The position numbers and the translations under genes were made by a program. A model generated the notes under the pieces. It did no database searches. It was not told the origin of the DNA and saw nothing but the letters and a program-made list of their open reading frames with translations. Shown in pieces: positions 1 through 64,000 of a stretch of 64,000 nt of DNA. Source of the stretch: Treponema sp. Marseille-Q3903. GTDB taxonomy: Bacteria > Spirochaetota > Spirochaetia > Treponematales > Treponemataceae. The first letter of the stretch is position 1. Every line of letters begins with the position of its first letter. The DNA is taken from the NCBI RefSeq assembly GCF_014334335.1, contig NZ_JACSEU010000001.1:868001-932000 (forward strand), read 5' to 3'.

Positions 1-549
1 TCTCCAGAAAATTTCAGTGGCGAAGTAAATACTGATAAAGCTCTTTACAAAAAACGAAAAACAACAGCTTTAGAACTTCCTCTCGCGTTTGAGCAAGGCG
101 CCGCTGTCATAAACGTTTCGACAAAAAATGAAGGGATTCTTTTAGAACAGACAAGAAAAGGCACTTGGCTTGTGCAGTTCGGCAGCCTGAAAATGTCGAT
201 GAAAGAAAAAGATTTGAAACTCGTGCGAAAAACAGATTCTGCAGCCGCAACCCCCGATATCTCGATTGAACTTGCAGATGATAATAAAAACGGATTTACA
301 GAGCGCCCAGTGTTTGAATTGAAGTTGCTCGGTATGCACTCAGACGAAGCTATCCGTGCAATGGAACATCAGCTTGACTTGTGCGTTTTAAATAATTTTT
401 TGCATTTCAGCATTATTCACGGAAAAGGAGACGGCATTTTGCAGCAGACTGTCGCGGATTTTCTTTCTCACAATCCGGTCGTTGCAGATTTTTGCTACGC
501 TTTGGCAGAAGATGGAGGAGCTGGAAAAACGTATGTTACGCTGAAATAA
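1..549 (+). CDS. mutS2: MutS2 family protein, C-terminal part (partial at window start)
   Basis: The reading frame is open from base 1 and ends at 549, so only the last 182 residues are seen. The final ~75 residues are a Smr domain. They contain the HGKGDG core (canonical HGKGxG), the preceding pattern LGMHSDEAIRAMEHQLD that matches the family LDLRG...EA...LD helix, and a closing GGAGKTYVTL strand. MutS2 proteins consist of MutS-like clamp and ATPase domains followed by KOW-like and Smr regions. They act on branched DNA or, in some bacteria, split collided ribosomes. The LDLRG motif is degenerate here (LKLLG). No partner gene is visible upstream. The next gene is convergent, so mutS2 ends its transcription unit. 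Confidence 0.88.
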   Translation, partial: SPENFSGEVNTDKALYKKRKTTALELPLAFEQGAAVINVSTKNEGILLEQTRKGTWLVQFGSLKMSMKEKDLKLVRKTDSAAATPDISIELADDNKNGFTERPVFELKLLGMHSDEAIRAMEHQLDLCVLNNFLHFSIIHGKGDGILQQTVADFLSHNPVVADFCYALAEDGGAGKTYVTLK

Positions 550-584
550 AGCGGTGGGAAGATGGGAGAAGAGGGGAAGTGATT

Positions 585-1331
585 TTACAAAATTAAAGTC
601 TGTACTGACTGTAATTCCAATGTCTGTCTGTATTGTCTTTCTAAATCTGAATAGCTTAGAAATTTGACCCGTTTTTCCTTTCGTAAATTTTCAAAAGCGC
701 TGTATTCAATTTTTTTATCAAATTCCGAATGCCGCTTTTCATCTGCAACAATAAACATTCTTGTATAAAAATCTTGCAAATCACTGAATTTCATCAGTGA
801 ATTCTGTATATCAGTTGAATGCTCTACTTCAAAAAAAGAATCTGGCATGTTTCGTTTATTAAACCAAATGACATCAATAGTTGAGCTTCTTGAAACAAGA
901 TTTTCATACGAATACTTTGGTAAATCATTTAATGTTCTCAAATCTCCAAGTCTTTCATGCAGGAACATTTTATTCTTATCTTGGTTCGGCACAAAAGTAG
1001 AAAGTTTTTTTAGATTTCCGATACAAACAAGCAGCCCTTGGTAATAGGAATGATTAAATTCGATTACTTCTTTTGAGTTTTTATTTTTCTCCGTTTCAAC
1101 AATGATGCCTTTTTGTTCCAGCTGTTTTTGGTGTGATTTTAATGCCCATAATCCGGGCTTTATTTTGTAGATATCTTTGTTTTCCTGAACAATACGGCGA
1201 ATAGATGCAAAAGGTGTTTTTGTATTCCATTTGCAATTTTTTATTTTGAAGACCTCTTGATTCAGCTGTCCAAGTGTTGCGACTCCGCCGAGTTTTTCTA
1301 ATGTTTGAACAACTGCTTCGTATTGTTTCAT
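585..1331 (-). CDS. Orphan protein: winged-helix (HARE-like) N-terminus plus PD-(D/E)XK-like domain
   Basis: This 248-residue protein has no assigned function that I recognise. Residues 1-65 look like a winged-helix HARE-HTH module: a helical start, then a segment ending in IYKIKPGLWAL, the usual Gly-Leu-Trp wing. Such modules are often fused to restriction-type nucleases. The C-terminal half has D153 in the strand TIDVIWF, then E168-V-E170-H171 after 14 residues. This resembles a variant PD-(D/E)XK nuclease core with E-x-E in place of E-x-K. No methyltransferase or specificity subunit is adjacent, so it would be a solitary nuclease or a degraded restriction system. There is no clear ribosome-binding site before the ATG. 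The gene is real by length; the function is inference. Confidence 0.7.
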   Translation of the reverse strand: MKQYEAVVQTLEKLGGVATLGQLNQEVFKIKNCKWNTKTPFASIRRIVQENKDIYKIKPGLWALKSHQKQLEQKGIIVETEKNKNSKEVIEFNHSYYQGLLVCIGNLKKLSTFVPNQDKNKMFLHERLGDLRTLNDLPKYSYENLVSRSSTIDVIWFNKRNMPDSFFEVEHSTDIQNSLMKFSDLQDFYTRMFIVADEKRHSEFDKKIEYSAFENLRKEKRVKFLSYSDLERQYRQTLELQSVQTLIL

Positions 1332-1343
1332 AATCTTTTTTTT

Positions 1344-1447
1344 GCGTCAGGCTATGAAGCACCTGCGAAGCAGTCCATCGAAGGCGAAGCCGAAGAGGAT
1401 GAGCGGGAGCGAAGTGCGTAACAGCCGACGGCTAAAGCCGGGACGCC
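1344..1447. repeat. GC-rich low-complexity intergenic element with short terminal inverted repeat
   Basis: The intergenic stretch between the nuclease-like gene and asd is much richer in G+C than its surroundings. It is built of gcgaag/gccgaag-like words and bounded by GCGTC (1344-1348) and GACGC (1442-1446). An internal stem CGGC-taaa-GCCG lies near 1427. It encodes nothing obvious. It looks like a dispersed intergenic repeat or small palindromic element, but only one copy is in the window, so this is tentative. Confidence 0.35.
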
Positions 1448-1467
1448 ATTATTTTTCTTCATCTCAT

Positions 1468-2568
1468 CTATTCAAAAAAGCCTTTAGCCTTGAGCAATTC
1501 TGCGTTGAGAATGCCCCCGAGAGCTGCTCCGCGTTTTGTGTTGTGACTCAATGCGACAAATTTTATGTCGAACACGTTGCATCGACGTAGGCGACCGATG
1601 ACGCATGCCATGCCTTTTTCAGTCTCGCGGTCGCGGCGCGGTTGTGGACGATTTTCTTCATGGCGTATAACAATCGGGTGTTCCGGCGCTGAAGGGAGTT
1701 TTAGTTCCTGTGGAAGCGATGAATACGATGTCCAGATTTTTTCGATTTCTTCAAGAGAAGGTTTTTTATCATCAGGTAAATCAAACTCAAGGGAAATACA
1801 TGCTGTGTGACCGTCAACAACCGGCACTCGCGTACAAGTTGAAGATACTACAGGATACCGTGCGTTTTCAATTTTTCCATCTCTTACCGTGCCAAGAATT
1901 TTCAGGCATTCTTTTTCTGTTTTTTCTTCTTCGCCGCCGATAAACGGAACAATGTTGTCTATCATATCAAAAGACGGAACTCCGGGGTATCCTGCCCCTG
2001 ATGTTGCTTGCAATGTAGTTACTATCATTCTCTTTACCGGATATCCAGCTTGAATGAGGGCGTGAATCGGCATCATGTATGTTTGCAGCGAGCAATTCGG
2101 TTTTACAGCTATAAAGCCTTTATCCCAGCCGTGATGTTTTTTCTGATCTTTTATTACATCAAGATGCGAAAAGTTGATTTCGGGAACAAGCATTGGAACG
2201 TCTTCTGTCCAACGGTTTGCAGAAGCATTAGAAACAATCGGTAATCCTTCTGCAGCGTATGCCGATTCAAGATTTTTGATATCATCTTTTTTAGGTAGCT
2301 CAAGCGCGCTGAACAAAAATTGGCATTTTCCAAGTGCTTTTTCTGGGACGTTTGCGTCTTCAACTGTAAGATTTGCAACGCCATTCGGAATGTTTTCTCC
2401 AATCAGCCAGCGGTTTTCAACAGCGTCTTTGTAAAGTTTGCCGGCAGAGCGTGGTGATGCTGCAACATAAGTAACTTCAAACCAAGGATGATTTTCAAGC
2501 AGCTTGATATAACGCTGACCAACCATTCCAGTTGCACCTAAAACTCCAACTTTTATCTTAGAACTCAT
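1468..2568 (-). CDS. asd: Aspartate-semialdehyde dehydrogenase
   Basis: A 366-residue enzyme that reduces aspartyl phosphate to aspartate semialdehyde, the branch point to lysine/meso-DAP, threonine and methionine. The NADP-binding loop GATGMVGQ is at residues 11-18 and the nucleophilic cysteine is C159 in KPNCS. Its length and sequence style match the archaeal/fungal-type ASADH subgroup rather than the shorter E. coli type. The start ATG has AAGG upstream. It lies 18 bp downstream of dapA on the same strand, so the two form a dapA-asd operon supplying precursors for lysine and peptidoglycan. The GC-rich element lies just after the stop. Confidence 0.95.
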   Translation of the reverse strand: MSSKIKVGVLGATGMVGQRYIKLLENHPWFEVTYVAASPRSAGKLYKDAVENRWLIGENIPNGVANLTVEDANVPEKALGKCQFLFSALELPKKDDIKNLESAYAAEGLPIVSNASANRWTEDVPMLVPEINFSHLDVIKDQKKHHGWDKGFIAVKPNCSLQTYMMPIHALIQAGYPVKRMIVTTLQATSGAGYPGVPSFDMIDNIVPFIGGEEEKTEKECLKILGTVRDGKIENARYPVVSSTCTRVPVVDGHTACISLEFDLPDDKKPSLEEIEKIWTSYSSLPQELKLPSAPEHPIVIRHEENRPQPRRDRETEKGMACVIGRLRRCNVFDIKFVALSHNTKRGAALGGILNAELLKAKGFFE

Positions 2569-2586
2569 AATTTACCTTCTTTTTTT

Positions 2587-3501
2587 TTATAGATTGCATG
2601 CCTTGATGGCATTTTCGATTGTCTTTTTTGCTGTGTCTTTTACTTCTACGAGTGGCAAACGCAAAGTGCCTGCCGGCATTCCTTTTACGTTCATAGCGTA
2701 TTTTATAGACGCAGGGTTTCCATCGCAGAATTCTGCTTTGAAAAACGGTTCAAGTCGGTAGTGAATCTCACGCGCTTTTTTAAAGTCGCCATCGAGAGCC
2801 GCCTGAGTCAAATCGTGCATTATTGCAGGGATCATATTAGATGCTACAGATATAACTCCATCTCCTCCCGCTGCAATCAGGGGAAGTGTGAGCGCATCGT
2901 CTCCTGACAGAACTGCAAAATCGTTGTTTTTGTTTTTTACCTGACCTATAACTTCCATCATTTGAGCGATGTTTCCGCTTGCTTCTTTTACACCTGCAAT
3001 ATTTTGTAATGCTGCAATGCGCACTAGTAAATCTGTAGAAATGTTCAATCCTGTGCGACCTTGAATATTGTAAACGATGATAGGGATTCCTACTTTTGAG
3101 ACTGCTGCAAAGTGTTGATAAATTCCTTCTTCAGACGGTTTGTTGTAATAAGGAGTTACAACGAGAGCAGCATCTGCGCCGGCTTTTTTTGCACGTTCAC
3201 AATACATAACAGCATCTTTTGTGTTGTTAGAACCTGCTCCAAGAATAATCGGGATTTTTTTATTTTTAGCTTTTTCAAAAGCGCGGACCTCTTCGAAAAC
3301 AATTTCTATGATTTTATCTTCTTCGCAACCGGGTCTTTCATCAAGGGTTGGAGTTTCGGCTGTTGTCCCGAGAGGAACTAGACCGTCAATTCCCTGTTGA
3401 AGCTGATGTTTGACATTTTTTCGAAAGCCCTCAAAATCGACAGAACTGTCTGCATTCATTGGAGTTATTAAAGCTGTGAATGCGCCGCGAAAAATATTCA
3501 T
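2587..3501 (-). CDS. dapA: 4-hydroxy-tetrahydrodipicolinate synthase
   Basis: A 304-residue TIM-barrel lyase that condenses pyruvate with aspartate semialdehyde, the first committed step to DAP and lysine. Visible signatures are GTTAE (residues 45-49), TPYYNKP around 116-122 with the catalytic tyrosine, the YNIQGRTG substrate loop (144-151; usually YNVPGRTG) and the Schiff-base lysine K172 in GVKEASGN. A strong GGAGG lies just before the ATG. As first gene of the dapA-asd pair it is transcribed divergently from aroC. No lysine riboswitch is evident in the 262-bp region upstream. Confidence 0.95.
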   Translation of the reverse strand: MNIFRGAFTALITPMNADSSVDFEGFRKNVKHQLQQGIDGLVPLGTTAETPTLDERPGCEEDKIIEIVFEEVRAFEKAKNKKIPIILGAGSNNTKDAVMYCERAKKAGADAALVVTPYYNKPSEEGIYQHFAAVSKVGIPIIVYNIQGRTGLNISTDLLVRIAALQNIAGVKEASGNIAQMMEVIGQVKNKNNDFAVLSGDDALTLPLIAAGGDGVISVASNMIPAIMHDLTQAALDGDFKKAREIHYRLEPFFKAEFCDGNPASIKYAMNVKGMPAGTLRLPLVEVKDTAKKTIENAIKACNL

Positions 3502-3728
3502 AACGTGCCTCCGGATATTTTATAATATCGAAAAACAGTCTAATGAATTTTATATATAATTTCAACTTTCGCTGGTTTTTATCGGCAATCTGTGTGTCAG
3601 AAAACAGTGATATTTTTGATGTATGTCAGTAAGAGAGTTGATTTTTTAGCGAGGACAAAGTCAAATGACGCGATTTTGTTTTGATAATCTCCGTGTGATA
3701 TTTCACAAAAGTCGATAAAATTTGTGTA

Positions 3729-3757
3729 GTGAAATCGGTGCGATTATTTGGTATAAT
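3729..3757 (+). promoter_or_regulatory. Predicted sigma70 promoter of aroC, leaderless geometry
   Basis: A perfect TATAAT is at 3752-3757, with GTGAAA (4/6) 17 bp upstream at 3729-3734. The aroC ATG starts only 6 nt after the -10 box, so transcription should start at or next to the start codon. No Shine-Dalgarno sequence precedes the ATG. Confidence 0.6.
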
Positions 3758-3763
3758 CAGCGT

Positions 3764-4852
3764 ATGAACACGTTTGGGAAAAAGTTTAGGCTGACAACAT
3801 TTGGAGAAAGTCATGGAGTTGCGCTCGGTTGTATAATTGATGGCTGTCCGAGTGGTCTTGAAATCTCTAAAGATGTTATCCAGTCAGCATTGAACAGAAG
3901 GCGACCGGGTGTCGACGTCAGCGGCAAATTAAACGCATCAGTTACGGCACGAACAGAAGCCGATGAAGTAGAAATCCTTTCAGGTGTTTTTGAAGGACGC
4001 ACAACAGGTGCCCCGATCGCGTTCGAAGTCAGAAATACATCTCAACATCCGTCAGATTATGAAAACCTTATAAATACGTTTCGTCCGGGTCATTCCGATT
4101 ATTGTTATGATATAAAATATAAAGGCTGCCGTGATTATAGAGGCGGGGGAAGAGCGAGCGGTCGAGAAACTCTTGCACGAGTTGCAGGTGGCGCTGTCGC
4201 ATCGGAACTTTTGAAAAAATATGGAATTAAAATAACAGCATATACAATCAAGGCGGCAGGCATTTCGGCAGAAAAAAGAGATTTTTCTCAGATTGAACAG
4301 AACAATCTTCGTGCGCCTGATAATGAAGCTGCTGCAAAGATGAATGAAAGAATAGAACGGCTTCGTTTATCTGGTGATTCTGCCGGTGGAATTGTTGAAT
4401 GTGTAATACAAGGTTGCCGAGCAGGGCTTGGAGAACCTGTTTTTGACAAACTTGATGCGGAACTTGCAAAAGCAATGTTTTGCATAGGGGCTGTAAAAGG
4501 ATTTGAAATCGGAGACGGTTTTGAATCGGCAGACAGTACAGGAAGTGAAAACAACGATTGCATGCATGCAGAAGATGGTAAAGCCGTGTTCAATACAAAT
4601 CATGCTGGTGGAATACTCGGCGGATTGAGCAACGGAAACGACATAATATTCAGAGTTGCAGTAAAACCGGTTCCAAGCATATTCAAAACTCAGCAGACTG
4701 TCAGGCGAACTTCGACCGATAAAAACGGGGAGCCTGTTTATGAAACTACATCACTTCAAATAAAAGGACGCCACGACGTCTGCCTTTGTCCACGCATTGT
4801 TCCTGTCGTAGAGGCAATGGCAGCGCTCGTCTTGGCTGATAACATTATATGA
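3764..4852 (+). CDS. aroC: Chorismate synthase
   Basis: A 362-residue FMN-dependent enzyme that makes chorismate from EPSP, the last step of the shikimate pathway. The N-terminus NTFGKKFRLTTFGESHG is the family signature and fixes the start at the ATG at 3764; an in-frame TTG upstream would only add non-conserved residues. Further hallmarks are the GRASGRETLARVAGG block and the HAGGILGGLSNG region near the C-terminus. The start has no Shine-Dalgarno and sits 6 nt downstream of a consensus -10 box. The stop overlaps the next start by ATGA, so the carboxypeptidase gene is translationally coupled although functionally unrelated. Confidence 0.96.
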   Translation: MNTFGKKFRLTTFGESHGVALGCIIDGCPSGLEISKDVIQSALNRRRPGVDVSGKLNASVTARTEADEVEILSGVFEGRTTGAPIAFEVRNTSQHPSDYENLINTFRPGHSDYCYDIKYKGCRDYRGGGRASGRETLARVAGGAVASELLKKYGIKITAYTIKAAGISAEKRDFSQIEQNNLRAPDNEAAAKMNERIERLRLSGDSAGGIVECVIQGCRAGLGEPVFDKLDAELAKAMFCIGAVKGFEIGDGFESADSTGSENNDCMHAEDGKAVFNTNHAGGILGGLSNGNDIIFRVAVKPVPSIFKTQQTVRRTSTDKNGEPVYETTSLQIKGRHDVCLCPRIVPVVEAMAALVLADNII

Positions 4853-6264
4853 AAAAACTGACAAAACACATAATTGCCGCAGCTTCAGTTCTCGCGCTTT
4901 CTTTTTGTACATACACAGGGCTCCGCGCATATCAGTTTAAAAAGTGCAACAGCGCTATTCCTCTTTCACAAGAACAGAGTGAAAGTTTGCAGGAATATCT
5001 GAAAAAAAATTATCCTGAGCGATATTCGATTTTAAAAAATCTCCCATATAAAATAAATAAACCACAACTTGATATATATGCAGAATCGGCAATCGTGGTA
5101 GATGTCTCAAACGGGAATATAATTTATCAAAAAGATGCAGATAGAATTATTCCGCCGGCAAGCATGGCAAAACTCTTTTCAATGTACATAGTTGATGAAG
5201 AAGTCAGTGCCGGAAATCTTTCTTATCAGCAGGAAATTCCTCTTTTGCCTGAATGCTGGGCATGTAATATGCCGCCACGCAGTTCACTCATGTTTTTGGG
5301 TAAAGGACAACGAGTGACGTTAGAAGAATTGATGCTAGGTCTTTCAATATGTTCCGGCAACGATGCAGCTTATGCGCTCGCTTATGCAGTTTGTGGCAAT
5401 ATGACAGATTTCGTTGTGCGAATGAACAAAGTTGCAGAAGAAATCGGACTTGTAAACACTCATTTTGTCGAAAGTTCAGGTTACAGCGAAAAAAATCAGA
5501 CGACTGCCCGTGAAATGGCGACATTCGCAGCAGTTTATCTTAAACGCCATCCTGAATCTTTAAAGCGTTTTCACAGCGTCATGAGTTTCCGCTATCCAAA
5601 AGAACACAACCTTGCTCCCGGAGACAAATTGCAGAGTCAGGATTTTTCAAATGGAATTCCAAAAAGAATCACTATGCCTGTCACGCAGGAAAACACAAAT
5701 CCTCTTCTTGGAAAGCTTGAAGGCTGCGACGGACTTAAGACAGGATATATTGACGAAAGCGGATACAACCTTGCTTTGACTGCCGTTCGCAATGGAACAC
5801 GTTTTTTGAGCGTCACTATGAAAGGACCCGGCAACAATCAAATGCAAGGGCAAGCAGGACGCGTTCATGACGGAACGGAGCTTATGGAATGGGCGTTCAG
5901 AACGTTTGCTGATTATCAGCTTGGTTTAAAAGTTCATCCTTATCTTGTTTTTTCTTTTAATTCCAAAGAAAAAATGATTTCGCTTGTGCCTGCATATTCA
6001 GATTCGACTGCGACAATTCCATTTGTAACAGGGAAAAATATGGCAGAAAATTTAGACGAAGTAAAAATTTCCGTAAAACTGCCTGATTATTGCTGGGGCG
6101 CTGTTACGCAAGGTGAGCAATACGGCAGCATTTTGATAACTGTCGGAGAATATATCCTTGATGAAATTCCTCTTGTTGCAGACAGAAACCTGAAAAGAGG
6201 GAACATTTTGACAGCGATGTCCGATAAAATACTGAGTTATTTATTTATGGCAAAAAAAGTTTGA
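4849..6264 (+). CDS. D-alanyl-D-alanine carboxypeptidase (peptidase S11, PBP5/6-like)
   Basis: A 471-residue exported penicillin-binding protein that trims the terminal D-Ala from peptidoglycan stem peptides. A signal peptide or anchor occupies about residues 1-28; it contains a Cys after ALSF, so a lipoprotein is possible but the lipobox is poor. The three serine-transferase motifs are present: S105-M-A-K108 (SxxK), S169-G-N171 (SxN) and K297-T-G299. A beta-rich C-terminal domain and a hydrophobic tail follow, as in PBP5. Translation overlaps aroC by 4 nt. The protein is longer than E. coli DacA (about 400 residues) because of a ~75-residue stretch before the catalytic domain. Confidence 0.93.
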   Translation: MKKLTKHIIAAASVLALSFCTYTGLRAYQFKKCNSAIPLSQEQSESLQEYLKKNYPERYSILKNLPYKINKPQLDIYAESAIVVDVSNGNIIYQKDADRIIPPASMAKLFSMYIVDEEVSAGNLSYQQEIPLLPECWACNMPPRSSLMFLGKGQRVTLEELMLGLSICSGNDAAYALAYAVCGNMTDFVVRMNKVAEEIGLVNTHFVESSGYSEKNQTTAREMATFAAVYLKRHPESLKRFHSVMSFRYPKEHNLAPGDKLQSQDFSNGIPKRITMPVTQENTNPLLGKLEGCDGLKTGYIDESGYNLALTAVRNGTRFLSVTMKGPGNNQMQGQAGRVHDGTELMEWAFRTFADYQLGLKVHPYLVFSFNSKEKMISLVPAYSDSTATIPFVTGKNMAENLDEVKISVKLPDYCWGAVTQGEQYGSILITVGEYILDEIPLVADRNLKRGNILTAMSDKILSYLFMAKKV

Positions 6265-6289
6265 TTTTTATTATAGGAAAAAAATCAAA
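6260..6289 (+). terminator. AT-rich hairpin after the carboxypeptidase gene
   Basis: The inverted repeat TTTGATTTTT (6260-6269) pairs perfectly with AAAAATCAAA (6280-6289) around a 10-nt loop, and overlaps the stop codon. The U-rich arm is on the 5' side and no clean T-run follows, so it may be a weak terminator or an mRNA-stabilising stem. Confidence 0.4.
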
Positions 6290-6373
6290 TGCTTGCTTTT
6301 CTTCAGATATAGAGCTAATATTAACTTAATAGATAAAGTTCAAAAGCATTATTAAAAATAAAGGAGAAAGGCT

Positions 6374-6754
6374 ATGTCATTGAAGAAAACATTCTCTGCA
6401 GATGGGAAAAAATGTACAGTTGTGTTTACAGTTAATTCAGAAGCATCTGCAGGTGCAGAAAAAGTATTCCTCGTAGGCGACTTCAATAGTTGGGATACAA
6501 CATCTATTCCTATGAAAAAAGATCCTGATGGTTCTTTTTCAGTAAAGAAACAGCTTGAAACAAACAAGTCATATCAGTTCCGTTATTGTCTCGACGGAAA
6601 AACATGGATAAACGATTGGAAAGCCGATTCTTATGTGCGTTCGGAATTAGCTAACGACGACAACTCAGTTGTTGACACAACAGTTCCAAAAGCTCCAAGA
6701 GAATCGAAGAAACCGGCTCCAAAATCTGCCGGAAAATCGAAATCTAAAAAATAG
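6374..6754 (+). CDS. Stand-alone glycogen-binding (CBM48/isoamylase N-terminal) domain protein
   Basis: A 126-residue protein made of one carbohydrate-binding E-set domain and a basic tail. The segment KVFLVGDFNSWD (residues ~35-46), followed by PMKKDPDGSFS and YQFRYCLDGKTWINDW, is the hallmark of the AMPK-beta/isoamylase glycogen-binding fold, with tryptophans that usually stack on glucan. The last ~22 residues are Lys/Pro/Ser-rich. There is no catalytic domain or signal peptide, so it probably acts in the cytoplasm on glycogen or as a scaffold. AGGAG lies upstream of the ATG. It is monocistronic: the AT hairpin lies before it and the tRNA promoter after it. Its exact role is unknown. Confidence 0.88.
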   Translation: MSLKKTFSADGKKCTVVFTVNSEASAGAEKVFLVGDFNSWDTTSIPMKKDPDGSFSVKKQLETNKSYQFRYCLDGKTWINDWKADSYVRSELANDDNSVVDTTVPKAPRESKKPAPKSAGKSKSKK

Positions 6755-6792
6755 TCTGAAATTGCAAATTCAGGGAAATGGGTGAAAGTCTA

Positions 6793-6821
6793 TTGACAGA
6801 ACAAATATTAATCATTATATT
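6793..6821 (+). promoter_or_regulatory. Consensus promoter for tRNA-Gln
   Basis: TTGACA (6793-6798, perfect), a 17-bp spacer and TATATT (6816-6821, 5/6). The tRNA begins at 6835, about 7 nt after the predicted transcription start. Confidence 0.8.
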
Positions 6822-6834
6822 GATATTCACTTAT

Positions 6835-6905
6835 TCCCCGATTGTGTAATGGTAGCACTTCAGATTCTGGTTCTGACTGTGGGGGTTCGAATCCTCCTTG
6901 GGGAA
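6835..6905 (+). tRNA. tRNA-Gln (anticodon CTG)
   Basis: The cloverleaf folds by eye. The acceptor stem is TCCCCGA with TTGGGGA, including one G-T pair. The anticodon stem TCAGA/TCTGA encloses TTCTGGT, giving anticodon CTG (Gln, CAG). The T arm is GGGGG-TTCGAAT-CCTCC. The discriminator is A and the CCA end is not encoded. A consensus promoter lies upstream and a terminator directly downstream. Confidence 0.93.
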
Positions 6906-6908
6906 CTC

Positions 6909-6937
6909 AAGCTGAATCAGTGATGGTTCAGCTTTTT
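6909..6937 (+). terminator. Rho-independent terminator of tRNA-Gln
   Basis: AAGCTGAA (6909-6916) pairs with TTCAGCTT (6927-6934) around a 10-nt loop, followed directly by a T-run. It lies 3 nt after the tRNA. Confidence 0.8.
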
Positions 6938-7006
6938 TATTTTGCTCTATGCTCGAGTTTGGAGTGCCAGTTGCTCGGGTTGAGCGAATTGAATAAGTTT
7001 AAAAAC

Positions 7007-7079
7007 GGCCCCGTCGAATATCGGTTTAGTTCGTCGCCCTCTCAAGGCGGAGAGACGGGTTCAACTCCCGTCGGGGCTA
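7007..7079 (+). tRNA. tRNA-Glu (anticodon CTC)
   Basis: The acceptor stem is GGCCCCG with CGGGGCT (terminal G-T pair) and discriminator A at 7079. The D stem is GAAT/GTTC. The anticodon stem TCGCC/GGCGG encloses CTCTCAA, giving anticodon CTC (Glu, GAG). The T arm is ACGGG-TTCAACT-CCCGT. CCA is not encoded. No convincing promoter is visible in the 70 bp upstream, so it may depend on readthrough. Its 3' end is repeated downstream in a tandem array. Confidence 0.92.
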
Positions 7080-7737
7080 TTTATTTTTGCTTGCTCGATA
7101 AATCTCGCAACGAGCCGGTTTTGAGGAAGAATCTAAAACAACCCTTACGGCTTGTTTTTTAACGATTCTTCGATGGTAGGCTGGTTCAACTCCCGTCGGG
7201 GCTATTTATTTTTACTTGCTCGATAAATCTCGCAACGAGCCGGTTTGGAGGAAGAATCTAAAACAACCCTTACGGCTTGTTTTTTAACGATTCTTCGATG
7301 GTAGGCTGGTTCAACTCCCGTCGGGGCTATTTATTTTTGCTTGCTCGATAAATCTCGCAACGAGCCGGTTTGGAGGAAGAATCTAAAACAACCCTTTCGG
7401 CTTGTTTTTTAACGATTCTTCGATGATTGGCTTGCTCGATGAATCTCGCAACGAGCCGATTTGGAGGAAGAATCTAAAACAACCCTTTCGGCTTGTTTTT
7501 TAACGATTCTTCGATGATTGGCTTGCTCGATGAATCTCGCAACGAGCCGATTTGGAGGAAGAATCTAAAACAACCCTTATGGCTTGTTTTTTAACGATTC
7601 TTCGATGATTGGTTTGCTCGATGAATCTCGCAACGAGCCGATTTTGAGGAAGACTCTAAAACAACCCTTACGGCTTGTTTTTTTAACGATTCTTCGATGA
7701 TTGGCTTGCTCAACTCCCGTCGGTGCCATTTATTTTT
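7058..7737 (+). repeat. Six-unit tandem hairpin array containing copies of the tRNA-Glu 3' end
   Basis: Starting in the T arm of tRNA-Glu, a unit repeats six times. The word TTGCTCG opens each unit, at 7091, 7216, 7341, 7432, 7523 and 7614. Periods are 125, 125, 91, 91, 91 and 92 bp. The two longer periods include a 31-bp copy of the tRNA 3' end plus flank (7058-7088, repeated at 7183-7213 and 7308-7338); a diverged copy is at 7711-7737. Each unit holds a small GCTCG/CGAGC stem and a long stem GAAGAATC/GATTCTTC. The long stem encloses a terminator-like AAAACAA...TTGTTTTTT hairpin whose loop varies (TTAC, TTTC, TTAT). No reading frame spans it, and nothing else is seen in this ~650-bp stretch. 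It looks like amplification of the tRNA terminator region. Confidence 0.9.
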
Positions 7738-7787
7738 TTTATGTAATCGACACAAGATATGGCTTCTTTTTGCCGATAATATCTAGT

Positions 7788-9500
7788 ATGGTAACAGACG
7801 AAAAACGAGGTGCATTTGATAAACTTGTTGCCGGTCTCAGTACAGAAGATCGCGTATCAATGCTGGACAGGATAAACAAGTCAGCAGCTCCCGCAGTTCA
7901 GTTTGTGGAGACTGAAACACAACCGGAAAAAAGCATTTCCCTTCATCTGCTTTATAGAGATGAGTCTTTTTTGTACAAATTTTTTTTGTGGCTCAGGAGC
8001 ATATTTCAAAAGCAAAATCCTGAAAAACTTTATAACGCCGATGTTATTGCAAGAATTGCGCACACCGTCAACAGAAATTATCCCGGCATTGTAAATCATT
8101 CATCAAGAGTTCTCGATTCGATTTTTTATCAGCATATTAAAAACTTAAAAGACGCAGCTGATTTCTTTAAACCTTATTTTAACATGATAGAAGATTCTCC
8201 CGGCGATTTTTATGTTTTTTTAAGCTCTTTTGTGACACCGCAGCTTGTAGAGACAATCAACGCAAAGGCTGACCCTTTTACAACTCTCGACTTTTCTGTT
8301 GAACCGACTCCAGATGTAAAAACAAGCTTATTAAAAAAACTCGACGAAATCTTGAAAGGAATAGACGGGAAAGATAAATCGGCACTTTACTACGCAGTCA
8401 GCAGTGTAAATTGGCTCAAACAATTTGCCCGCCTGCCGTACATCCATTTCACTTCGCAATTCACTAATTTTGCCGGCAATGTCTACACTTGCCCTTATCG
8501 GAATGCGCAGACTGATTTTGAAGCTTTTGCCGCTGTTTTTTCTAACGTTTATTCTGTACAAAACGAAGTCCTCGAAGCGCTTCTCCTTTTTTCACAGAAA
8601 AAAAATATGACAAAAAACGCTCAGGAAAAAGATATTGAACGGACGATAAAGGAATTTCTTGCAAAAGCAAATCAGAGCTTTACAGTTATCCAGATGTTTA
8701 TCTCAGGCGTACCTGTCCTGAAAGTCGGCAAAATCATCAATTCGGACTATGACTGGACTCCAAAGAATATTGAAGGTGCTGAGGCTTGGTTTCCGAGTTT
8801 CCGCAGCCATTGGCGCAAGATTATTGATTTTCGCTGGAATGATTGGATTCGTGAGCAAAAAAAGAATACCTTAATTGCATATCTAAAAGACGACTTTGCG
8901 CTCAACGAATTTCCTGTTATGCCGAACAGACCTTGGAACGACATGTGGTTGCGAGTTCCTTTTGCATGCGAGCTTACAGGCGGATTTCTTTCGTGGTTCA
9001 GCGAAGAACTCTACGACAATGCGATCAATTATCTAAATCAGCTGATGCTTGAAGGAATTTTTATTTTAGATGAGAATCGTGTTGAATATGTGGAAGGTCT
9101 AAATTTGTTTTCTCAAGCGATAAATCAGACTCGAGAGATAAATGAAAGGCTTTCGAAAAGCGGCGAATATGGTAAGATGTTTGAAGATTTTTCATCAAAC
9201 AAGGTTCGTTCATTTCAAGTCCAAAATCAAATTGATAATATGATGAACACGACAGAGTCAGAAATTCGTGACTCAGTTTCAAAGTTTTTAAAAGGCGCTC
9301 GTATGCTCGAAAGTTGTCTTCACGGTATTTTTGACGATACAAAAGATGGCACTCACGACGGTTTGCAGAATATCAATATGATTAAAGGTCACGGCAACAG
9401 AGAGTGGAGAGATCGCGTTCAGCAAGTCAGGGGCGAAATTCAAAGAGCTGTTTATTATGTTTCCGAGCTTGAACCGCTAGATGCTGTCGGTAAAGATTGA
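7788..9500 (+). CDS. Treponeme-specific hypothetical protein (DUF5312-like)
   Basis: A 570-residue cytoplasmic protein without signal peptide or membrane segment. I recognise it only as resembling DUF5312, a Treponema family of unknown function. The N-terminus VTDEKRGAFDKLVAGLSTEDRVSMLDRI looks like a short helical module. A Trp/aromatic-rich body and a final helical segment follow. The ATG at 7788 is preferred: in-frame upstream codons read through the degenerate tRNA 3'-end copy. There is no Shine-Dalgarno, and a -10-like GATAAT (7775-7780) ends 7 nt before the ATG, suggesting a leaderless mRNA. The gene directly follows the tRNA-Glu repeat array and has a hairpin after its stop. Confidence 0.85.
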   Translation: MVTDEKRGAFDKLVAGLSTEDRVSMLDRINKSAAPAVQFVETETQPEKSISLHLLYRDESFLYKFFLWLRSIFQKQNPEKLYNADVIARIAHTVNRNYPGIVNHSSRVLDSIFYQHIKNLKDAADFFKPYFNMIEDSPGDFYVFLSSFVTPQLVETINAKADPFTTLDFSVEPTPDVKTSLLKKLDEILKGIDGKDKSALYYAVSSVNWLKQFARLPYIHFTSQFTNFAGNVYTCPYRNAQTDFEAFAAVFSNVYSVQNEVLEALLLFSQKKNMTKNAQEKDIERTIKEFLAKANQSFTVIQMFISGVPVLKVGKIINSDYDWTPKNIEGAEAWFPSFRSHWRKIIDFRWNDWIREQKKNTLIAYLKDDFALNEFPVMPNRPWNDMWLRVPFACELTGGFLSWFSEELYDNAINYLNQLMLEGIFILDENRVEYVEGLNLFSQAINQTREINERLSKSGEYGKMFEDFSSNKVRSFQVQNQIDNMMNTTESEIRDSVSKFLKGARMLESCLHGIFDDTKDGTHDGLQNINMIKGHGNREWRDRVQQVRGEIQRAVYYVSELEPLDAVGKD

Positions 9501-9507
9501 GTTTGGT

Positions 9508-9545
9508 AAACATTGATTAATTCGAATATTAATTAATCAGTGTTT
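9508..9545 (+). terminator. Long AT-rich hairpin after the DUF5312-like gene
   Basis: AAACATTGATTAATT (9508-9522) pairs with AATTAATCAGTGTTT (9531-9545), 15 bp with one G-U and an 8-nt loop. No strong T-run follows, so it may be a terminator, a 3' stabiliser or an operator for pgeF about 65 bp downstream. Confidence 0.5.
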
Positions 9546-9611
9546 ATATTGCTTTAATCAGTACTTCCTTTACTATATTTATCCGATAAACTATTTAGAT
9601 GCCAAACTTGC

Positions 9612-10490
9612 ATGGAAAAAATCAGTGAAAAGTTGATAAAATATCGGGGCATTGAAGAAAAATTGATGAAAAAAAATATCGATTATATTGAATTTCCGTT
9701 TATAAAAAATGGTCTCCCACTTGAAAGAACAACAGACTTAAAATGTTTTGCAAATGCTCCTGTCTGTTGCATGACTTTGCGCGCCGCCGGTTCAATGAAG
9801 TTTAGATGGGAGACTCCAAATCATCACAGGGAGGAGATTCTTTCTTCAATTGAAAGGCAGTCAGGAAACAAAATATTTGTACCCGTCGAATTGAATCACA
9901 CTCACACAGTCTACGATGTGCATTCTGCAATCGATACAAAAGGACTTGTGGGAGACGGAATAATCACAAAAGATAAAAATCTCATTCCGACAGTCACAGT
10001 TGCAGATTGTATGCCGATCTATCTATATGAGCCAGTGACAGGAGTTTTTGGAATTGTGCATTCAGGGTGGAAAGGGACAGGAATTGTTGTGGACGCAATC
10101 AATCTTGCCAAAAAAAAATATGGCGTAAAAGCGGAAAATTTTTGTATTGCGATGGGACCACATATCCGTTCTTGCTGTTATATTGTAAATCAAGAGCGTG
10201 CTACTTATTTTTCAGAGAATTTTACGCCTGATTGTGTTGAGCCGCTGTCATTTGAGCAATCTGTTAAAGTTGCGTGGAATAACGGCGGTGGAAAATTGTA
10301 CAGGCTGAGTTTGGAAAAAGCAAATATCGCGATAATAAAAAAAGCAGGCGTTTTGATGGAAAATATCTTTGTCCATCAAGATTGCACCTGCTGTTCTAAA
10401 GACTGTTTATACGGTTCTAACCGTCGAGAAACAAGTCTTGCAGGCAAACCTGATGTATTTACAGTTCAGGCTGCCTACATAAAATGGTAA
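9612..10490 (+). CDS. pgeF: Purine nucleoside phosphorylase/laccase-domain protein (PgeF/YfiH family)
   Basis: A 292-residue member of the DUF152 family. These zinc enzymes were first called polyphenol oxidases; members have since been linked to adenosine/purine nucleoside chemistry and to editing of peptidoglycan precursors (E. coli PgeF). Family marks are ELNHTHTVYDV, GDGIITKDKN, VTVADCMPIYLY, GIVHSGWKGTG and MGPHIRSCCYIV, which include the conserved His and Cys metal ligands. The N-terminal ~50 residues are longer than in E. coli. The start is the first ATG giving this frame; no Shine-Dalgarno is obvious. It is convergent with the carboxyltransferase gene, with a small hairpin between. Confidence 0.88.
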   Translation: MEKISEKLIKYRGIEEKLMKKNIDYIEFPFIKNGLPLERTTDLKCFANAPVCCMTLRAAGSMKFRWETPNHHREEILSSIERQSGNKIFVPVELNHTHTVYDVHSAIDTKGLVGDGIITKDKNLIPTVTVADCMPIYLYEPVTGVFGIVHSGWKGTGIVVDAINLAKKKYGVKAENFCIAMGPHIRSCCYIVNQERATYFSENFTPDCVEPLSFEQSVKVAWNNGGGKLYRLSLEKANIAIIKKAGVLMENIFVHQDCTCCSKDCLYGSNRRETSLAGKPDVFTVQAAYIKW

Positions 10491-10498
10491 AGATTGGG

Positions 10499-10527
10499 GT
10501 AAAGTCCTGATTTATCTGAAACTTTAC
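10499..10527. terminator. Hairpin between convergent genes
   Basis: GTAAAGT (10499-10505) and ACTTTAC (10521-10527) form a perfect 7-bp stem in the 55-bp gap between the convergent pgeF and carboxyltransferase genes. No T-run, so a weak or bidirectional terminator at best. Confidence 0.4.
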
Positions 10528-10545
10528 TCACAATGCTCGTTCACA

Positions 10546-12033
10546 TTAAAGCGGAATGTTTCCATGTTTTTTCAATGGCTTGTTTGTAAAAATCTTTGTT
10601 TCAAGAAAATCAAAGCTTGCAGTTATTCGTTTGCGAGTGTCTTCAGGTTTAATTATTTCAGTGATATAACCGCGTTCCGCAGCTATGTTCGGAGTCATTA
10701 TTTCATTTTTGTATTTTGCTGCTGCCGCTTCAACTTCCTGAGCTTTTGCAGGGTCTTTCAGTTCTTTTGCATACAGAATTTCGATAGCTCCATCAGCTCC
10801 CATAACTGCAATTTCCGCACATGGCCATGCGTAGACAAAATCAGCACCTAAGTGTTTTGAACACATAGCGATATATGCTCCGCCGTATGCTTTTCTGAGA
10901 ATAACTGTGAGTTTTGGTACAGTTGCCTCTGAGTAAGCGTAGATAACTTTTGCGCCGTGTCTGATAATACCTTTTTGCTCTTCCTGAGGACCCGGTATAA
11001 ATCCCGGTACATCTACAAATGTCAGAAGTGGAATATCGAATGAGTCACAGTAGCGGATAAAACGAGCGATTTTGTCCGATGCATCGCAGTCGAGAACACC
11101 GCCGACTCCCTTAGGATTGTTTGCAACAACGCCGACAGTGCGCCCTTCAATTTTTGCAAATCCGACAACGCAGTTAATCGCAAATTCTTTCATGACTTCG
11201 AGAAATGAATCATCATCGATCACACAGTTGATAACGTCTCGAACATCGTATCCTTGTCGTGGATTCTCAGGCAAGATTTCGTTGATCTTTTTTTCTGCTT
11301 TTTTAGCGTTGAATTTGAATTCTTTAGAAGGAAGATTGTCTCCAAAGTAGTGAGGAATATAATCAAGAAGTTTACGGACAGTTTCGTAGCAGTCTTTTTC
11401 ATTGTCACAGCGGAAGTGAGAAACTCCTGACTTTTGTGCGTGAATAGCAGCTCCACCGAGATCTTCAGCAGATATATCCATATACATAACTGATTTTACT
11501 ACTTTAGGACCGGTGATGAACATCTGAGTTACTTTGTCTACAGTGAAGATAAAATCTGTGATTCCCGGTGAATAAACAGCTCCTCCTGCACATGGTCCTG
11601 CAATGATAGAAATCTGCGGAATTGCACCTGATGCACGGACATTCTGATTGAACACATTGCCGTAACCGCCGAGCGCTTCAACACCTTCTTGAATACGTGC
11701 TCCACCCGAATCGTTGATCCCAATCACAGGACAGCGCGCATCGATTGCCATCTTAGTAAGGTCCGCAATTTTGCGACCGTGCATATGTCCAAGTGAACCA
11801 CCTTGAATTGTAAAATCCTGAGCATATACGGCAACTTTGCGACCGTTGATTTTCCCGAATCCTGTTATTACGCCATCATAAGGGATGTCTTTTTTATCCA
11901 TGCCAAAACTTGTGCAGTTGTGTTTTACACCTTGGTATGTTTCAACAAATGTGTCTTTATCGCACAGAGCATTTATACGTTCAATTGCGTGAAGTTTGCC
12001 CTTTGCATGCTGTTTTTCAATATTATATTCCAT
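10546..12033 (-). CDS. Acyl-CoA carboxyltransferase subunit (propionyl-CoA carboxylase beta / MmdA type)
   Basis: A 495-residue crotonase-fold carboxyltransferase of the PccB/MmdA family, which moves CO2 between biotin and propionyl-, methylmalonyl- or related acyl-CoA. Both halves are complete. The N half has INDSGGARIQEGVEALGGYG and GPCAGGAVYSPGITDF, with glycine loops that bind the acyl-CoA. The C half has NNPKGVGGVLD, FVDVPGFIPGPQEE and AYGGAYIAMCSKHLGAD. The ATG at 12033 has GAGG 6 nt upstream; a TTG two codons earlier is less likely. No biotin carboxylase, biotin carrier or membrane decarboxylase subunit is beside it. It may serve a methylmalonyl-CoA decarboxylase pump or a carboxylase encoded elsewhere. 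Confidence 0.92.
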   Translation of the reverse strand: MEYNIEKQHAKGKLHAIERINALCDKDTFVETYQGVKHNCTSFGMDKKDIPYDGVITGFGKINGRKVAVYAQDFTIQGGSLGHMHGRKIADLTKMAIDARCPVIGINDSGGARIQEGVEALGGYGNVFNQNVRASGAIPQISIIAGPCAGGAVYSPGITDFIFTVDKVTQMFITGPKVVKSVMYMDISAEDLGGAAIHAQKSGVSHFRCDNEKDCYETVRKLLDYIPHYFGDNLPSKEFKFNAKKAEKKINEILPENPRQGYDVRDVINCVIDDDSFLEVMKEFAINCVVGFAKIEGRTVGVVANNPKGVGGVLDCDASDKIARFIRYCDSFDIPLLTFVDVPGFIPGPQEEQKGIIRHGAKVIYAYSEATVPKLTVILRKAYGGAYIAMCSKHLGADFVYAWPCAEIAVMGADGAIEILYAKELKDPAKAQEVEAAAAKYKNEIMTPNIAAERGYITEIIKPEDTRKRITASFDFLETKIFTNKPLKKHGNIPL

Positions 12034-12158
12034 AAACAACCTCGTTTAATTTTATCTTCAATATGATATTAAATGGTGCCGATAATGTCAAGATGACAAA
12101 AATGGAAATAATGTCAAAAAAAAGTGAAGAGAATAATCGGTTGGCGTGCTGCCTAAAA

Positions 12159-13841
12159 TCACAATGCATCGTATGGATGAGCTGCTCTGTACTGAATATC
12201 ATCGATTTGTTTTTGCACGGCGTATTCTGTCGGTAGCCAGCTATAATTTTTTCGCATTATGTCCAAAACTTTTTTTACGTTTGAATCATTTTCATCGAGC
12301 AGCGCAAAATAATTATTTTTAAACGTTTCGCAGTCAACAGGCACTTGTGTTTCTTCCGATTTGATATCTGTTATAATCCACTTGTCTTTTTTATAAGTCA
12401 GTGTAAAAGTATCTTTCATTTGGCGAACTTCAAATTCAACATCTTCGCTTCCTGTTACAAGAAGATAATATTCAACATTGTGAACCGACCGGCTTTTGTC
12501 TGTCAGAGCAATATTTCCTTCCTCTGTAACCGGTTCAGGATTTTCATTTTTCTTTTTGATAGGAACTTCGAGCTCGTAATTTTCTCCGTCGATTTTAAGA
12601 TTTGTAATTCCGTACAAACCTGAGTTATTCCATTTTTGCAAATTTGTGCTGTATAAAAGCCACATTTCAGGTTTTGCAAAACCGTTATCGCGTTTGTATA
12701 CTTGGCGTTGTTTGTGCATCACGTAAATTCGACTTACTGTATCTACATAATGATCTGCCGTTCTTCCTTTTTCAATATTTGAAAGAAGCTCTATGTTTTT
12801 TTCGTTGACGCCTTTGAAAAACGCGACGATTGTCTGCGTCGATGTCAGCCCTTTTGAAGTGTAGTCATCTGCTTTGCTTTTTGCTATAGAAAAAATGATG
12901 ATAAACACTGCGATGATTGCGGCTGCTGTAAACGTTATGCCGGCAGCGTTGCGTCTGATGTTCCGCTTTGTAGAAACTTTTGACGACATCTTTTTCATGT
13001 AGTCTTCAGCGGCTTGTGAAAAATCTTTATCAGGATGAGCTTTATTTTTTTTTGAAAGTTCCCATGCCGCTTCAAGTGAATCAACAGGAAAAGTTTTGTT
13101 TGGAATGAGCTCTTCGCTCGATTTTCCTTTTTGCTTTTTTCCCGGAACAGCCACTGCATCCGAGTTCAATCTGAGTGCTTTGTCTACTTCGTCGGCGAGC
13201 GAATCGTCAATCCCTTTTACGCACATTTTCAATGGGAGAAATTTTCTGTCGAGAATATCTGCATTTCTTTCTATTGCATTGTGAGAAGTGAAAGGGAATT
13301 TTCCTGTTAAAAATTTGTAGACAATCACTGCGCGTTCAAAACAAATTGATGGAAGAGCTGTGAGTGTCGTGTTTAGCCAGCTGTGATTTAACGCAAACGA
13401 TTTTTCCGGAGGAAATTTATTTAATGCGTTTACAAAAAGTTCCTTCGGCAAAAAAAGGACTCCGTCTGATTCAATGTCGACTAAGATTCCGCCGGCACCG
13501 ATTTCTGGAAGCTCATTGCCATCTTGGGCAGCTGATGTTATAGCTTTGCAAACAATCTGAACAGCGAGTAAACTTTTTTCACCGCCTTGTTCGATAAGAG
13601 AATCTAGTGTCGAAGCATTGTCTGAAAGAGGATTTTTTCCGCAATAGAAAACAAGGCGCTCTGAGCTGCCGTCGACATCAAACGACTTTACTTCATCGAA
13701 AGTCCAGATTTTAAAGTTTCTTCCGTCAAAATAAATACCTTCTTGATTTGCGATTGAGCCGAGTGTTGTTTTTCCAAAAGCGTATTCGTCTAAGTTCGAA
13801 TTGAGCTTGATTGTGGAATTTTCGATGTCGAGTAAGTCCAT
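12159..13841 (-). CDS. Membrane protein with kinase-like N-terminal region and extracytoplasmic C-terminal domain
   Basis: A 560-residue protein with one transmembrane segment at about residues 303-325 (AAGITFTAAAIIAVFIIIFS). The cytoplasmic half has a stretch reminiscent of a protein-kinase C-lobe: GAGGILVDIESDGVLFLP, where kinases carry the catalytic and metal loops, and FERAVIVYKFLTGKFPF, which matches the kinase (L/F)TGxxPF helix. The usual HRD and DFG motifs are absent, so it would be a pseudokinase. The C-terminal ~240 residues, outside the membrane, are beta-rich with no known motif. It lies 50 bp after hflC on the same strand, separated by a strong hairpin. AGGAAAGG precedes the ATG. 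The kinase link is inference. Confidence 0.8.
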   Translation of the reverse strand: MDLLDIENSTIKLNSNLDEYAFGKTTLGSIANQEGIYFDGRNFKIWTFDEVKSFDVDGSSERLVFYCGKNPLSDNASTLDSLIEQGGEKSLLAVQIVCKAITSAAQDGNELPEIGAGGILVDIESDGVLFLPKELFVNALNKFPPEKSFALNHSWLNTTLTALPSICFERAVIVYKFLTGKFPFTSHNAIERNADILDRKFLPLKMCVKGIDDSLADEVDKALRLNSDAVAVPGKKQKGKSSEELIPNKTFPVDSLEAAWELSKKNKAHPDKDFSQAAEDYMKKMSSKVSTKRNIRRNAAGITFTAAAIIAVFIIIFSIAKSKADDYTSKGLTSTQTIVAFFKGVNEKNIELLSNIEKGRTADHYVDTVSRIYVMHKQRQVYKRDNGFAKPEMWLLYSTNLQKWNNSGLYGITNLKIDGENYELEVPIKKKNENPEPVTEEGNIALTDKSRSVHNVEYYLLVTGSEDVEFEVRQMKDTFTLTYKKDKWIITDIKSEETQVPVDCETFKNNYFALLDENDSNVKKVLDIMRKNYSWLPTEYAVQKQIDDIQYRAAHPYDAL

Positions 13842-13855
13842 GCCTTTCCTTTATT

Positions 13856-13881
13856 CGGTCGGTTTAATGATTGACCGACCG
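13856..13881 (-). other. GC-rich hairpin between hflC and the kinase-like gene
   Basis: CGGTCGGT (13856-13863) pairs perfectly with ACCGACCG (13874-13881) around a 10-nt loop. A T-run lies only on the plus-strand side, whereas the genes run on the minus strand. It is therefore more likely an mRNA processing or stability element, or an attenuating stem just upstream of the next ribosome-binding site, than a terminator of hflC. Confidence 0.55.
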
Positions 13882-13891
13882 GCTTTTTTGT

Positions 13892-14878
13892 TTATCTTTT
13901 TCCGTCTGCACCGTACAGGTACTTAAAGTAATCCATTTTTGTGCTGTATGTTGCAGGGTAGTCTTTTAAGTTAGCTTTGTATGATTCCATACTTTTCCAA
14001 AATGCGTAGAATTCCGGATCTTTGTTGTACGCTGCGGCATAAATAGCTGCAGCTTGTGCGTCAGCATTACCTTTTATCTCTTCTGATTTTCGGTATGCCT
14101 CAGATGCGATTGTGCGTTTGTCGTTTTCAAGTTTTCCGAACCACTTTGCTTTTTTACCTTCGCCAAGAGAACGGTACGCCTGCGCTACCTGATTGCGATC
14201 TTTTATCATGCTGTTGTAAACAGACTGATTTAATTCCGCTGAATATTTTACCTGACGAGGAACTATATCGAGCAGTTCAATTCCGTATCCGTTTAATTCG
14301 GCTTGAGCTCTTACAACCATCTGACGGCAAAGTTCACTGCGACCTTTTGAAACAACTTCGTTTGAAGTGTCGGCGTTTATAAGGCTGTCGATTTCCCGCG
14401 TTTCTTCATCCTCATCTTGTTTTGATTGTTTATTTTCATTGATGATGTTTGACGAACGAACTATCTCGCTCATCCTGTTCTGTGTAATTACAGTGCGGCA
14501 AGAAGAATCGACAATATCGGAAATTTTATTGTAAGCGTTGTCTTGAGTTTGGAAGTTCCGATAAAAAGCTATCGGGTCAACAATTTTCCACCGAGATGTA
14601 GTATCTACTATGATATATTGGTTTTCCTTAGTTGTTATGCTCTGAGCGTCTCCGTCGAGTGAAAGGATAAGTTTCGGATATTCAATCACGTGGTCGAGAA
14701 AAGGAACTTTGATGTAGAGCCCTGCATCTGTGTGAGAATCTACAATTTTACTGAAACGAGTGATAACGACTTGTTTACCTTCATTTACAATATAAAATGG
14801 TCCGGTCAGGATAAACAAACCAAAAAGTATGGCGATGGCAGCTAGCCAGCCGAGCAATTTCTTCATAGCTTTATTCAT
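13892..14878 (-). CDS. hflC: HflC, SPFH/band-7 subunit of the FtsH-regulating complex
   Basis: A 328-residue membrane protein. HflC and HflK form a large cage in the cytoplasmic membrane around FtsH and modulate its proteolysis of membrane proteins. An N-terminal transmembrane helix (LLGWLAAIAILFGLFILTG) is followed by the band-7 domain beginning at IVNEGKQVVITRFSKIV and a long alpha-helical region rich in Ala/Glu/Lys. The ATG at 14878 has GGAGG 8 nt upstream. An in-frame GTG three codons earlier lies inside that site, so it is rejected. It follows hflK by a few bases. An insertion of charged residues (KQSKQDEDEETREIDS) interrupts the domain near residue 160. Confidence 0.93.
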   Translation of the reverse strand: MNKAMKKLLGWLAAIAILFGLFILTGPFYIVNEGKQVVITRFSKIVDSHTDAGLYIKVPFLDHVIEYPKLILSLDGDAQSITTKENQYIIVDTTSRWKIVDPIAFYRNFQTQDNAYNKISDIVDSSCRTVITQNRMSEIVRSSNIINENKQSKQDEDEETREIDSLINADTSNEVVSKGRSELCRQMVVRAQAELNGYGIELLDIVPRQVKYSAELNQSVYNSMIKDRNQVAQAYRSLGEGKKAKWFGKLENDKRTIASEAYRKSEEIKGNADAQAAAIYAAAYNKDPEFYAFWKSMESYKANLKDYPATYSTKMDYFKYLYGADGKR

Positions 14879-14893
14879 TTTAGACACCTCCTG

Positions 14894-15853
14894 TTATTCC
14901 TTGTTTTTAAGATTTTTTACAGGAACAAGATTTTCGAGTTCACTGTCTATCAAATCAGGTTTCTTTTCGCTGCCGAAAATGCTGTCCATCGTTTCCAAGT
15001 AAATGCGTTCTTTTGTAACTCGTGGAGAGCGCTTGTATTCTTCGTAAACTGAATTAAACCTTGCGACATCACCTTTTGCCATGTTGATGCGCTCTGCGGC
15101 ATAACCTTCTGCAATTTGGATCTGCCTGTCCGCTTCACCCTGTGCCTTAGGAATTTCTGAATTGTACGCTTCTTTCCCTTCGTTTATCAAACGCTTCATG
15201 TCTTGGCTTGCTTTGTTTACATCTTCAAATGCTTCTTGAACTTCTGAAGGTGGAACTACGTTCTGTAACTGAACTGTCGTAACGTTTATTCCAAGTCCGA
15301 GAGAGTTAAACTGATTGTTCATCTGTTCTTGAGCTAAATTTTGAATTGTAGAACGGTCGACACTCATTACATCAAATATTGTGCGGTCGCCGACGAGCGT
15401 ATTTATCACAGACCGAGAGATGTCGCGGATTGTCTGCTGCCGTTCATAAATGTTAAAAAGCCATGATTTAGGCTCTACAACTTTATATTGAATTACCCAT
15501 TCAACGTCGACTATGTTTAAATCTCCCGTCAGCATTTCCGATTCTTCGGAGATGTTGTTTCGGTACTCGTTGTTGCGCCCTGATTTTACAGTTTTAAAAC
15601 CGAACTGCTCTGCGCGAATTGTCTTTATGTCGACATTGTAGTTTTTTTCAATTCCAAATGGCAGTTTTGTGTGAAGTCCCGGTCCCTCAGTCTTCGTATA
15701 TTTTCCGAACCTTGTAATTACAGCATTTTCTGTTTCATCAACAACATAAATGCCTGAAAATGCAGTAATTGCTGCAAGCCCAAGAATAATGATCCAGATG
15801 ATAAAGGCAGGTCCCACATTTTTGTGCGCCTTTTTAGCTTTTTCTTCTGCCAT
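14894..15853 (-). CDS. hflK: HflK, SPFH/band-7 subunit of the FtsH-regulating complex
   Basis: A 319-residue partner of HflC. A transmembrane helix at residues ~15-37 (AFIIWIIILGLAAITAFSGIY) precedes the band-7 domain starting VVDETENAVITRFGKY. The helical C-terminal part carries YNSEIPKAQGEADRQIQIAEGYAAERI, a typical HflK heptad-rich region. Unlike E. coli HflK it lacks the long Gly/Pro-rich N-terminal extension. CAGGAGACTACG precedes the ATG. The gene opens an hflK-hflC-kinase-like operon transcribed away from the DUF4230 gene. The likely client protease FtsH is encoded at 43965-46076. Confidence 0.92.
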   Translation of the reverse strand: MAEEKAKKAHKNVGPAFIIWIIILGLAAITAFSGIYVVDETENAVITRFGKYTKTEGPGLHTKLPFGIEKNYNVDIKTIRAEQFGFKTVKSGRNNEYRNNISEESEMLTGDLNIVDVEWVIQYKVVEPKSWLFNIYERQQTIRDISRSVINTLVGDRTIFDVMSVDRSTIQNLAQEQMNNQFNSLGLGINVTTVQLQNVVPPSEVQEAFEDVNKASQDMKRLINEGKEAYNSEIPKAQGEADRQIQIAEGYAAERINMAKGDVARFNSVYEEYKRSPRVTKERIYLETMDSIFGSEKKPDLIDSELENLVPVKNLKNKE

Positions 15854-15979
15854 CGTAGTCTCCTGTTTTTTATTGTTTTTTCATGGTCGTTTTGACCGAT
15901 TTTTTAGATTTAATTTAAAATATATTGAATAAAGAAAAAATACAACAAAAAAAGCTGATAACGCTGTATAATATTTATC

Positions 15980-16627
15980 ATGGAACGAAGAAAATCACTT
16001 TTAAAACGCGCCGAAAAAATTCAGAAAGAAAACAAAAATTTTCGCGAAAAAAAACATCGGCTGCTTACAAAAATTTTGCTGAGAATTTTTACAATACTGA
16101 TAATCGCAGCAATCGTTTTGGCAGGCGGATATATCGGATTAAAGAAGTTTACCAAAGTCAGACAGGAAAGCAAATCTGCGCTGATAGAACGCCAGCTTTC
16201 GTTTTGTCAGGAGCTTATAACTGCAAAGTACCGCTATAGCGATATCATAACGCTCAAAAAATCGGCAGGTTTTTCAAAGAGTTACAGCATAATAAAATAC
16301 CGTGGAATAATACGGGCTGGGATAGCGGATGTGACAGACATTTCATACGATGTTTCTTTGAACGGAAAAAAAATAATCTTAAAAATGCCTGATGCGGAAA
16401 TTCTTGGTAATGAGATTTCCGGTCAGGAAGTGTTCGATGAAAAACAGAGTATTTTTGTACCGATTACGACGCAGGAGATTTTTGATGAAATTGAATCTGC
16501 GCGCAAGCAGGCTGCTGAAGATATGATTGCAGACGGAATTCTAAATGATGCAAAACTTTATGCAGAAAATATCGTCCGTCAGTTTATGCTCTCTATCGGA
16601 TTTGAAGAAGTATTGTTTTCAAAATAG
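15980..16627 (+). CDS. DUF4230 family membrane-anchored protein
   Basis: A 215-residue protein with a basic cytoplasmic N-terminus (about 35 residues), one transmembrane helix (ILLRIFTILIIAAIVLAGGYIGL) and an extracytoplasmic domain. The patterns LITAKYRYSDIITLK, YRGIIRAGIADVTDISYDV, KIILKMPDAEIL and the Ala/Glu-rich C-terminal helix match DUF4230 as I remember it; its function is unknown. A consensus TATAAT (15967-15972) ends 7 nt before the ATG and there is no Shine-Dalgarno, pointing to a leaderless transcript. It is divergent from hflK. Confidence 0.85.
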   Translation: MERRKSLLKRAEKIQKENKNFREKKHRLLTKILLRIFTILIIAAIVLAGGYIGLKKFTKVRQESKSALIERQLSFCQELITAKYRYSDIITLKKSAGFSKSYSIIKYRGIIRAGIADVTDISYDVSLNGKKIILKMPDAEILGNEISGQEVFDEKQSIFVPITTQEIFDEIESARKQAAEDMIADGILNDAKLYAENIVRQFMLSIGFEEVLFSK

Positions 16628-16773
16628 TGCGAGTCTGTGTAAAAAAAAATATTTCGTTTCAGAGAAATCATAAAAATCATTCCTGACGCCTTCCTGTCGG
16701 CAAAATTCTTTTTATCGGCATTTTGTTCAAATTTGCTTGAACATAGTGCTGACATTTTGCTAAACTTTAGCCT

Positions 16774-18522
16774 ATGTCAACTATTAGAAAACTAGTTAGC
16801 GGGATTGAAAGAAAATATATAAGAAATTCGATTCTTTCTCCTCTCTTCATGATTGGCGAAGTTGTGATGGAAGTAATTATTCCTTTCATAATGGCAAAAA
16901 TTATCGATTTAGGGATTGCAAATAGAGATTTGCCGTTTGTCGCAAAATATGGAATTTTGATGATTGGACTGGCATGCTTTTCACTTTTGTGCGGAATGCT
17001 TGGAACGGTTTTTTCTACAACTGCGGCACAAGGATTTGGCTATAATTTACGAAAGAGGCTTTATGCAAAAGTCCAGTCCTTTTCATTTGCAAACATCGAT
17101 AAATTCAGCACGGCTTCACTTGTCACTCGTCTCACGACAGATGTCAACATGGCTCAAAACGTTTACCGAATGATGATTCAAATGTGCGTTCGCTCTCCTT
17201 TTATGCTCGTCGCAGGAACTCTGATGGCATTTAAAATCAACAGCGGACTTGCTGTTATATTCCTAGTCGCAATTCCTGCAATCATAATTGCTGTAATTGT
17301 CATTGCAACAATCGCTTTTCCGCGTTTTTCCAGAATGATGAAAAAAATCGACGTCATGAACGGTACGATTCAGGAAAATTTGATTGGAATCCGCGTTGTA
17401 AAAGCGTATGTCCGCACAAACTTTGAAGAAGATAAATTTCGCAAAGCGGCAGATGACGTTCGGACGACGCAGGTAAAAGCCGAAAAAGTTGTCATCTTTA
17501 TGATACCTATCATGCAGCTCACAATGTATTTGACAATGATCGCTGTACTGTGGTTTGGAGGAAATCAAGTGATCCGCGGCACAATGCTAAGCGGAGAATT
17601 GATAAGCTTTTTTACATACGTAACTCAAGTTCTTATGTCTATCATGATGCTTGGAATGGTTTTCGTTTCAATCGTGATGGTGCAGGCATCTAACAGACGT
17701 ATTGTTGAAGTTTTAGACGAAAACTCAGATATCACAAACCCGATTTCGCCAGTTGAAAAAGTTCTAGACGGTTCAATTAAGTTTACAAACGTGAATTTCA
17801 GCTACAATAAAAAAGGTGATAACTGCGTTCTAAAAGATATAAATCTTGAAATTAAGAGTGGGCAAGTTGTCGGAATTATTGGAGGAACAGGTTCATCAAA
17901 GACAACTTTGGTATCCCTTTTGCCACGTCTTTACGATGTTTACAGCGGCACTGTGGAAATAGGCGGAGAAGATGTTCGCAAATACGATTTAAAAGTTTTG
18001 CGTGACAGCGTTGCAATTGTTTTACAAAAAAATATCTTGTTTAGCGGAACTATCAAAGACAATCTTAAATGGGGAAATGAAAATGCCACCGATGAACAGA
18101 TTGTGCAGGCATGTAAAGCCGCAGATGCAGACTGTTTTATCTCTTCGTTCCCGGACGGATACGATACTGAACTAGGGCAGGGCGGCGTCAACGTTTCGGG
18201 AGGGCAAAAACAGAGGCTTTGCATTGCGCGTGCGCTGCTAAAAAATCCGAAGATTTTAATTCTCGACGACAGTACATCTGCTGTAGACACAGCGACAGAA
18301 GGACGCATTCATGAAACGCTCAAAGAACTCGTCCCTGATACGACAAAGATCGTCATTGCGCAACGTATTTCTTCTGTAAAAGATGCCGATGTAATTTTTG
18401 TTCTTGATGAAGGGAAAATCAGCGGTTATGGCACACACGATGAACTCATAGCCAATAATGAAATTTACCGTGAAGTATATGAATCACAGCAACAGGGAAG
18501 CGGCGACGCTGACTTGTTTTAG
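16774..18522 (+). CDS. ABC exporter subunit with degenerate Walker B (heterodimer subunit A)
   Basis: A 582-residue half-transporter: six transmembrane helices in the first ~310 residues, then an ATPase domain. Walker A is GGTGSSKTT, the signature is NVSGGQKQR and Walker B ends ILDDST. The second acidic residue is Asp where the catalytic Glu normally sits (compare the partner's LVLDEAT). One non-catalytic nucleotide site is typical of heterodimeric exporters such as TM287/288 or LmrCD. It is followed 15 bp later by the partner subunit. There is no Shine-Dalgarno: a -10-like TAAACT (16761-16766) with TTGAAC 18 bp upstream leaves only 7 nt before the ATG. Substrate unknown: drug, lipid or peptide export. 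Confidence 0.92.
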   Translation: MSTIRKLVSGIERKYIRNSILSPLFMIGEVVMEVIIPFIMAKIIDLGIANRDLPFVAKYGILMIGLACFSLLCGMLGTVFSTTAAQGFGYNLRKRLYAKVQSFSFANIDKFSTASLVTRLTTDVNMAQNVYRMMIQMCVRSPFMLVAGTLMAFKINSGLAVIFLVAIPAIIIAVIVIATIAFPRFSRMMKKIDVMNGTIQENLIGIRVVKAYVRTNFEEDKFRKAADDVRTTQVKAEKVVIFMIPIMQLTMYLTMIAVLWFGGNQVIRGTMLSGELISFFTYVTQVLMSIMMLGMVFVSIVMVQASNRRIVEVLDENSDITNPISPVEKVLDGSIKFTNVNFSYNKKGDNCVLKDINLEIKSGQVVGIIGGTGSSKTTLVSLLPRLYDVYSGTVEIGGEDVRKYDLKVLRDSVAIVLQKNILFSGTIKDNLKWGNENATDEQIVQACKAADADCFISSFPDGYDTELGQGGVNVSGGQKQRLCIARALLKNPKILILDDSTSAVDTATEGRIHETLKELVPDTTKIVIAQRISSVKDADVIFVLDEGKISGYGTHDELIANNEIYREVYESQQQGSGDADLF

Positions 18523-18537
18523 TTTTGGAGATAAATC

Positions 18538-20469
18538 ATGCCACCAATGAAACCTGGAAAAATGGAAACCCCTAAAAACGCAAAAAAAACAATCGGCAGA
18601 ATTCTAAACTACATGGAAAAATTCAGGGCGCTGTGGATTTTAGTTTTGCTCTGTGTAATAGTCAGTTCTGGAGCTTCCGTGCTTGGAATTTATTTTATAA
18701 AGCCGGCACTGAACAATTACATAATTCCGTTGATTGGGCAGCAAAATCCGAATATGATTGGATTTGCAAAACTTTTACTTTCCGCGCTTGTAATCTTGAT
18801 TTTTGGAGCTTTCGCCTCATGGTGCAACTCGCGCCTTATGCTATTCATCTCTACAAACCTTTTGTTCAACATTCGCTGCGATTTGTTCAACAAGCTGGAA
18901 AAACTTCCTATCAAATTTTACGATTCTCATACGCACGGCGAACTGATGTCTCGCTTTACAAACGATACTGATGCGCTGCGAGAAATGATGAGCCAGACGA
19001 TTCCACAGTTGTTCTCATCTATTTTGACTGTAGTTGCGGTTTTTATAATGATGATTGTTTTGAGCCCAATGCTTACAATTATCATGGTTGTGACAATGTT
19101 TTTTGCTACGCTTTTAGTGACGAAGATTGGAAAAAAATCTGCAAAAGCGTTCCGCGAAAATCAAAAATGCATTGGTGAACTCAACGGCTTTATAGAAGAG
19201 ATGATTGAAGGTCAGAAAGTGATAAAAGTATTCAATCACGAAACAAAAGCAAAAGCTGATTTTGAAAAATTGAACTCTAATTTGAGAAAAGCCGGAACTG
19301 CGGCTATGACTTACAGCGGATTTATGGGTCCTTTGATGAACAACGTGAGCCACATGCAGTATGCCATAATTGCAATCTGCGGCGCAGCGTTTATGATTAT
19401 CGGTGAAAACGGAATCATCAATTTGAACTGGTTTACAGGTGTGCTGAATATAGGTGCAATCGCAGCTTTTTTGCAGTACACGCGTTCATTCAGCCAGCCG
19501 ATATCTATGATGAGCATGCAGGCAACAAGCGTCTTAAATGCGCTCGCCGGTGCTGAACGTATTTTCGCAGTTATCGATGAAGCCCCAGAAGTAGATGAAG
19601 GCAAGTTCACTCTTGTAAACGCTTACGAGGCAAAAGTAAAAGATTCCGTTAAGCTTGTGCAGTCTTTTGCGACGACAGGCGAATGGGCATGGAAAAATAC
19701 CGCAGACAATTCTCTTCACAGACTTGAAGGTGAAGTGATTTTTGACCATGTAACTTTTGGATATAAACCCGAAAAAACAGTTCTCAAAGATATCAGCATA
19801 CACGCAAAACCGGGCATGAAAATCGCTCTTGTCGGTTCTACAGGTTCAGGAAAGACTACGACAATCAACCTTTTATCACGTTTTTACGATGTCGCTCCCG
19901 AAAACGGAAAGATAACATTTGACGGAATCCCTTTGAACGATATTTCAAAAGACGCTTTACGCAAGTCGCTCGGCATGGTTCAGCAGACAACACACCTGTT
20001 TACCGGCACAATCAGGGAAAATATCAGATATGGAAATCTCGACGCTTCAGATGCACAGATTTACGAAGCCGCAAAACTTGCGAATGCCGACTATTTTATC
20101 AAACATCTCGAGAAAGGATACGACACTGTCATCTCTGGCGACGGTTCAAGTTTGAGCCAGGGACAGCGGCAGTTGCTGGCGATTGCCCGAGCAGCAGTCG
20201 CAAATCCACCTGTTCTCGTCCTAGATGAAGCAACTTCTTCAATCGACACCAGAACAGAAAAATTGATTGAAGAAGGAATGGACGCACTGATGAAAGGTAG
20301 AACGACTTTTGTAATAGCACATCGTCTTTCAACAGTCCGCAATGCAGATGAAATCATAGTTCTTGAACACGGAACAATAATTGAACGCGGCACACACGAA
20401 GAATTGATCGCTGCGAAGGGACGTTATTATTTTCTTTACACAGGAAACAAAATCTCGCTCGACGAATAA
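18538..20469 (+). CDS. ABC exporter subunit with catalytic ATPase site (heterodimer subunit B)
   Basis: A 643-residue half-transporter and partner of the preceding subunit. It has six transmembrane helices and an ATPase domain with Walker A GSTGSGKTT, signature LSQGQRQLLAIARA (Q in place of the second Gly) and a canonical Walker B LVLDEATSSID. A ~60-residue insertion (EGKFTLVNAYEAKVKDS through NSLHRLEGE) lies between the membrane and nucleotide-binding domains; similar inserts occur in the longer subunit of such pairs. GGAGATAAATC precedes the ATG. The two genes form an operon that is convergent with the ABC-2 permease. Confidence 0.93.
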   Translation: MPPMKPGKMETPKNAKKTIGRILNYMEKFRALWILVLLCVIVSSGASVLGIYFIKPALNNYIIPLIGQQNPNMIGFAKLLLSALVILIFGAFASWCNSRLMLFISTNLLFNIRCDLFNKLEKLPIKFYDSHTHGELMSRFTNDTDALREMMSQTIPQLFSSILTVVAVFIMMIVLSPMLTIIMVVTMFFATLLVTKIGKKSAKAFRENQKCIGELNGFIEEMIEGQKVIKVFNHETKAKADFEKLNSNLRKAGTAAMTYSGFMGPLMNNVSHMQYAIIAICGAAFMIIGENGIINLNWFTGVLNIGAIAAFLQYTRSFSQPISMMSMQATSVLNALAGAERIFAVIDEAPEVDEGKFTLVNAYEAKVKDSVKLVQSFATTGEWAWKNTADNSLHRLEGEVIFDHVTFGYKPEKTVLKDISIHAKPGMKIALVGSTGSGKTTTINLLSRFYDVAPENGKITFDGIPLNDISKDALRKSLGMVQQTTHLFTGTIRENIRYGNLDASDAQIYEAAKLANADYFIKHLEKGYDTVISGDGSSLSQGQRQLLAIARAAVANPPVLVLDEATSSIDTRTEKLIEEGMDALMKGRTTFVIAHRLSTVRNADEIIVLEHGTIIERGTHEELIAAKGRYYFLYTGNKISLDE

Positions 20470-20473
20470 GATT

Positions 20474-21124
20474 TTACAAATCTATTCTTTCAAATCTGTA
20501 TTGTGATTTTTTTATGCTCAAAAGTGTGGACAATATATAAATAGCACACGCCACAATAAAAATCGAAATCTGTATTCCAAGCCTCTGGTCTTTTGAGTTT
20601 AAAAACTGGAGGCGCTGAATGTGGTGCATCGCTTCGGAAAGACCAACAACAACAAATGTCCATATCGAGAACATGAGAAAAGGCTTTCCAAGCTTGTAAG
20701 CTGTTTTCCAAAAACCTCCGACAAAAACTACGTTGAAAACGCAGAATTCAATCAAAAGCCATGCGAGATAGACAATATTCGCGTTTATCATCACATTTTC
20801 CGCAAAAGGAGCGGCGTCTGCTAGAACTGTCATCCTCAGCGCGGTCAAAACAGCGCTTATCACAAGGAAAATAACTTGGATCGTAATCACAAAAATATAG
20901 CGAGCTTTTACAATGTCTTTTTTTCGCACTGGCAGCATCGCCGAGTAGACAACATCGTTTTGTTGGCACGCAATCTGAAAATTTTGAAACATTCCAAGAC
21001 CCATGAAAAAGGCGCTCAAAACAATCGGATAACTTGGAATTAGTGTAAGAAAGGTAAATAAAAGAAAAAAATATACAATCGGATGTGCTGTAAAAGTAAA
21101 TTCTTTTTTTAAAAGTTTATTCAT
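20474..21124 (-). CDS. ABC-2 type transporter permease
   Basis: A 216-residue integral membrane protein with about six hydrophobic segments, starting MNKLLKKEFTF, the usual basic start of ABC-2 permeases. It resembles the ABC2_membrane_5 group that pairs with BcrA/YtrB-like ATPases. TGGAGAATTCTA precedes the ATG. It is encoded 44 bp after its ATPase partner on the same strand. Probable roles are export of, or resistance to, lantibiotics or other peptides, but no substrate gene is near. Its stop lies only 4 bp from the convergent ABC exporter stop. Confidence 0.85.
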   Translation of the reverse strand: MNKLLKKEFTFTAHPIVYFFLLFTFLTLIPSYPIVLSAFFMGLGMFQNFQIACQQNDVVYSAMLPVRKKDIVKARYIFVITIQVIFLVISAVLTALRMTVLADAAPFAENVMINANIVYLAWLLIEFCVFNVVFVGGFWKTAYKLGKPFLMFSIWTFVVVGLSEAMHHIQRLQFLNSKDQRLGIQISIFIVACAIYILSTLLSIKKSQYRFERIDL

Positions 21125-21168
21125 TAGAATTCTCCATTTTTTTTTTGATTAAGTTTTAATACTGAGTG

Positions 21169-21897
21169 CTATTCGATGTCGAACTTGCCCGGTGTTCTCT
21201 CAATTTTCACCATGATGTCTTCAATAGTTTTACAGTCGGGGTAATCAGCTATAAAGTCAGCTTTTTTCTTTGATGAGATTATTTTTCCCTGCTTGATGTA
21301 TGTTATGCAATCGGCGCACTTTTCAAGGTCGCTTGTTATATGAGTTGAAAAAAGAATTGCGATGCCCTGCTTTGAAAGATATTCAAAAATATCAAGAATC
21401 TCATCTCGAGAGACAGGGTCAAGTCCGCTCGTCGGTTCATCTAAAATCAAAAGCTCAGCATGGTGAGAAAGAGCCGTAGCAAGGCTGAACTTGACTTTCA
21501 TTCCATCAGAAAGCTCCCGAAGTTTTTTTGATTCGTCGAGATTGAACAGTTTTATATATTTTTTGTATTCTCCATCATCCCAATTTTGATAAAAAGTTTT
21601 TGTGACAGATACGATTTTCTTAAGAGTTTTTCGCTCATAATAAGGGGAACTTCCCGTCGCAAAACCTATCCGCTGCTTTATTTTGTCCTCATTGTCAAAA
21701 ATAGATTCGCCAAAATAAAGAACTATTCCTGAATCAGCGTGGACAAGGTTTAAAATTGATTTCATCGTCGTAGTTTTTCCGGCACCGTTTCGCCCAATGA
21801 ACCCCATAATCATTCCGCTCTCCATCTCAAAACTTACGTTGTCGAGCGAGAACGAAGTGTACTTTTTGCAAAGATTTTTAATTTCTAATATTTTCAT
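21169..21897 (-). CDS. ABC transporter ATP-binding protein (ABC-2 partner)
   Basis: A 242-residue ATPase with Walker A GRNGAGKTTT, signature ELSDGMKVKFSLA (LSDGM in place of LSGGQ, as in YtrB/BcrA-like ATPases), Walker B LLILDEPTSGLDP and switch histidine STHITSD. It drives the permease encoded just downstream. The promoter reads TAGACA-17 bp-TATACT and the -10 ends 6 nt before the ATG. There is no Shine-Dalgarno, so the mRNA is predicted leaderless. Confidence 0.92.
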   Translation of the reverse strand: MKILEIKNLCKKYTSFSLDNVSFEMESGMIMGFIGRNGAGKTTTMKSILNLVHADSGIVLYFGESIFDNEDKIKQRIGFATGSSPYYERKTLKKIVSVTKTFYQNWDDGEYKKYIKLFNLDESKKLRELSDGMKVKFSLATALSHHAELLILDEPTSGLDPVSRDEILDIFEYLSKQGIAILFSTHITSDLEKCADCITYIKQGKIISSKKKADFIADYPDCKTIEDIMVKIERTPGKFDIE

Positions 21898-21903
21898 GAT
21901 TTT

Positions 21904-21932
21904 AGTATAAAACGTGCGATTTCATTTGTCTA
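21904..21932 (-). promoter_or_regulatory. Predicted leaderless promoter of the ABC-2 ATPase gene
   Basis: On the minus strand TAGACA (21932-21927, 5/6) and TATACT (21909-21904, 5/6) are separated by 17 bp. The ATG begins at 21897, after only 6 nt. Confidence 0.65.
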
Positions 21933-22266
21933 TTGATTTATGCAAAAACATGACAGTGACGATCATTGTCAGAGCTTCTGTCAAAGGACTTATAATCCAA
22001 ACACCTGTGATTCCGAAAAATGCGGGAAAAATAAAAGTAAGAATCAAAAGAATTATCAAACCTCGCAGACTTGAAATTAGAGCCGATTCCTTTGCTTTTC
22101 CAAGAGCTGTAAAATACATAGAAGCAATCACGTTTATTCCCATCAGGATAAATTCAGGTGCGAATACCAAAAGGCCTTTGGAAACCATCAAAATAATTTT
22201 TTTATCGTGTACAAATATAGCGCCAAATTGATTGGTATTCAAAAAATTACGGCACCCCTGAAAATC
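21922..22266 (-). pseudogene. C-terminal relic of a MATE family efflux protein
   Basis: The frame aligns with the last ~100 residues of the intact MATE protein encoded at 29650-30987: GKAKESALISSLRGLIILL against GKAKPAGLLVVARQLVLYV, and GITGVWIISPLTEA against GIRGVWLTSPIVDT. Upstream the frame closes at a TAG (22269-22267) and only a TTG could serve as start. A working MATE needs about 450 residues and 12 helices, so this is a truncated remnant. It overlaps the promoter of the ABC-2 ATPase gene. Confidence 0.8.
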
Positions 22267-22280
22267 CTAACTTACAGGTT

Positions 22281-22835
22281 ATGCAAGTCGAACAGCTCGA
22301 TAAAATAATCGATTATTTTATATCAAAAACTGAAGATGTCGATTATTTTCGCTGTTTTTTCAGAAGTTCGGATAACGGCATGTTATGTTGCACTTCACTG
22401 ATTTATGCAGGTCAACACAACGACGTCGATACATGCGGGAAACTGCTGGAGAGAAACGCCATAGATTCTTCTGAGAAATACGGTTTTGATTCATATAAGT
22501 ATGGCGAGTCAAAATATCTCGTTCAAAATAATTTTATCAACAATCTGTGCCTTTATAAATCTTGGGAAACTTTAATAATGATTTTTGATGAATATCCTGA
22601 GTTGATAAAAAAATCTTTTTTTTCTGAGCCTCCATTTGCAAATTCATATACACTCTTTGCTGTCGTAATTAAAAATCGTTTTATCTGGGCTGGAAAAGAA
22701 AAAAGAGAATATAAAGATATCGCCGAATATCTTATCGGGCGTTTTTGTGAAGCAGGCGTAGATTCAACTCAAGAGAGCGTAATCGGTTCTGTAAAAACAA
22801 TTCTTTCTGGAATAAAAATCCTTAAAGGTGATTAA
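22281..22835 (+). CDS. Hypothetical protein
   Basis: A 184-residue soluble protein, acidic and rich in aromatic residues, with no signal peptide and no motif I recognise. Segments such as LIYAGQHNDVDTCGKLLERNAID are vaguely like helical-repeat (ankyrin-type) proteins, but no repeat period is clear. It starts 15 bp after the MATE relic, in the opposite direction. Its stop overlaps the convergent HMA gene stop by 4 bp. The start at the ATG 22281 lacks a clear Shine-Dalgarno. Confidence 0.65.
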   Translation: MQVEQLDKIIDYFISKTEDVDYFRCFFRSSDNGMLCCTSLIYAGQHNDVDTCGKLLERNAIDSSEKYGFDSYKYGESKYLVQNNFINNLCLYKSWETLIMIFDEYPELIKKSFFSEPPFANSYTLFAVVIKNRFIWAGKEKREYKDIAEYLIGRFCEAGVDSTQESVIGSVKTILSGIKILKGD

Positions 22836-23185
22836 TCACTCGCTACTGAAAACCCTGCTTCTTCAAGGAGTTTTGCAATTTTTTCCATATCGAAATTTTC
22901 TTCATAATAGATTTTCGCATTCTTTTTCCGCAAGTTGACTTTTGCTCTGTATTGCGGAATGCTGTTTATTATTTGTGCGACTTTTTTTTCGCAGTTTTTG
23001 CAGCGCATTCCTTCAATCTTTACTGTTTTTACGCCTGTAATTTTTTTTAGTTTTTTATTTTCTGTTTTTCCCAATTGAGTTCCGCAACATGATTCTCTTG
23101 AAATTATCTTTTTCAGAAATGGAATTACGAGCGGTACGACAATTATGATAAAGACCAATATTACCAATATGTCTTGAAATTTCAT
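22832..23185 (-). CDS. Membrane-anchored Cys-rich / HMA-domain metal-binding protein
   Basis: A 117-residue protein. Residues 5-25 form one transmembrane helix, followed by a CCG motif, as in the small FeoB-associated Cys-rich membrane proteins. The C-terminal ~65 residues are a heavy-metal-associated domain with metal-binding GMRCKNCEKKV (C-x2-C) and a ferredoxin-like pattern. This looks like a fusion of the FeoB-associated membrane peptide with an HMA chaperone. Its start overlaps the stop of the FeoC-like gene by 4 nt (ATGA type), so it belongs to the feo operon. Probable role: cytoplasmic-face metal binding next to FeoB. Confidence 0.82.
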   Translation of the reverse strand: MKFQDILVILVFIIIVVPLVIPFLKKIISRESCCGTQLGKTENKKLKKITGVKTVKIEGMRCKNCEKKVAQIINSIPQYRAKVNLRKKNAKIYYEENFDMEKIAKLLEEAGFSVASD

Positions 23186-23463
23186 TTCAGTTTTTCTCCT
23201 TTTTCCCAGAAAGTTATCGGTTCGTTCTTTTTATTTTTTATCGAGGTGCACCCTTTGCATGTTTTGCAGCCTTGCGAACATGGAGATGTATCTAATATTA
23301 CCTTTTTTACGTAGCCAAGCTGCTCATACCGTTCAAGGCGAGCGGCAAGCATATCTGTTGTCATTTTAAATTTTGAAGCGAGTTCCGAGACTGAAATCGA
23401 ATTTCCATGTTTTATAAATTCCAATAACTCATCCATAAATAATTTACTCCAGTCCATCGGCAT
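23182..23463 (-). CDS. FeoC-like winged-helix protein with cysteine cluster
   Basis: A 93-residue protein. Residues ~8-55 form a winged helix (LLEFIKHGNSISVSELASKF, then MLAARLERYEQLGYVKKV). A CSQGCKTCKGC cluster follows, as in FeoC proteins that bind an Fe-S cluster or iron and tune FeoB levels. It is longer and richer in Cys than E. coli FeoC (~78 residues). It follows feoB by 94 bp and overlaps the HMA gene. An 8-bp inverted repeat (23468-23475 with 23498-23505) lies just before the start and could affect initiation. No Shine-Dalgarno is visible; a second ATG two codons in is an alternative start. Confidence 0.82.
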   Translation of the reverse strand: MPMDWSKLFMDELLEFIKHGNSISVSELASKFKMTTDMLAARLERYEQLGYVKKVILDTSPCSQGCKTCKGCTSIKNKKNEPITFWEKGEKLK

Positions 23464-23557
23464 TTTTTTTAGGCAGTTAGTATGCTTTTTATGCGTTTGC
23501 CTAAATTTGTTGTTGCCGATGGAATCTTTCTAAAATTATTTCCTGCAAGTGATCAAA

Positions 23558-25594
23558 CTACATAAACAGATTCGCAATGTGATATATAATTCCTGCAAGA
23601 ATCAATGCTGTAACAAAATAGTAAAGTGCGATTGCTATAGTCCATCTTATAGAATGTGTTTCATTGTGGGTTGCAACTACTGCCTGAAGGCATGGAACAT
23701 TAAATGTTACTGCAATTATAAAAGCGAGTGCCTCAGGGATTCTGATAACCTGTGCTGCAAGTTCTCCGATGTTTCCTACCGCTCCAGCAGCACCTGTTGT
23801 AGAGTTGAATATGTCTCCTGAGTTTGCAAAAATCGCAGAGAGAACTCCGAGTGTTGCTTCTTTTGAAATCATTGCAGCGATAAATGACATAAATGTCTGC
23901 CAGCCCATTCCGAATATTTTTGTTACAGGTGAAATAAATATTCCGATTTTGTATAGAATACTTCCATCAATTCCTGTTTTCGAGTAGCAGAGAAAATAAA
24001 AAATTACACAAACAATCAGCTCTATCGAAAATGCCTTTTTGAAAACATCCCACATTTTGCAGAGTGCCTGTTTGAATATAAAGCCCCATCGCGGTTTGTG
24101 GTAAGGAGGAAGCTCCATTATCATTCCGGTACGTTCTTCCTTTGGATTCAGCTTTCTGCCAAATATTGCTGCTGTGATCACGATGTGCAAAAACATTATC
24201 GCAAAAATCAAAAGCATAACAAGAATCCCGCCTGATGTTCCAAAAAATGCATTCGCAAGTGTAGGGATTACGACAAATGTCGCTCCGCATGGGACAGCCC
24301 ACGCAACTGCCATCGTCAAAATCCGCTGACCCCAAGAGTCAATTACGCGTGTTCCCGAAACCGAACCGATTGTGCAGCCGAATCCTATTAGAAGCGGCAT
24401 GATCGCTTTTCCTTGCAGTCCAATCCTGCTCATCGTTCTGTCAAATAAATAAGAAACTCGAGCCATGTATCCGACTTCTTCTATTATTCCAAAAATGAAA
24501 TTCATCGAAAACACAAAGCCGACCATAGAGATAACCCACCCAAGAGCTGTTATTAATGTCGATTCAATAAAATGAATAACAGCTTGTGAGACGCCCAAAG
24601 TCGGAAGCACTGAACTTAAGAACGGATTGGCAAGCCCTGTGAAAGCTGCCCCAACGCCCATTATCGGAGCTGCAACAATCATAGCGCCAACAAGACCTAA
24701 CAGCAAAATACCGAGTGCAATCACTTTTCCCAAAACAGGGCTGATCGCTTTGCGGTCGAATTTTGATAAAAGTTCGGAATCCTTCTTTGTTTTTACGACG
24801 CTCTCTTTTAAAATACTTTCAATCCATTTGAACTTACAGTTGCTTGCGTACAACGCACCGTCAGCTGTGGCTAATTCAGCTTGTTTTACAGCAGAAAATT
24901 CTTTCAAAACATCTTCATCTTTTTCGAGGAGTTTTCCTGAAATCCAATTTTCAGAGCGTCTTGATTTTTTTACGCTGCCGTTTTTTATCAAATCTTCTAC
25001 AGCTTTTTTTTGTGCGATGAATTCTGCCTTCATTTCGCCGTTTTCAAAAAAATCGTAGAGGCTCGAATCGTCAATTGTTTTCGGCGACTTTACAGATTCT
25101 TCAAGTGTCGCAAAAAAATCGGAATAAGTTTTTTTATCGGGAGCGACTATGCTGCAAACAGGAATATTGAGTTTTTTCTTTAGAGATTCAATATTGATTT
25201 TTTTTCCTTGAGATTCTGCAACGTCGATCATAGTCAGTACCACCATTGCCGGAGTTTTGATTCCTGCAAAGTCGGCAAGCATGTACAAACTTCTTTCAAG
25301 CTGAGAAGCATCGGCGAGGATACAAACTAAATCGAGATCATTTTTTGAGATGTAGTCGCGTGTAACGATTTCTTCATCGGAATTTGCAGAGAGCGAATAA
25401 GAACCCGGAAGGTCTGCAACTTCATAAGTGATGTTGTTGTGAGAAAATGTTCCGATTTTCTTTTCTACTGTTTTTCCGGGCCAGTTTCCTACATGCTGGT
25501 GAAGTCCGGTCAATCCGTTAAAAATAGATGATTTGCCTGAATTCGGCTGACCAAGCAAAGCGATTTTTTTAGATATATTTTCACTCATAATCAT
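23558..25594 (-). CDS. feoB: Ferrous-iron (or related metal) transporter FeoB, atypical motifs
   Basis: A 678-residue protein: an N-terminal G domain, a linker and a polytopic membrane domain that imports Fe2+. G1 is GQPNSGKS (residues 15-22) and G3 is DLPG (61-64). G4 reads TMID (121-124), not the usual N-x-x-D, and the first gate motif reads GFGCTIGSVSGTR, not GCxxP. These changes mark a divergent FeoB subgroup; some FeoB-like proteins prefer Mn2+, so the metal is not certain. The start ATG overlaps the feoA stop (ATGA) and GGAGG lies just before it. Confidence 0.93.
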   Translation of the reverse strand: MIMSENISKKIALLGQPNSGKSSIFNGLTGLHQHVGNWPGKTVEKKIGTFSHNNITYEVADLPGSYSLSANSDEEIVTRDYISKNDLDLVCILADASQLERSLYMLADFAGIKTPAMVVLTMIDVAESQGKKINIESLKKKLNIPVCSIVAPDKKTYSDFFATLEESVKSPKTIDDSSLYDFFENGEMKAEFIAQKKAVEDLIKNGSVKKSRRSENWISGKLLEKDEDVLKEFSAVKQAELATADGALYASNCKFKWIESILKESVVKTKKDSELLSKFDRKAISPVLGKVIALGILLLGLVGAMIVAAPIMGVGAAFTGLANPFLSSVLPTLGVSQAVIHFIESTLITALGWVISMVGFVFSMNFIFGIIEEVGYMARVSYLFDRTMSRIGLQGKAIMPLLIGFGCTIGSVSGTRVIDSWGQRILTMAVAWAVPCGATFVVIPTLANAFFGTSGGILVMLLIFAIMFLHIVITAAIFGRKLNPKEERTGMIMELPPYHKPRWGFIFKQALCKMWDVFKKAFSIELIVCVIFYFLCYSKTGIDGSILYKIGIFISPVTKIFGMGWQTFMSFIAAMISKEATLGVLSAIFANSGDIFNSTTGAAGAVGNIGELAAQVIRIPEALAFIIAVTFNVPCLQAVVATHNETHSIRWTIAIALYYFVTALILAGIIYHIANLFM

Positions 25595-25815
25595 TTTTCC
25601 TCCACAAAAATTTGTTTAGCCTCATCCCGATTTAAAGCGATCATCGTGTCACGGCTGAATATCAAAAGCGGCTGCTTTTTATTGTTGTGAAGCATCTCCA
25701 ATGATGTTCCTGTGTTCAGCCCAATCGATGTGATTCGAGAAAGATAGCGCCTTCCTCCATCAATTTTCACAATGCTGGCTTTTTTGCCGTCTTTTAGTTC
25801 CGTAAGATTAGTCAT
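25591..25815 (-). CDS. feoA: FeoA, SH3-like partner of FeoB
   Basis: A 74-residue SH3-fold protein that binds and modulates FeoB. The core KKASIVKIDGGRRYLSRITSIGLNTGTSLEML matches FeoA. The ATG at 25815 has GGAGG 5 nt upstream, so a longer frame starting upstream is rejected. Its stop overlaps the feoB start by 4 nt. It lies only 52 bp after the ECF ATPase gene on the same strand, so feoAB may be read from the ECF promoter. A weak TTGCAA-17-TAAACA in that gap could act as an internal promoter. Confidence 0.92.
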   Translation of the reverse strand: MTNLTELKDGKKASIVKIDGGRRYLSRITSIGLNTGTSLEMLHNNKKQPLLIFSRDTMIALNRDEAKQIFVEEK

Positions 25816-25867
25816 TTTTCCTCCATAGATCCTGTTTATCTGCAATTAGGTTTGCTTGCAATCAGGC

Positions 25868-27322
25868 TTACCTGTTTTTTAATCTGACTACATAATCGCA
25901 TGAGTTTTTTATGAGCTCCGAGTCATGCGTCACAACAATTATGCTGCGTCCCATTTTTTTTAGTTTTCGCAAAAGAGAGCAAATCTGTTTCATGTGTGCA
26001 AAGTCAAGCCCGGAAGTCGGTTCGTCAAACAAAAGAATTTCGCGCCCGCTTGCTACTGCACACGCAATTGCGAGCCTCTGCTTTTGCCCTCCTGAAAGTG
26101 ACATCGGGTGACAATTTTCAAATCCTGCAAGCCCTAGTTCTGCAAGGATTTTTTTACATACATCTTCGTCCTCGTTTTCCATGCTTATCAGAACTTCGTC
26201 TAAAGCTGTTTCAGTAAAAAGCTGATGGTTTACATCTTGCATAACCATAAATATCTTTTTTAGCCGCTGGCGGCGGTTGTACCATTTTCCGTCAAAGTAC
26301 ATTTTACCTTTGCTTTTTTTTAAGAGCCCGCAGATGCACTGCAAAAAAGTTGTTTTGCCTTCACCGTTTGCTCCTGCTACAGCGATAATCTTGTTTTTTG
26401 GAATTATCATTTGTGAAAAATCTATAACCGGCTTTTTTGAACCTTTGTAACAATAGTAAAAATCACTAAGGATGATGTTTGAATCTGATTTTTCAACAGT
26501 ATTTTTGTCAGAAGATCCTGATTCTATATTTACAAGGTCGAGAGGATTTACAAAATTTCTGCTTCTCAGCCCAAACTTTGAAAGCTCGTCATCGTTCATT
26601 TTTTTCATTTGTGAAGAATCGAGTTCCATTTTGATCTGACCTTTATCGAGAATCACCGTTCTGTCACATAAATCCCAGAGATAAAAAAGCCTGTGTTCTG
26701 CGGCAACAATAGTTTTTCCATCATTTTTCCAGATTTTTATCAGTTCTTTCAAAGTAAAGATAGATTCCGTGTCCAAGTTTGCGGAAGGTTCGTCTAAAAG
26801 AATGATTTTATTTCCGCTTACATCAACGCTCGCACATGCAATTTTCTGTTTTTGCCCACCCGATAAATCAAAAAGGCTTCTGTTCATGAGATTTTCAAGA
26901 TTCATCCGTTTGACTGTGCAGGAAATCCTTTCTCTGATTTTGTCTTCCTGCATTCCCATATTTTCGCATGGAAAAGCGAGTTCGCTCGTTGTGTCGACGT
27001 TGAAAAATTGACTTCTGGGATTTTGAAAAACGGTGCTCACTGTCTTTGCAGTTTCGTAGAGTTCTGCGTTTGAAACATTGCTGCCGTTTACAAGGACTTC
27101 GCCTTCAATCTTGCCTTCATAAAAATTCGGAATCAAGCCGTTTATGAGGCGCAAAATCGTAGTTTTTCCGCAGCCCGAAGCGCCTGTCAAAAGAACAGTC
27201 TCGCCGTCTTTTATCGTAAGACTTATGTTTGAAAGGCATCCAGGCTGTTCCTCTTTTTCATCAGACGAAGAATTTTCGGAAGAATTTTCGTATGAAAAAC
27301 TTACGTTTTTTAATTCAATCAT
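25868..27322 (-). CDS. ECF transporter duplicated ATPase (A-A' fusion)
   Basis: A 484-residue protein with two ABC ATPase domains in tandem, the fused A component of an energy-coupling factor transporter (YkoD-like). Domain 1 has GASGCGKTT, LSGGQKQKIACA and IILLDEPSANLD. Domain 2 has GANGEGKTT, LSGGQKQRLAIA and ILLFDEPTSGLD. The ATG at 27322 overlaps the EcfT stop by 4 nt (ATGA), which excludes a longer upstream start. With the T and S components upstream it forms a complete ECF importer energised by ATP. Confidence 0.93.
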   Translation of the reverse strand: MIELKNVSFSYENSSENSSSDEKEEQPGCLSNISLTIKDGETVLLTGASGCGKTTILRLINGLIPNFYEGKIEGEVLVNGSNVSNAELYETAKTVSTVFQNPRSQFFNVDTTSELAFPCENMGMQEDKIRERISCTVKRMNLENLMNRSLFDLSGGQKQKIACASVDVSGNKIILLDEPSANLDTESIFTLKELIKIWKNDGKTIVAAEHRLFYLWDLCDRTVILDKGQIKMELDSSQMKKMNDDELSKFGLRSRNFVNPLDLVNIESGSSDKNTVEKSDSNIILSDFYYCYKGSKKPVIDFSQMIIPKNKIIAVAGANGEGKTTFLQCICGLLKKSKGKMYFDGKWYNRRQRLKKIFMVMQDVNHQLFTETALDEVLISMENEDEDVCKKILAELGLAGFENCHPMSLSGGQKQRLAIACAVASGREILLFDEPTSGLDFAHMKQICSLLRKLKKMGRSIIVVTHDSELIKNSCDYVVRLKNR

Positions 27323-28050
27323 GAAAACACTCCGAGATTTGCAAGGAGAGTGTAAGAAAAACTTATCAGACAAAAAGCAATCATAACGTAATCAAAAAAT
27401 CCAAAGCCGACTTTGCATATATTTGTTCGTTTTACAGGTCCGCCAAGCCCACGAGAAAGAGATGCAGCCGAAAGTTCCTGCCCGATTCTGACTGAGCAAG
27501 TCATCAGCGGAATCATGCGGTATTCGATTATTTTAAAAATTTTTTTGCCGCCGAACCGAATGTCCCTCATCGCCATAGCTTTGTTTATTGATGAGGCTTC
27601 TTCTGCTACTGTCGGAAAAAATCTGAACATAACTGAAAGCGGAATTGTAAAAAGATTTGGAACATGCATTCTCTCCATGCTGCACATAAACTGGCTGACT
27701 GTAGTTGTCGAGACAAGATAAGCTGCCATCACTATGCTTGGAACAAATCTGATAAGAATTCCGCCTGTAAAAAGAAATATAAAATTGACAAGCCCTTTTG
27801 TACGTGGTAAAAAAAAATATTGACAAGTGTACCCTAAGGCGAGCACGAGAAGCCCTTTCAAAAAAGTTCTAAAGCGCTTTTCGACAAGACACAAAAAAAA
27901 AGGTAAAAACGAAAATATTATGGCAATAACATTTGTGGTGTTGCTGCCAAACCCACCCAAAACGTAAAGCGAAACCATGACAACGCAGAGCAGTTTTATC
28001 CGTGGGTCTAAAAAACATTTTTTATCGAGTGTGGAAGATACAATCTGCAT
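27319..28050 (-). CDS. ECF transporter transmembrane component EcfT (CbiQ family)
   Basis: A 243-residue membrane protein with 4-5 hydrophobic segments. The EcfT marks are LDPRIKLL-type residues near the N-terminus (DPRIKLLCVVMVSLYVL) and the two coupling-helix Ala-Arg-Gly-like motifs near the C-terminus (AMAMRDIRFGG and AASLSRGLGG), which contact the ATPases. It lies 3 bp after the S component and overlaps the ATPase start. It scaffolds the S component to the A-A' ATPase. Confidence 0.92.
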   Translation of the reverse strand: MQIVSSTLDKKCFLDPRIKLLCVVMVSLYVLGGFGSNTTNVIAIIFSFLPFFLCLVEKRFRTFLKGLLVLALGYTCQYFFLPRTKGLVNFIFLFTGGILIRFVPSIVMAAYLVSTTTVSQFMCSMERMHVPNLFTIPLSVMFRFFPTVAEEASSINKAMAMRDIRFGGKKIFKIIEYRMIPLMTCSVRIGQELSAASLSRGLGGPVKRTNICKVGFGFFDYVMIAFCLISFSYTLLANLGVFS

Positions 28051-28053
28051 AAA

Positions 28054-28638
28054 TCAGATAATTCCTGCCTTTGAAAAATGTTTTTTGAGAACGGCAATTC
28101 CAATCAAAGCGCCAAGACAGCCAAAGACAAAAGATGCGACGAGTAAAATCGGGTTCAGCCATTGAGGCATGCAGGCTGTCAAAGTCTGAACATATTCTTC
28201 ACCGAAACTTGTTCGTGTTGAAAAATATTTATCGATATTTATAAAAATCGGAAGTTCATTTGCCCATTCAGTTATACATATAACGCCGTAACATAAAACA
28301 GATGCTTTTTTGCTTGAGTATTTTCCGGCTTTGTATATTAAATCGGCAGTGATTCCCGTGATGAAGCTTGCGATAAAAGGGTAAATGCCCATTCCTGTGA
28401 CCATCAGAAGAGTTCCAATAATTACGGAAAAGATAAAGATCATTCCGAACTTCTTAACTTTAGTCAGAAAAAGCATGAACGGAATTCCACCTGCGAGCGG
28501 ACAAAAAACTGTCAAAAGCGGAATCATAACAGGTATGAATCCTAAAAATGATACAACCATCACGATGATAAAAAAGATTGCGCAATAGATTCCGATGTTT
28601 ACAAGATCTTTGCCTTCGAGTTTGTTTGAGTTTTTCAT
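28054..28638 (-). CDS. ECF transporter substrate-binding S component (MptD / Trep_Strep family)
   Basis: A 194-residue protein with five or six transmembrane helices, resembling the Trep_Strep/MptD family of predicted ECF S components. The substrate of this family is not firmly known. The N-terminal KLEGKDLVNIGIYCAIFF is a typical S-component first helix with an Ala-rich face. The ATG at 28638 has GGAGACTTT upstream. It opens the ECF operon, whose promoter (TTGACA-17-TATAGT, minus strand, 28738-28766) is overlapped by a TetR-type palindrome. The linked feo genes suggest an iron-related cargo such as heme or a chelate, but this is inference. Confidence 0.85.
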   Translation of the reverse strand: MKNSNKLEGKDLVNIGIYCAIFFIIVMVVSFLGFIPVMIPLLTVFCPLAGGIPFMLFLTKVKKFGMIFIFSVIIGTLLMVTGMGIYPFIASFITGITADLIYKAGKYSSKKASVLCYGVICITEWANELPIFINIDKYFSTRTSFGEEYVQTLTACMPQWLNPILLVASFVFGCLGALIGIAVLKKHFSKAGII

Positions 28639-28723
28639 AAAGTCTCCATAAATATAAGTAGAGCGGATCTTAGGAATCAAAATTCATACGAGATTTGCCG
28701 CAAGATATACATGTTTATCTTTT

Positions 28724-28739
28724 GTTAGATATTGCTAAC
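28724..28739. promoter_or_regulatory. Putative TetR operator, site 1 (ECF operon)
   Basis: GTTAGATATTGCTAAC: a perfect GTTAG-N6-CTAAC palindrome that touches the -10 and covers the predicted start of the ECF operon, and lies 152 bp upstream of the divergent tetR start. It is one of four matching sites. Confidence 0.65.
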
Positions 28740-28766
28740 TATAACGATGCTATATTTAATTGTCAA
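28738..28766 (-). promoter_or_regulatory. Predicted promoter of the ECF(-feo) operon
   Basis: On the minus strand TTGACA (28766-28761, perfect) and TATAGT (28743-28738, 5/6) are 17 bp apart. The 5' leader is about 93 nt. The TetR-type palindrome abuts the -10. Confidence 0.75.
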
Positions 28767-28891
28767 GGGTACGCATGAGATGTGATGAGTTTATCGTCAG
28801 GCAGTTCTCTGACTTTGAGTTTTTGACTGTGAGTTTTTGTTCTTAAAAGTTTTCAGTTTTTGTGATAATATCGATGTAAAGGTTTGTGGTG

Positions 28892-29500
28892 ATGGGAAAA
28901 TTTCAACGGAAAACAAAAGATGAAAGACGACATGAAATAATGGATGCTGCAAAGCGAGTATTTATAAAAAAAGGATATCGTTATTCAACAATGGAAGATG
29001 TCATTGCAAATACAAGTCTTTCAAAGGGCGGCGTGTATCAATACTATAAAAACACAAAATCGATTATGTTTGACATCATGAAAGAGGGAAATTTCACGCG
29101 ATTTTTGAAAACAGAAGATATAATTGGAAAATTTTCTTCAACGAAAGATGTTTTTGAAGTGATGACTCAAATAGCAATTGCAAAGCTTTTTGAGGATATT
29201 CCAGAAAAAAAATTGTACATAATGTTTCTTTCTGAGATCATGTATGACAAAGAAACCGAAAAGCTTTTTTATAAACTGGAATCTGAAGGTCATAACTATT
29301 TAATAAAAAATCTAGAATCAATTCCTCAATTTTCTTCAGCAAAAGCGGAAAGTAAAAAAAACGTTGCGCTGTTATACTCAAGAATTTTTAACGGAATTCT
29401 GATTATCTATGAACTTCTTGGCGACAAAAATCCATTTTTAGAAAATCAAAAAGAACTCCACGATTTTATCTACAATTTGATGAAAAAAATAATTTCATAA
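28892..29500 (+). CDS. TetR family transcriptional regulator
   Basis: A 202-residue regulator. The TetR DNA-binding domain fills residues 9-55: RRHEIMDAAKRVFIKKGYRY, then the helix-turn-helix TMEDVIANTSLSKGGVYQYYKNTKSI. The remaining helical domain should bind an unknown ligand. The ATG at 28892 has AAAGG 9 nt upstream; two in-frame GTGs just before it are alternatives. It lies between the ECF operon (divergent) and a MATE pump (same direction). Four similar palindromes in nearby promoters are the natural candidates for its operators, although none sits in its own promoter. Confidence 0.92.
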   Translation: MGKFQRKTKDERRHEIMDAAKRVFIKKGYRYSTMEDVIANTSLSKGGVYQYYKNTKSIMFDIMKEGNFTRFLKTEDIIGKFSSTKDVFEVMTQIAIAKLFEDIPEKKLYIMFLSEIMYDKETEKLFYKLESEGHNYLIKNLESIPQFSSAKAESKKNVALLYSRIFNGILIIYELLGDKNPFLENQKELHDFIYNLMKKIIS

Positions 29501-29526
29501 ACTGACAATGCTCATAATACTGACTA

Positions 29527-29555
29527 TTGACATAAAAGTTAGATATCACTATCTT
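29527..29555 (+). promoter_or_regulatory. MATE promoter with TetR operator, site 2, in its spacer
   Basis: TTGACA (29527-29532, perfect), a 17-bp spacer and TATCTT (29550-29555, 4/6). The palindrome GTTAGATATCACTATC (29538-29553) fills the spacer and overlaps the -10, a classic repressor position. Its wider context AAAG...CTTT extends the dyad to about 22 bp. Confidence 0.65.
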
Positions 29556-29649
29556 TTTAATCGACGGTTGCGTCAGCAGGAGCGGCAAACAAAAAGTATG
29601 CGGGCTTCAACTGAGCAAAGTCGTTTTATTCTTTTATTATGGAGGTTTT

Positions 29650-30987
29650 ATGAAAGATAAACGTGAGCATTTGATTTCGGACAATATGTTAAAATTGATG
29701 CTGGAACTCAGCATTCCCGGAATTATCGGTATGTTGGTTATCAGCTTGTATAACTTTGTCGATGCGATTTTTGTTGGAAGGTACGTCGGAGAAACTGCGC
29801 TCGGTGCAATAAGCCTTGCCTACACATTTACGCTGGTCAACAACGGAATTGCAACTTTGATAGGAATCGGTTCTGCCTCTGTTTTGTCGCGTGCAGTTGG
29901 CAGAAAAGACCGGAATACAATTGATTCGATTATGGGAAATGTTTTTGTCCTGACGCTGATTTTTTCTTCTATAGTTACTTTGGTCGGAATTATTTTTGCA
30001 TCGAATCTTTTATCATTGGTGGGTGCCGAAGGTGAGATGCTTTCGCTCGGAACAAAGTATCTTAGGATTGTTTATGCGGCTTCTATTTTTGTAAATTTCG
30101 GGCAGGCTGCCAATATGGTTATGCGTGGTGAAGGTAAAATGGGCTTAGCCATGCTTCTGATGGGTATAAGTGCCGTGCTCAACATAATTTTGGATGCGCT
30201 ATTTGTCATTGTATTCAAATGGGGAATTGAAGGGGCTGCCATCGCAACAGTGATTTCTCAGATTGTCCTTGCCATATGCAATTTTTTGTATTTTGCAATT
30301 TTCAGCAAAGATGTAAGATTTCATAAAATCAGGTTGGAAAAATCAATTGTAGGCGAAACAATATCTGTCGGAGTTTCTGCAATGATGATGCAGGTTTTCT
30401 CGCTTATTCAGCAAGCTGTAATGTATTCAACTCTAAAACGTTATGGTGGCGAAAATCAAGTTATTTTGATGGGTGCTTTTTTTAGATACATGATGTTGAG
30501 TTTTATTCCGCTTTGGGGAATAAGTCAGGGATTTCAACCATTTGCAGGCACGAACTTTGGAGCAAAGAAATTTGACAGGGTAAAAAAAGGAACATTCCTT
30601 TTTTACGCTTTCGGACTTTTACTTGCTTTTATCTTTTGGATTACGTTCATGCTTTCTCCACAAAAGATTCTCGGTCTTTTTATGAACAATGATTCGCTCA
30701 TAGCGTCTGGTAGAGTGAACGCTATCCTTTCATTTTCAATATTCCCACTCTCTGCAATAATGATTATAAATCTAACGTTGTGCCAGTCGATGGGGAAAGC
30801 AAAACCGGCGGGGCTTCTTGTCGTTGCCCGACAACTTGTTTTGTATGTTCCTTTTGTCCTTCTTTTACCGCTTATATTTGGAATCCGAGGCGTATGGCTT
30901 ACATCGCCAATCGTAGACACTTTTGTCACTTTGATTTCAATTGCAATAGTAGCAAAAATTTTTGCAAAAGATTTAAAAACTAGATGA
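29650..30987 (+). CDS. MATE family efflux transporter
   Basis: A 445-residue, twelve-helix Na+/H+-coupled multidrug/toxin exporter. Typical patterns are SIPGIIGMLVISLYNFVDAIFVG near the start, GAISLAYTFT, and the second-half repeat LGALSGFQP-like region (ISQGFQPFAGTNFGAKK). GGAGG precedes the ATG. The promoter holds a TetR-type palindrome, and the tetR gene lies directly upstream in the same direction, the usual arrangement for an inducible pump. A strong hairpin terminator follows the stop. Confidence 0.93.
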   Translation: MKDKREHLISDNMLKLMLELSIPGIIGMLVISLYNFVDAIFVGRYVGETALGAISLAYTFTLVNNGIATLIGIGSASVLSRAVGRKDRNTIDSIMGNVFVLTLIFSSIVTLVGIIFASNLLSLVGAEGEMLSLGTKYLRIVYAASIFVNFGQAANMVMRGEGKMGLAMLLMGISAVLNIILDALFVIVFKWGIEGAAIATVISQIVLAICNFLYFAIFSKDVRFHKIRLEKSIVGETISVGVSAMMMQVFSLIQQAVMYSTLKRYGGENQVILMGAFFRYMMLSFIPLWGISQGFQPFAGTNFGAKKFDRVKKGTFLFYAFGLLLAFIFWITFMLSPQKILGLFMNNDSLIASGRVNAILSFSIFPLSAIMIINLTLCQSMGKAKPAGLLVVARQLVLYVPFVLLLPLIFGIRGVWLTSPIVDTFVTLISIAIVAKIFAKDLKTR

Positions 30988-30994
30988 TACGTTT

Positions 30995-31034
30995 CTCTGC
31001 TGTAAACTGAAATATGTTTTACGGCAGAGCTTTT
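30995..31034. terminator. Bidirectional terminator between MATE and the chemoreceptor gene
   Basis: CTCTGCTGTAAA (30995-31006) pairs with TTTACGGCAGAG (31018-31029), 12 bp with one G-U and an 11-nt loop, followed by CTTTTG. It lies between convergent genes. Confidence 0.7.
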
Positions 31035-31116
31035 GTGAATCAGAATCTATGATATTTCCATTTTTATTTCCAAATGAGGTTTTTGGAGTTTTTGATTAGG
31101 CGATGTCAACGCCGAT

Positions 31117-31959
31117 TTAAAATATTTCCTCGAGGAATTCGTGGATTCGTTTTATAACTCCAAGGATGACGTGTGTATCTTTCATTGAAGAATTCACTTT
31201 TTCAAGCGAACCGAACCCGTCTGAAAGCGCTCTTGCTTCTTCTTTTATCGCAAATGTTATTTCTGAGAGAGATTGTCCCGATTCGTTTAGAGTCCTTGCG
31301 TTGCTGTCGAAATTTGAAAGGACTGAAGACAGCGAAACGTTGAAGCGCGAAATCAAAAGTGAAAACTCGCTCATCTGAGTGTTGATGTTTTCCACTGTTT
31401 TTTCAAACTCATCTATGCTTTCTGTGATTTGCGCTGCAAAATTGCCTGTTTGCCCTGCGAGTTTGTGGACTTCGTTTGCAATGATTTTAAATCCGGCTCC
31501 GAACGAACCTGCATGGGCTGCTTCGATAGAGGCATTTATAGCGAGAATATTTGTTTTTTGCACAACGTTTTGTATGTTCCCGGTGATATTCATTACTTTT
31601 TCTGTTTGGAGTTTTAAGTCGTTGAAAGACCTTGTAAGTGTTGCAAAATCCTTTGAAGTTGTTTCTATTTCAGTAACGCGGTCGCTTATCTCTGTTCTCA
31701 GAGAATCGTTTGCCGACAAAATTTCTTCCATCATTGAATCTATGTTATCTGTGTGAGAAGCCGTGCTTTTACTTGCAGCCTGCATCTCTTCAAATGCGCT
31801 GACTATATTTTGCAGTTCATTGCGAACGGAATTCATCGCGTTGTCCAAAATGTGCAGAGAATTCATTGTTACTGAAGAGATAGTAACGCTTTTGTTGTAA
31901 CCTACAGAAAGTTTGTCTACAGCATCTGAATAATTTTTTATTTGTTCACTAACGTCCAT
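31117..31959 (-). CDS. Soluble methyl-accepting chemotaxis receptor, ODP partner
   Basis: A 280-residue cytoplasmic receptor without transmembrane helices or HAMP domain; essentially a coiled-coil signalling hairpin. The tip reads NIQNVVQKTNILAINASIEAAHAGSFG, then GFKIIANEVHKLAGQTG. This matches the MCP tip that docks CheA/CheW (usually QTNLLALNAAIEAARAGE), with several substitutions. It lies 28 bp after the ODP gene. In T. denticola a di-iron ODP protein binds a comparable soluble receptor as an Fe(II)/O2 sensor for taxis; this pair looks like the same system. The operon carries an upstream TetR-type palindrome. Confidence 0.9.
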   Translation of the reverse strand: MDVSEQIKNYSDAVDKLSVGYNKSVTISSVTMNSLHILDNAMNSVRNELQNIVSAFEEMQAASKSTASHTDNIDSMMEEILSANDSLRTEISDRVTEIETTSKDFATLTRSFNDLKLQTEKVMNITGNIQNVVQKTNILAINASIEAAHAGSFGAGFKIIANEVHKLAGQTGNFAAQITESIDEFEKTVENINTQMSEFSLLISRFNVSLSSVLSNFDSNARTLNESGQSLSEITFAIKEEARALSDGFGSLEKVNSSMKDTHVILGVIKRIHEFLEEIF

Positions 31960-31987
31960 AAAATCAGTTATCCATAATAAGAGAAAT

Positions 31988-32746
31988 CTACATTAAATCT
32001 ACGCCGCATTTCAAGTTTGAAAGCCAATTAAGAAACTCTGTTATAGATTCTCCTGCGTAAAGCGCTCCGTGCTGAGGTGCGATGATTTTGGGGTTTATCG
32101 CACGAACTCTCTCACACCATTTTTTTACAATTGAATTTGAAGCCATATATCTTTTATGAAAACCTTCGATAAGGGGAACATGTTGTGCAAAATCTTCGAC
32201 AAATACATACTCTTTGCCTTCGTCAAAAACAGCTGCGCCGATGTCACCTGAAAAAAGAATTTTTGATTTAGGGTCATAAAGATTAAAATTACCTGGAGAA
32301 TGCATAAAATGGGCAGGGATGCACTGGAGTTCTGCGTTCTCTGATATTTTGATTGTGCTGCCGTCATCAGGAATAGGGACAATTCTTTTTGAGTCAACAA
32401 TTCCAAAGTGAGGTAAAAATCTAACCCAAAGTGAAGAAATGTGAATCTGTGCTTTAGTTATACCGAGCCACATTGCAATACCAGAAGAAACATCAGGGTC
32501 TTGATGTGAATAAAAGATAACATCTATATTGTCTAACGATATGTATCGGCTTACGGCAGAGACTACATGTGCGAATATATGAACTCCACCCGGATCCAAA
32601 AGTACACCCCTGTTGTGATCTATAATCAGATATTGCATTGTCTGTATTTCATCGCTTGAATCGACGTCATCAACGCCGAGCCAAATAAATTTATGGTCAT
32701 CATCTTCATAAAGTATTCGACCATTTACATCATTTACATCTATCAT
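31988..32746 (-). CDS. ODP-like diiron metallo-beta-lactamase-fold oxygen/iron sensor
   Basis: A 252-residue protein with the MBL fold of flavodiiron proteins but no flavodoxin domain. Metal-ligand positions are visible: SHQDPD (H-x-D-x-D), HFMHSPGN, SGDIGAA and APQHG. The H-x-E/D-x-D-H motif lacks the final His (Val instead), as expected for the non-enzymatic oxygen-binding diiron proteins of treponemes. Its downstream neighbour is a soluble chemoreceptor, so it likely reports Fe(II)/O2 status to the flagellar motor. The ATG at 32746 begins the conserved sequence; a longer upstream start would cross the operator. Only a weak Shine-Dalgarno is visible. Confidence 0.87.
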   Translation of the reverse strand: MIDVNDVNGRILYEDDDHKFIWLGVDDVDSSDEIQTMQYLIIDHNRGVLLDPGGVHIFAHVVSAVSRYISLDNIDVIFYSHQDPDVSSGIAMWLGITKAQIHISSLWVRFLPHFGIVDSKRIVPIPDDGSTIKISENAELQCIPAHFMHSPGNFNLYDPKSKILFSGDIGAAVFDEGKEYVFVEDFAQHVPLIEGFHKRYMASNSIVKKWCERVRAINPKIIAPQHGALYAGESITEFLNWLSNLKCGVDLM

Positions 32747-32773
32747 GACTTGGATTTTAACATATAAAATATT

Positions 32774-32789
32774 GTTAGTAAACACTATC
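32774..32789. promoter_or_regulatory. Putative TetR operator, site 3 (ODP/chemoreceptor operon)
   Basis: GTTAGTAAACACTATC, matching GTTAG-N6-CTAWC, 27 bp upstream of the ODP start. It overlaps plausible minus-strand promoter elements such as TTGATA at 32791-32786. It is 72 bp from site 4. Confidence 0.6.
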
Positions 32790-32838
32790 AACATAAGCAA
32801 CTCAATTATATTGAATATTCTAACAAAAAACGTTATTC

Positions 32839-34201
<1,363 letters not shown>

Positions 34202-34275
34202 TGATTTTTTAATTTTATAAATCCGCACAAGTTTTATATTCTTAGTGTCAGGATACTTTTATAAAATTTTATTTT

Positions 34276-34366
34276 GGGGCTGCTTTAGAGTCTGTTGATT
34301 TTAGGCAGTCCCGATTTTTTTTGCTTTTTTATTGAAGTTTTTGACTGTACAGCCCCGATTTTTTTT
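34276..34366 (+). terminator. Tandem/alternative terminators after enolase
   Basis: The arm GGGGCTGC (34276-34283) can pair with GGCAGTCCC (34304-34312), followed by a T-run at 34315-34322. It can also pair with CAGCCCC (34350-34356), followed by a second T-run at 34359-34366. One 5' arm thus has two possible partners. Confidence 0.65.
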
Positions 34367-34392
34367 GTGCAGACTGAATTTTGATTTGCAGA

Positions 34393-34944
34393 CTAAATCT
34401 TGCTGTATTCGATTCCTTCAAGTTTTAATAATTCGATTTTGTTTTTTATTCCGCCGCCGTAACCGGTGACTTTGCCGCCGATTCCCATCACTCTGTGGCA
34501 TGGAATTATTATGCAAATCGGATTCCAGCCTGTTGCGCCTCCGACTGCCTGTGCTGACATTTTTTTAACGCCTTTTTCTGTTGCGATTTTTTTTGCGATA
34601 TCGCCGTAAGTCACAGTTTTTCCCCACGGAATTTCAATTATATAATTCTGAACTTTTTTTCGAAATAAAGTCAAATTTTTTGTCAAATAAGGCGGTGTAA
34701 AATCTGGCTGTTTTCCAGAAAAATAGATGTCGAGCCAGCGGAAAGTCTGCTTAAAAACCGGGAGAAAATCGCGTTCTGGGCATTTTTGATTTTCATCAAG
34801 TTTATCAGCCGAAGAAAACTGCTTATATGCGTTTACATCATCTTTTGAATTTTCGAAAAATAGATTTGTCAGAACTTGTCCATCGCTGACTAAAATCAGA
34901 TTATCAAAATTCTTCGGCGTAATGTATTTGCAATAATAAATCAT
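34393..34944 (-). CDS. ogt: Methylated-DNA--protein-cysteine methyltransferase
   Basis: A 183-residue suicide repair protein that takes alkyl groups from O6-alkylguanine onto a cysteine. The active-site motif IPCHRVMG and the following GGYGGGIKNKIELLKLEG are diagnostic; the preceding VTYGDIAKKIA and MSAQAVGGATGWNP form the DNA-binding helix region. The N-terminal domain is short and divergent. The start overlaps the stop of the upstream SDR gene by 4 nt, so translation is coupled. It is convergent with eno. Confidence 0.93.
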   Translation of the reverse strand: MIYYCKYITPKNFDNLILVSDGQVLTNLFFENSKDDVNAYKQFSSADKLDENQKCPERDFLPVFKQTFRWLDIYFSGKQPDFTPPYLTKNLTLFRKKVQNYIIEIPWGKTVTYGDIAKKIATEKGVKKMSAQAVGGATGWNPICIIIPCHRVMGIGGKVTGYGGGIKNKIELLKLEGIEYSKI

Positions 34945-35936
34945 CTCAATTTTTTTATGATTTCATCGCACCATCTGTCAAATTCAGGATCTTCTCTTTG
35001 ACACTCTTGATGGCTCATCACGTATTCAACTGTCTCTCGAAGCCCGACGTCCGCTCTTTTTGTTGCGACAAAGTCAGGTACGAGCGATTTCAATTTGCTA
35101 CAATCAAAGACAACCGAGTTTGATTTATCGCCGATAAGGCTTCCTGTAAAATCGTAAGAGCTGTGCGCTGCAAGATACTCCGATGAAACGTAAAAAGGTT
35201 TCAACTCAACTCCCAAAGCGGAAGCTATGCAACTGTAAATCTGGTTCCATGTCACCGATTCATCAGACATAATCTGGACTGCTTCTCCGATTGCGTGGAT
35301 ATTTCCCATCAATCCGATAAAACCTTTAGCAAAGTCGGAATTGTGCGTGATTGTCCAAAGGCTCGTTCCATCTCCGTGAATTATGACAGGCTTTCCTTCT
35401 TTTATCCGCTTTACAACTTGATAACTTCCGTTTTTGCCGTGAACACCAAGAGGAACCGAACGTTCATCGTAAGTGTGGCTCGGTCTTACGATTGTGATAG
35501 GAAATTGCTCTTCGCGGTATAGTTTCATTAGATAATCTTCGCAGGCGATTTTGTTTTTTGAATATTCCCAGTAAGGGTTTGCAAGCGGAGTTTTTTCGCT
35601 TATGACATAGTTTCCGCACGGTTTTTGGTAAGCTGATGCAGAGCTTATATACATAAATTGATTTACTTTTCCTTTTAGAAGTCGGTAATCTCTTTCTAGC
35701 TGTGACGGAACAAACCCGATAAAATCGCATGCGACGTCAAAGTGCATCCCTGAAAGTTTGTAGGCAACTGCTTTTTCATCATTTATGTCGACTGTGATGA
35801 AATTTGCGCCTTTTAACCGTTTGTCATCGTTTCTGTTTCCTCTATTTATAAGATAAAGTTCCCAGCCTTTTTCTATCAGCAATTCCGAAATTGCCATGCT
35901 GATTGTACCTGTTCCACCGATAAACAATGCTTTCAT
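34941..35936 (-). CDS. NAD(P)-dependent epimerase/dehydratase family (extended SDR) protein
   Basis: A 331-residue Rossmann-fold protein. The dinucleotide loop is GGTGTIS (residues 7-13), an atypical SDR form (most have GxxGxxG with Phe or Leu after). The conserved Ser lies in MYISSASAYQKP and the catalytic YxxxK is Y-S-K-N-K in YWEYSKNKIAC. It resembles the mRNA-binding/isoflavone-reductase-like subgroup often annotated as NAD-dependent epimerase. Substrate unknown. GGAGGAAAACATT precedes the ATG. It is first in a two-gene operon with ogt. Confidence 0.87.
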   Translation of the reverse strand: MKALFIGGTGTISMAISELLIEKGWELYLINRGNRNDDKRLKGANFITVDINDEKAVAYKLSGMHFDVACDFIGFVPSQLERDYRLLKGKVNQFMYISSASAYQKPCGNYVISEKTPLANPYWEYSKNKIACEDYLMKLYREEQFPITIVRPSHTYDERSVPLGVHGKNGSYQVVKRIKEGKPVIIHGDGTSLWTITHNSDFAKGFIGLMGNIHAIGEAVQIMSDESVTWNQIYSCIASALGVELKPFYVSSEYLAAHSSYDFTGSLIGDKSNSVVFDCSKLKSLVPDFVATKRADVGLRETVEYVMSHQECQREDPEFDRWCDEIIKKLR

Positions 35937-36016
35937 AATGTTTTCCTCCTGATTTTATTGCGATGATGTATGACGCCGTCGCAACTTTCTGTTTTCAAAT
36001 ATCAAAAAAATTTAAT

Positions 36017-37366
36017 TTATGAAGTCAAATCGTGAAGCCATTTTCCGCTGTGCAGGCGCAATAATCCCATCACGCATTTACAGATATCTTCTGTATGGAT
36101 GCAAAGGAATATTCCCCAGAATGGAAGATGCCAAAAATTGATTGCGCAAAACCCGAGCGGAAGTGCTAAAAGCCACATAAATCCATTGTCTAAGAAAAGC
36201 CCATACATAGTGTCACCGCCGCTGCGGCAAACGCCTACAATGATATTCATGTTTGTCGCATAAATCGGATAAAGGATGACTGTTATAAACAAAAATACTT
36301 GAGCCATGTGGATGACTTCAGGTTCAACTTTGAAAAAGTATTTGAGCGTAAATGCGAGCGGAATCAAAAGAAGTCCGAGAACGGCTGCCGCACCAGCCAT
36401 AAATCCTGTAAGCCTTTTTGAAAGATGCCTTGCTTCGTCTATTTTTTCTTCCCCAATCTTTTTCCCCAGTATGATTGCTGCAGCGTTTCCACAGCCGATG
36501 AAGAATGTCCAGACTAAGTTTGAAATCGTACTTGTGATGTTGAACGCCGCTATTATTTTTGTGCCTGCGTGAGCGTAAATTGAGCTTTGCAGAGAGATTC
36601 CAATCGCCCACATCGCTTCGCTGAGCAAAACCGGAACACAGATTTTTATATAACGCGGGATAAATCCCACTTCATGTTTTGAAAAATAACGGCGCGGTGG
36701 CACGGCAATCTCGTATCCTTTTTTGTAAGGAACGATGAGGAGTATCATAAATTCAACTATTCGGGCAATCGTCGTAGCGAACGCAGCCCCGATCACTCCC
36801 ATTGCCGGAATTAGCTCAACGCTGCCTGTCCTGATACCGAAAATTAAAATATAATTGAAAATGCCGTTTACAATCACGGAAATTGATGTTGAGACCATTG
36901 GAAGTTTCACGCGTTCGGTGCTGCGCAAAGCGTGTGAAATTGCAAACCCTAACCCTGTAAAGATGTAACTCGGGGCAACAGCTCTAAGATAAGCAGCCCC
37001 GTGCTCTATCACAACATTGTCTTTTGAGTAGATTCTGAGACAAAACTCGGGAGCAAAAGTTGCAGCGCAGAAAAATAAAACGGATATGACAGCAGAGGCT
37101 GTGATTGTGATTCCCATAGTCCTGTGAACGCCGTTTAAGTCTTTTTTGCCCCAGAACTGAGTCATAAAAATAGAGCCGCCTGAAACAATTCCGAACATCG
37201 TGATATTCATTATGAAAAAAATCTGATTTCCAAGACCGACCGCAGCAATATCTACAGAGCCGAGCTGCCCGACCATGATAGTGTCGAGCATATTTACAAA
37301 TGATGATAAAAAGTTTTGAAGAATGATAGGTACTGCAATGGTGAAAAGAGTCGATAAAAAATTCAT
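36017..37366 (-). CDS. MATE family efflux transporter
   Basis: A 449-residue, twelve-helix exporter, the second intact MATE in the window. Marks are VPIILQNFLSSFVNMLDTIMVGQLG at the start, GSIFMTQFWGKKD, and the second-repeat segment IGISLQSSIYAHAG and FFIGCGNAAAIILGKKIGEE. It belongs to a different subgroup from the one at 29650. Upstream, three overlapping TATAAT boxes (5-bp steps, 37368-37383) precede the ATG; the middle one ends 6 nt before it, with no Shine-Dalgarno. Substrate unknown. Confidence 0.92.
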   Translation of the reverse strand: MNFLSTLFTIAVPIILQNFLSSFVNMLDTIMVGQLGSVDIAAVGLGNQIFFIMNITMFGIVSGGSIFMTQFWGKKDLNGVHRTMGITITASAVISVLFFCAATFAPEFCLRIYSKDNVVIEHGAAYLRAVAPSYIFTGLGFAISHALRSTERVKLPMVSTSISVIVNGIFNYILIFGIRTGSVELIPAMGVIGAAFATTIARIVEFMILLIVPYKKGYEIAVPPRRYFSKHEVGFIPRYIKICVPVLLSEAMWAIGISLQSSIYAHAGTKIIAAFNITSTISNLVWTFFIGCGNAAAIILGKKIGEEKIDEARHLSKRLTGFMAGAAAVLGLLLIPLAFTLKYFFKVEPEVIHMAQVFLFITVILYPIYATNMNIIVGVCRSGGDTMYGLFLDNGFMWLLALPLGFCAINFWHLPFWGIFLCIHTEDICKCVMGLLRLHSGKWLHDLTS

Positions 37367-37464
37367 AATTATATTATATTATATTTGCAATTTTAAGATA
37401 AACATGGACAATTCTCTTTTTTTATTGAATTAATTCAATCTGTGCGATTTTTTTGATTTCCGAT

Positions 37465-38379
37465 TTATTTTCCGCAAGTCACCAAAATAACTCCGACTGT
37501 AATCATTGCGATTCCAGCAATCCGCAGAAGATTTATTTTTACACGCGTTGTGTGTAAAAGCCCGAATGTGTCGATTATCAAACCGCAGGAAAGTTGTCCA
37601 ATCATTATGCAGGCAACTTGAAGTGCAGCTCCTAGCCTTGAGATAGTCAACAAACTTAAAAATATCCCTGTCACTCCGTAGAGCCCCCCTGTCATCATCC
37701 ACGGTTTTATGCCGACACCGCGCATTTTCAAAAACTTGCCTTTATCGGCGAACAGCGCAACAGGAAGCAAAACTATAGAACCTGCAATAAAAGAGACGAA
37801 CGTTCCTTCCCAATTTCCTATGATTCTTGCAAGGGAAGCGTTCGTAGGAGACTGCATGGCGCTGAGCATTCCTGCAAGTAATTCTGCAATTACCACAATT
37901 ATTCTTTTCGAATCGCGATGTTTTTCTTCTGTGTCTGATTTTTTACTTCCGAAGTAGATGACGAATATTCCGATTGTGGCTGCTGCAATTCCTGCAAAAC
38001 GCATCCCTGTAACTATAACTTTGCTGCTGTCTAAAAGTCCGAAATAATCGATCACAATTCCTGCCAAAAGTTGACCTGACATAAGCGCTGTCAAGGCGAG
38101 CGTTGCTCCAAGAGTCGGGATTGCGGCAACTGTAACGCAAACGCTGACAGCGCCGTAAGTTCCGCCTATCAGCTGCCAGAACTGTGCTTCAATGAATTTA
38201 TTCATGCCGCTATCTCCAAGAATTAAAACTAAAATTCCTGAAAAAATTGTGCCGCCCAAAAAAGAGAACAACGATGCCTGGAAAATTGAGGTCTTTGTTC
38301 CAAGCGCAGTGTTTACCGGCCCCTGAATCGCAAAAAAAACACCGCCTAAAATCGCTAGTGCCGACATTAAAAGATACAT
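37465..38379 (-). CDS. DMT-superfamily transporter (DUF606/YdcZ family)
   Basis: A 304-residue protein with about ten transmembrane helices in two related halves. GGVFFAIQGPVNTALG in the first half matches AGMLSAMQSPTNASLA in the second, and GGTYGAVSVCVTVAAIPTLGATLALTALMSGQLLAGIVID matches GGLYGVTGIFLSLLTISRLGAALQVACIMIGQLSCGLIID. This internal duplication is the DUF606 (YdcZ) hallmark; single-half homologues pair elsewhere. Substrate unknown. CAGGAGCATTT precedes the ATG. It stands alone between MATE and ABC-F genes. Confidence 0.9.
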   Translation of the reverse strand: MYLLMSALAILGGVFFAIQGPVNTALGTKTSIFQASLFSFLGGTIFSGILVLILGDSGMNKFIEAQFWQLIGGTYGAVSVCVTVAAIPTLGATLALTALMSGQLLAGIVIDYFGLLDSSKVIVTGMRFAGIAAATIGIFVIYFGSKKSDTEEKHRDSKRIIVVIAELLAGMLSAMQSPTNASLARIIGNWEGTFVSFIAGSIVLLPVALFADKGKFLKMRGVGIKPWMMTGGLYGVTGIFLSLLTISRLGAALQVACIMIGQLSCGLIIDTFGLLHTTRVKINLLRIAGIAMITVGVILVTCGK

Positions 38380-38425
38380 AAATGCTCCTGACTTTTTATC
38401 GATTTAACAAAATAACGTTGATTTA

Positions 38426-40474
38426 TCAAACTCTCTCTGCCAACTTTTCCCAACGAGAATATTTTTCTTCGAGCAGTTTCGAGAGCTCATTGTAGCGTTT
38501 CCCAGCCTTTTGTGCTTCAAAAAAATTGCTGCTGCTCATTTTTTCTTCGAGAGATTGTTGTTCCGATTCGAGCGTCGGAATCTCTGCATCAAGTTCTTCG
38601 AATTCCCTTTGCTCTTTGAAAGATAATTTCTGTTTTTCGTGTTTTTTTCTGTTGCCTTCAAAACTGCCTGAATTGTTGTAATTGCCGGAATCACTGTGAT
38701 GAGTAGCGACAGTAGATTTTTCATTGTTTTTGCTGATTTCGGCTCTGTGAGAATCACTCTCTTTTTTCATCTCTTCTCGCATGGCGATATATTCGCTGCA
38801 TTTTCCAACAAAACCGCTGATGTTGCCATCTTCTTCCATTATGAACAAACTGTCTGCCGTTTTATCCATAAAATATCTGTCGTGACTCACTATGAGAATG
38901 CAGCCTTCGTAGTTTTTCAAAAACTGCTCTAAGATGTTCATCGTAAAAATATCAAAATCGTTCGTCGGTTCATCGAGAATTAAAAAGTTTGGATTTTCAA
39001 GTAAAAGCCGAACAAGGTAAAGGCGTTTTCGTTCGCCGCCGCTCAAAGTGCTAACAGGTGAATGCTGGATTTTTCCTGTAAACCCGAATTCTTCCAAAAA
39101 TTTTGCGGCACTTACGTCTTTTTTGCCGGAGTTCAGCGACATGTGTTCCGCAGTTTCCGTAACGTATTCGAGGACAGTCAAATCTACGTTCGTAAATTTC
39201 GGATTTTGTGTGTAATATCCAAACTTTGTGTTTATTCCAACTTCGATTGTGCCCGAATCAGGTTTGAGGTTTCCAGTGATTATGTTTAACAAAGTCGATT
39301 TTCCCGAACCGTTGTCTCCGAATATTCCGATTTTCTGACCTTTTGTAAAGACGTAACTGAAATTTTTGATAACGGGAATCAATGATTTTGTCTTGAGATT
39401 CAAAACGCTTTTGCATTTTTCTAGTTTTTTTTCATCTTTTTCATCTTCTGCTGACTCCGCAGATAGCCCGACGTACCCTTTCGGATAATTTTTGCTGATG
39501 TTGTGCAATTCTAAAACTTTTCCGCCGAGCCTTTTTCCGTGAACTTCAAATGTAAATCCTTTGTCAGATTGAAACTTTTCGCGGTTTATCAGCTGCTGAT
39601 CCCGCTGAATGCGCGCCTTAATCTTAGTGCCGCGTGCACAAGGACCTCGCAAAAGCCAGTCCCGTTCAAACCTCAAAATAGATTCGATTCTTCGTTCCGT
39701 GTTTGCTTCAATCTCCGCTTCAATCTGCTTTTTTTCGAGATATTGTGAATAGTTTCCTGCATAAAGTTTAAGTTTGTTTCGCGCAAGCTCGTAAATATTG
39801 TTGCACACAGCGTCTAAAAAATAACGGTCGTGAGTGACCATCAAAACAGAACGCTTTGTATCGTGAAGATAATTTTGAAGCCAGTAAATTGTAGTTATAT
39901 CGAGGTGATTTGTAGGCTCGTCTAAAAGAAGGATTTTTGTGTCTTCGATGAGAACCTGAGCGAGCGCAACTTTTTTTATCATTCCGCCGCTCAAACTTCC
40001 CATTTTTCGCGTCATATCGTGAATGCCGAGCGTGCTTAAAATAGAGCGTATCTGCGATTCGTAATTCCACAAATCCATTTTATCCATTTTTGACATCGCT
40101 TCGTCGTAACGGCGCTTGAGTTGTTCGCTCTTATCGCCTGCCGTGCTTCCAAGCTGCCCGCATATTTCTTCATATTCCCGAATGATTGTCAGTTTTTGCG
40201 AATCGTTTTTAAAAATGTGCTGCCGGATAGTGTCTTCTTCGTTATAAATCGGATTTTGCGGTAAAAATGAAATCCCGGCAGTTTTATTGATGACGACAGA
40301 CCCTTCGTCAGGCTGAATAACTCCTGCAATCGTATTCAGCAACGTCGATTTTCCCGTTCCGTTTCGTCCGACAAGTGCCGCTTTTTCCCCCTCCTGAAGT
40401 CCGAAAGTGACGTCTGTGAACAGCGGTTTTTCACGCCCGATTTTTGCAATGTTATTTATAGACAGAAGGTTCAT
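38426..40474 (-). CDS. ABC-F family ATPase (Uup/EttA-like)
   Basis: A 682-residue soluble protein with two ABC domains and no membrane part, as in ABC-F ribosome-associated ATPases that act on translation or give antibiotic resistance. Domain 1 has GRNGTGKST, LSGGMIKKVALAQ and LLLDEPTNHLD. The interdomain arm is charged. Domain 2 has GDNGSGKST, LSGGERKRLYL and LILDEPTNDFD. A ~90-residue C-terminal extension ends in a coiled coil (FEELDAEIPTLESEQQSLEEKMSS), as in Uup. Its start overlaps the stop of the secreted nuclease gene by 4 nt. Confidence 0.92.
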   Translation of the reverse strand: MNLLSINNIAKIGREKPLFTDVTFGLQEGEKAALVGRNGTGKSTLLNTIAGVIQPDEGSVVINKTAGISFLPQNPIYNEEDTIRQHIFKNDSQKLTIIREYEEICGQLGSTAGDKSEQLKRRYDEAMSKMDKMDLWNYESQIRSILSTLGIHDMTRKMGSLSGGMIKKVALAQVLIEDTKILLLDEPTNHLDITTIYWLQNYLHDTKRSVLMVTHDRYFLDAVCNNIYELARNKLKLYAGNYSQYLEKKQIEAEIEANTERRIESILRFERDWLLRGPCARGTKIKARIQRDQQLINREKFQSDKGFTFEVHGKRLGGKVLELHNISKNYPKGYVGLSAESAEDEKDEKKLEKCKSVLNLKTKSLIPVIKNFSYVFTKGQKIGIFGDNGSGKSTLLNIITGNLKPDSGTIEVGINTKFGYYTQNPKFTNVDLTVLEYVTETAEHMSLNSGKKDVSAAKFLEEFGFTGKIQHSPVSTLSGGERKRLYLVRLLLENPNFLILDEPTNDFDIFTMNILEQFLKNYEGCILIVSHDRYFMDKTADSLFIMEEDGNISGFVGKCSEYIAMREEMKKESDSHRAEISKNNEKSTVATHHSDSGNYNNSGSFEGNRKKHEKQKLSFKEQREFEELDAEIPTLESEQQSLEEKMSSSNFFEAQKAGKRYNELSKLLEEKYSRWEKLAERV

Positions 40475-41406
40475 TGTTTTTCCTCAAGGTATTCTTCGAG
40501 ATCGTCGGGAAGTATATCAAAAAAATCAAAGTTTGTGATTTCTTCTATATAGTTTATCGAACATTTATAGATATCCCAATCGCCGGCTACGTGGCAGCCT
40601 TGTTTGTTCGGCACGCAAACGCTTATAACATGTGTATCTTGCGTTATTCTGCTTATGTCGTCTTCTCCCTCCGGTAGAATTAAAATAATTTTCCAGCAGA
40701 ATTCCGGTACTTTTATCGAGCGTTCGTTATTTTCAAGTTTTATTTCGTCAAAGTATCCGCGCCCACTTGTTCCGCCGCTTCCGACCGGACCTGCAAAAAT
40801 ATAAAGTTCATTTCCGGAAAGTGCAAGTTCGCGTTCGTATGATTCAAGGTTTTTCCATGTTATTCTGTTGCAGTCAGGAGATTGAGGAATCATGTTCGTC
40901 ATCAAAAATGTTGCCTGATTATCTTCCGATGTCGCTGTTCTGTCTGCGGAAGGGCAGATATGCCCGCGGTCAAACCCGTATGCGTTGTATTGATAATCTT
41001 CCTTTTTGACTTTGTACCATTCAGATGGAAGGCTTTGGTCTGGAATAAACTTATTGGAACGCCCTGAATCTCCGATATCGGTTGCGCACAAATGCCATGC
41101 AACCCAGTTGGCTTCAAGAGTTTTATTGTTGTATGACATAGAAAATTGTTTTTTTTCCATGAGATAGTTTTCTTCTGCATTTTCTGCAAAAAGGTCTGAG
41201 CTTGCTTTCGAAGGATTTCCAAAATAAAGCGGCGTATTTTCTTGGGCAAAAACCGTAACTGACAAAATGAAAAAAATAAAAACCGCAATCGATTGTTTTG
41301 AAAATCCTGTCGATTTTGATTTTGATTTCGCTCCCGCTCCCGCAGGCTTCGTCGATTTTGTCGTGTTCGTCAACTTCATTGAATTCGCCGATTCCTTATA
41401 TTCCAT
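40471..41406 (-). CDS. Exported DNA/RNA non-specific endonuclease (NUC1 family)
   Basis: A 311-residue protein. A basic N-terminus (~45 residues) precedes a hydrophobic signal segment IAVFIFFILSVTVFA, so it is probably exported. The beta-beta-alpha-metal nuclease domain has the catalytic DRGH motif (GFDRGHICPSADR) and, downstream, the metal-binding Asn in FLMTNMIPQSPDCNRITWKNLE. It would degrade extracellular or periplasmic nucleic acid for nutrition or competition. A perfect TATAAT (41418-41413, minus strand) ends 6 nt before the ATG at 41406, with no Shine-Dalgarno, so the mRNA is predicted leaderless. It is coupled to the ABC-F gene. Confidence 0.9.
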   Translation of the reverse strand: MEYKESANSMKLTNTTKSTKPAGAGAKSKSKSTGFSKQSIAVFIFFILSVTVFAQENTPLYFGNPSKASSDLFAENAEENYLMEKKQFSMSYNNKTLEANWVAWHLCATDIGDSGRSNKFIPDQSLPSEWYKVKKEDYQYNAYGFDRGHICPSADRTATSEDNQATFLMTNMIPQSPDCNRITWKNLESYERELALSGNELYIFAGPVGSGGTSGRGYFDEIKLENNERSIKVPEFCWKIILILPEGEDDISRITQDTHVISVCVPNKQGCHVAGDWDIYKCSINYIEEITNFDFFDILPDDLEEYLEEKQ

Positions 41407-41438
41407 AGCACCATTATAACGAAAAATAAATCTATTTA

Positions 41439-41486
41439 GAATCATGTTGCCTTTAGAATCGTGTTGCCTTTAGAATCATGCTGACC
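41439..41486. repeat. Short 17-bp direct repeat
   Basis: The word AGAATCATGTTGCCTTT (41439-41455) recurs with one change at 41456-41472, and its first half again from 41473. It lies just upstream of the nuclease promoter in a 197-bp intergenic region that holds nothing else but a promoter for the CDF gene. Confidence 0.6.
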
Positions 41487-41643
41487 GGAAAGCTCTGCTT
41501 CAAAACAAGCGTGGTTAAAATGAGAGACGCATTTTATAAGCGCCGACGAAAACTCTGCTTTAATTTTTCTATTTCTTAATATTGTCTAAAAACGGAAATG
41601 GACGCTATTATTATAAATATCACTCAATCAGGAGAGCCGTTTT

Positions 41644-42810
41644 ATGCTTACTGTGCTTGCAAGAATATTTATCAAAAATTATAAAAATTATGAAGATAAT
41701 TCTGTTCGCGAAAAATATGGTATTTTGTGCGGTGCCGTCGGTATATTTTTAAACTTTTTTCTTTTCATTGTAAAATTCATTTTAGGTTCGCTCTCATCTT
41801 CTGTCGCAATGGTCGCAGATGGATTCAACAATCTTTCTGACGCAGCCTCTTCAATCATCCAGGTGATTGGTTTTAAACTTTCTTCAAAAAAGCCTGACTT
41901 TGAACATCCTTTTGGACACGGTCGCCTCGAGTATATTTCTGGTCTTGTGATTTCTTTTTTTGTTATACTGATGGGTGTTGAACTTTTTAAATCTTCTGTC
42001 CTTGCTATAAAAAATCCTTCCAAAATTGAACATGTAAATGAGACAGTAATCATCATGTGCGGGGCAATTCTCGTAAAGCTTTATATGTACTTTTACAATC
42101 ACAGTATCTCAAAAAAAATCAATTCAGTTGTGATGTATGCAGCCGCTGTCGACAGCCTCGGTGATATGATTTCGAATGTGGTCGTAATTGTTTCAATCGT
42201 CGCATCAAAATTTACAGATTTTCCTGTCGACGGATTTGGAGGAATTATTGTCGCCGTCCTGATTTTAAAAACCGGCTATGAAACCGCTAAGGAAACTGTC
42301 ATGCCGCTCCTCGGTGCCGCCCCTGATAGTGAATTTGTAAAATCAGTTGAACAGGAAGTTCTAAGACACAAACCGATTTGCGGAGTTCATGATTTGATTA
42401 TTCACGATTACGGACATGGAAGAGTTATGATTTCGCTTCATGCAGAAGTTCCGGGAAATCTTAGCGTTTTTGAACTTCACGATGTAATAGATAATGCTGA
42501 ATCAGATGTTTCAAAAAAGTTCAATTGCAACATCACAATTCACATGGATCCTGTAGATGTCAACAACAGGCGCTTAAAAAATCTCAAAACTGCAGTAAAA
42601 GAAGAAGTTGAAAAGATAAGCCCGGAACTGAAAGCTCACGATATCAGAATGTCTTTTGAGAAAACTCACACCGACTTGATTTTTGATTTAGTAAAACCGT
42701 TCGGCTTTAAGCTGACTGATGAAGAGATAAAGACGCAATTAAATAACGCTATTCGTAAGAGATTTGACGACGTAAATTGTGTCATCACTGTGGAGCAGCC
42801 TTTTTCTTAG
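41644..42810 (+). CDS. Cation diffusion facilitator family metal transporter
   Basis: A 388-residue CDF-type Zn2+/Fe2+/Mn2+ exporter with six transmembrane helices. Conserved metal-site residues appear in VADGFNNLSDAASSIIQ (first D...D site, helix 2) and HPFGHGRLEYISG; helix 5 carries AAAVDSLGDMISN with the second Asp pair. A long cytoplasmic C-terminal region follows (residues ~220-388), larger than the usual ~90-residue domain. CAGGAGAGCCG precedes the ATG. A promoter TTGTCT-18-TATTAT lies at 41582-41611. Confidence 0.93.
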   Translation: MLTVLARIFIKNYKNYEDNSVREKYGILCGAVGIFLNFFLFIVKFILGSLSSSVAMVADGFNNLSDAASSIIQVIGFKLSSKKPDFEHPFGHGRLEYISGLVISFFVILMGVELFKSSVLAIKNPSKIEHVNETVIIMCGAILVKLYMYFYNHSISKKINSVVMYAAAVDSLGDMISNVVVIVSIVASKFTDFPVDGFGGIIVAVLILKTGYETAKETVMPLLGAAPDSEFVKSVEQEVLRHKPICGVHDLIIHDYGHGRVMISLHAEVPGNLSVFELHDVIDNAESDVSKKFNCNITIHMDPVDVNNRRLKNLKTAVKEEVEKISPELKAHDIRMSFEKTHTDLIFDLVKPFGFKLTDEEIKTQLNNAIRKRFDDVNCVITVEQPFS

Positions 42811-42816
42811 TTTGAA

Positions 42817-43302
42817 TCAGAGGTCAATTTGAACTATTGTTGCAATTTTAGAAGGCTGATGAGGTGCGTAAACACTTCTGTTGTTTTTGTACGGATTTTT
42901 GAAGTTTGAGAGTTGCGTGCGAATCTGTTCGATGTGAACTCGGAGCAGATCTCTGTTGATTTCGTTTTGCTTTAGAACTTTATCTTGCAGCTCTGACAAA
43001 TCATTTTGAATTTTCTTGATTTCTTTGTCTTCTTCAGTATGGCTGAGTTTGGAACCGTTGCTATACATTTTTGATATAGGAACGATAACTTTTTGAAGAT
43101 TTATGATGTTCTTTACAACTTGCTGCTCAAGTTCCGTATGTGCAAGAATTTTTTCAGGGTCTTCTTCGCTGATTGATTCTTTTTGTTTTTCAAGCACGTT
43201 GAGATATTCTTGAAATTTATTTCTTTGCTCTTGAAGCAGCGTTCTGAATCTGTGTAAAAGAGCAACGCGTCTGTCTAATTCTTCTTGTGAAATTTCAGCC
43301 AT
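42817..43302 (-). CDS. FlgN-like coiled-coil flagellar protein
   Basis: A 161-residue, almost wholly helical protein (RVALLHRFRTLLQEQRNKFQEYL through DLSELQDKVLKQNEIN) that resembles FlgN-type export chaperones in length and helix content. It directly follows fliS with a 21-bp gap. FlgN chaperones bind hook-filament junction proteins before export. The ATG at 43302 lies 7 nt after an AGGG-rich Shine-Dalgarno, so a start six codons upstream is rejected. The family match is by pattern and context only. Confidence 0.72.
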   Translation of the reverse strand: MAEISQEELDRRVALLHRFRTLLQEQRNKFQEYLNVLEKQKESISEEDPEKILAHTELEQQVVKNIINLQKVIVPISKMYSNGSKLSHTEEDKEIKKIQNDLSELQDKVLKQNEINRDLLRVHIEQIRTQLSNFKNPYKNNRSVYAPHQPSKIATIVQIDL

Positions 43303-43323
43303 AAATAGCCCTCCCTCCATGAA

Positions 43324-43764
43324 TTAACCTTCAATATTCAGGGCGTTTGCAACATTTCCGGCAGGTGCATTTGCAGTGCTGTTTGCAATCGTTCTCCATG
43401 AATCTGCAAGCTCATTCATATTTTTTTGGACAAATTCAATTTTTGCCTTTGTGTGATTGATAGAAGCGTCCATAAGTTCTTCATTAAAAAAAACATAAAG
43501 TGACATCAAATTGCGTGCAATTTCTCCACCTTTTTCCATATCTAAAGAAACTTGCAATTCCGTAATTATTGCCTGAGCTTTCTGGATGTGAATACCAAAT
43601 TGTTCAATATCCTTTGCCTTGATTTTACCGTTATTATCAAAAAGATTTAATGCCGATGTAAGATGTTTTACCGCACCTTCGTACAATAATACGACAAGAC
43701 GCCCCTGACTCGCAGTGTTTACATTTGTTCTCTGATATGCGGTATATGCGTTTTGGTAACCCAT
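43324..43764 (-). CDS. fliS: Flagellar export chaperone FliS
   Basis: A 146-residue helical-bundle chaperone that keeps flagellin unpolymerised before export; in spirochaetes the flagella are periplasmic. The start MGYQNAYTAYQRTNVNTASQGRLVVLLYEGAVKHL is typical FliS (AYxxxxxxTASPxxLixmLYdgai). GGAGG lies 5 nt before the ATG at 43764. It pairs with the FlgN-like gene. The C-terminal tail (NSTANAPAGNVANALNIEG) is disordered. No flagellin gene is in the window. Confidence 0.93.
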   Translation of the reverse strand: MGYQNAYTAYQRTNVNTASQGRLVVLLYEGAVKHLTSALNLFDNNGKIKAKDIEQFGIHIQKAQAIITELQVSLDMEKGGEIARNLMSLYVFFNEELMDASINHTKAKIEFVQKNMNELADSWRTIANSTANAPAGNVANALNIEG

Positions 43765-43964
43765 AGAAACCTCCATTTTGATTGTCGGCTAAATCGAAAA
43801 ATTGTTTACAAAAATTTTCAAAAAGTTATCAGCTCAAAGTCAAAGTTTTTGCGTTTAGATTGCGCATTTAAGTTTTTCAAAAATAATTGATAATTTTCGA
43901 ATTTAGTAGAAAATTTTGAGTATCTTTACTATATTAAGTATATCTACTTTTTAAGGAAAAGCTA

Positions 43965-46076
43965 ATGGCTGAAAATCAGAATAACGAACAAAAAAATAAC
44001 GATGACGAAAACGATCCATACAAATTTTTTAAGTTTGCGGGGCCTGAAAATAATGATAAAAACGATAAAAATCGAGATGGCAAGAAAAAAATCCGCTTCT
44101 GGCCGATTCTGCTTGTTACGCTTTTAATTCTAGCTCTTGCAGATGTTTTTGTATTTAGAAGAACGGAAAATTTAATAGACTTCTCAGATTTCAAAGAAAA
44201 AATAGAAAACGGCGAAATAGTTTCAGTTGATTTAGGAGAAAATTATTTTGTTGGATACGGACCTTCTGTGGAAGTTTCTCAAAACGATTCAAATATAAAA
44301 GGCATGAAATTGTTTTCGGTTCCAGTCGCAAGGACAAGTACTCAGTATAAAACAGCTGCAGTCCTCACTTCAAATTTTATTGATTACCTCGACACCAAAC
44401 ACGTTCGCTACAAATTTGTCGTAAAACAGAGCAACTGGCTGCTTCAGCTCCTGTTGAATCTCCTTGTTCCGTTCGGACTTATATTCCTCATGTACTTTTT
44501 TCTGTTCAGAAAAATGGGCGGAGGCGGTGGTGGAATGGGCAGCATTTTCAATGTCGGAAATTCTCGCGCAAAAGTCATTGAAGAAGGAAAGATAAAAACT
44601 CGTTTTGCAGACGTTGCCGGCGTAGATGAAGCAAAAGAAGAACTCGTCGAAGTTGTCGACTTTTTGAAATCTCCTAAAAAATACACTGATATCGGAGGAA
44701 AGATTCCTAAGGGAGTTTTGCTTGTCGGTGACCCAGGTACCGGAAAAACATTGCTCGCTCGCGCAGTTGCAGGCGAAGCAGGCGTTCCGTTTTTCAGCAT
44801 TTCCGGTTCGGACTTTGTCGAAATGTTTGTCGGAGTAGGTGCGAGCCGCGTTCGTGACTTGTTCAAACAGGCTCGTGAAAAAGCTCCTTGTATCATCTTT
44901 ATAGATGAAATAGATGCCCTCGCAAAAAGCCGTGCAAACGGATTCAGCAGCAACGATGAGCGCGAACAGACTTTAAATCAGCTTCTTGTAGAGATGGATG
45001 GCTTTGACAACGACAAGGGATTGATTGTGCTTGCCGCAACTAACCGCGTAGATGTGCTTGACCCTGCAATTTTGCGTCCCGGACGTTTTGACCGTCAAGT
45101 TCCTGTTGAAAAACCTGATGTAAAGGGGCGAGAAGATATCCTTCGCATTCATGCAAAGCATGTAAAACTAAGCAGCGATGTTGATTTTGAGTCTGTCGCA
45201 CACGGAACAACAGGATTTGCAGGAGCCGATTTGGCAAACGTTGTAAACGAGGCTGCACTCCTAGCAGTCCGCAATGGACGAAAAAAAGTCTCGATGGAGG
45301 ATTTCAACGAAGCTATTGATAAGGTAAGCATCGGGCTCAAAAAGAAATCGCGAAAAGAAAATAAAAAGCAAATGCGTCTCACTTCTGTCCATGAAACAGG
45401 GCACGCTCTTGTCGCAGCATTTACGGAAGGTCATGAACCTGTAAATAAAATCACAGTTGTTCCACGCTCTCATGGAATAGGCGGTTTTACACAGTATCGT
45501 GAAGAAGATGAAGAAAAATTCTGCCTCACAAAAAAAGATATGATAAACGAAGTCGATTCAATGCTCGGCGGTCGCGCTGCAGAGGAAATCTTGCTCGGAG
45601 ATATTTCTACAGGTGCATCAAACGACATCGCACGTGCTACAGATATATTAAAGCAGATGATTGTTTCGTACGGTATGTCAGATAAGTTTAAGAATATGAC
45701 ACTCGGTCGCGGCGTTTTAGGGAATCGCGGTGGCGAGCCAAACCTTGTCCGTGAGTTCAGCGAAGAGACTCAAAATTACATAGACAGCGAAATTGCGCGC
45801 ATAATGGACGAGCGCTATAAGGCTGTTGTAAAACTTTTGACAGACCACAAAGATTTGCTTGATTTTATCGCAAGACGTCTTGAAGAGATTGAAACGATGG
45901 ATGGCAAAGAGTTCTACGACATCATAAAAGGTGAAGCGCACTGCAAAGAGATAGAAGAAAAAGCAAAGGCAAAAGCAAAAGGTAAATCTACAAATGCAAA
46001 ATCTGTAAAAGAAAAACATGTAGAAGAAAAGCAGCCAAAAGCAAAGTCGCCGGAAGCAAATCCGACAGACAAATAA
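43965..46076 (+). CDS. ftsH: ATP-dependent zinc metalloprotease FtsH
   Basis: A 703-residue membrane AAA+ protease that degrades membrane and regulatory proteins. Two transmembrane helices (about 44-63 and 161-182) flank a small periplasmic domain. The AAA domain has Walker A GDPGTGKT (from residue ~255), Walker [11 protein letters not shown] and the second region of homology LRPGRFDRQ. The M41 zinc site is H476-E-T-G-H480. The tail is a long Lys/Ala/Glu-rich extension. AAGGAAAAG precedes the ATG. HflK and HflC, which modulate it, are encoded at 13.9-15.9 kb. It is followed by the lolA-like gene, which has its own promoter. Confidence 0.97.
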
Positions 46077-46086
46077 ATAACCTAAA

Positions 46087-46115
46087 TAGACAATCAAATA
46101 ATTTAACGATATAAT
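46087..46115 (+). promoter_or_regulatory. Near-consensus leaderless promoter of the lolA-like gene
   Basis: TAGACA (46087-46092, 5/6), a 17-bp spacer and TATAAT (46110-46115, perfect). The ATG begins 8 nt after the -10, so the 5' leader should be 0-4 nt. Confidence 0.75.
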
Positions 46116-46123
46116 GTGCAGAT

Positions 46124-46795
46124 ATGAAAAAGGTATCTCTTTTATTCTGCACATTATTTTTTTCTGCGGCGATATTTGCACAGAGCATCACGACGGCAAG
46201 CGCATATTTTAAGACAATTTCAGAATATTACGGAACAATAAAAGACTACGAAGTAGATTTTGAAATCAAAATAGATAAAATCGAGTCTGCCGGCAAACTT
46301 TCGTTTAAATCTCCAAACTTGATGCGAATGGATTACACAAATCCCGAAAAACAAGTTATATGTTTCAATGGCGACATGCTTACAGTTTATATTCCGTCTT
46401 CACCGGCAGTTCTCCAACAGCAGATTTCTCCGGGAAGTTCCAACAATGCAGCTTCTCTGTCAACTCCTCAAGGTTTATTTTTGATGTCGCGTTATTACAC
46501 TGTCGCTTACGAAAACGGGCAAAATGCAGAACCTCTTGGAAACGGCTCAAACGAAATGGTTGTGAAATTTATTTTAACTCGAAAAAGTTCAGCAGAAGCA
46601 TTTCGATATATGAAAATTGCAGTCAATGAAAAAACAAAACTTATCCGCAGAATTGAAGCTGTTACTCCAAAAGGCGAACACTTTGTTTTCAACTTTTATG
46701 ATTATGTTTTGAATCAAAATATGACAGAACAGCGTTTTGTTTACGACGCTCCATCTGATGCAAATAATTACAACAACTTCTTGTTTACGGAGTAA
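46124..46795 (+). CDS. LolA-like outer-membrane lipoprotein carrier
   Basis: A 223-residue periplasmic protein with a cleavable signal peptide (KKVSLLFCTLFFSAAIFA, residues ~2-19). The mature part follows the LolA/LolB-like beta-fold pattern: ASAYFKTISEYYGTIKDYEVDFEIKI, SAGKLSFKSPNLMRMDYTNPEKQVICFNGDMLTVYIP, which is the usual F/YxxPxxfRwxyxxPxxqxixxdGxxxwxY stretch. It likely shuttles lipoproteins to the outer membrane, relevant to the abundant spirochaetal lipoproteins. The start has a strong promoter and no Shine-Dalgarno. The rodZ-like gene follows after 6 bp. Confidence 0.88.
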   Translation: MKKVSLLFCTLFFSAAIFAQSITTASAYFKTISEYYGTIKDYEVDFEIKIDKIESAGKLSFKSPNLMRMDYTNPEKQVICFNGDMLTVYIPSSPAVLQQQISPGSSNNAASLSTPQGLFLMSRYYTVAYENGQNAEPLGNGSNEMVVKFILTRKSSAEAFRYMKIAVNEKTKLIRRIEAVTPKGEHFVFNFYDYVLNQNMTEQRFVYDAPSDANNYNNFLFTE

Positions 46796-46801
46796 TGCGG
46801 T

Positions 46802-47890
46802 ATGGAAAGTTACGGAGGGCTTCTTCGCCAGACAAGAGAATCGAAAGGTCTAGATTTAGAACTCATAAGCCGCGAAATTTCTATTGAAAAAAGATATCTG
46901 GAAGGGCTCGAGGCAGAGGACAGCAGTGTGTTTCCCGGTGAAGCATACATGTTTGGCTTTTTAAAAATTTATTCGAGTTATCTTGAACTTGATTCCAATT
47001 TTGTCATTAAACTTTACAAAAACAAAATGATTCAGGAATCCCCTTTGCCAATCGGATTGTACGAAACTCCGAAAACAAGATTTTTTTTGCCGTATATAAT
47101 TACTTCGATAGCTGCTCTCGTTGTTATATGCGTTGTTTCCGTGATTATCATTAAAAAGAAAAAAAACACAGATGATGGAAACGTGATTGTTTCAAACAAT
47201 ATGAAGGCTCACAAGTATGAGCTTGATGATAAAAAATTTGTACAACGGCTATACAAAGGCGACCAACTTATTATTCCAACAGGAAAAGACGGAAAAATAG
47301 TCCTCACTGTTCGCGATGCTTTGTCTTCATTCGGAATTGATACTCCTTCCGGAGTTTATTATGTTGAACTCGCAGAAGAATCGGAACTCGATATAGATGG
47401 AGATGCTCTTCCTGATATGATAGTTTATGTCTCTGATATCTCTTCAACAGATGAAACGCGCGGAGCTGAAGTCAGCATTCTTTTACGGCACGGCGTTTCA
47501 AAAGAGGCGACAACAGTCGCAGTCGATGAAATTCCATTTGCCTCAGAGATTAAATCAAAACATCCTCAAAAAGTAATTCACGAAGACAACAGAGCTTATC
47601 CTTTTACTGTAAACGCAAGTTTTAGAGGACCTTGTCTGTTTAGAACGCAAGTCGACCGCGATGATGCTGTTGAATCTTACTTTGCGCGTGGCGAATTGTT
47701 TACCGCTACTCCGCAAAACGGAATCAGGCTTTGGGCTTCAAATTACAACACTGTAAAAATCACCGTAATTGCCGATTCAAAATCGTTCGACCTCGATTTG
47801 GGCGTTGCCGGTCAGGTATTTGTCGAAGATATCAAATGGATAAAAGATACTGACGGTAGATATAAACTGGTGGTAATTGAACTTGACTAA
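46802..47890 (+). CDS. RodZ-like protein: N-terminal HTH, one membrane helix, extracytoplasmic domain
   Basis: A 362-residue membrane protein. Residues 1-70 form an HTH_25/XRE-type domain (GLLRQTRESKGLDLELISREISIEKRYLEGLEAED) as in RodZ, which links MreB to the cell-wall machinery. One transmembrane helix (~95-116) follows, then a ~245-residue outer domain that is larger than in E. coli RodZ and not clearly DUF4115. GGAG upstream of the ATG lies in the lolA-like stop region, so the two are co-translated. Its last 8 nt overlap the rimO reading frame. A RodZ-type shape or division role is inference. Confidence 0.83.
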   Translation: MESYGGLLRQTRESKGLDLELISREISIEKRYLEGLEAEDSSVFPGEAYMFGFLKIYSSYLELDSNFVIKLYKNKMIQESPLPIGLYETPKTRFFLPYIITSIAALVVICVVSVIIIKKKKNTDDGNVIVSNNMKAHKYELDDKKFVQRLYKGDQLIIPTGKDGKIVLTVRDALSSFGIDTPSGVYYVELAEESELDIDGDALPDMIVYVSDISSTDETRGAEVSILLRHGVSKEATTVAVDEIPFASEIKSKHPQKVIHEDNRAYPFTVNASFRGPCLFRTQVDRDDAVESYFARGELFTATPQNGIRLWASNYNTVKITVIADSKSFDLDLGVAGQVFVEDIKWIKDTDGRYKLVVIELD

Positions 47891-49280
47891 GTTTTTTATT
47901 GATCAGCATGGTTGTGCAAAAAATCAGACTGATGGAGAACTGATAACCGGCTATTTGACAAGAGCGGGTTTTGAGTTTACAACAGATGCATTCCAAGCTG
48001 ATTTCATCATCGTCAACTCCTGCGGCTTTATCGAATCTGCAAAAAAAGAATCTATCGGCGCAGTTTGCAACATCCACGCAGCGTACCCGAACGCAAAGAT
48101 TATTTTGACGGGCTGCCTTGCTGAGCGTTATTCAGAACAGCTTTATCAGTCTATGCCGGAGCTTGACGGTATTTTTGGAAACGGCGACATCTCTAAAATT
48201 TCAGAATTTATGCATTCTGTGGAGAAAAAAAGAGCGGTTGAAATTTTTCCTCAGTCAGGAGTTTGCGGCGGCGAACGTCCTTTTCTTTTTAATTTCCCGT
48301 CATCGGCATTTGTAAAAATAACGGAAGGCTGTTCAAACCACTGTTCTTTTTGTGCAATTCCGCTGATTCGAGGAGAATTGCGGAGCCGTCCCGAAAATGA
48401 AATTTTATCAGAGATTAAAAAACTTGTTTCAGATGGTGTTTATGAAATAAACCTAATCGGGCAAGATCTCGCCGCTTACGGCTCTGAAAACAGCACAAAA
48501 CTCTCAAACCTTATGGCAAAAATCAAAGATATTCCAGGTGACTTTGTAATTAGACCGCTTTATATTCACCCTGATCATTTTTCTGACGACATAATCGATG
48601 CGATGAAATATGACAGCCGTTTTTTGCCTTATTTTGATGTTCCGTTTCAAAGCGGTGACGACAAAATCATCAGTGCGATGAATAGAGTCGGGAGCCAAAA
48701 AAAATACATAGAACTTGTGAAAAAAATCAGAAGTGAGCTCCCCGATGCAGTTATTCGTACAACATTTTTGACAGGGTTCCCCGGAGAAACGGAAGAAGCT
48801 GCTCAAAATACTTTTAATTTTCTTGAGGCGATTGAGCCGGACTGGTCAGGCTGCTTTCCGTATAGCCGCGAAGAAGATACACCGGCTTATAAATTGAAAG
48901 GGAGAGTTCCTGCGAAAGTTGCGAAAGAGCGTGCCGCCCACCTTGCAAAGCGCCAGACGGAAATTACAGCAGAGCATCTTCAAAAATATGTTGGAAAAGA
49001 GATAAAAGTCCTGATTGAAGAGATTGTTCAGCCTGACAACTCTCAAGATTGCGGTGAAGTTGAAGGGCTTGCTATCGGACGGGCATGGTTCCAGGCTCCG
49101 GAAGTTGACGGAAGTACAGTGATCCGTTACGACATCGATGATATGACTCAAGTTGAAAGTGTGAAGTCTGGAAACGTGATTCTCGTCAAAGTTATTGCAA
49201 GCACAGGAGTTGACCTTGACTCCAGATTTATAAAACTCTGCAAAAAGTATGAAAAAAGTGAAATCAAGTTTTTGTTTTAA
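47883..49280 (+). CDS. rimO: Ribosomal protein S12 methylthiotransferase RimO
   Basis: A 465-residue radical-SAM enzyme that methylthiolates a conserved Asp of ribosomal protein S12. The N-terminal MTTase domain begins FIDQHGCAKNQTDGE (RimO type GCPKNLVDSE). The radical-SAM cluster is C150-x3-C154-x2-C157 in EGCSNHCSFC. A TRAM-like domain ends the protein. There is no ATG at the 5' end. A TTG at 47883 with GGTGG about 9 nt upstream is the likeliest start; a TTG two codons earlier is possible. The start overlaps the end of the rodZ-like gene, giving coupled translation. Confidence 0.94.
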   Translation: MTKFFIDQHGCAKNQTDGELITGYLTRAGFEFTTDAFQADFIIVNSCGFIESAKKESIGAVCNIHAAYPNAKIILTGCLAERYSEQLYQSMPELDGIFGNGDISKISEFMHSVEKKRAVEIFPQSGVCGGERPFLFNFPSSAFVKITEGCSNHCSFCAIPLIRGELRSRPENEILSEIKKLVSDGVYEINLIGQDLAAYGSENSTKLSNLMAKIKDIPGDFVIRPLYIHPDHFSDDIIDAMKYDSRFLPYFDVPFQSGDDKIISAMNRVGSQKKYIELVKKIRSELPDAVIRTTFLTGFPGETEEAAQNTFNFLEAIEPDWSGCFPYSREEDTPAYKLKGRVPAKVAKERAAHLAKRQTEITAEHLQKYVGKEIKVLIEEIVQPDNSQDCGEVEGLAIGRAWFQAPEVDGSTVIRYDIDDMTQVESVKSGNVILVKVIASTGVDLDSRFIKLCKKYEKSEIKFLF

Positions 49281-49352
49281 AATAAATTAAAGGTTTGAAC
49301 TTGAATATTCGATGTTGTTGATTTTTATAATGAAATCAACTATTTTGAAAAC

Positions 49353-51680
49353 ATGCAGCACTATCTTGATTTATTAAACGAAGAACAGAGAGCAGCTGTT
49401 GAACACGAAGGCTCGCCTCTTTTGATTCTGGCGGCAGCCGGCTCCGGCAAAACTCGTGTGATCACAACAAAAATCGCTTATCTTATCTCACAAAAAAATA
49501 TAGAGCCGTGGCAGATTCTGTCTGTGACTTTCACAAAAAAGGCTGCAAATGAGATGCGTCGGCGCGCCGTTGAAATTGAACAGCGAGCAGCAGATGCTCA
49601 GATAAGGACATTTCATTCGTTCGGTTCCTGGTTTTTGCGAAAATATTCAGATGAATGCGGGCTCGTCTCTTCTTTTACAATCTATGATGATGACGATATG
49701 GCTGTTTTGCTTAAAAAAGCAGTTCCTTCTCTCTCTACAAAAGAAGTAAAAGCCGCAGCCCACCAAATTTCTCTTGCGAAAGATTATTGCCTGACACCGG
49801 AAGATGACCTTTCAATTCTCGGAAGTGAGTTCGACATAAACGACATTTATCGGGAATATCAAAAAAGGTTGCGCGCAACTGGCAACGTCGATTTTGGTGA
49901 CTTGATTATGCTGACAGGTCAGATAATGCACGATAATCATAAAATTTCTAAATATATCCACAACCGTTTTAGAGTTATAATGGTCGACGAATATCAGGAT
50001 TCTAACATCGCACAATATAAGCTGCTTCAAGAATTGTCAGGGGTGCAGCATGGCAATGACAGCTATGTCTGCGTTGTAGGAGATGATGATCAGTCTATTT
50101 ATAAGTTTCGCGGTGCCGAAGTTGAAAACATCGTAACTTTCCCTGAAAAGTTTCCCGGTACTCAGATTATAAAACTCATTCGAAATTATCGTTCAACTGC
50201 AAAAATATTGAATGCGGCAGGGCTTGTCGTAAAGAAAAATAAAAATAGGCTCGGAAAAGAACTTATTGCAGCGCGCGGAGATGGAGGGAGTCCTGTCCTT
50301 ACTTTTTTAAGCGACCAAAATGCCGAAACTAGATTTGTTTCAGATTTGATAAAAAAGTCAGTTGCAAGTGGTGCAAAATATTCTGATTGGGCTGTTTTAT
50401 ACAGAACTAACGCTCAGTCGCTCGGTTTTGAAAAAGAATTCATTCACCGAAAAATTCCTTATGTAGTAGTGGGTTCTCTCAAGTTTTATGAGCGTGAGGA
50501 AATAAAAGATGCACTGGCATATCTTTCACTGTTTGCGAACAAAAAAGATGAAATCTCATTCAGGCGTATCATAAATAAACCTTCGCGCGGTATTGGAGAA
50601 AAAACGCAAGATAAAATTGTTGAAAGCGCTGTATCTGAAAATCAATCGGGCGAGCGCAGCCTGAGTAATCTTGTTGAGGCTGTCCGTTCTCTTTCTCAAT
50701 CGCTTTCAAAAAAAGCTCGCGAAGGTGCTGAAGCGTTTGTAAAATTGTATGATGAAATTGCTTCAGAATTTTACTTTTTCGATAGAAGCGCTGATGTACA
50801 AAACGCTGATATTGACCAAAACACTGATATTGAGCAAAACGTTGATATTGCGCAAAACGTTGATATTGCGCAAAACGCCGACGCGCGAAATTCCGCCATA
50901 AATTCGGACACAAAACCTAGCTCAAATGCAGAAAATTATTCCCTTTCAAAGTTTATTGAGCGGGTTATTCACGATTCAGGATTGGACGAATATCACAGAG
51001 CAGGAGATAAAATTGACGGCACAACACGCGTTCAAAACCTTGAAGAGCTCGTGAACAGCGCTGTCCCTTACGAATGTTCGATGGAAGGGCTTCTTGAGTT
51101 CTTGGATGCAATCAACCTAGACCGTTCCCTTGAAATTGAAAGTGAAGATGCGGGCGACAACGCAGTAACTCTAATCACACTTCACAATACAAAGGGACTT
51201 GAATACAACAAAGTTATAATCACAGGGCTTGAAGAAGGTATCTTTCCACGTGCCGAAAAAGTAGGTTCTGAACTCGAAGAAGAGCGGCGTCTTTTTTATG
51301 TTGGAATCACTCGTGCGCGCGACGAACTTTATGTGACATCAACTAGGCAGCGCATTATGTACGGCCGCCTTGAATATATGAAGCCAAGTTTGTTCATTCG
51401 GGAATCTTCAGAAGCGTTTTCTATTGTGGGCTCTAAACCTTTTGAATTTAGCAGACTTTCTGACGGTTATAGCGCGGGCTACGGAGTAAAAGAAGACGAG
51501 CTTTCCGAAAAATGGAAAAAAGGAACAAAAGTCTTTCACGACGACTACGGTTACGGCGCAATAGTTTCTGCATCTTCAAATTCAGGTGAATTTGTAATAG
51601 ACGTGATGTTTGAAACCGGCGGACGCAAAAAGTTTCTTCCAAAATATCAGGCAAAATCCCTTGAAATTGTGAAAGATTAA
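49353..51680 (+). CDS. UvrD/PcrA/Rep-type superfamily 1 DNA helicase
   Basis: A 775-residue 3'-5' helicase for DNA repair or replication restart. Motif I is AAAGSGKTR, Ia VTFTKKAANEM, II VDEYQD, III VVGDDDQSIYKFRG, IV IKLIRNYRST, V VTLITLHNTKGLEY and VI RRLFYVGITRARDEL. A C-terminal tail ends in a Tudor-like segment (KGTKVFHDDYGYGAIVS) as in PcrA. Between motifs IV and V, residues ~483-510 are a hexapeptide repeat rich in Asn, Asp, Ile and Gln that is not part of the family core. TATAAT (49326-49331) lies 21 nt before the ATG, with no clear Shine-Dalgarno. Confidence 0.95.
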   Translation: MQHYLDLLNEEQRAAVEHEGSPLLILAAAGSGKTRVITTKIAYLISQKNIEPWQILSVTFTKKAANEMRRRAVEIEQRAADAQIRTFHSFGSWFLRKYSDECGLVSSFTIYDDDDMAVLLKKAVPSLSTKEVKAAAHQISLAKDYCLTPEDDLSILGSEFDINDIYREYQKRLRATGNVDFGDLIMLTGQIMHDNHKISKYIHNRFRVIMVDEYQDSNIAQYKLLQELSGVQHGNDSYVCVVGDDDQSIYKFRGAEVENIVTFPEKFPGTQIIKLIRNYRSTAKILNAAGLVVKKNKNRLGKELIAARGDGGSPVLTFLSDQNAETRFVSDLIKKSVASGAKYSDWAVLYRTNAQSLGFEKEFIHRKIPYVVVGSLKFYEREEIKDALAYLSLFANKKDEISFRRIINKPSRGIGEKTQDKIVESAVSENQSGERSLSNLVEAVRSLSQSLSKKAREGAEAFVKLYDEIASEFYFFDRSADVQNADIDQNTDIEQNVDIAQNVDIAQNADARNSAINSDTKPSSNAENYSLSKFIERVIHDSGLDEYHRAGDKIDGTTRVQNLEELVNSAVPYECSMEGLLEFLDAINLDRSLEIESEDAGDNAVTLITLHNTKGLEYNKVIITGLEEGIFPRAEKVGSELEEERRLFYVGITRARDELYVTSTRQRIMYGRLEYMKPSLFIRESSEAFSIVGSKPFEFSRLSDGYSAGYGVKEDELSEKWKKGTKVFHDDYGYGAIVSASSNSGEFVIDVMFETGGRKKFLPKYQAKSLEIVKD
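50799..50885 (+). repeat. 18-bp in-frame minisatellite in the helicase gene
   Basis: Units beginning CAAAAC recur every 18 bp at 50799, 50817, 50835, 50853 and 50871 (last one partial). They encode QNADID, QNTDIE, QNVDIA, QNVDIA and QNADAR. The third and fourth units are identical. The length is a multiple of three, so expansions keep the frame. Confidence 0.9.
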
Positions 51681-51765
51681 AAATTGTTTATCACAAAACC
51701 GCCTATCAAATTTTGTTATGAGGAGTTTGGCGCTTGGCTTGCGCTGTAAATTTATTTACAGAAGT

Positions 51766-53115
51766 TTATTTCCAGTCGCGCTGAATGTAAGTTGCGCGCG
51801 GGCGTGCTATGATATTTACACGTCTGTTCTGTGCTCGCCCTTTTTCCGAATCATTTGAAGCAATCGGCATCGTTCCGCCATATCCTTTGTATGTAAATAT
51901 GTTTTTATCCAAGCCTTCAGATATCAGAGCGTTCATCACTGTTTTTGTCCTTTCTATCGAAAGGTTTAACTGCCCAACAGGTTTTCCGACATCGGCAGTG
52001 TGTCCTTCCACTAGAATCGTGTAGCCATCATCTTTTAAAATTTCTTTAAGTTTATCCGCAATAACTTCAATACGTTCTTTTTCAGAAGCAAGCATTTCAG
52101 GTGAATCGGGGTAGAATTTAAGGTCAACTGTAAACTGAAGACCATCTGTTGAATCTGAGAAAGTGAGACCTGGTACTTTGTTTTCATAGAGATATTGTTT
52201 AATCTCGTTGTATTTTAGATAGTAAGAATTATCTTTTTCAGGAACAGAGATATCGTAGATGAGATTTTCTTTATCGAGGAGAATTACGACTTTTCCGTTT
52301 TGAATAAGTTTTATATTTTCCGGTTCTGATAAAATTTTTAATGCGTCTCGGCGCTTTATAACTGGATCCGTTCTGTTTCTCCCGTAAACCTCCTCAGCCC
52401 TTATGTAAAGAGGGTCAGCTCCGACTCTGTCTTCATAAAATGAAATGTCATCTGAGTAGTGAAACCCGACAAGCCCTTTTTCTGCAGCGATTTTCGGCTC
52501 TACAACATTTTTTTCGTAGATAATATTCATCTGGTCGTCCCAAATGCGAGGGAACATGCATGCATAGACATGACTTTTTACGTATTCGCCGTGAACCGGA
52601 TATGCGCCACGGGCGTCTATCACAATTCCTGAAAATTTTCGTGACGGAACTGTTTCAATCGGTTTGTCAGGATTATACGGATAGTTGTGATGTACAAGTT
52701 GCCGACTTATCTGCGTTATATTTATAGTATTTGTCGTGTCGAGGTATTTCATGTCTTTTGAAAATACGTCAGGAGTTTTGTAGCCGCTCATTATTATCAT
52801 GTGTATTTTATTGATTGTTAATTCTTCTTGTATCACGCAATTTGCGAGCGCGTTTTCTGAATCTTCAAAAAGCGAAAGGAGGGGAGGTTGAATAAGCGGA
52901 GGCATTTTTGCAGATATATATGTAGATGCTGATTTTTTTCCAGACGGCATCTGAATGTTTGCCTTTTTTGTGTCCAGCTTGATATTTGTTTTAAATTCTC
53001 GTGTGATCCAGTTTATAGAACTGATTGCTTCAACAGAAGTTTGTTTTTGTTGCGCAAAGATTGCGGAGATGAAAATCATTAAAATTATAAAAATGTTTAA
53101 AAAGCGCTTTTTCAT
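51766..53115 (-). CDS. OmpA-family outer-membrane/peptidoglycan-binding protein
   Basis: A 449-residue exported protein. The signal peptide MKKRFLNIFIILMIFISAIFAQ starts at the ATG 53115; a TTG two codons upstream is less likely. The C-terminal ~110 residues are an OmpA-like peptidoglycan-binding domain (ILVEGHTADVGKP, then LSIERTKTVMNALISEG and NRRVNIIARP). The middle region has the treponemal pattern FSGIVIDARGAYPV. The gene lies 15 bp after the LysM transglycosylase, suggesting a shared role in anchoring the outer membrane to the cell wall. T. pallidum has a similar OmpA-domain protein. Confidence 0.88.
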   Translation of the reverse strand: MKKRFLNIFIILMIFISAIFAQQKQTSVEAISSINWITREFKTNIKLDTKKANIQMPSGKKSASTYISAKMPPLIQPPLLSLFEDSENALANCVIQEELTINKIHMIIMSGYKTPDVFSKDMKYLDTTNTINITQISRQLVHHNYPYNPDKPIETVPSRKFSGIVIDARGAYPVHGEYVKSHVYACMFPRIWDDQMNIIYEKNVVEPKIAAEKGLVGFHYSDDISFYEDRVGADPLYIRAEEVYGRNRTDPVIKRRDALKILSEPENIKLIQNGKVVILLDKENLIYDISVPEKDNSYYLKYNEIKQYLYENKVPGLTFSDSTDGLQFTVDLKFYPDSPEMLASEKERIEVIADKLKEILKDDGYTILVEGHTADVGKPVGQLNLSIERTKTVMNALISEGLDKNIFTYKGYGGTMPIASNDSEKGRAQNRRVNIIARPRATYIQRDWK

Positions 53116-53130
53116 ATTCAATTCATCGGC

Positions 53131-54342
53131 TTATTTTGACGGTATATAAAGAGTTTTTCCAATTTTAAGTATTGCATTTTCTTTTATATTGTTCAAATCG
53201 CAAAGAGCAGCGACAGTCGTACCGTATTTTCTTGAAATAGACCACAATGAATCTCCGGCAACAACTTTATATTGCAGCGGAAATTTTATTGGGGTGAGTT
53301 TATCGAGCGCTTGAATTGCGGTTTCCTGCATGCCGAGCGGAAGCCTTATCCGGCTCTGTTTTACAGGGTGCGTCACTCCAAGCGTGTAAGATGGATTGAA
53401 GTGTTTGAGTGTTTTTGAATCTATTCGCATCTCTTGGGCGAGTTGCGCAAGAGAATATGCGTTTTGTACTGTTATGTAGTCAAAATGACCGTTTTTTTCA
53501 TTTTCAAGAGTTTTGAATTCTTGCGCGTGGTCAGGCAAATCTATTTCGTAATATTCGCTGTTGATTGATATGTCTGCAATTGCAAGAAGTTTTGGAACGT
53601 AAAGTGCAGTCTGCTGCGAAAGATAACCTTTATCTGCAAGATACCAAAAATCTTTGTTACCTGCCTTTTTTATAGCGGCTGTCATCGCTCCGGCTCCGCA
53701 GTTATATGCAGCGATTGCAATAAGCCAGTCTCCAAAGTAATTGTAATTGTCTTGAAGTTTTTTTAGCGCAGCATCTGTCGATTTCCAAGGATCTAATCTT
53801 TCATCTACAAAGTCATTGAGTGTCAAAAAAGGGGAAACGCTGTTTGCCATAAACTGCCACATTCCGATTGCTCCCGATTTTGACTTTGCTGTCGTCTTAT
53901 AATTTGATTCGACTATCGGTAAATATTCAATGATTGCCGGAAGATTTTGATCTTCAACTGCTTTGCGAACGTAGAGACGGTATTCCATAGCAGATTCAAG
54001 ATAATCGTACAATAATGCCGACCATTTTTCAGAAAGGTATTGTTTGCGGAAATTATCAATGTCTGCTCTTGCAAGAATTTCATCTGACGCAAGGGGAACT
54101 TGTCTGCGTTCGTGAACGACATCTTTCGTTTGAACATCGTCTTTTGTGTGAGAGACCTCTTTTGTATTGTCGACATCTTTTGCATTGTCGACATCTTTTG
54201 CGTGATGATTTTCTTCAACAACTTTTTGAGTTTCTATTTTTTGAGGCTCTGTTTTTTGAGCCGATATTTCAGCAGCATTTTTTTGTGAATAGATTTTTGA
54301 AAGACACAGCAATGACAGTGTAAAAATGAAAATACGCTTCAT
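53131..54342 (-). CDS. Membrane-bound lytic transglycosylase (SLT) with C-terminal LysM
   Basis: A 403-residue exported MltD-like enzyme that cleaves peptidoglycan glycan strands. A signal peptide (RIFIFTLSLLCLSKIYS) is followed by a low-complexity linker with six-residue repeats (residues 46-77). The SLT domain has catalytic Glu in LPIVESNYKTTAKSKSGAIG and GMWQFM, then AIAAYNCGAGAM. A C-terminal LysM domain reads YKVVAGDSLWSISRKYGTTVAALCDLN. The ATG at 54342 shares its A with the stop of the upstream lipoprotein gene (TAATG). It is the middle gene of a lipoprotein-LysM-OmpA envelope operon. Confidence 0.92.
   Translation of the reverse strand: MKRIFIFTLSLLCLSKIYSQKNAAEISAQKTEPQKIETQKVVEENHHAKDVDNAKDVDNTKEVSHTKDDVQTKDVVHERRQVPLASDEILARADIDNFRKQYLSEKWSALLYDYLESAMEYRLYVRKAVEDQNLPAIIEYLPIVESNYKTTAKSKSGAIGMWQFMANSVSPFLTLNDFVDERLDPWKSTDAALKKLQDNYNYFGDWLIAIAAYNCGAGAMTAAIKKAGNKDFWYLADKGYLSQQTALYVPKLLAIADISINSEYYEIDLPDHAQEFKTLENEKNGHFDYITVQNAYSLAQLAQEMRIDSKTLKHFNPSYTLGVTHPVKQSRIRLPLGMQETAIQALDKLTPIKFPLQYKVVAGDSLWSISRKYGTTVAALCDLNNIKENAILKIGKTLYIPSK
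54112..54207 (-). repeat. 18-bp in-frame minisatellite in the LysM transglycosylase gene
   Basis: Tandem six-residue units HAKDVD, NAKDVD, NTKEVS, HTKDDV, QTKDVV (residues 46-77) lie just after the signal peptide. At DNA level the word GTCGACATCTTTTGCATT on the plus strand recurs at 18-bp steps. It forms a hydrophilic spacer that can change length in frame. Confidence 0.8.
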
Positions 54343-55382
54343 TAAAGTTTGTTTCCAAGGTAAATGCCTGCCCATTCCCAGTTTCCGTGAATGTCAGGAT
54401 CGAGAGGAAAATTCACTTTTCTAAAATACAAGTACCAGACAGAAACGTAGTTGTTCCAACCCCACGTCCTTAAATATGCTTCGTTAGGAGTTGAATCTTC
54501 ATCGAGTGTGTCGTTGTATCTTATCCTTTTTCCTCTCATCCACGACTGCATTGAAAATTCTTCCTGCGAGTTGGCGTCCGTCTCTTCCTGTTTCCACGAC
54601 ATTGAGAAAAAATTTACCTTTGCTTTGTAATCGTCCAGCGCTTTCCAGTCGTAATTTTTGATTGCTTTTTTTACGGCTTCTTCAAGTGCGTCAAGACTTT
54701 CAAAAGTCCAGTCTTTAGAAGATGTGTTGAAGTCTACAAGATGCCGTGCATTTTTATACGCATTAGGTTCTCCGGGAATCTGAATAGAGGAAGCGTCAGG
54801 CTGCTCAAGAAAAATTGCATAAGTTTTCATCGCCTGTTCCCATTGGCTGTCATTCTGATATTCAAGAGCGAGACGCAGGTAAAGTTCTGTCGTGTTTACG
54901 TTTTGCGGAAAGCGATTTATAAGGTCGTTGAAATATTTAATTCTGTGCGACGGTGTTTTGCTTATCTGAATGAGATTTTGAAGGCAGATAAAATGAACAG
55001 ACTTTCCTTTTATCAAAAGATCCTGACATTGCTGTAAAATCCTGTCAAAATAATATTCAGCCACAAATTCAGCCCCTGTGGAAAGGTAAGCGTATGCTGT
55101 CATCAAAAGCCAGTAAGAGTTGTACATGTCGTCAGGATTCTGGTCTACCCAGTCTGTTAAAAATAAAATAACTCCGTGATAGTCTTTTGACGCAAGAAGA
55201 TTGTTTGCCATCTGATTGATTATAGAATAACGTTGCTTATCATTTAGTCGCTGATTTTGGAGAAGCAGTTGAAGTTCTGCCTGATTTTTTGATTGAATTT
55301 GTTCTTTTATATCTATTTTTTTGCCGCATGAAGAAAGAATCAATAAACTTAGCAACAATAATACTATGCTCTTAAATTTCAT
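54342..55382 (-). CDS. Probable lipoprotein with TPR-like helical repeats
   Basis: A 346-residue protein with a lipoprotein signal peptide ending LLILSSCGKK (lipobox LSSC). The mature part is helical with TPR-like spacing (LLMTAYAYLSTGAEFVAEYYFDRIL and LYLRLALEYQNDSQWEQAMKTYAIFL). It may organise periplasmic cell-wall enzymes; the next two genes encode a LysM transglycosylase and an OmpA-like protein. The promoter (TTTACA-17-TAAATT on the minus strand) puts the -10 only 7 nt before the ATG, with no Shine-Dalgarno. A perfect 18-bp palindrome covers its -35. Confidence 0.85.
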   Translation of the reverse strand: MKFKSIVLLLLSLLILSSCGKKIDIKEQIQSKNQAELQLLLQNQRLNDKQRYSIINQMANNLLASKDYHGVILFLTDWVDQNPDDMYNSYWLLMTAYAYLSTGAEFVAEYYFDRILQQCQDLLIKGKSVHFICLQNLIQISKTPSHRIKYFNDLINRFPQNVNTTELYLRLALEYQNDSQWEQAMKTYAIFLEQPDASSIQIPGEPNAYKNARHLVDFNTSSKDWTFESLDALEEAVKKAIKNYDWKALDDYKAKVNFFSMSWKQEETDANSQEEFSMQSWMRGKRIRYNDTLDEDSTPNEAYLRTWGWNNYVSVWYLYFRKVNFPLDPDIHGNWEWAGIYLGNKL

Positions 55383-55413
55383 GATTCTGAATTTAGCACA
55401 GTGATTTGTTATT

Positions 55414-55431
55414 GTAAAGATTAATCTTTAC
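55414..55431. promoter_or_regulatory. Perfect 18-bp palindrome in a divergent promoter region
   Basis: GTAAAGATTAATCTTTAC is fully self-complementary. It overlaps the -35 of the lipoprotein gene (minus, TTTACA at 55418-55413). On the plus strand it overlaps the -35 (TTGTAA 55412-55417) of the membrane-protein gene, whose -10 is TATTAT (55435-55440). A dimeric regulator bound here would control both genes. Confidence 0.6.
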
Positions 55432-55452
55432 TTGTATTATCTATAGTTAGGT

Positions 55453-56073
55453 ATGAATATGACATATAATAAGAGTTCAAAAATTCTAAATTTGCTCGTA
55501 TGTTGTGAAATAATTTTTTTCGTGATTTGCGCCATTTTATCAATGATTCAAAACCGTTCAAAACCTGTAGACGTTGCGAACATTGCGCTGATTATTTCCG
55601 AATTTTTAATCGGTGTTTTAATTTTGGCAGTTTCAATGCGAATCACTCACAACTATTTTCAGATGTTCATCGGTATGATTTTTCTTGCATACAGCATTTT
55701 GACAACTTTTGTTATTTACATTATCGATAGCGATCTGGAAAAATGGTGGCCTGTTTATGGAATATTTTCCGGGCTGTTTTTGTTTGTTGCCGGTCTGTTT
55801 AAATATCACCGAGTTAAATTTGGATATCTGTTTCCGTCAATTGTGATTCTTGGAATGGGGCTCTGGTATTCGCTTTTTTCATTCTCAATTATTAAGTTTT
55901 CATTCAGAATTATTGCTGCAACATTGGGTCCGTTGTTCCTTTTGTTGATTGCGGTCGGACTCATCTCATTCTTTTTGTTGCAGCAAAAACACAAAGAGCT
56001 TGTCATCAATGATGAAGAAACAGGATCTTTTTCTGATGAAGAAGTATCTTTGAATACAGAATCAGATGACTAA
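55453..56073 (+). CDS. Polytopic membrane protein of unknown function
   Basis: A 206-residue protein with about six transmembrane helices between residues 10 and 177, and a short acidic cytoplasmic tail (NDEETGSFSDEEVSLNTESDD). I do not recognise the family. The second codon pair offers another ATG at 55459. No Shine-Dalgarno is present; the -10-like TATTAT (55435-55440) lies 12 nt before the first ATG. It is transcribed divergently from the envelope lipoprotein gene, and the two may share a regulator through the palindrome between them. Confidence 0.8.
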   Translation: MNMTYNKSSKILNLLVCCEIIFFVICAILSMIQNRSKPVDVANIALIISEFLIGVLILAVSMRITHNYFQMFIGMIFLAYSILTTFVIYIIDSDLEKWWPVYGIFSGLFLFVAGLFKYHRVKFGYLFPSIVILGMGLWYSLFSFSIIKFSFRIIAATLGPLFLLLIAVGLISFFLLQQKHKELVINDEETGSFSDEEVSLNTESDD

Positions 56074-56188
56074 AAAATGATGCTTAAAAATAGCTATAAA
56101 AAATTGAAAGCAATAAATCGGATAATCGGAAAATTGGGAAATTGGGAAACCGGTGATTAAATCTACAACAAAATAAAATGAGGAACTT

Positions 56189-57946
56189 TTGAAAATCTCT
56201 TTTGCTGAAAAAACCGCAGTTCTCACAATTCTGGTCGCTTCGTTTATAAGCACCCCGATTTTTTCTGCAAAAAAGAAAAAAGATGCAGTTTCTGCCGACG
56301 CAACAGAAATTTCTTCGCAGTCACAACCGGAAGTCTCGCTGTCGGAATCGATAAAATTGCCAACGAGAAAAAATAAATCTTATTTTAAGAAAATCGATGA
56401 AAGTGTTTTGAAAGGAATAGAGATAGGCAGCCCTTCTTCGATAAAATCCGCAATATCAAAACTCCGTCAAAAATCAGAAGAGTATCAGGAAAACGAAAAA
56501 GTACTTGTAAACATTGCCGCAAATATAATGAAGTATGCGTGGCCTTCGGAACACGTGATGTTCGATGTCCCTTCAGTAGATGACAACAATCCTTATATGG
56601 GTGCAATCGGTTCCGTAAAACAAGGGGTCTTTGATTACAGCACAGGCAATGCAGATTTTTTTGCAATAATGTTGCCAGCCCTCGTTCTTCTAAACCCTTC
56701 TGCCGGCAACGTTGTTTACGGACCTTGCGAAGATGTGTTAAAAACATCTCTTTTACTGAGACCTGATTCCGTGCTTGTAAATTATCTTTCAGGAATTTTG
56801 TATGAAAAAAAAGGAGAGCTGAAAACTGCCGAAAAATATCTATCTGCGGCATATAAAGATTCCGAAAGTACGCAAGAAATCGCGCTCGCTTATGGCAGGG
56901 TTTTGCGTTTAAACGGCAACGTCAGCCTTGCTTCTCAAGTCATAAACAAGCTTGGCACAGATTCCGACAACATTGAAATTTTAAAACAAAACGCATATAT
57001 CGCTTTTGCTTCCGGCAATTATGATTCGGCAGAGATTTACGTCGCACGTGTTTTGCAGCAAACTCCAAACGATCTTGAATTCCTTTTGTTCCGTGCCAAA
57101 ATCCTGATTGAAAAAAATGATTACATTCACGCAGTTTCTCTTTTAGATATGTACGCAAGGCAAGATAGCTCTTCAATCGACTATTTGATTTTAAGAGTTC
57201 GAGTGCAGCTAGACTGGAGCAAAAATACAACAGCTGCAACAGATACTGTCGAAAAGGCTCTTAAACTATATCCTGACAATCAAGAGGCGTTGATATTTGC
57301 CGCCCGCATTTCGGCAGAGACTGATTCTCCCGTTGCCGGGAAGTATGCAGATGAACTTGCGGCTCTTGTATTGAACAAAGATCCTGATAATCAAGTTGCG
57401 CTTGGTTATGCGTTGAAAGGTCTTATTCAACGCGAAAATTGGCAGGAAGCATATAATACAAGCCGTAAACTTATCTCCGCAGAAAACGTTTCTCCAGAAA
57501 TAGTAGAGCAATATGTCACCGTTTGTATAAAACTCGGCAAAAAAAATGAAGGATATGAATTTGCAAAAGCTCAGTATGATGCTCATCCTGATGATGAAAT
57601 TATCATGCAGACATATCTTTTTGCATATAGTCAAGTCGGTTCAAGAGAAAACGTTTTGAAATACATAGACAGCCTTCTTGTAAACGCTTCTTCTAAGACA
57701 AAAAGTTATATTTACTACCGGCGAAGTTTTTTGCACTACACGGAAGAAAAAAAACTTGAAGATCTTCGTCTGAGCCTTATATCAAATCCTCGTAACAGCG
57801 ACGCTTTGTTTTCTCTTTATGAATTATATTATGAAAAGAAAGACTACAGAAAAGCTCAGTATTATCTTCGTCAAGTTGTGGCTATAAAACCGAACGACAA
57901 TTCAGTTAAAAAATTAAACGAAGCTCTCACAAAATTGATTAAATAG
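56189..57946 (+). CDS. Exported TPR-repeat protein
   Basis: A 585-residue protein with an N-terminal signal peptide (FAEKTAVLTILVASFISTPIFSA) followed by a Lys/Ser-rich linker and many TPR-like helix pairs. Examples are DSVLVNYLSGILYEKKGELKTAEKYLSAAY, NAYIAFASGNYDSAEIYVARVLQQTP and KDYRKAQYYLRQVVAIKPND at the end. The start is a TTG at 56189 with GAGGAA 3-4 nt upstream; the nearby ATG at 56178 is out of frame and stops at once. It probably scaffolds protein complexes in the periplasm. It is monocistronic, upstream of yajC-secDF. Confidence 0.85.
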   Translation: MKISFAEKTAVLTILVASFISTPIFSAKKKKDAVSADATEISSQSQPEVSLSESIKLPTRKNKSYFKKIDESVLKGIEIGSPSSIKSAISKLRQKSEEYQENEKVLVNIAANIMKYAWPSEHVMFDVPSVDDNNPYMGAIGSVKQGVFDYSTGNADFFAIMLPALVLLNPSAGNVVYGPCEDVLKTSLLLRPDSVLVNYLSGILYEKKGELKTAEKYLSAAYKDSESTQEIALAYGRVLRLNGNVSLASQVINKLGTDSDNIEILKQNAYIAFASGNYDSAEIYVARVLQQTPNDLEFLLFRAKILIEKNDYIHAVSLLDMYARQDSSSIDYLILRVRVQLDWSKNTTAATDTVEKALKLYPDNQEALIFAARISAETDSPVAGKYADELAALVLNKDPDNQVALGYALKGLIQRENWQEAYNTSRKLISAENVSPEIVEQYVTVCIKLGKKNEGYEFAKAQYDAHPDDEIIMQTYLFAYSQVGSRENVLKYIDSLLVNASSKTKSYIYYRRSFLHYTEEKKLEDLRLSLISNPRNSDALFSLYELYYEKKDYRKAQYYLRQVVAIKPNDNSVKKLNEALTKLIK

Positions 57947-58013
57947 TGAGTGCAATGAACGCAAAAATCAACTAAAAAACTTAAAATTATAGCTTTTCTT
58001 AGAAAAAACTCCA

Positions 58014-58064
58014 TTGATTTCTAAAAACATTAGTGTTATACTTTCCAGACTGATTTTAAATCAG
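58014..58064 (+). promoter_or_regulatory. yajC-secDF promoter and start-site palindrome
   Basis: TTGATT (58014-58019, 4/6), a 17-bp spacer and TATACT (58037-58042, 5/6). A perfect 15-bp inverted repeat CTGATTTTAAATCAG (58050-58064) sits exactly at the predicted transcription start and could be an operator or a 5' mRNA stem. Confidence 0.6.
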
Positions 58065-58091
58065 ATTTTTAAAACTAGGATGGAACTATAT

Positions 58092-58523
58092 ATGTCATTT
58101 ATCCCATTTTTACAGGCAGGTGGAGCAGCAACTGCTTCTGGTTCTGGAAACTTACTCGCAACTTTGTTTCCTTTTCTTATCATTATCGTAATCTTCTATT
58201 TCTTTTTGATTCGTCCGCAGAGCAAAAAACAGAAAGAAACAGAAAAAATGCTCAATGCTTTGAAAAAAGGCGACAAAGTTATCACAATCGGTGGAATACA
58301 TGGAACTGTTTCTTCTGTAAAAGAAAAGACAATAATTCTCAAAGTTGATGAAAACTGTAAGCTTGAATTCAATCGTTCTGCAATTTCTTCGGTAGAACTT
58401 TCAGAAGCTGAAAAAGCTAAACTCGAAGAAGAAAGAAAAGCTAAAAAAGATAAAAAAGGTAAGAAATCTGTAGAGCCTGTAGCAGAAACTAAAACTGCTG
58501 AGACAACAGAAGAAACCAAATAA
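58092..58523 (+). CDS. yajC: Preprotein translocase subunit YajC
   Basis: A 143-residue single-span membrane protein that associates with SecDF. The transmembrane helix (LLATLFPFLIIIVIFYFFLI) is followed by the family motif RPQSKKQKETEKMLNALKKGDKVITIGGIHGTV and a Lys/Glu-rich tail. The ATG at 58092 (MSFIPFLQAGG) has GGAA 8 nt upstream and gives the normal YajC length; longer starts run through the promoter. It begins a yajC-secD-secF operon, the usual order. Confidence 0.94.
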   Translation: MSFIPFLQAGGAATASGSGNLLATLFPFLIIIVIFYFFLIRPQSKKQKETEKMLNALKKGDKVITIGGIHGTVSSVKEKTIILKVDENCKLEFNRSAISSVELSEAEKAKLEEERKAKKDKKGKKSVEPVAETKTAETTEETK

Positions 58524-58543
58524 AAATTGGAGAATATAACAAA

Positions 58544-60292
58544 ATGAACAAACGAACACGTTTAGTAGTTCTGCTTGCTGTCATTGCTCTTTGTTTTGTT
58601 TTTCTTTGGCCATCAATCAGCTGGTATGGAAGAACACCAAAAGAATTGCAGCAGCTTGCTTTAGGTTCAACTGAAAATATTAAAAGTTACGCTGAACTAA
58701 AGGCTGCAGAGGATGTGCGTGCTATCAAGAAATTGATGGCTGAAGATCCGTCAGCTAATATTCCTGATGAATATTCTTGGATTAAAAAGGATGTATCTAA
58801 AAAATACAAATCGCTTGATAAAAAAGTTCCTGCAAACCTCACATTGAAAGATGTAGTTTCCGTTTATGCTAACGAACTTGAATTTATGAATGTTTTTCAG
58901 TCTCGTTACAGAGATGAAATTCTCGATGCAAAAAGTTACTATGAAAATTCCGTAAAACTTGGACTTGACCTTTCCGGCGGAATGAACATCATCGTAAAAG
59001 CAGACCTCGATGCTGCTGTTGCTTCAATGGGCGATGCTGTAACTTCAGAAAACAAAGCAGATTTTAAAAAAGATGCGATGGCAAACGCTATCGAAAATCT
59101 CTCAAGCAGAATCGATAAGTTTGGACTTACTTCTCCTGTTATCAGACAGCAGGGCGACGACCATATATATATTGAAATTCCTGGAGCTGCTCAGGCAGAT
59201 GCAATCAACACTTTGATCATGGGTAAAGGAATTTTGAACTTCCGCCTTGTTGATATGGAAGCTACAAATGCATTTAAAGCATATTATGCGCAAAATCCTG
59301 CATCTACATTCAATGCGTCGGGAGAATTGATGAACTCTTCTGTGATTCCGTCAGACTGCGAAGTGTTCGGCGTTTATACAAAAGATGAATATGGTCTTGA
59401 CGAAAGATATGACTGGCTTGTTGTAAAAAAGGAAATCGCATTAGATGGACAGCATGTAAAAAATGCTGTTGTAAGCGCCGACCAGTTTACAAATCAACCG
59501 GAAGTCAATTTCCAGCTTGACAGCGAAGGCGCTGAAATATTCGGTCAATTCACAGGTGCTCACGTCGGCGAAAATCTCGCTATAATAAGCGATAATAAGG
59601 TAAAATCGAATGCACGTATTCAGACAGCAATCACAGGCGGATCTGTTTCTTTGTCAGGCGGATTCAGTTACGAAGAAGCTAACAATATCAAAAAAGTTCT
59701 TCAGACTGCGTGGCTCAATGTTCCTCTTGAAGTTGAAAGTCAGCAGGTGATAGGTGCTTCTCTTGGAGAGCAGGCAATCCGTCAAGGTGCAATGGCAGTT
59801 TTGCTCGGACTCGGTTTGATTCTCATCTTTATGTTGATTTTCTACAAGGCTTCCGGCATAAACGCTGTCGTTGCGCAAGTTTTGAACTTGTTTATGATGT
59901 TTTCGGTTCTCTCTGCATTCAATCTCACTCTTACGCTTTCTTCTATTGCCGGTATGATCCTCACAATTGGTATGGCAGTAGATGCAAACGTTTTGGTATT
60001 TGAGCGAATCAAAGAGGAACTAAGAAGCGGAAAGAGTCGTCCTGCTGCCGTTTCAATGGGTTTTGATAACGCATTCTGGGCAATTATGGACTCTAACATC
60101 ACCACATTCATAGCTGCAATTTTCTTGAGTCAGCTTGGAACCGGTGCAATTCAGGGATTCGCAGTATCTCTTGCAATCGGTGTCGTTTCATCAGTGTTTA
60201 CAGCATTGTTCGTATCACGTTTGATGTTTGATTTTGGCACAGATGTTATGCATTCTAAAAAAGTAAGCATTGGCTGGGGGATTAAACAATGA
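58544..60292 (+). CDS. secD: Protein translocase subunit SecD
   Basis: A 582-residue proton-driven RND-like motor subunit that pulls proteins through SecYEG. It has transmembrane helix 1 (VVLLAVIALCFVFLW), a large periplasmic domain opening with KLGLDLSGGMNIIVKADL (SecD D1 motif), and five C-terminal helices. Conserved TM4 residues are in GMAVDANVLVFERIKEEL, including the essential Asp. The region after helix 1 has an extra ~90 residues before the LGLDLSGG motif compared with E. coli. GGAG precedes the ATG. It overlaps secF by ATGA. Confidence 0.95.
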   Translation: MNKRTRLVVLLAVIALCFVFLWPSISWYGRTPKELQQLALGSTENIKSYAELKAAEDVRAIKKLMAEDPSANIPDEYSWIKKDVSKKYKSLDKKVPANLTLKDVVSVYANELEFMNVFQSRYRDEILDAKSYYENSVKLGLDLSGGMNIIVKADLDAAVASMGDAVTSENKADFKKDAMANAIENLSSRIDKFGLTSPVIRQQGDDHIYIEIPGAAQADAINTLIMGKGILNFRLVDMEATNAFKAYYAQNPASTFNASGELMNSSVIPSDCEVFGVYTKDEYGLDERYDWLVVKKEIALDGQHVKNAVVSADQFTNQPEVNFQLDSEGAEIFGQFTGAHVGENLAIISDNKVKSNARIQTAITGGSVSLSGGFSYEEANNIKKVLQTAWLNVPLEVESQQVIGASLGEQAIRQGAMAVLLGLGLILIFMLIFYKASGINAVVAQVLNLFMMFSVLSAFNLTLTLSSIAGMILTIGMAVDANVLVFERIKEELRSGKSRPAAVSMGFDNAFWAIMDSNITTFIAAIFLSQLGTGAIQGFAVSLAIGVVSSVFTALFVSRLMFDFGTDVMHSKKVSIGWGIKQ

Positions 60293-61497
60293 AAAGATTT
60301 AATTTCAATAAAGGATTCCTTCCTTGTACGATTATTAGTGCAGTGCTTATTTGTTTCGGACTTGTCGGTCTGTTCACTAAAGGAATAAACTTCGGTCTCG
60401 ACTTTAAGCCGGGTCTTATTGAAGAAGTTCGTGTCGCAGAACCTGTTGCAGAAATCGTTTACAGCGGTCCTGCAAAAGTTACGATGGACTTGTCTGCTGG
60501 TCAGATGGATATTGTAGTCAGCGGTACCGGTGCGGAAAATAAGACATATTCTTTTAACTTTGCAGTTCTCAAGACAGTGCATGAACTTGCTGTCGAAGTA
60601 AACAAGATTGAAAACGTAAAGATGACAGAGCGCAACAGCTCTTACGATTCTACAAAATTGTTCTTGAACTCTGCCGTAACAAATCAGCTTACAAATGCTG
60701 TGACATTTATTTATCCGGCAGGTACTTCTGAAATCACAACCGATGATATTCGCTCAGCTCTTGATGATAAAGGCGTAGATATTAAACAGCTCGGTTCCGG
60801 GGCAGATGCTTCTTATCAGATCCGTATGGGTGTAAAAGAAGGCGACGCTCAAAACGAAATCCAGACTGCTGTAAATGAAAAACTTTTTAGCAAGTTTGGA
60901 AAAGAAAATGTTGCGATTGTAAAGACTGATTTTATCGGTTCTGGTATGTCTAAAACTACGACAATAAGGTCAATAATCATGTTCGTGCTTGTAGTAGTTT
61001 TGATTTGGGCTTACGCTGCAATCAGATTCCACTGGGACTTTGCACTCGGCTCTGTAATCGCTTTAGTTCACGACTCTCTGATCATGATTGCGTTTATAAC
61101 ATGGACGCAGATGGAATTTACATCAACTGTGCTTGCCGCAGTTCTTACAATCGTAGGATACTCAATAAACGCTACAGTCGTAATCCTAGACCGCGTACGC
61201 TACAACATGAAGATGATGCCGGAAGTCGCAAAATTCGATGAAATTTTAAATCAGTCTTTGTCTGACACCTTGGTTCGCTCAATTTTGACAACAGTCACAA
61301 CTTTGTTCGCTGTAGTCGCATTGTTTATATTTACAACAGGAACAATAAAAGATTTCTCACTTGCAATGATTGTCGGCTTGCTCAGCGGAATGTATTCTTC
61401 AATATTCATTTCCAGTGCGTTTATCAGCTTGTCGAGAAGAAACTGGAAACCTGAATTTGGAGTTCACCATTCTTTGAAATCAGAAAAAGCTGAATAA
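60289..61497 (+). CDS. secF: Protein translocase subunit SecF, enlarged periplasmic domain and altered TM4 motif
   Basis: A 402-residue partner of SecD; typical SecF proteins have about 300-320 residues. The first periplasmic domain spans ~190 residues (36-220) where ~100 is usual, opening with GLDFKPG in place of GIDFTGG. In the TM4 motif the usual N-D-T (GYSxNDTVV) reads N294-A295-T296, so the conserved Asp is missing; the codon is GCT. The Arg of DRVRYN and the rest of the membrane fold are normal. Its start overlaps the secD stop (ATGA). It presumably works with SecD in late translocation. Confidence 0.94.
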   Translation: MKRFNFNKGFLPCTIISAVLICFGLVGLFTKGINFGLDFKPGLIEEVRVAEPVAEIVYSGPAKVTMDLSAGQMDIVVSGTGAENKTYSFNFAVLKTVHELAVEVNKIENVKMTERNSSYDSTKLFLNSAVTNQLTNAVTFIYPAGTSEITTDDIRSALDDKGVDIKQLGSGADASYQIRMGVKEGDAQNEIQTAVNEKLFSKFGKENVAIVKTDFIGSGMSKTTTIRSIIMFVLVVVLIWAYAAIRFHWDFALGSVIALVHDSLIMIAFITWTQMEFTSTVLAAVLTIVGYSINATVVILDRVRYNMKMMPEVAKFDEILNQSLSDTLVRSILTTVTTLFAVVALFIFTTGTIKDFSLAMIVGLLSGMYSSIFISSAFISLSRRNWKPEFGVHHSLKSEKAE

Positions 61498-61570
61498 AAT
61501 TTATTTTGACATGCATACGGGCGATTGCGCTGTTCTGCATGTTGAAAAAAAATGAAAAAATCTGTAGGAA

Positions 61571-61629
61571 AAAGACCTGTATATGAAGTTTCCTTTTTTT
61601 GGTGCTTCAATGATGCAGGTCTTTTTTTT
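61571..61629 (+). terminator. Terminator after secF
   Basis: AAAGACCTG (61571-61579) pairs with CAGGTCTTT (61616-61624) and the second arm runs into an eight-T tract. The long loop contains a second small stem TGAAG/CTTCA, giving a two-tier hairpin. It separates secF from ispH. Confidence 0.72.
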
Positions 61630-61680
61630 GATGTTTTTTGCGTTCTTCTCATCTTGGCAAAATAATAGTATTATAAACTC

Positions 61681-62538
61681 ATGAAAATTATCCGTGCGTC
61701 TGTGATGGGTTTTTGTTTTGGCGTTCGGCGTGCCGTTGAATGGGCAGAAAAGGCTCTCGCTGAAAATCCCGGTAAAAAAGTATACTCGCTTGGTCCCCTT
61801 ATCCACAATGAAAGCGCCTTAAAAGCCCTTGAGGAAAAAGGTCTTGAAATTGTAGAAAGCGATGACATTTCAAAAATCCCCGACGGCTCTGTCGTAATTG
61901 TCCGCGCACACGGAACTCCTCCATCAATCACCGATAAACTTGAAGAGAGAGGATGCAAAATCATTGATGCAACTTGTCCGCGTGTAAAAGCGAGTCAAAA
62001 AATGGTAGAAAGATATTCTTCAGATGATGATTATGTTGTCCTCGCAGGAGATAAAAATCACGGTGAAGTGATTGGGATTTCAGGGTACGCAGGCTCGAAT
62101 TTTAGTCAGATTCAAGATTACGAAGAAGCAAAAAATCTTAAAATAAAAGATTCCGATTCAAAAAACATCATACTTTTGGGGCAGACAACGTACAGCCCGT
62201 CGGAGTTTTCAAAAATCAAAGAACTGTTTAAATCACGGTTTAAAAATATAGATGTGATCAACACGATTTGCCCTGCGACAAATGAAAGGCAAAATGCGTT
62301 GATCGAATTGTGCAGCAAAGTTGACGGAGTTTTAATTATAGGTGGGAAAACTTCTGCAAATACAATCAGGCTATATCAAACTGCGGCATCAAAATGTAAA
62401 TATGCGGCACATATTCAAAGCTCTGATGATATACCTCCTGAGTTTTTTAAGCTCAAAAATGTCGGCATAACAGCCGGTGCCAGCACTCCAGATGTCATCA
62501 TCAAAGAAGTTGAAGAAAAGCTGATGAATTCGCAGTGA
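61681..62538 (+). CDS. ispH: 4-hydroxy-3-methylbut-2-enyl diphosphate reductase
   Basis: A 285-residue [4Fe-4S] enzyme, the last step of the MEP pathway, which makes IPP and DMAPP for isoprenoids. The three cluster cysteines are in GFCFGVRRAVEWAEKAL, DATCPRVKASQK and INTICPATNERQ. The substrate-binding HGTPP and the C-terminal GITAGASTPDVIIKEV are also present. No Shine-Dalgarno is seen; -10-like boxes TATTAT (61669-61674) and TATAAA (61672-61677) end 3-6 nt before the ATG, again suggesting a leaderless mRNA. A clear -35 was not found. Confidence 0.95.
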   Translation: MKIIRASVMGFCFGVRRAVEWAEKALAENPGKKVYSLGPLIHNESALKALEEKGLEIVESDDISKIPDGSVVIVRAHGTPPSITDKLEERGCKIIDATCPRVKASQKMVERYSSDDDYVVLAGDKNHGEVIGISGYAGSNFSQIQDYEEAKNLKIKDSDSKNIILLGQTTYSPSEFSKIKELFKSRFKNIDVINTICPATNERQNALIELCSKVDGVLIIGGKTSANTIRLYQTAASKCKYAAHIQSSDDIPPEFFKLKNVGITAGASTPDVIIKEVEEKLMNSQ

Positions 62539-62582
62539 TTGCAATCGAATCAAATTGAGCACCGACAACCGATTTATTTTCC

Positions 62583-62611
62583 TTGAAATCACAATCCAGT
62601 TTGTATATAAT
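62583..62611 (+). promoter_or_regulatory. Near-consensus promoter of ndk, leaderless or nearly so
   Basis: TTGAAA (62583-62588, 5/6), a 17-bp spacer and TATAAT (62606-62611, perfect). The ATG is 9 nt after the -10. The only purine-rich tract, AGGGG, lies within that 9 nt and would be mostly upstream of the transcription start. Confidence 0.72.
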
Positions 62612-62620
62612 TAGGGGATT

Positions 62621-63064
62621 ATGAGTAGATGTTTTACAATGTTAAAGCCGGGCGTAGTTAATCGTCGGCTTGTCGGAGAGGTTATTTCACGCCTTGAAAA
62701 AAAAGGATTCAAACTTGTCGGTTTAAAAATGGTACACGTGTCTAAAGAGCTTGCAAATGAGCACTATGCTGAGCATTCGGACAAGCCTTTTTTCAGTGGA
62801 TTGGTCGATTACATCACGTCGGGACCTGTCGTTGCGATGGTTTGGGAAGCAGATGATTGCGTTGCCTTGATGAGAAAAATGTGCGGGGCAACTAAGCCGT
62901 CAGAAGCTGTTCCGGGAACTCTGCGGGGAGATTATTGTATCCACACAGAACGAAACATCATACATTCTTCTGACAGCGATGAAAGTGCTGAACGTGAAAT
63001 CAATCTTTGGTTTAAAAAAGGCGAACTTTACAATTGGAAAGATTGCGAAGACGACTGCTTTTAA
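62621..63064 (+). CDS. ndk: Nucleoside diphosphate kinase
   Basis: A 147-residue enzyme that equilibrates NTP and NDP pools through a phosphohistidine. The N-terminus reads FTMLKPGVVNRRLVGEVISRLE (usually TxxxIKPDav), and the active-site region is RNIIHSSDSDESAEREI, with the catalytic His and Ser in place of the usual Gly after it (HGSDS). Residues DKPFFSGLVDYITSGPVVAMVWE match the family. The Asp of the KPD motif is Gly here, as expected for some spirochaetal NDKs but worth checking. It is followed 28 bp later by gpsA. Confidence 0.93.
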   Translation: MSRCFTMLKPGVVNRRLVGEVISRLEKKGFKLVGLKMVHVSKELANEHYAEHSDKPFFSGLVDYITSGPVVAMVWEADDCVALMRKMCGATKPSEAVPGTLRGDYCIHTERNIIHSSDSDESAEREINLWFKKGELYNWKDCEDDCF

Positions 63065-63092
63065 TATAAATAATATTTTTAAGAGATGAATA

Positions 63093-64000
63093 ATGGAAAG
63101 TAAAACTGTTGGAGTAATTGGCGGAGGTGCGTGGGGAACAGGTCTTGCCCAAGCGCTTGCACGCGGTGGACACAAAGTTCAGCTTTGGGCTTTGGAAGAT
63201 GATGTAGTTGAGTCGATCAATAAAGAGCATGAAAACAAGCGCTTCCTTCCCGGATTTAAGCTGGAGAAGACGATGACTTGTTCAAAAGACATCATCGAAG
63301 TTGCTACAGATAAAGAATTTTTGATTATTGCATCGCCATCTCTTTATCTTGCGAGTACAGCAAAAAAAATTATCGATGTACCTAACATTGCAGACGGTTC
63401 TACAGTGATTGCCGCTCTTACAAAAGGTTTTGTTCCGTCTTCAGAAGGCGCAAAGCTTGTACTTGAAACAATAGAATCTTCTCTTCCTGAAATCTACAAG
63501 GACTGTACTGTCTACGTTGCGGGACCTTCTCATGCAGAAGAAGTTGCAATGGGTAAGCTGACCGGTCTTGTAGCCGCTTCTCTAAATCCTAAAAATTCAA
63601 TAAGAGTTCGCGAACTTTTGCGTGTTCCGGGACTTATGGTTTTTTCAAGTTTTGACGTTGTAGGAGTTCAGATATGTGCTGCTGCTAAGAACGTCGTTGC
63701 GGTTGTGTACGGAGCTTTTGACGCAATCGCCGAAGAGTCTGATTTATTCGGTGACAATGCCGAAAGCCTTCTTATGGCGGCTGGACTGAACGAAATACAG
63801 ATGCTCGGTTTTGCTATGGGCTCAACTCATGCAGAGACTTTTACGTCGATTTCCGGAGTTGGAGACCTTGATGTAACTTGTAAATCAAAATATGGCCGAA
63901 ATCGCCGCTTTGGACATGATCTTGTAAAAACAGATATACTTTCCAAGTTCAGCGGTATCGATGATTTGATCGCGAATGTCTCAAAAATAGGATATCTTCC
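63093..64000 (+). CDS. gpsA: Glycerol-3-phosphate dehydrogenase [NAD(P)+], 5' part (runs off the window)
   Basis: The frame is open from the ATG at 63093 to the window end (302 residues seen; family length about 330-360). The enzyme makes sn-glycerol 3-phosphate from dihydroxyacetone phosphate for phospholipids. The dinucleotide motif GGGAWGTGLAQALA is at residues ~10-23. Further marks are ALTKGFVPS, VAGPSHAEEVAMGKLT, the catalytic lysine in ICAAAKNVVAVVYG, and SGVGDLDVTCKSKYGRNRRFG. AAGAG lies about 7 nt before the start. It is likely co-transcribed with ndk. Confidence 0.95.
   Translation, partial: MESKTVGVIGGGAWGTGLAQALARGGHKVQLWALEDDVVESINKEHENKRFLPGFKLEKTMTCSKDIIEVATDKEFLIIASPSLYLASTAKKIIDVPNIADGSTVIAALTKGFVPSSEGAKLVLETIESSLPEIYKDCTVYVAGPSHAEEVAMGKLTGLVAASLNPKNSIRVRELLRVPGLMVFSSFDVVGVQICAAAKNVVAVVYGAFDAIAEESDLFGDNAESLLMAAGLNEIQMLGFAMGSTHAETFTSISGVGDLDVTCKSKYGRNRRFGHDLVKTDILSKFSGIDDLIANVSKIGYL

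Follow-up and report, generated by a model that had tools for sequence, protein, structure and literature searches.

A GTTAG-N6-CTAAC palindrome of treponemes as the probable operator of a short DtxR-family iron regulator, with enolase among its candidate targets

The window, the whole 64-kb stretch of a Treponema genome (G000) analysed here, carries an ECF(-feo) operon, a TetR-family gene, a MATE efflux gene, an ODP-family gene with an MCP signalling-domain gene, and enolase (Table 1). The MCP and ODP genes are probably co-transcribed, because the gap between them is 28 bp, and a single enolase match was found in the genome. Four palindromes described in an earlier note were recovered exactly where it had placed them, and its statement that the window holds no further match also held, as GTTAGNNNNNNCTAWC occurs at 4 places only. 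These correspond to 6 strand-matches, against a shuffle mean of 0.04, with 0 of 100 shuffles reaching 6; the four palindromes are not explained by chance. The likely ECF start codon follows operator 1 at a distance of about 86 bp, and the ODP/eno intergenic region contains both operator 3 and operator 4, 72 bp apart.

Table 1. Genes and operators in the window, and the candidate regulator gene elsewhere in the genome
Feature	Position	Strand	Remarks
feoB	23558..25594	-	TIGR00437 over cut-off
feoA	25591..25845	-	PF04023 over cut-off
ECF double ATPase, CbiO type	25868..27373	-	two ABC_tran stretches
ECF T component, CbiQ type	27319..28050	-	PF02361 over cut-off
Trep_Strep (MptD-type) ECF S component	28054..28680	-	PF09605, TIGR02185 over cut-off; likely ATG near 28638
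Operator 1, GTTAGATATTGCTAAC	28724..28739		perfect palindrome; between tetR and ECF(-feo) operon
TetR-family gene	28892..29500	+	PF00440
Operator 2, GTTAGATATCACTATC	29538..29553		one mismatch to palindrome; in MATE gene promoter
MATE efflux transporter	29650..30987	+	TIGR00797 over cut-off
MCP signalling-domain gene	31117..31959	-	PF00015
ODP-family metallo-beta-lactamase-fold gene	31988..32746	-	PF19583, 261.9 bits; likely start near 32746
Operator 3, GTTAGTAAACACTATC	32774..32789		one mismatch; ODP/eno intergenic region, upstream of ODP
Operator 4, GTTAGTAAAAGCTAAC	32846..32861		perfect palindrome; first base 54 bp upstream of enolase start
Enolase	32900..34201	+	TIGR01060, 649.6 bits
DtxR-A, short DtxR-family protein, 124 aa	C1:391364-391735		outside the window, ~476 kb away

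The same note had set each palindrome at a promoter, and a consensus scan agreed in part. The minus-strand TTGACA-17-TATAGT that operator 1 was said to abut was found (28766 to 28738), the operator overlapping its second hexamer by two bases, and TTGACA-17-TATCTT (plus strand, 29527-29555) contains operator 2, as proposed for the MATE gene. For the ODP promoter region the overlap stood, but the promoter itself was only a weaker promoter-like match, TTTACT-17-TAAAAT (minus strand, 32782 to 32754), and no enolase promoter was found by the scan to hold operator 4 in its spacer. By eye only, TTGAGT-17-TGTAAA can be read for enolase. The scan returned 22 promoter-like sites where shuffled sequence gave 13.6 on average, so individual promoter calls are weak evidence.

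Over the whole genome the pattern occurs at 12 places, 11 of which precede a likely ORF start by no more than about 100 bp, C3:21313 being the exception. GTTAG-N6-CTAAC is enriched across the genus: the 58 other genomes contain 470 copies of it and 102 of the reversed pattern. Of the 59 genomes, 12 have fewer sites than the control; the commonest form is GTTAGY-N4-RCTAAC. Neighbours of the sites in the genus include feoAB, ECF and ABC transporters, flavodoxin, MATE, phosphoglycerate mutase and enolase, and MATE genes lie near sites in G047 and G001 as well. The neighbour survey covered 65 site clusters, in selected regions around listed sites of 11 genomes, leaving out L136 and one-mismatch sites outside the window. 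Each gene took the label of whichever of 25 reference groups gave its best BLAST match; "CbiO" also takes other ABC ATPases, and 39 of the 65 clusters include an unclassified gene. The sequence comparisons supported the view that the four window sites form one putative regulon joining the ECF(-feo) operon, the MATE pump, ODP and enolase, with iron probably as the signal.

Conservation upstream of orthologues had been proposed as a check, and for enolase it was found: a site lies within 300 bp upstream in 19 of 30 enolase loci (16 perfect), operator 4 among them, against 0 of 30 for the phosphoglycerate kinase control (loci kept from 39 and 59 matches, respectively). The spacing is fixed, as among spacings 0-13 the half-sites of enolase loci occur 31 times at spacing 6 and 0 times at the 13 others. 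For gpmA, 16 of 66 matches were kept, the rest being short, weak or partial; sites were present in 7 of these 16 loci, with 10 of 10 half-site pairs at spacing 6. Enolase, a core sugar-burning gene, appears to be under iron control. The site near enolase might instead serve only the divergent neighbour, which is ODP here, leaving enolase outside iron regulation; two window sites share the ODP/eno intergenic region, and in several relatives the site stands 128-166 bp from enolase. In L143 and L159, however, sites lie 39-91 bp upstream of enolase with no divergent ORF alongside, and in L143 gpmA directly follows enolase, which, together with the gpmA sites, makes a purely neighbour-directed role rather unlikely.

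The earlier note had assigned all four sites to the TetR protein of the window, as a local TetR regulon. The gene does lie between sites 1 and 2, elsewhere in this genome several more sites have TetR-family genes beside them, a TetR-like gene is present in 6 of the 65 clusters, and FepR-FepA of Listeria is a TetR-MATE precedent. Against this, the best match of the window TetR in the 58 other genomes reached 37.9 bits over residues 7-83 (self 428.5 bits), and the recognition region was, by eye, diverse among site-adjacent TetR genes. We dropped this protein as the regulator because it has no orthologue-grade match in those 58 genomes, yet the motif is enriched genus-wide and marks clostridial dtxR promoters. 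Its control of the sites is very unlikely, and the gene is a probable target or bystander. The palindromes are most likely docking sites of an iron-sensing DtxR-family protein common to treponemes and gut Clostridia, as judged from sequence. A mixed arrangement would be compatible with this explanation, in which DtxR-A sets the iron regulon and several TetR/AraC proteins share or overlap its sites, adding ligand-specific control of their own ECF/ABC operons. TetR-like (6) and AraC-like (5) genes recur among the 65 clusters, and in another instance a TetR gene and an ABC pair are separated by a one-mismatch site, but such genes could equally be mere targets, and we consider the arrangement improbable. 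No operator is given for T. denticola TrtA and OxtR1 in the available part of PMC12724145.

The candidate regulator, DtxR-A, has an Fe_dep_repr_C domain at 54.6 bits (curated cut-off 27). Its association with the motif was clearest in Clostridia, where the best 80 loci, mostly of Lachnospiraceae, were fetched solely by DtxR-A homology. One scan covered named genomes, and the loci it listed were all clostridial. In the best 80 the motif occurs 66 times, in 38 loci, whereas 13 other spacings together gave 4 occurrences and two rearranged control motifs gave 0 and 1; the other 42 of the 80 have no perfect site. In 26 of 74 of these best-80 loci the 400 bp upstream of dtxR contain a perfect site (39 of 74 with one mismatch allowed), compared with 23 of 2769 other 400-bp windows. 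In L263, L271 and L280 the site stands between dtxR and a divergent feoA-like gene, the feo genes being named by eye. Dtx​R-A and feo genes are associated with the motif in Treponema too, so that the association spans two phyla: in G003, dtxR-A lies between flavodoxin-DUF3793 and a feoB.

Among the Treponema dtxR-A loci, for which 30 of 58 matches were used, spacing 6 accounts for 7 perfect sites and the 13 other spacings together for 1; a site with no more than one mismatch stands in the 350 bp upstream of only 3 of the 30 genes. For dtxR-A of G000 the best site within the surrounding 10 kb has at least 3 mismatches. The contig that carries dtxR-A holds 17 of 36 sites in G003, 7 of 9 in G015 and 24 of 37 in G047. 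In the other genomes with listed sites it holds none of them, G025 (0 of 19) and G009 (0 of 7) being examples. The presence of DtxR-A was also tried as a predictor of site number and was uninformative, because 53 of the 59 genomes carry a relative. A relative is present with no perfect site in G029, G039, G045 and G051, and no DtxR-A match was found despite sites in G008 (34 sites, 76% complete), G022 (6, 79%) and G020 (5, 95%).

The predicted metal ligands of DtxR-A look iron-type. E11, H77, E102 and H103 are invariant in 30 of 30 sequences, and position 99 of MntR, where MntR has Glu, is Cys in 30 of 30, as at the DtxR Cys102 position. MntR resembles DtxR-A in its short two-domain form, supplies the closest PDB sequences and gave the best NCBIfam models for both DtxR-A proteins scanned, below cut-off (the G000 protein reached 86.9 bits, against 153 for the MntR equivalog); the targets here, unlike those of MntR, are iron-type. 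Position 8 is Met in 18 of 30 sequences and Asp, as in MntR, in 12 of 30, G000 included. Because of this Asp8 and the below-cut-off scores to MntR models, manganese was kept as a possible metal of DtxR-A.

TroR and a single Fur-family protein, the other metalloregulators encoded in this genome, could in principle read the sites, and T. denticola TroR responds to manganese and iron according to the available text of PMC2628430. The best motif match, however, has 2 mismatches in the 10.2 kb around troR-troABC and 3 in the 3.3 kb around the Fur-family gene, and the clostridial association is with DtxR-A homologues; control by either was left unsupported and is extremely unlikely. TroR shares DtxR-family metalloregulation in treponemes with DtxR-A, but is a separate gene (C1:1739601) with MntR-type ligands and no such site nearby, and scores 161 bits to the NCBIfam MntR equivalog, over the cut-off of 153.

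The IdeR/DtxR regulons of Actinobacteria, with the box TTAGGTTAGSCTAACCTAA and the one-dimer IdeR site TTAGGNNNNCCTAA (both from the part of PMC8464063 available), are alike in protein family, in the TTAG-N6-CTAA core and its spacing, which is that of the one-dimer consensus, and in iron-uptake targets. They differ in that the sites here are single-dimer palindromes with an outer G and an inner pyrimidine, whereas theirs is a 19-bp two-dimer box; the two-dimer form GTTAG-N1-CTAAC is absent from the enolase, gpmA and phosphoglycerate kinase loci and occurs once in the dtxR-A loci. DtxR-A proteins have about 124-136 aa against 214-233 aa for the listed full-length DtxR, IdeR and SloR chains, and enolase, phosphoglycerate mutase and xylose isomerase are among the targets here. 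The GTTAG signature also brought a MepR-like MarR regulator into consideration, since the mepA MATE gene of Staphylococcus aureus shares it (available parts of PMC3617543 and PMC8044140); MepR, unlike DtxR-A, is of the MarR family.

Considering these comparisons, we hold it highly probable that GTTAG-N6-CTAAC is the one-dimer operator of DtxR-A, acting as a short iron-type repressor that holds an iron regulon in treponemes. We infer that the protein binds the sites, with iron as its signal, and that in this genome its own DtxR-A is the actor; repression is likewise the presumed effect, least certainly at enolase. Iron-bound DtxR-A would sit on the site-bearing promoters and hold down feoAB ferrous-iron uptake, ECF and ABC transporters, flavodoxin, MATE and ODP, and in many treponemes also phosphoglycerate mutase and enolase; when iron drops, it would release the operators. 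This would give treponemes a readable iron-response code and would bring under it many ECF and ABC transporters whose substrates are unknown, and we propose a one-dimer operator for a DtxR subfamily common to Spirochaetota and gut Clostridia.

According to the available text of PMC2628430, glycolytic gpm is part of the tro operon in T. pallidum but not in T. denticola; enolase is mentioned there 0 times. In the open-access library searched we found no paper joining Treponema, enolase, DtxR and iron, and a link of iron, DtxR and enolase may exist elsewhere. A wider proposal, for and against which we judge the chances evenly balanced, is that lower glycolysis of treponemes is set directly by a DtxR iron sensor, acting on one-dimer operators at the genes for enolase, phosphoglycerate mutase and xylose isomerase, that the tro gpm of T. 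pallidum is one case of a general metal-glycolysis circuit, and that in the lineage of the window a clostridial regulator able to read this operator has taken the place of the original one and may also direct expression of a small RNA. The iron regulon would also turn an old puzzle, the phosphoglycerate mutase gene of the T. pallidum tro operon, into a general connection of metal supply with glycolysis that can be put to the test. The putative small RNA, predicted at about 120 nt from C3:21313, had two Rfam matches, both to microRNA families far below gathering scores, and blastn against the fetched loci gave no full-length match outside this genome; most of the hits shown are operator-sized.

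All four palindromes in the window lie exactly at the coordinates that an earlier note had given, and, as it had said, GTTAGNNNNNNCTAWC has no further place there (6 strand-matches vs a shuffle mean of 0.04). Its claim of promoter overlap stood for the ECF operon and the MATE gene, whose palindromes coincide with promoter-like sites of 11/12 and 10/12 consensus bases, respectively; the promoter-like site overlapped by the ODP palindrome is weaker than these two, and the enolase promoter is a by-eye reading. Because the sites cover promoter elements, repression of the ECF and MATE genes through them is suggested from sequence. A whole-genome scan of the strain (G000, 2.51 Mb, window included) placed the motif, GTTAG-N6-CTAAC, at 12 places. 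Perfect palindromes numbered 470 across 59 genomes of the genus, with a maximum of 62 in one genome, vs 102 for the reversed pattern; perfect sites exceeded the control in 43/59 genomes, equaled it in 4/59 and were fewer in 12/59. The other genera of the family (74 genomes) held 211 motifs vs 132 reversed controls, with 20 and 19 sites in two genomes of a single genus among them, and the code is therefore not uniform across the family. Sites were often paired or tripled, their starts being separated by 23-25, ~42-46 or 72-75 bp, distances that may be multiples of the helical turn.

Conservation 5′ of orthologues, which the earlier note had raised as a check, was borne out at enolase: in 19 of 30 loci (from 39 matches) the 300 bp preceding the gene contained a site with no more than one mismatch, a perfect one in 16, vs 0/30 for phosphoglycerate kinase (PGK; 30 of 59 matches). 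The motif occurred 31 times in the enolase loci, where half-site spacings of 0-5 and 7-13 gave none, and the PGK loci held no half-site pairs at any spacing examined. gpmA had the site in 7 of 16 loci (of 66 matches), perfect in 5, and in one locus (L143) enolase and gpmA adjoin. No site was found in 11/30 enolase and 9/16 gpmA loci, including the gpmA of G000 itself. Enolase was without a match in 24/59 genomes of the genus, including G018 and G043 (listed 99% complete); either the first search missed it or some treponemes have no standard enolase.

The TetR encoded in the window, to which the palindromes had been assigned, has no orthologue-grade match in 58 other genomes of the genus (best match 37.9 bits, residues 7-83, vs 428.5 bits), and that assignment was not upheld. 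G000 carries two DtxR-family genes, TroR adjoining troABC and the 124-aa DtxR-A, the proposed iron-sensing regulator of the motif, with relatives in 53/59 genomes of the genus (39-52% identity). Sites shared a contig with dtxR-A in three genomes (17/36 in G003, 7/9 in G015, 24/37 in G047), and none did in G025 (0/19) or G009 (0/7). In a motif-independent test, contigs were taken by DtxR-A homology alone, and the titles of the best 80 listed name Lachnospiraceae and other Clostridia, three saying only "bacterium". The motif occurred 66 times in 38 of these best 80 contigs, vs 4 for 13 other spacings together and 0 and 1 for two rearranged controls. The 400 bp preceding dtxR contained a perfect site in 26/74 of these loci vs 23/2769 other windows, and in L263, L271 and L280 a site separates dtxR from a divergent feoA-like gene, then a feoB-like gene (by-eye names).

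In the DtxR-A alignment (n = 30, from 58 matches; MntR numbering), Glu11, His77, Glu102 and His103 do not vary, Cys occupies position 99 in 30/30, and position 8 is Met in 18/30 and Asp in 12/30, G000 being among the latter, whereas TroR retains Asp8/Glu99. Cys and Met ligands favor iron. According to PMC8464063, each IdeR monomer reads a single CCTAA repeat, and the consensus obtained from a one-dimer site is TTAGGNNNNCCTAA, i.e. TTAG-N6-CTAA, which is the core of the treponeme motif; each predicted site would take one dimer. Such one-dimer IdeR sites (PMC8464063) and the T. pallidum tro operon, which includes gpm (PMC2628430), are precedents for the present regulon, and gpmA in a metal regulon fits PMC6684088, on metal-independent phosphoglycerate mutase and nutritional immunity. 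The open-access literature searched yielded no description of GTTAG-N6-CTAAC as an operator, of such a regulon in treponemes or of enolase under a DtxR protein.

A FastTree phylogeny of 111 sequences places G000 DtxR-A among 54 clostridial sequences (support 0.98) and separates it from the remaining 29 Treponema sequences, in a sampling that leans clostridial because the clostridial loci were picked by similarity to G000 DtxR-A. Contamination is disfavored, since the contig carrying the gene is 2.2 Mb long. The tree suggests replacement of the G000 regulator via horizontal transfer; if the placement is true, the regulator was swapped and the operator code kept unchanged.

The fetched loci contained 85 perfect sites, of which 81 lay close to the start of an ORF and 77 did not fall within any ORF of at least 100 aa, vs 34.5% and 15.5% of 4250 random positions, respectively. 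We matched 65 site clusters, from regions hand-chosen around listed sites in 11 genomes, to reference proteins, and the labels were ABC-exporter-type (16), flavodoxin and Trep_Strep (7 each), CbiO, CbiQ and TetR (6 each), DUF3793 and AraC (5 each), eno, feoB and MATE (4 each), MntP and xylA (3 each) and gpmA (2), with an unclassified gene in 39/65. The xylA and gpmA examples were over NCBIfam cut-offs, the G003 xylose isomerase gene passing TIGR02630; xylose isomerase is a third sugar-metabolism gene of the regulon.

The orphan site at C3:21313 marks a candidate iron-controlled small RNA, for which no Rfam family was over threshold and no full-length match occurred in the other fetched loci. 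A TTGACA promoter-like sequence (by-eye reading) precedes the site, and a strong terminator-like hairpin lies ~100 nt past it (130-nt fold, -34.0 kcal/mol).

Table. Positions and surroundings of motif sites and associated genes.
Feature	Position	Surroundings
Window palindrome	28724-28739	ECF(-feo) operon
Window palindrome	29538-29553	MATE
Window palindrome	32774-32789	ODP
Window palindrome	32846-32861	enolase
Window TetR gene	28892-29500 (+)	
G000 site outside window		5′ of ABC-transporter gene, then Trep_Strep ECF genes
G000 site pair, 73 bp apart		between DUF3793-flavodoxin and sulfonate-type ABC transporter; one-mismatch site another 75 bp on
G000 site outside window		TetR-Trep_Strep-CbiQ-CbiO cluster
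G000 site outside window		ABC pair adjoining a TetR
G000 site outside window		CbiQ-CbiO-Trep_Strep cluster
G000 site outside window		family-5 solute-binding protein
G000 orphan site	C3:21313	between convergent 3′ ends of tetR and larE (L019:4960-5130 = G000:C3 ~21272-21442)
G000 one-mismatch site	C1:2102431	between a TetR and ABC pair, Trep_Strep cluster alongside
G000 dtxR-A	L026:4980-5354 = G000:C1:391361-391735	
Paired sites, examples	L130:5822/5845; L131:6086/6130; L014:4967/5040	
Xylose isomerase gene, G003	L131:259-1581	3′ of site
Xylose isomerase locus, G025	L107:4353-4392	3′ of site
Xylose isomerase locus, G047	L135:6480-6520	3′ of site
G003 iron island, ~50 kb, 17 perfect sites	L129-L131 (G003:C25:1-52000)	feoB genes, ABC pairs, ECF clusters, eno, gpmA, xylA, flavodoxin, heavy-metal P-type ATPase, dtxR-A
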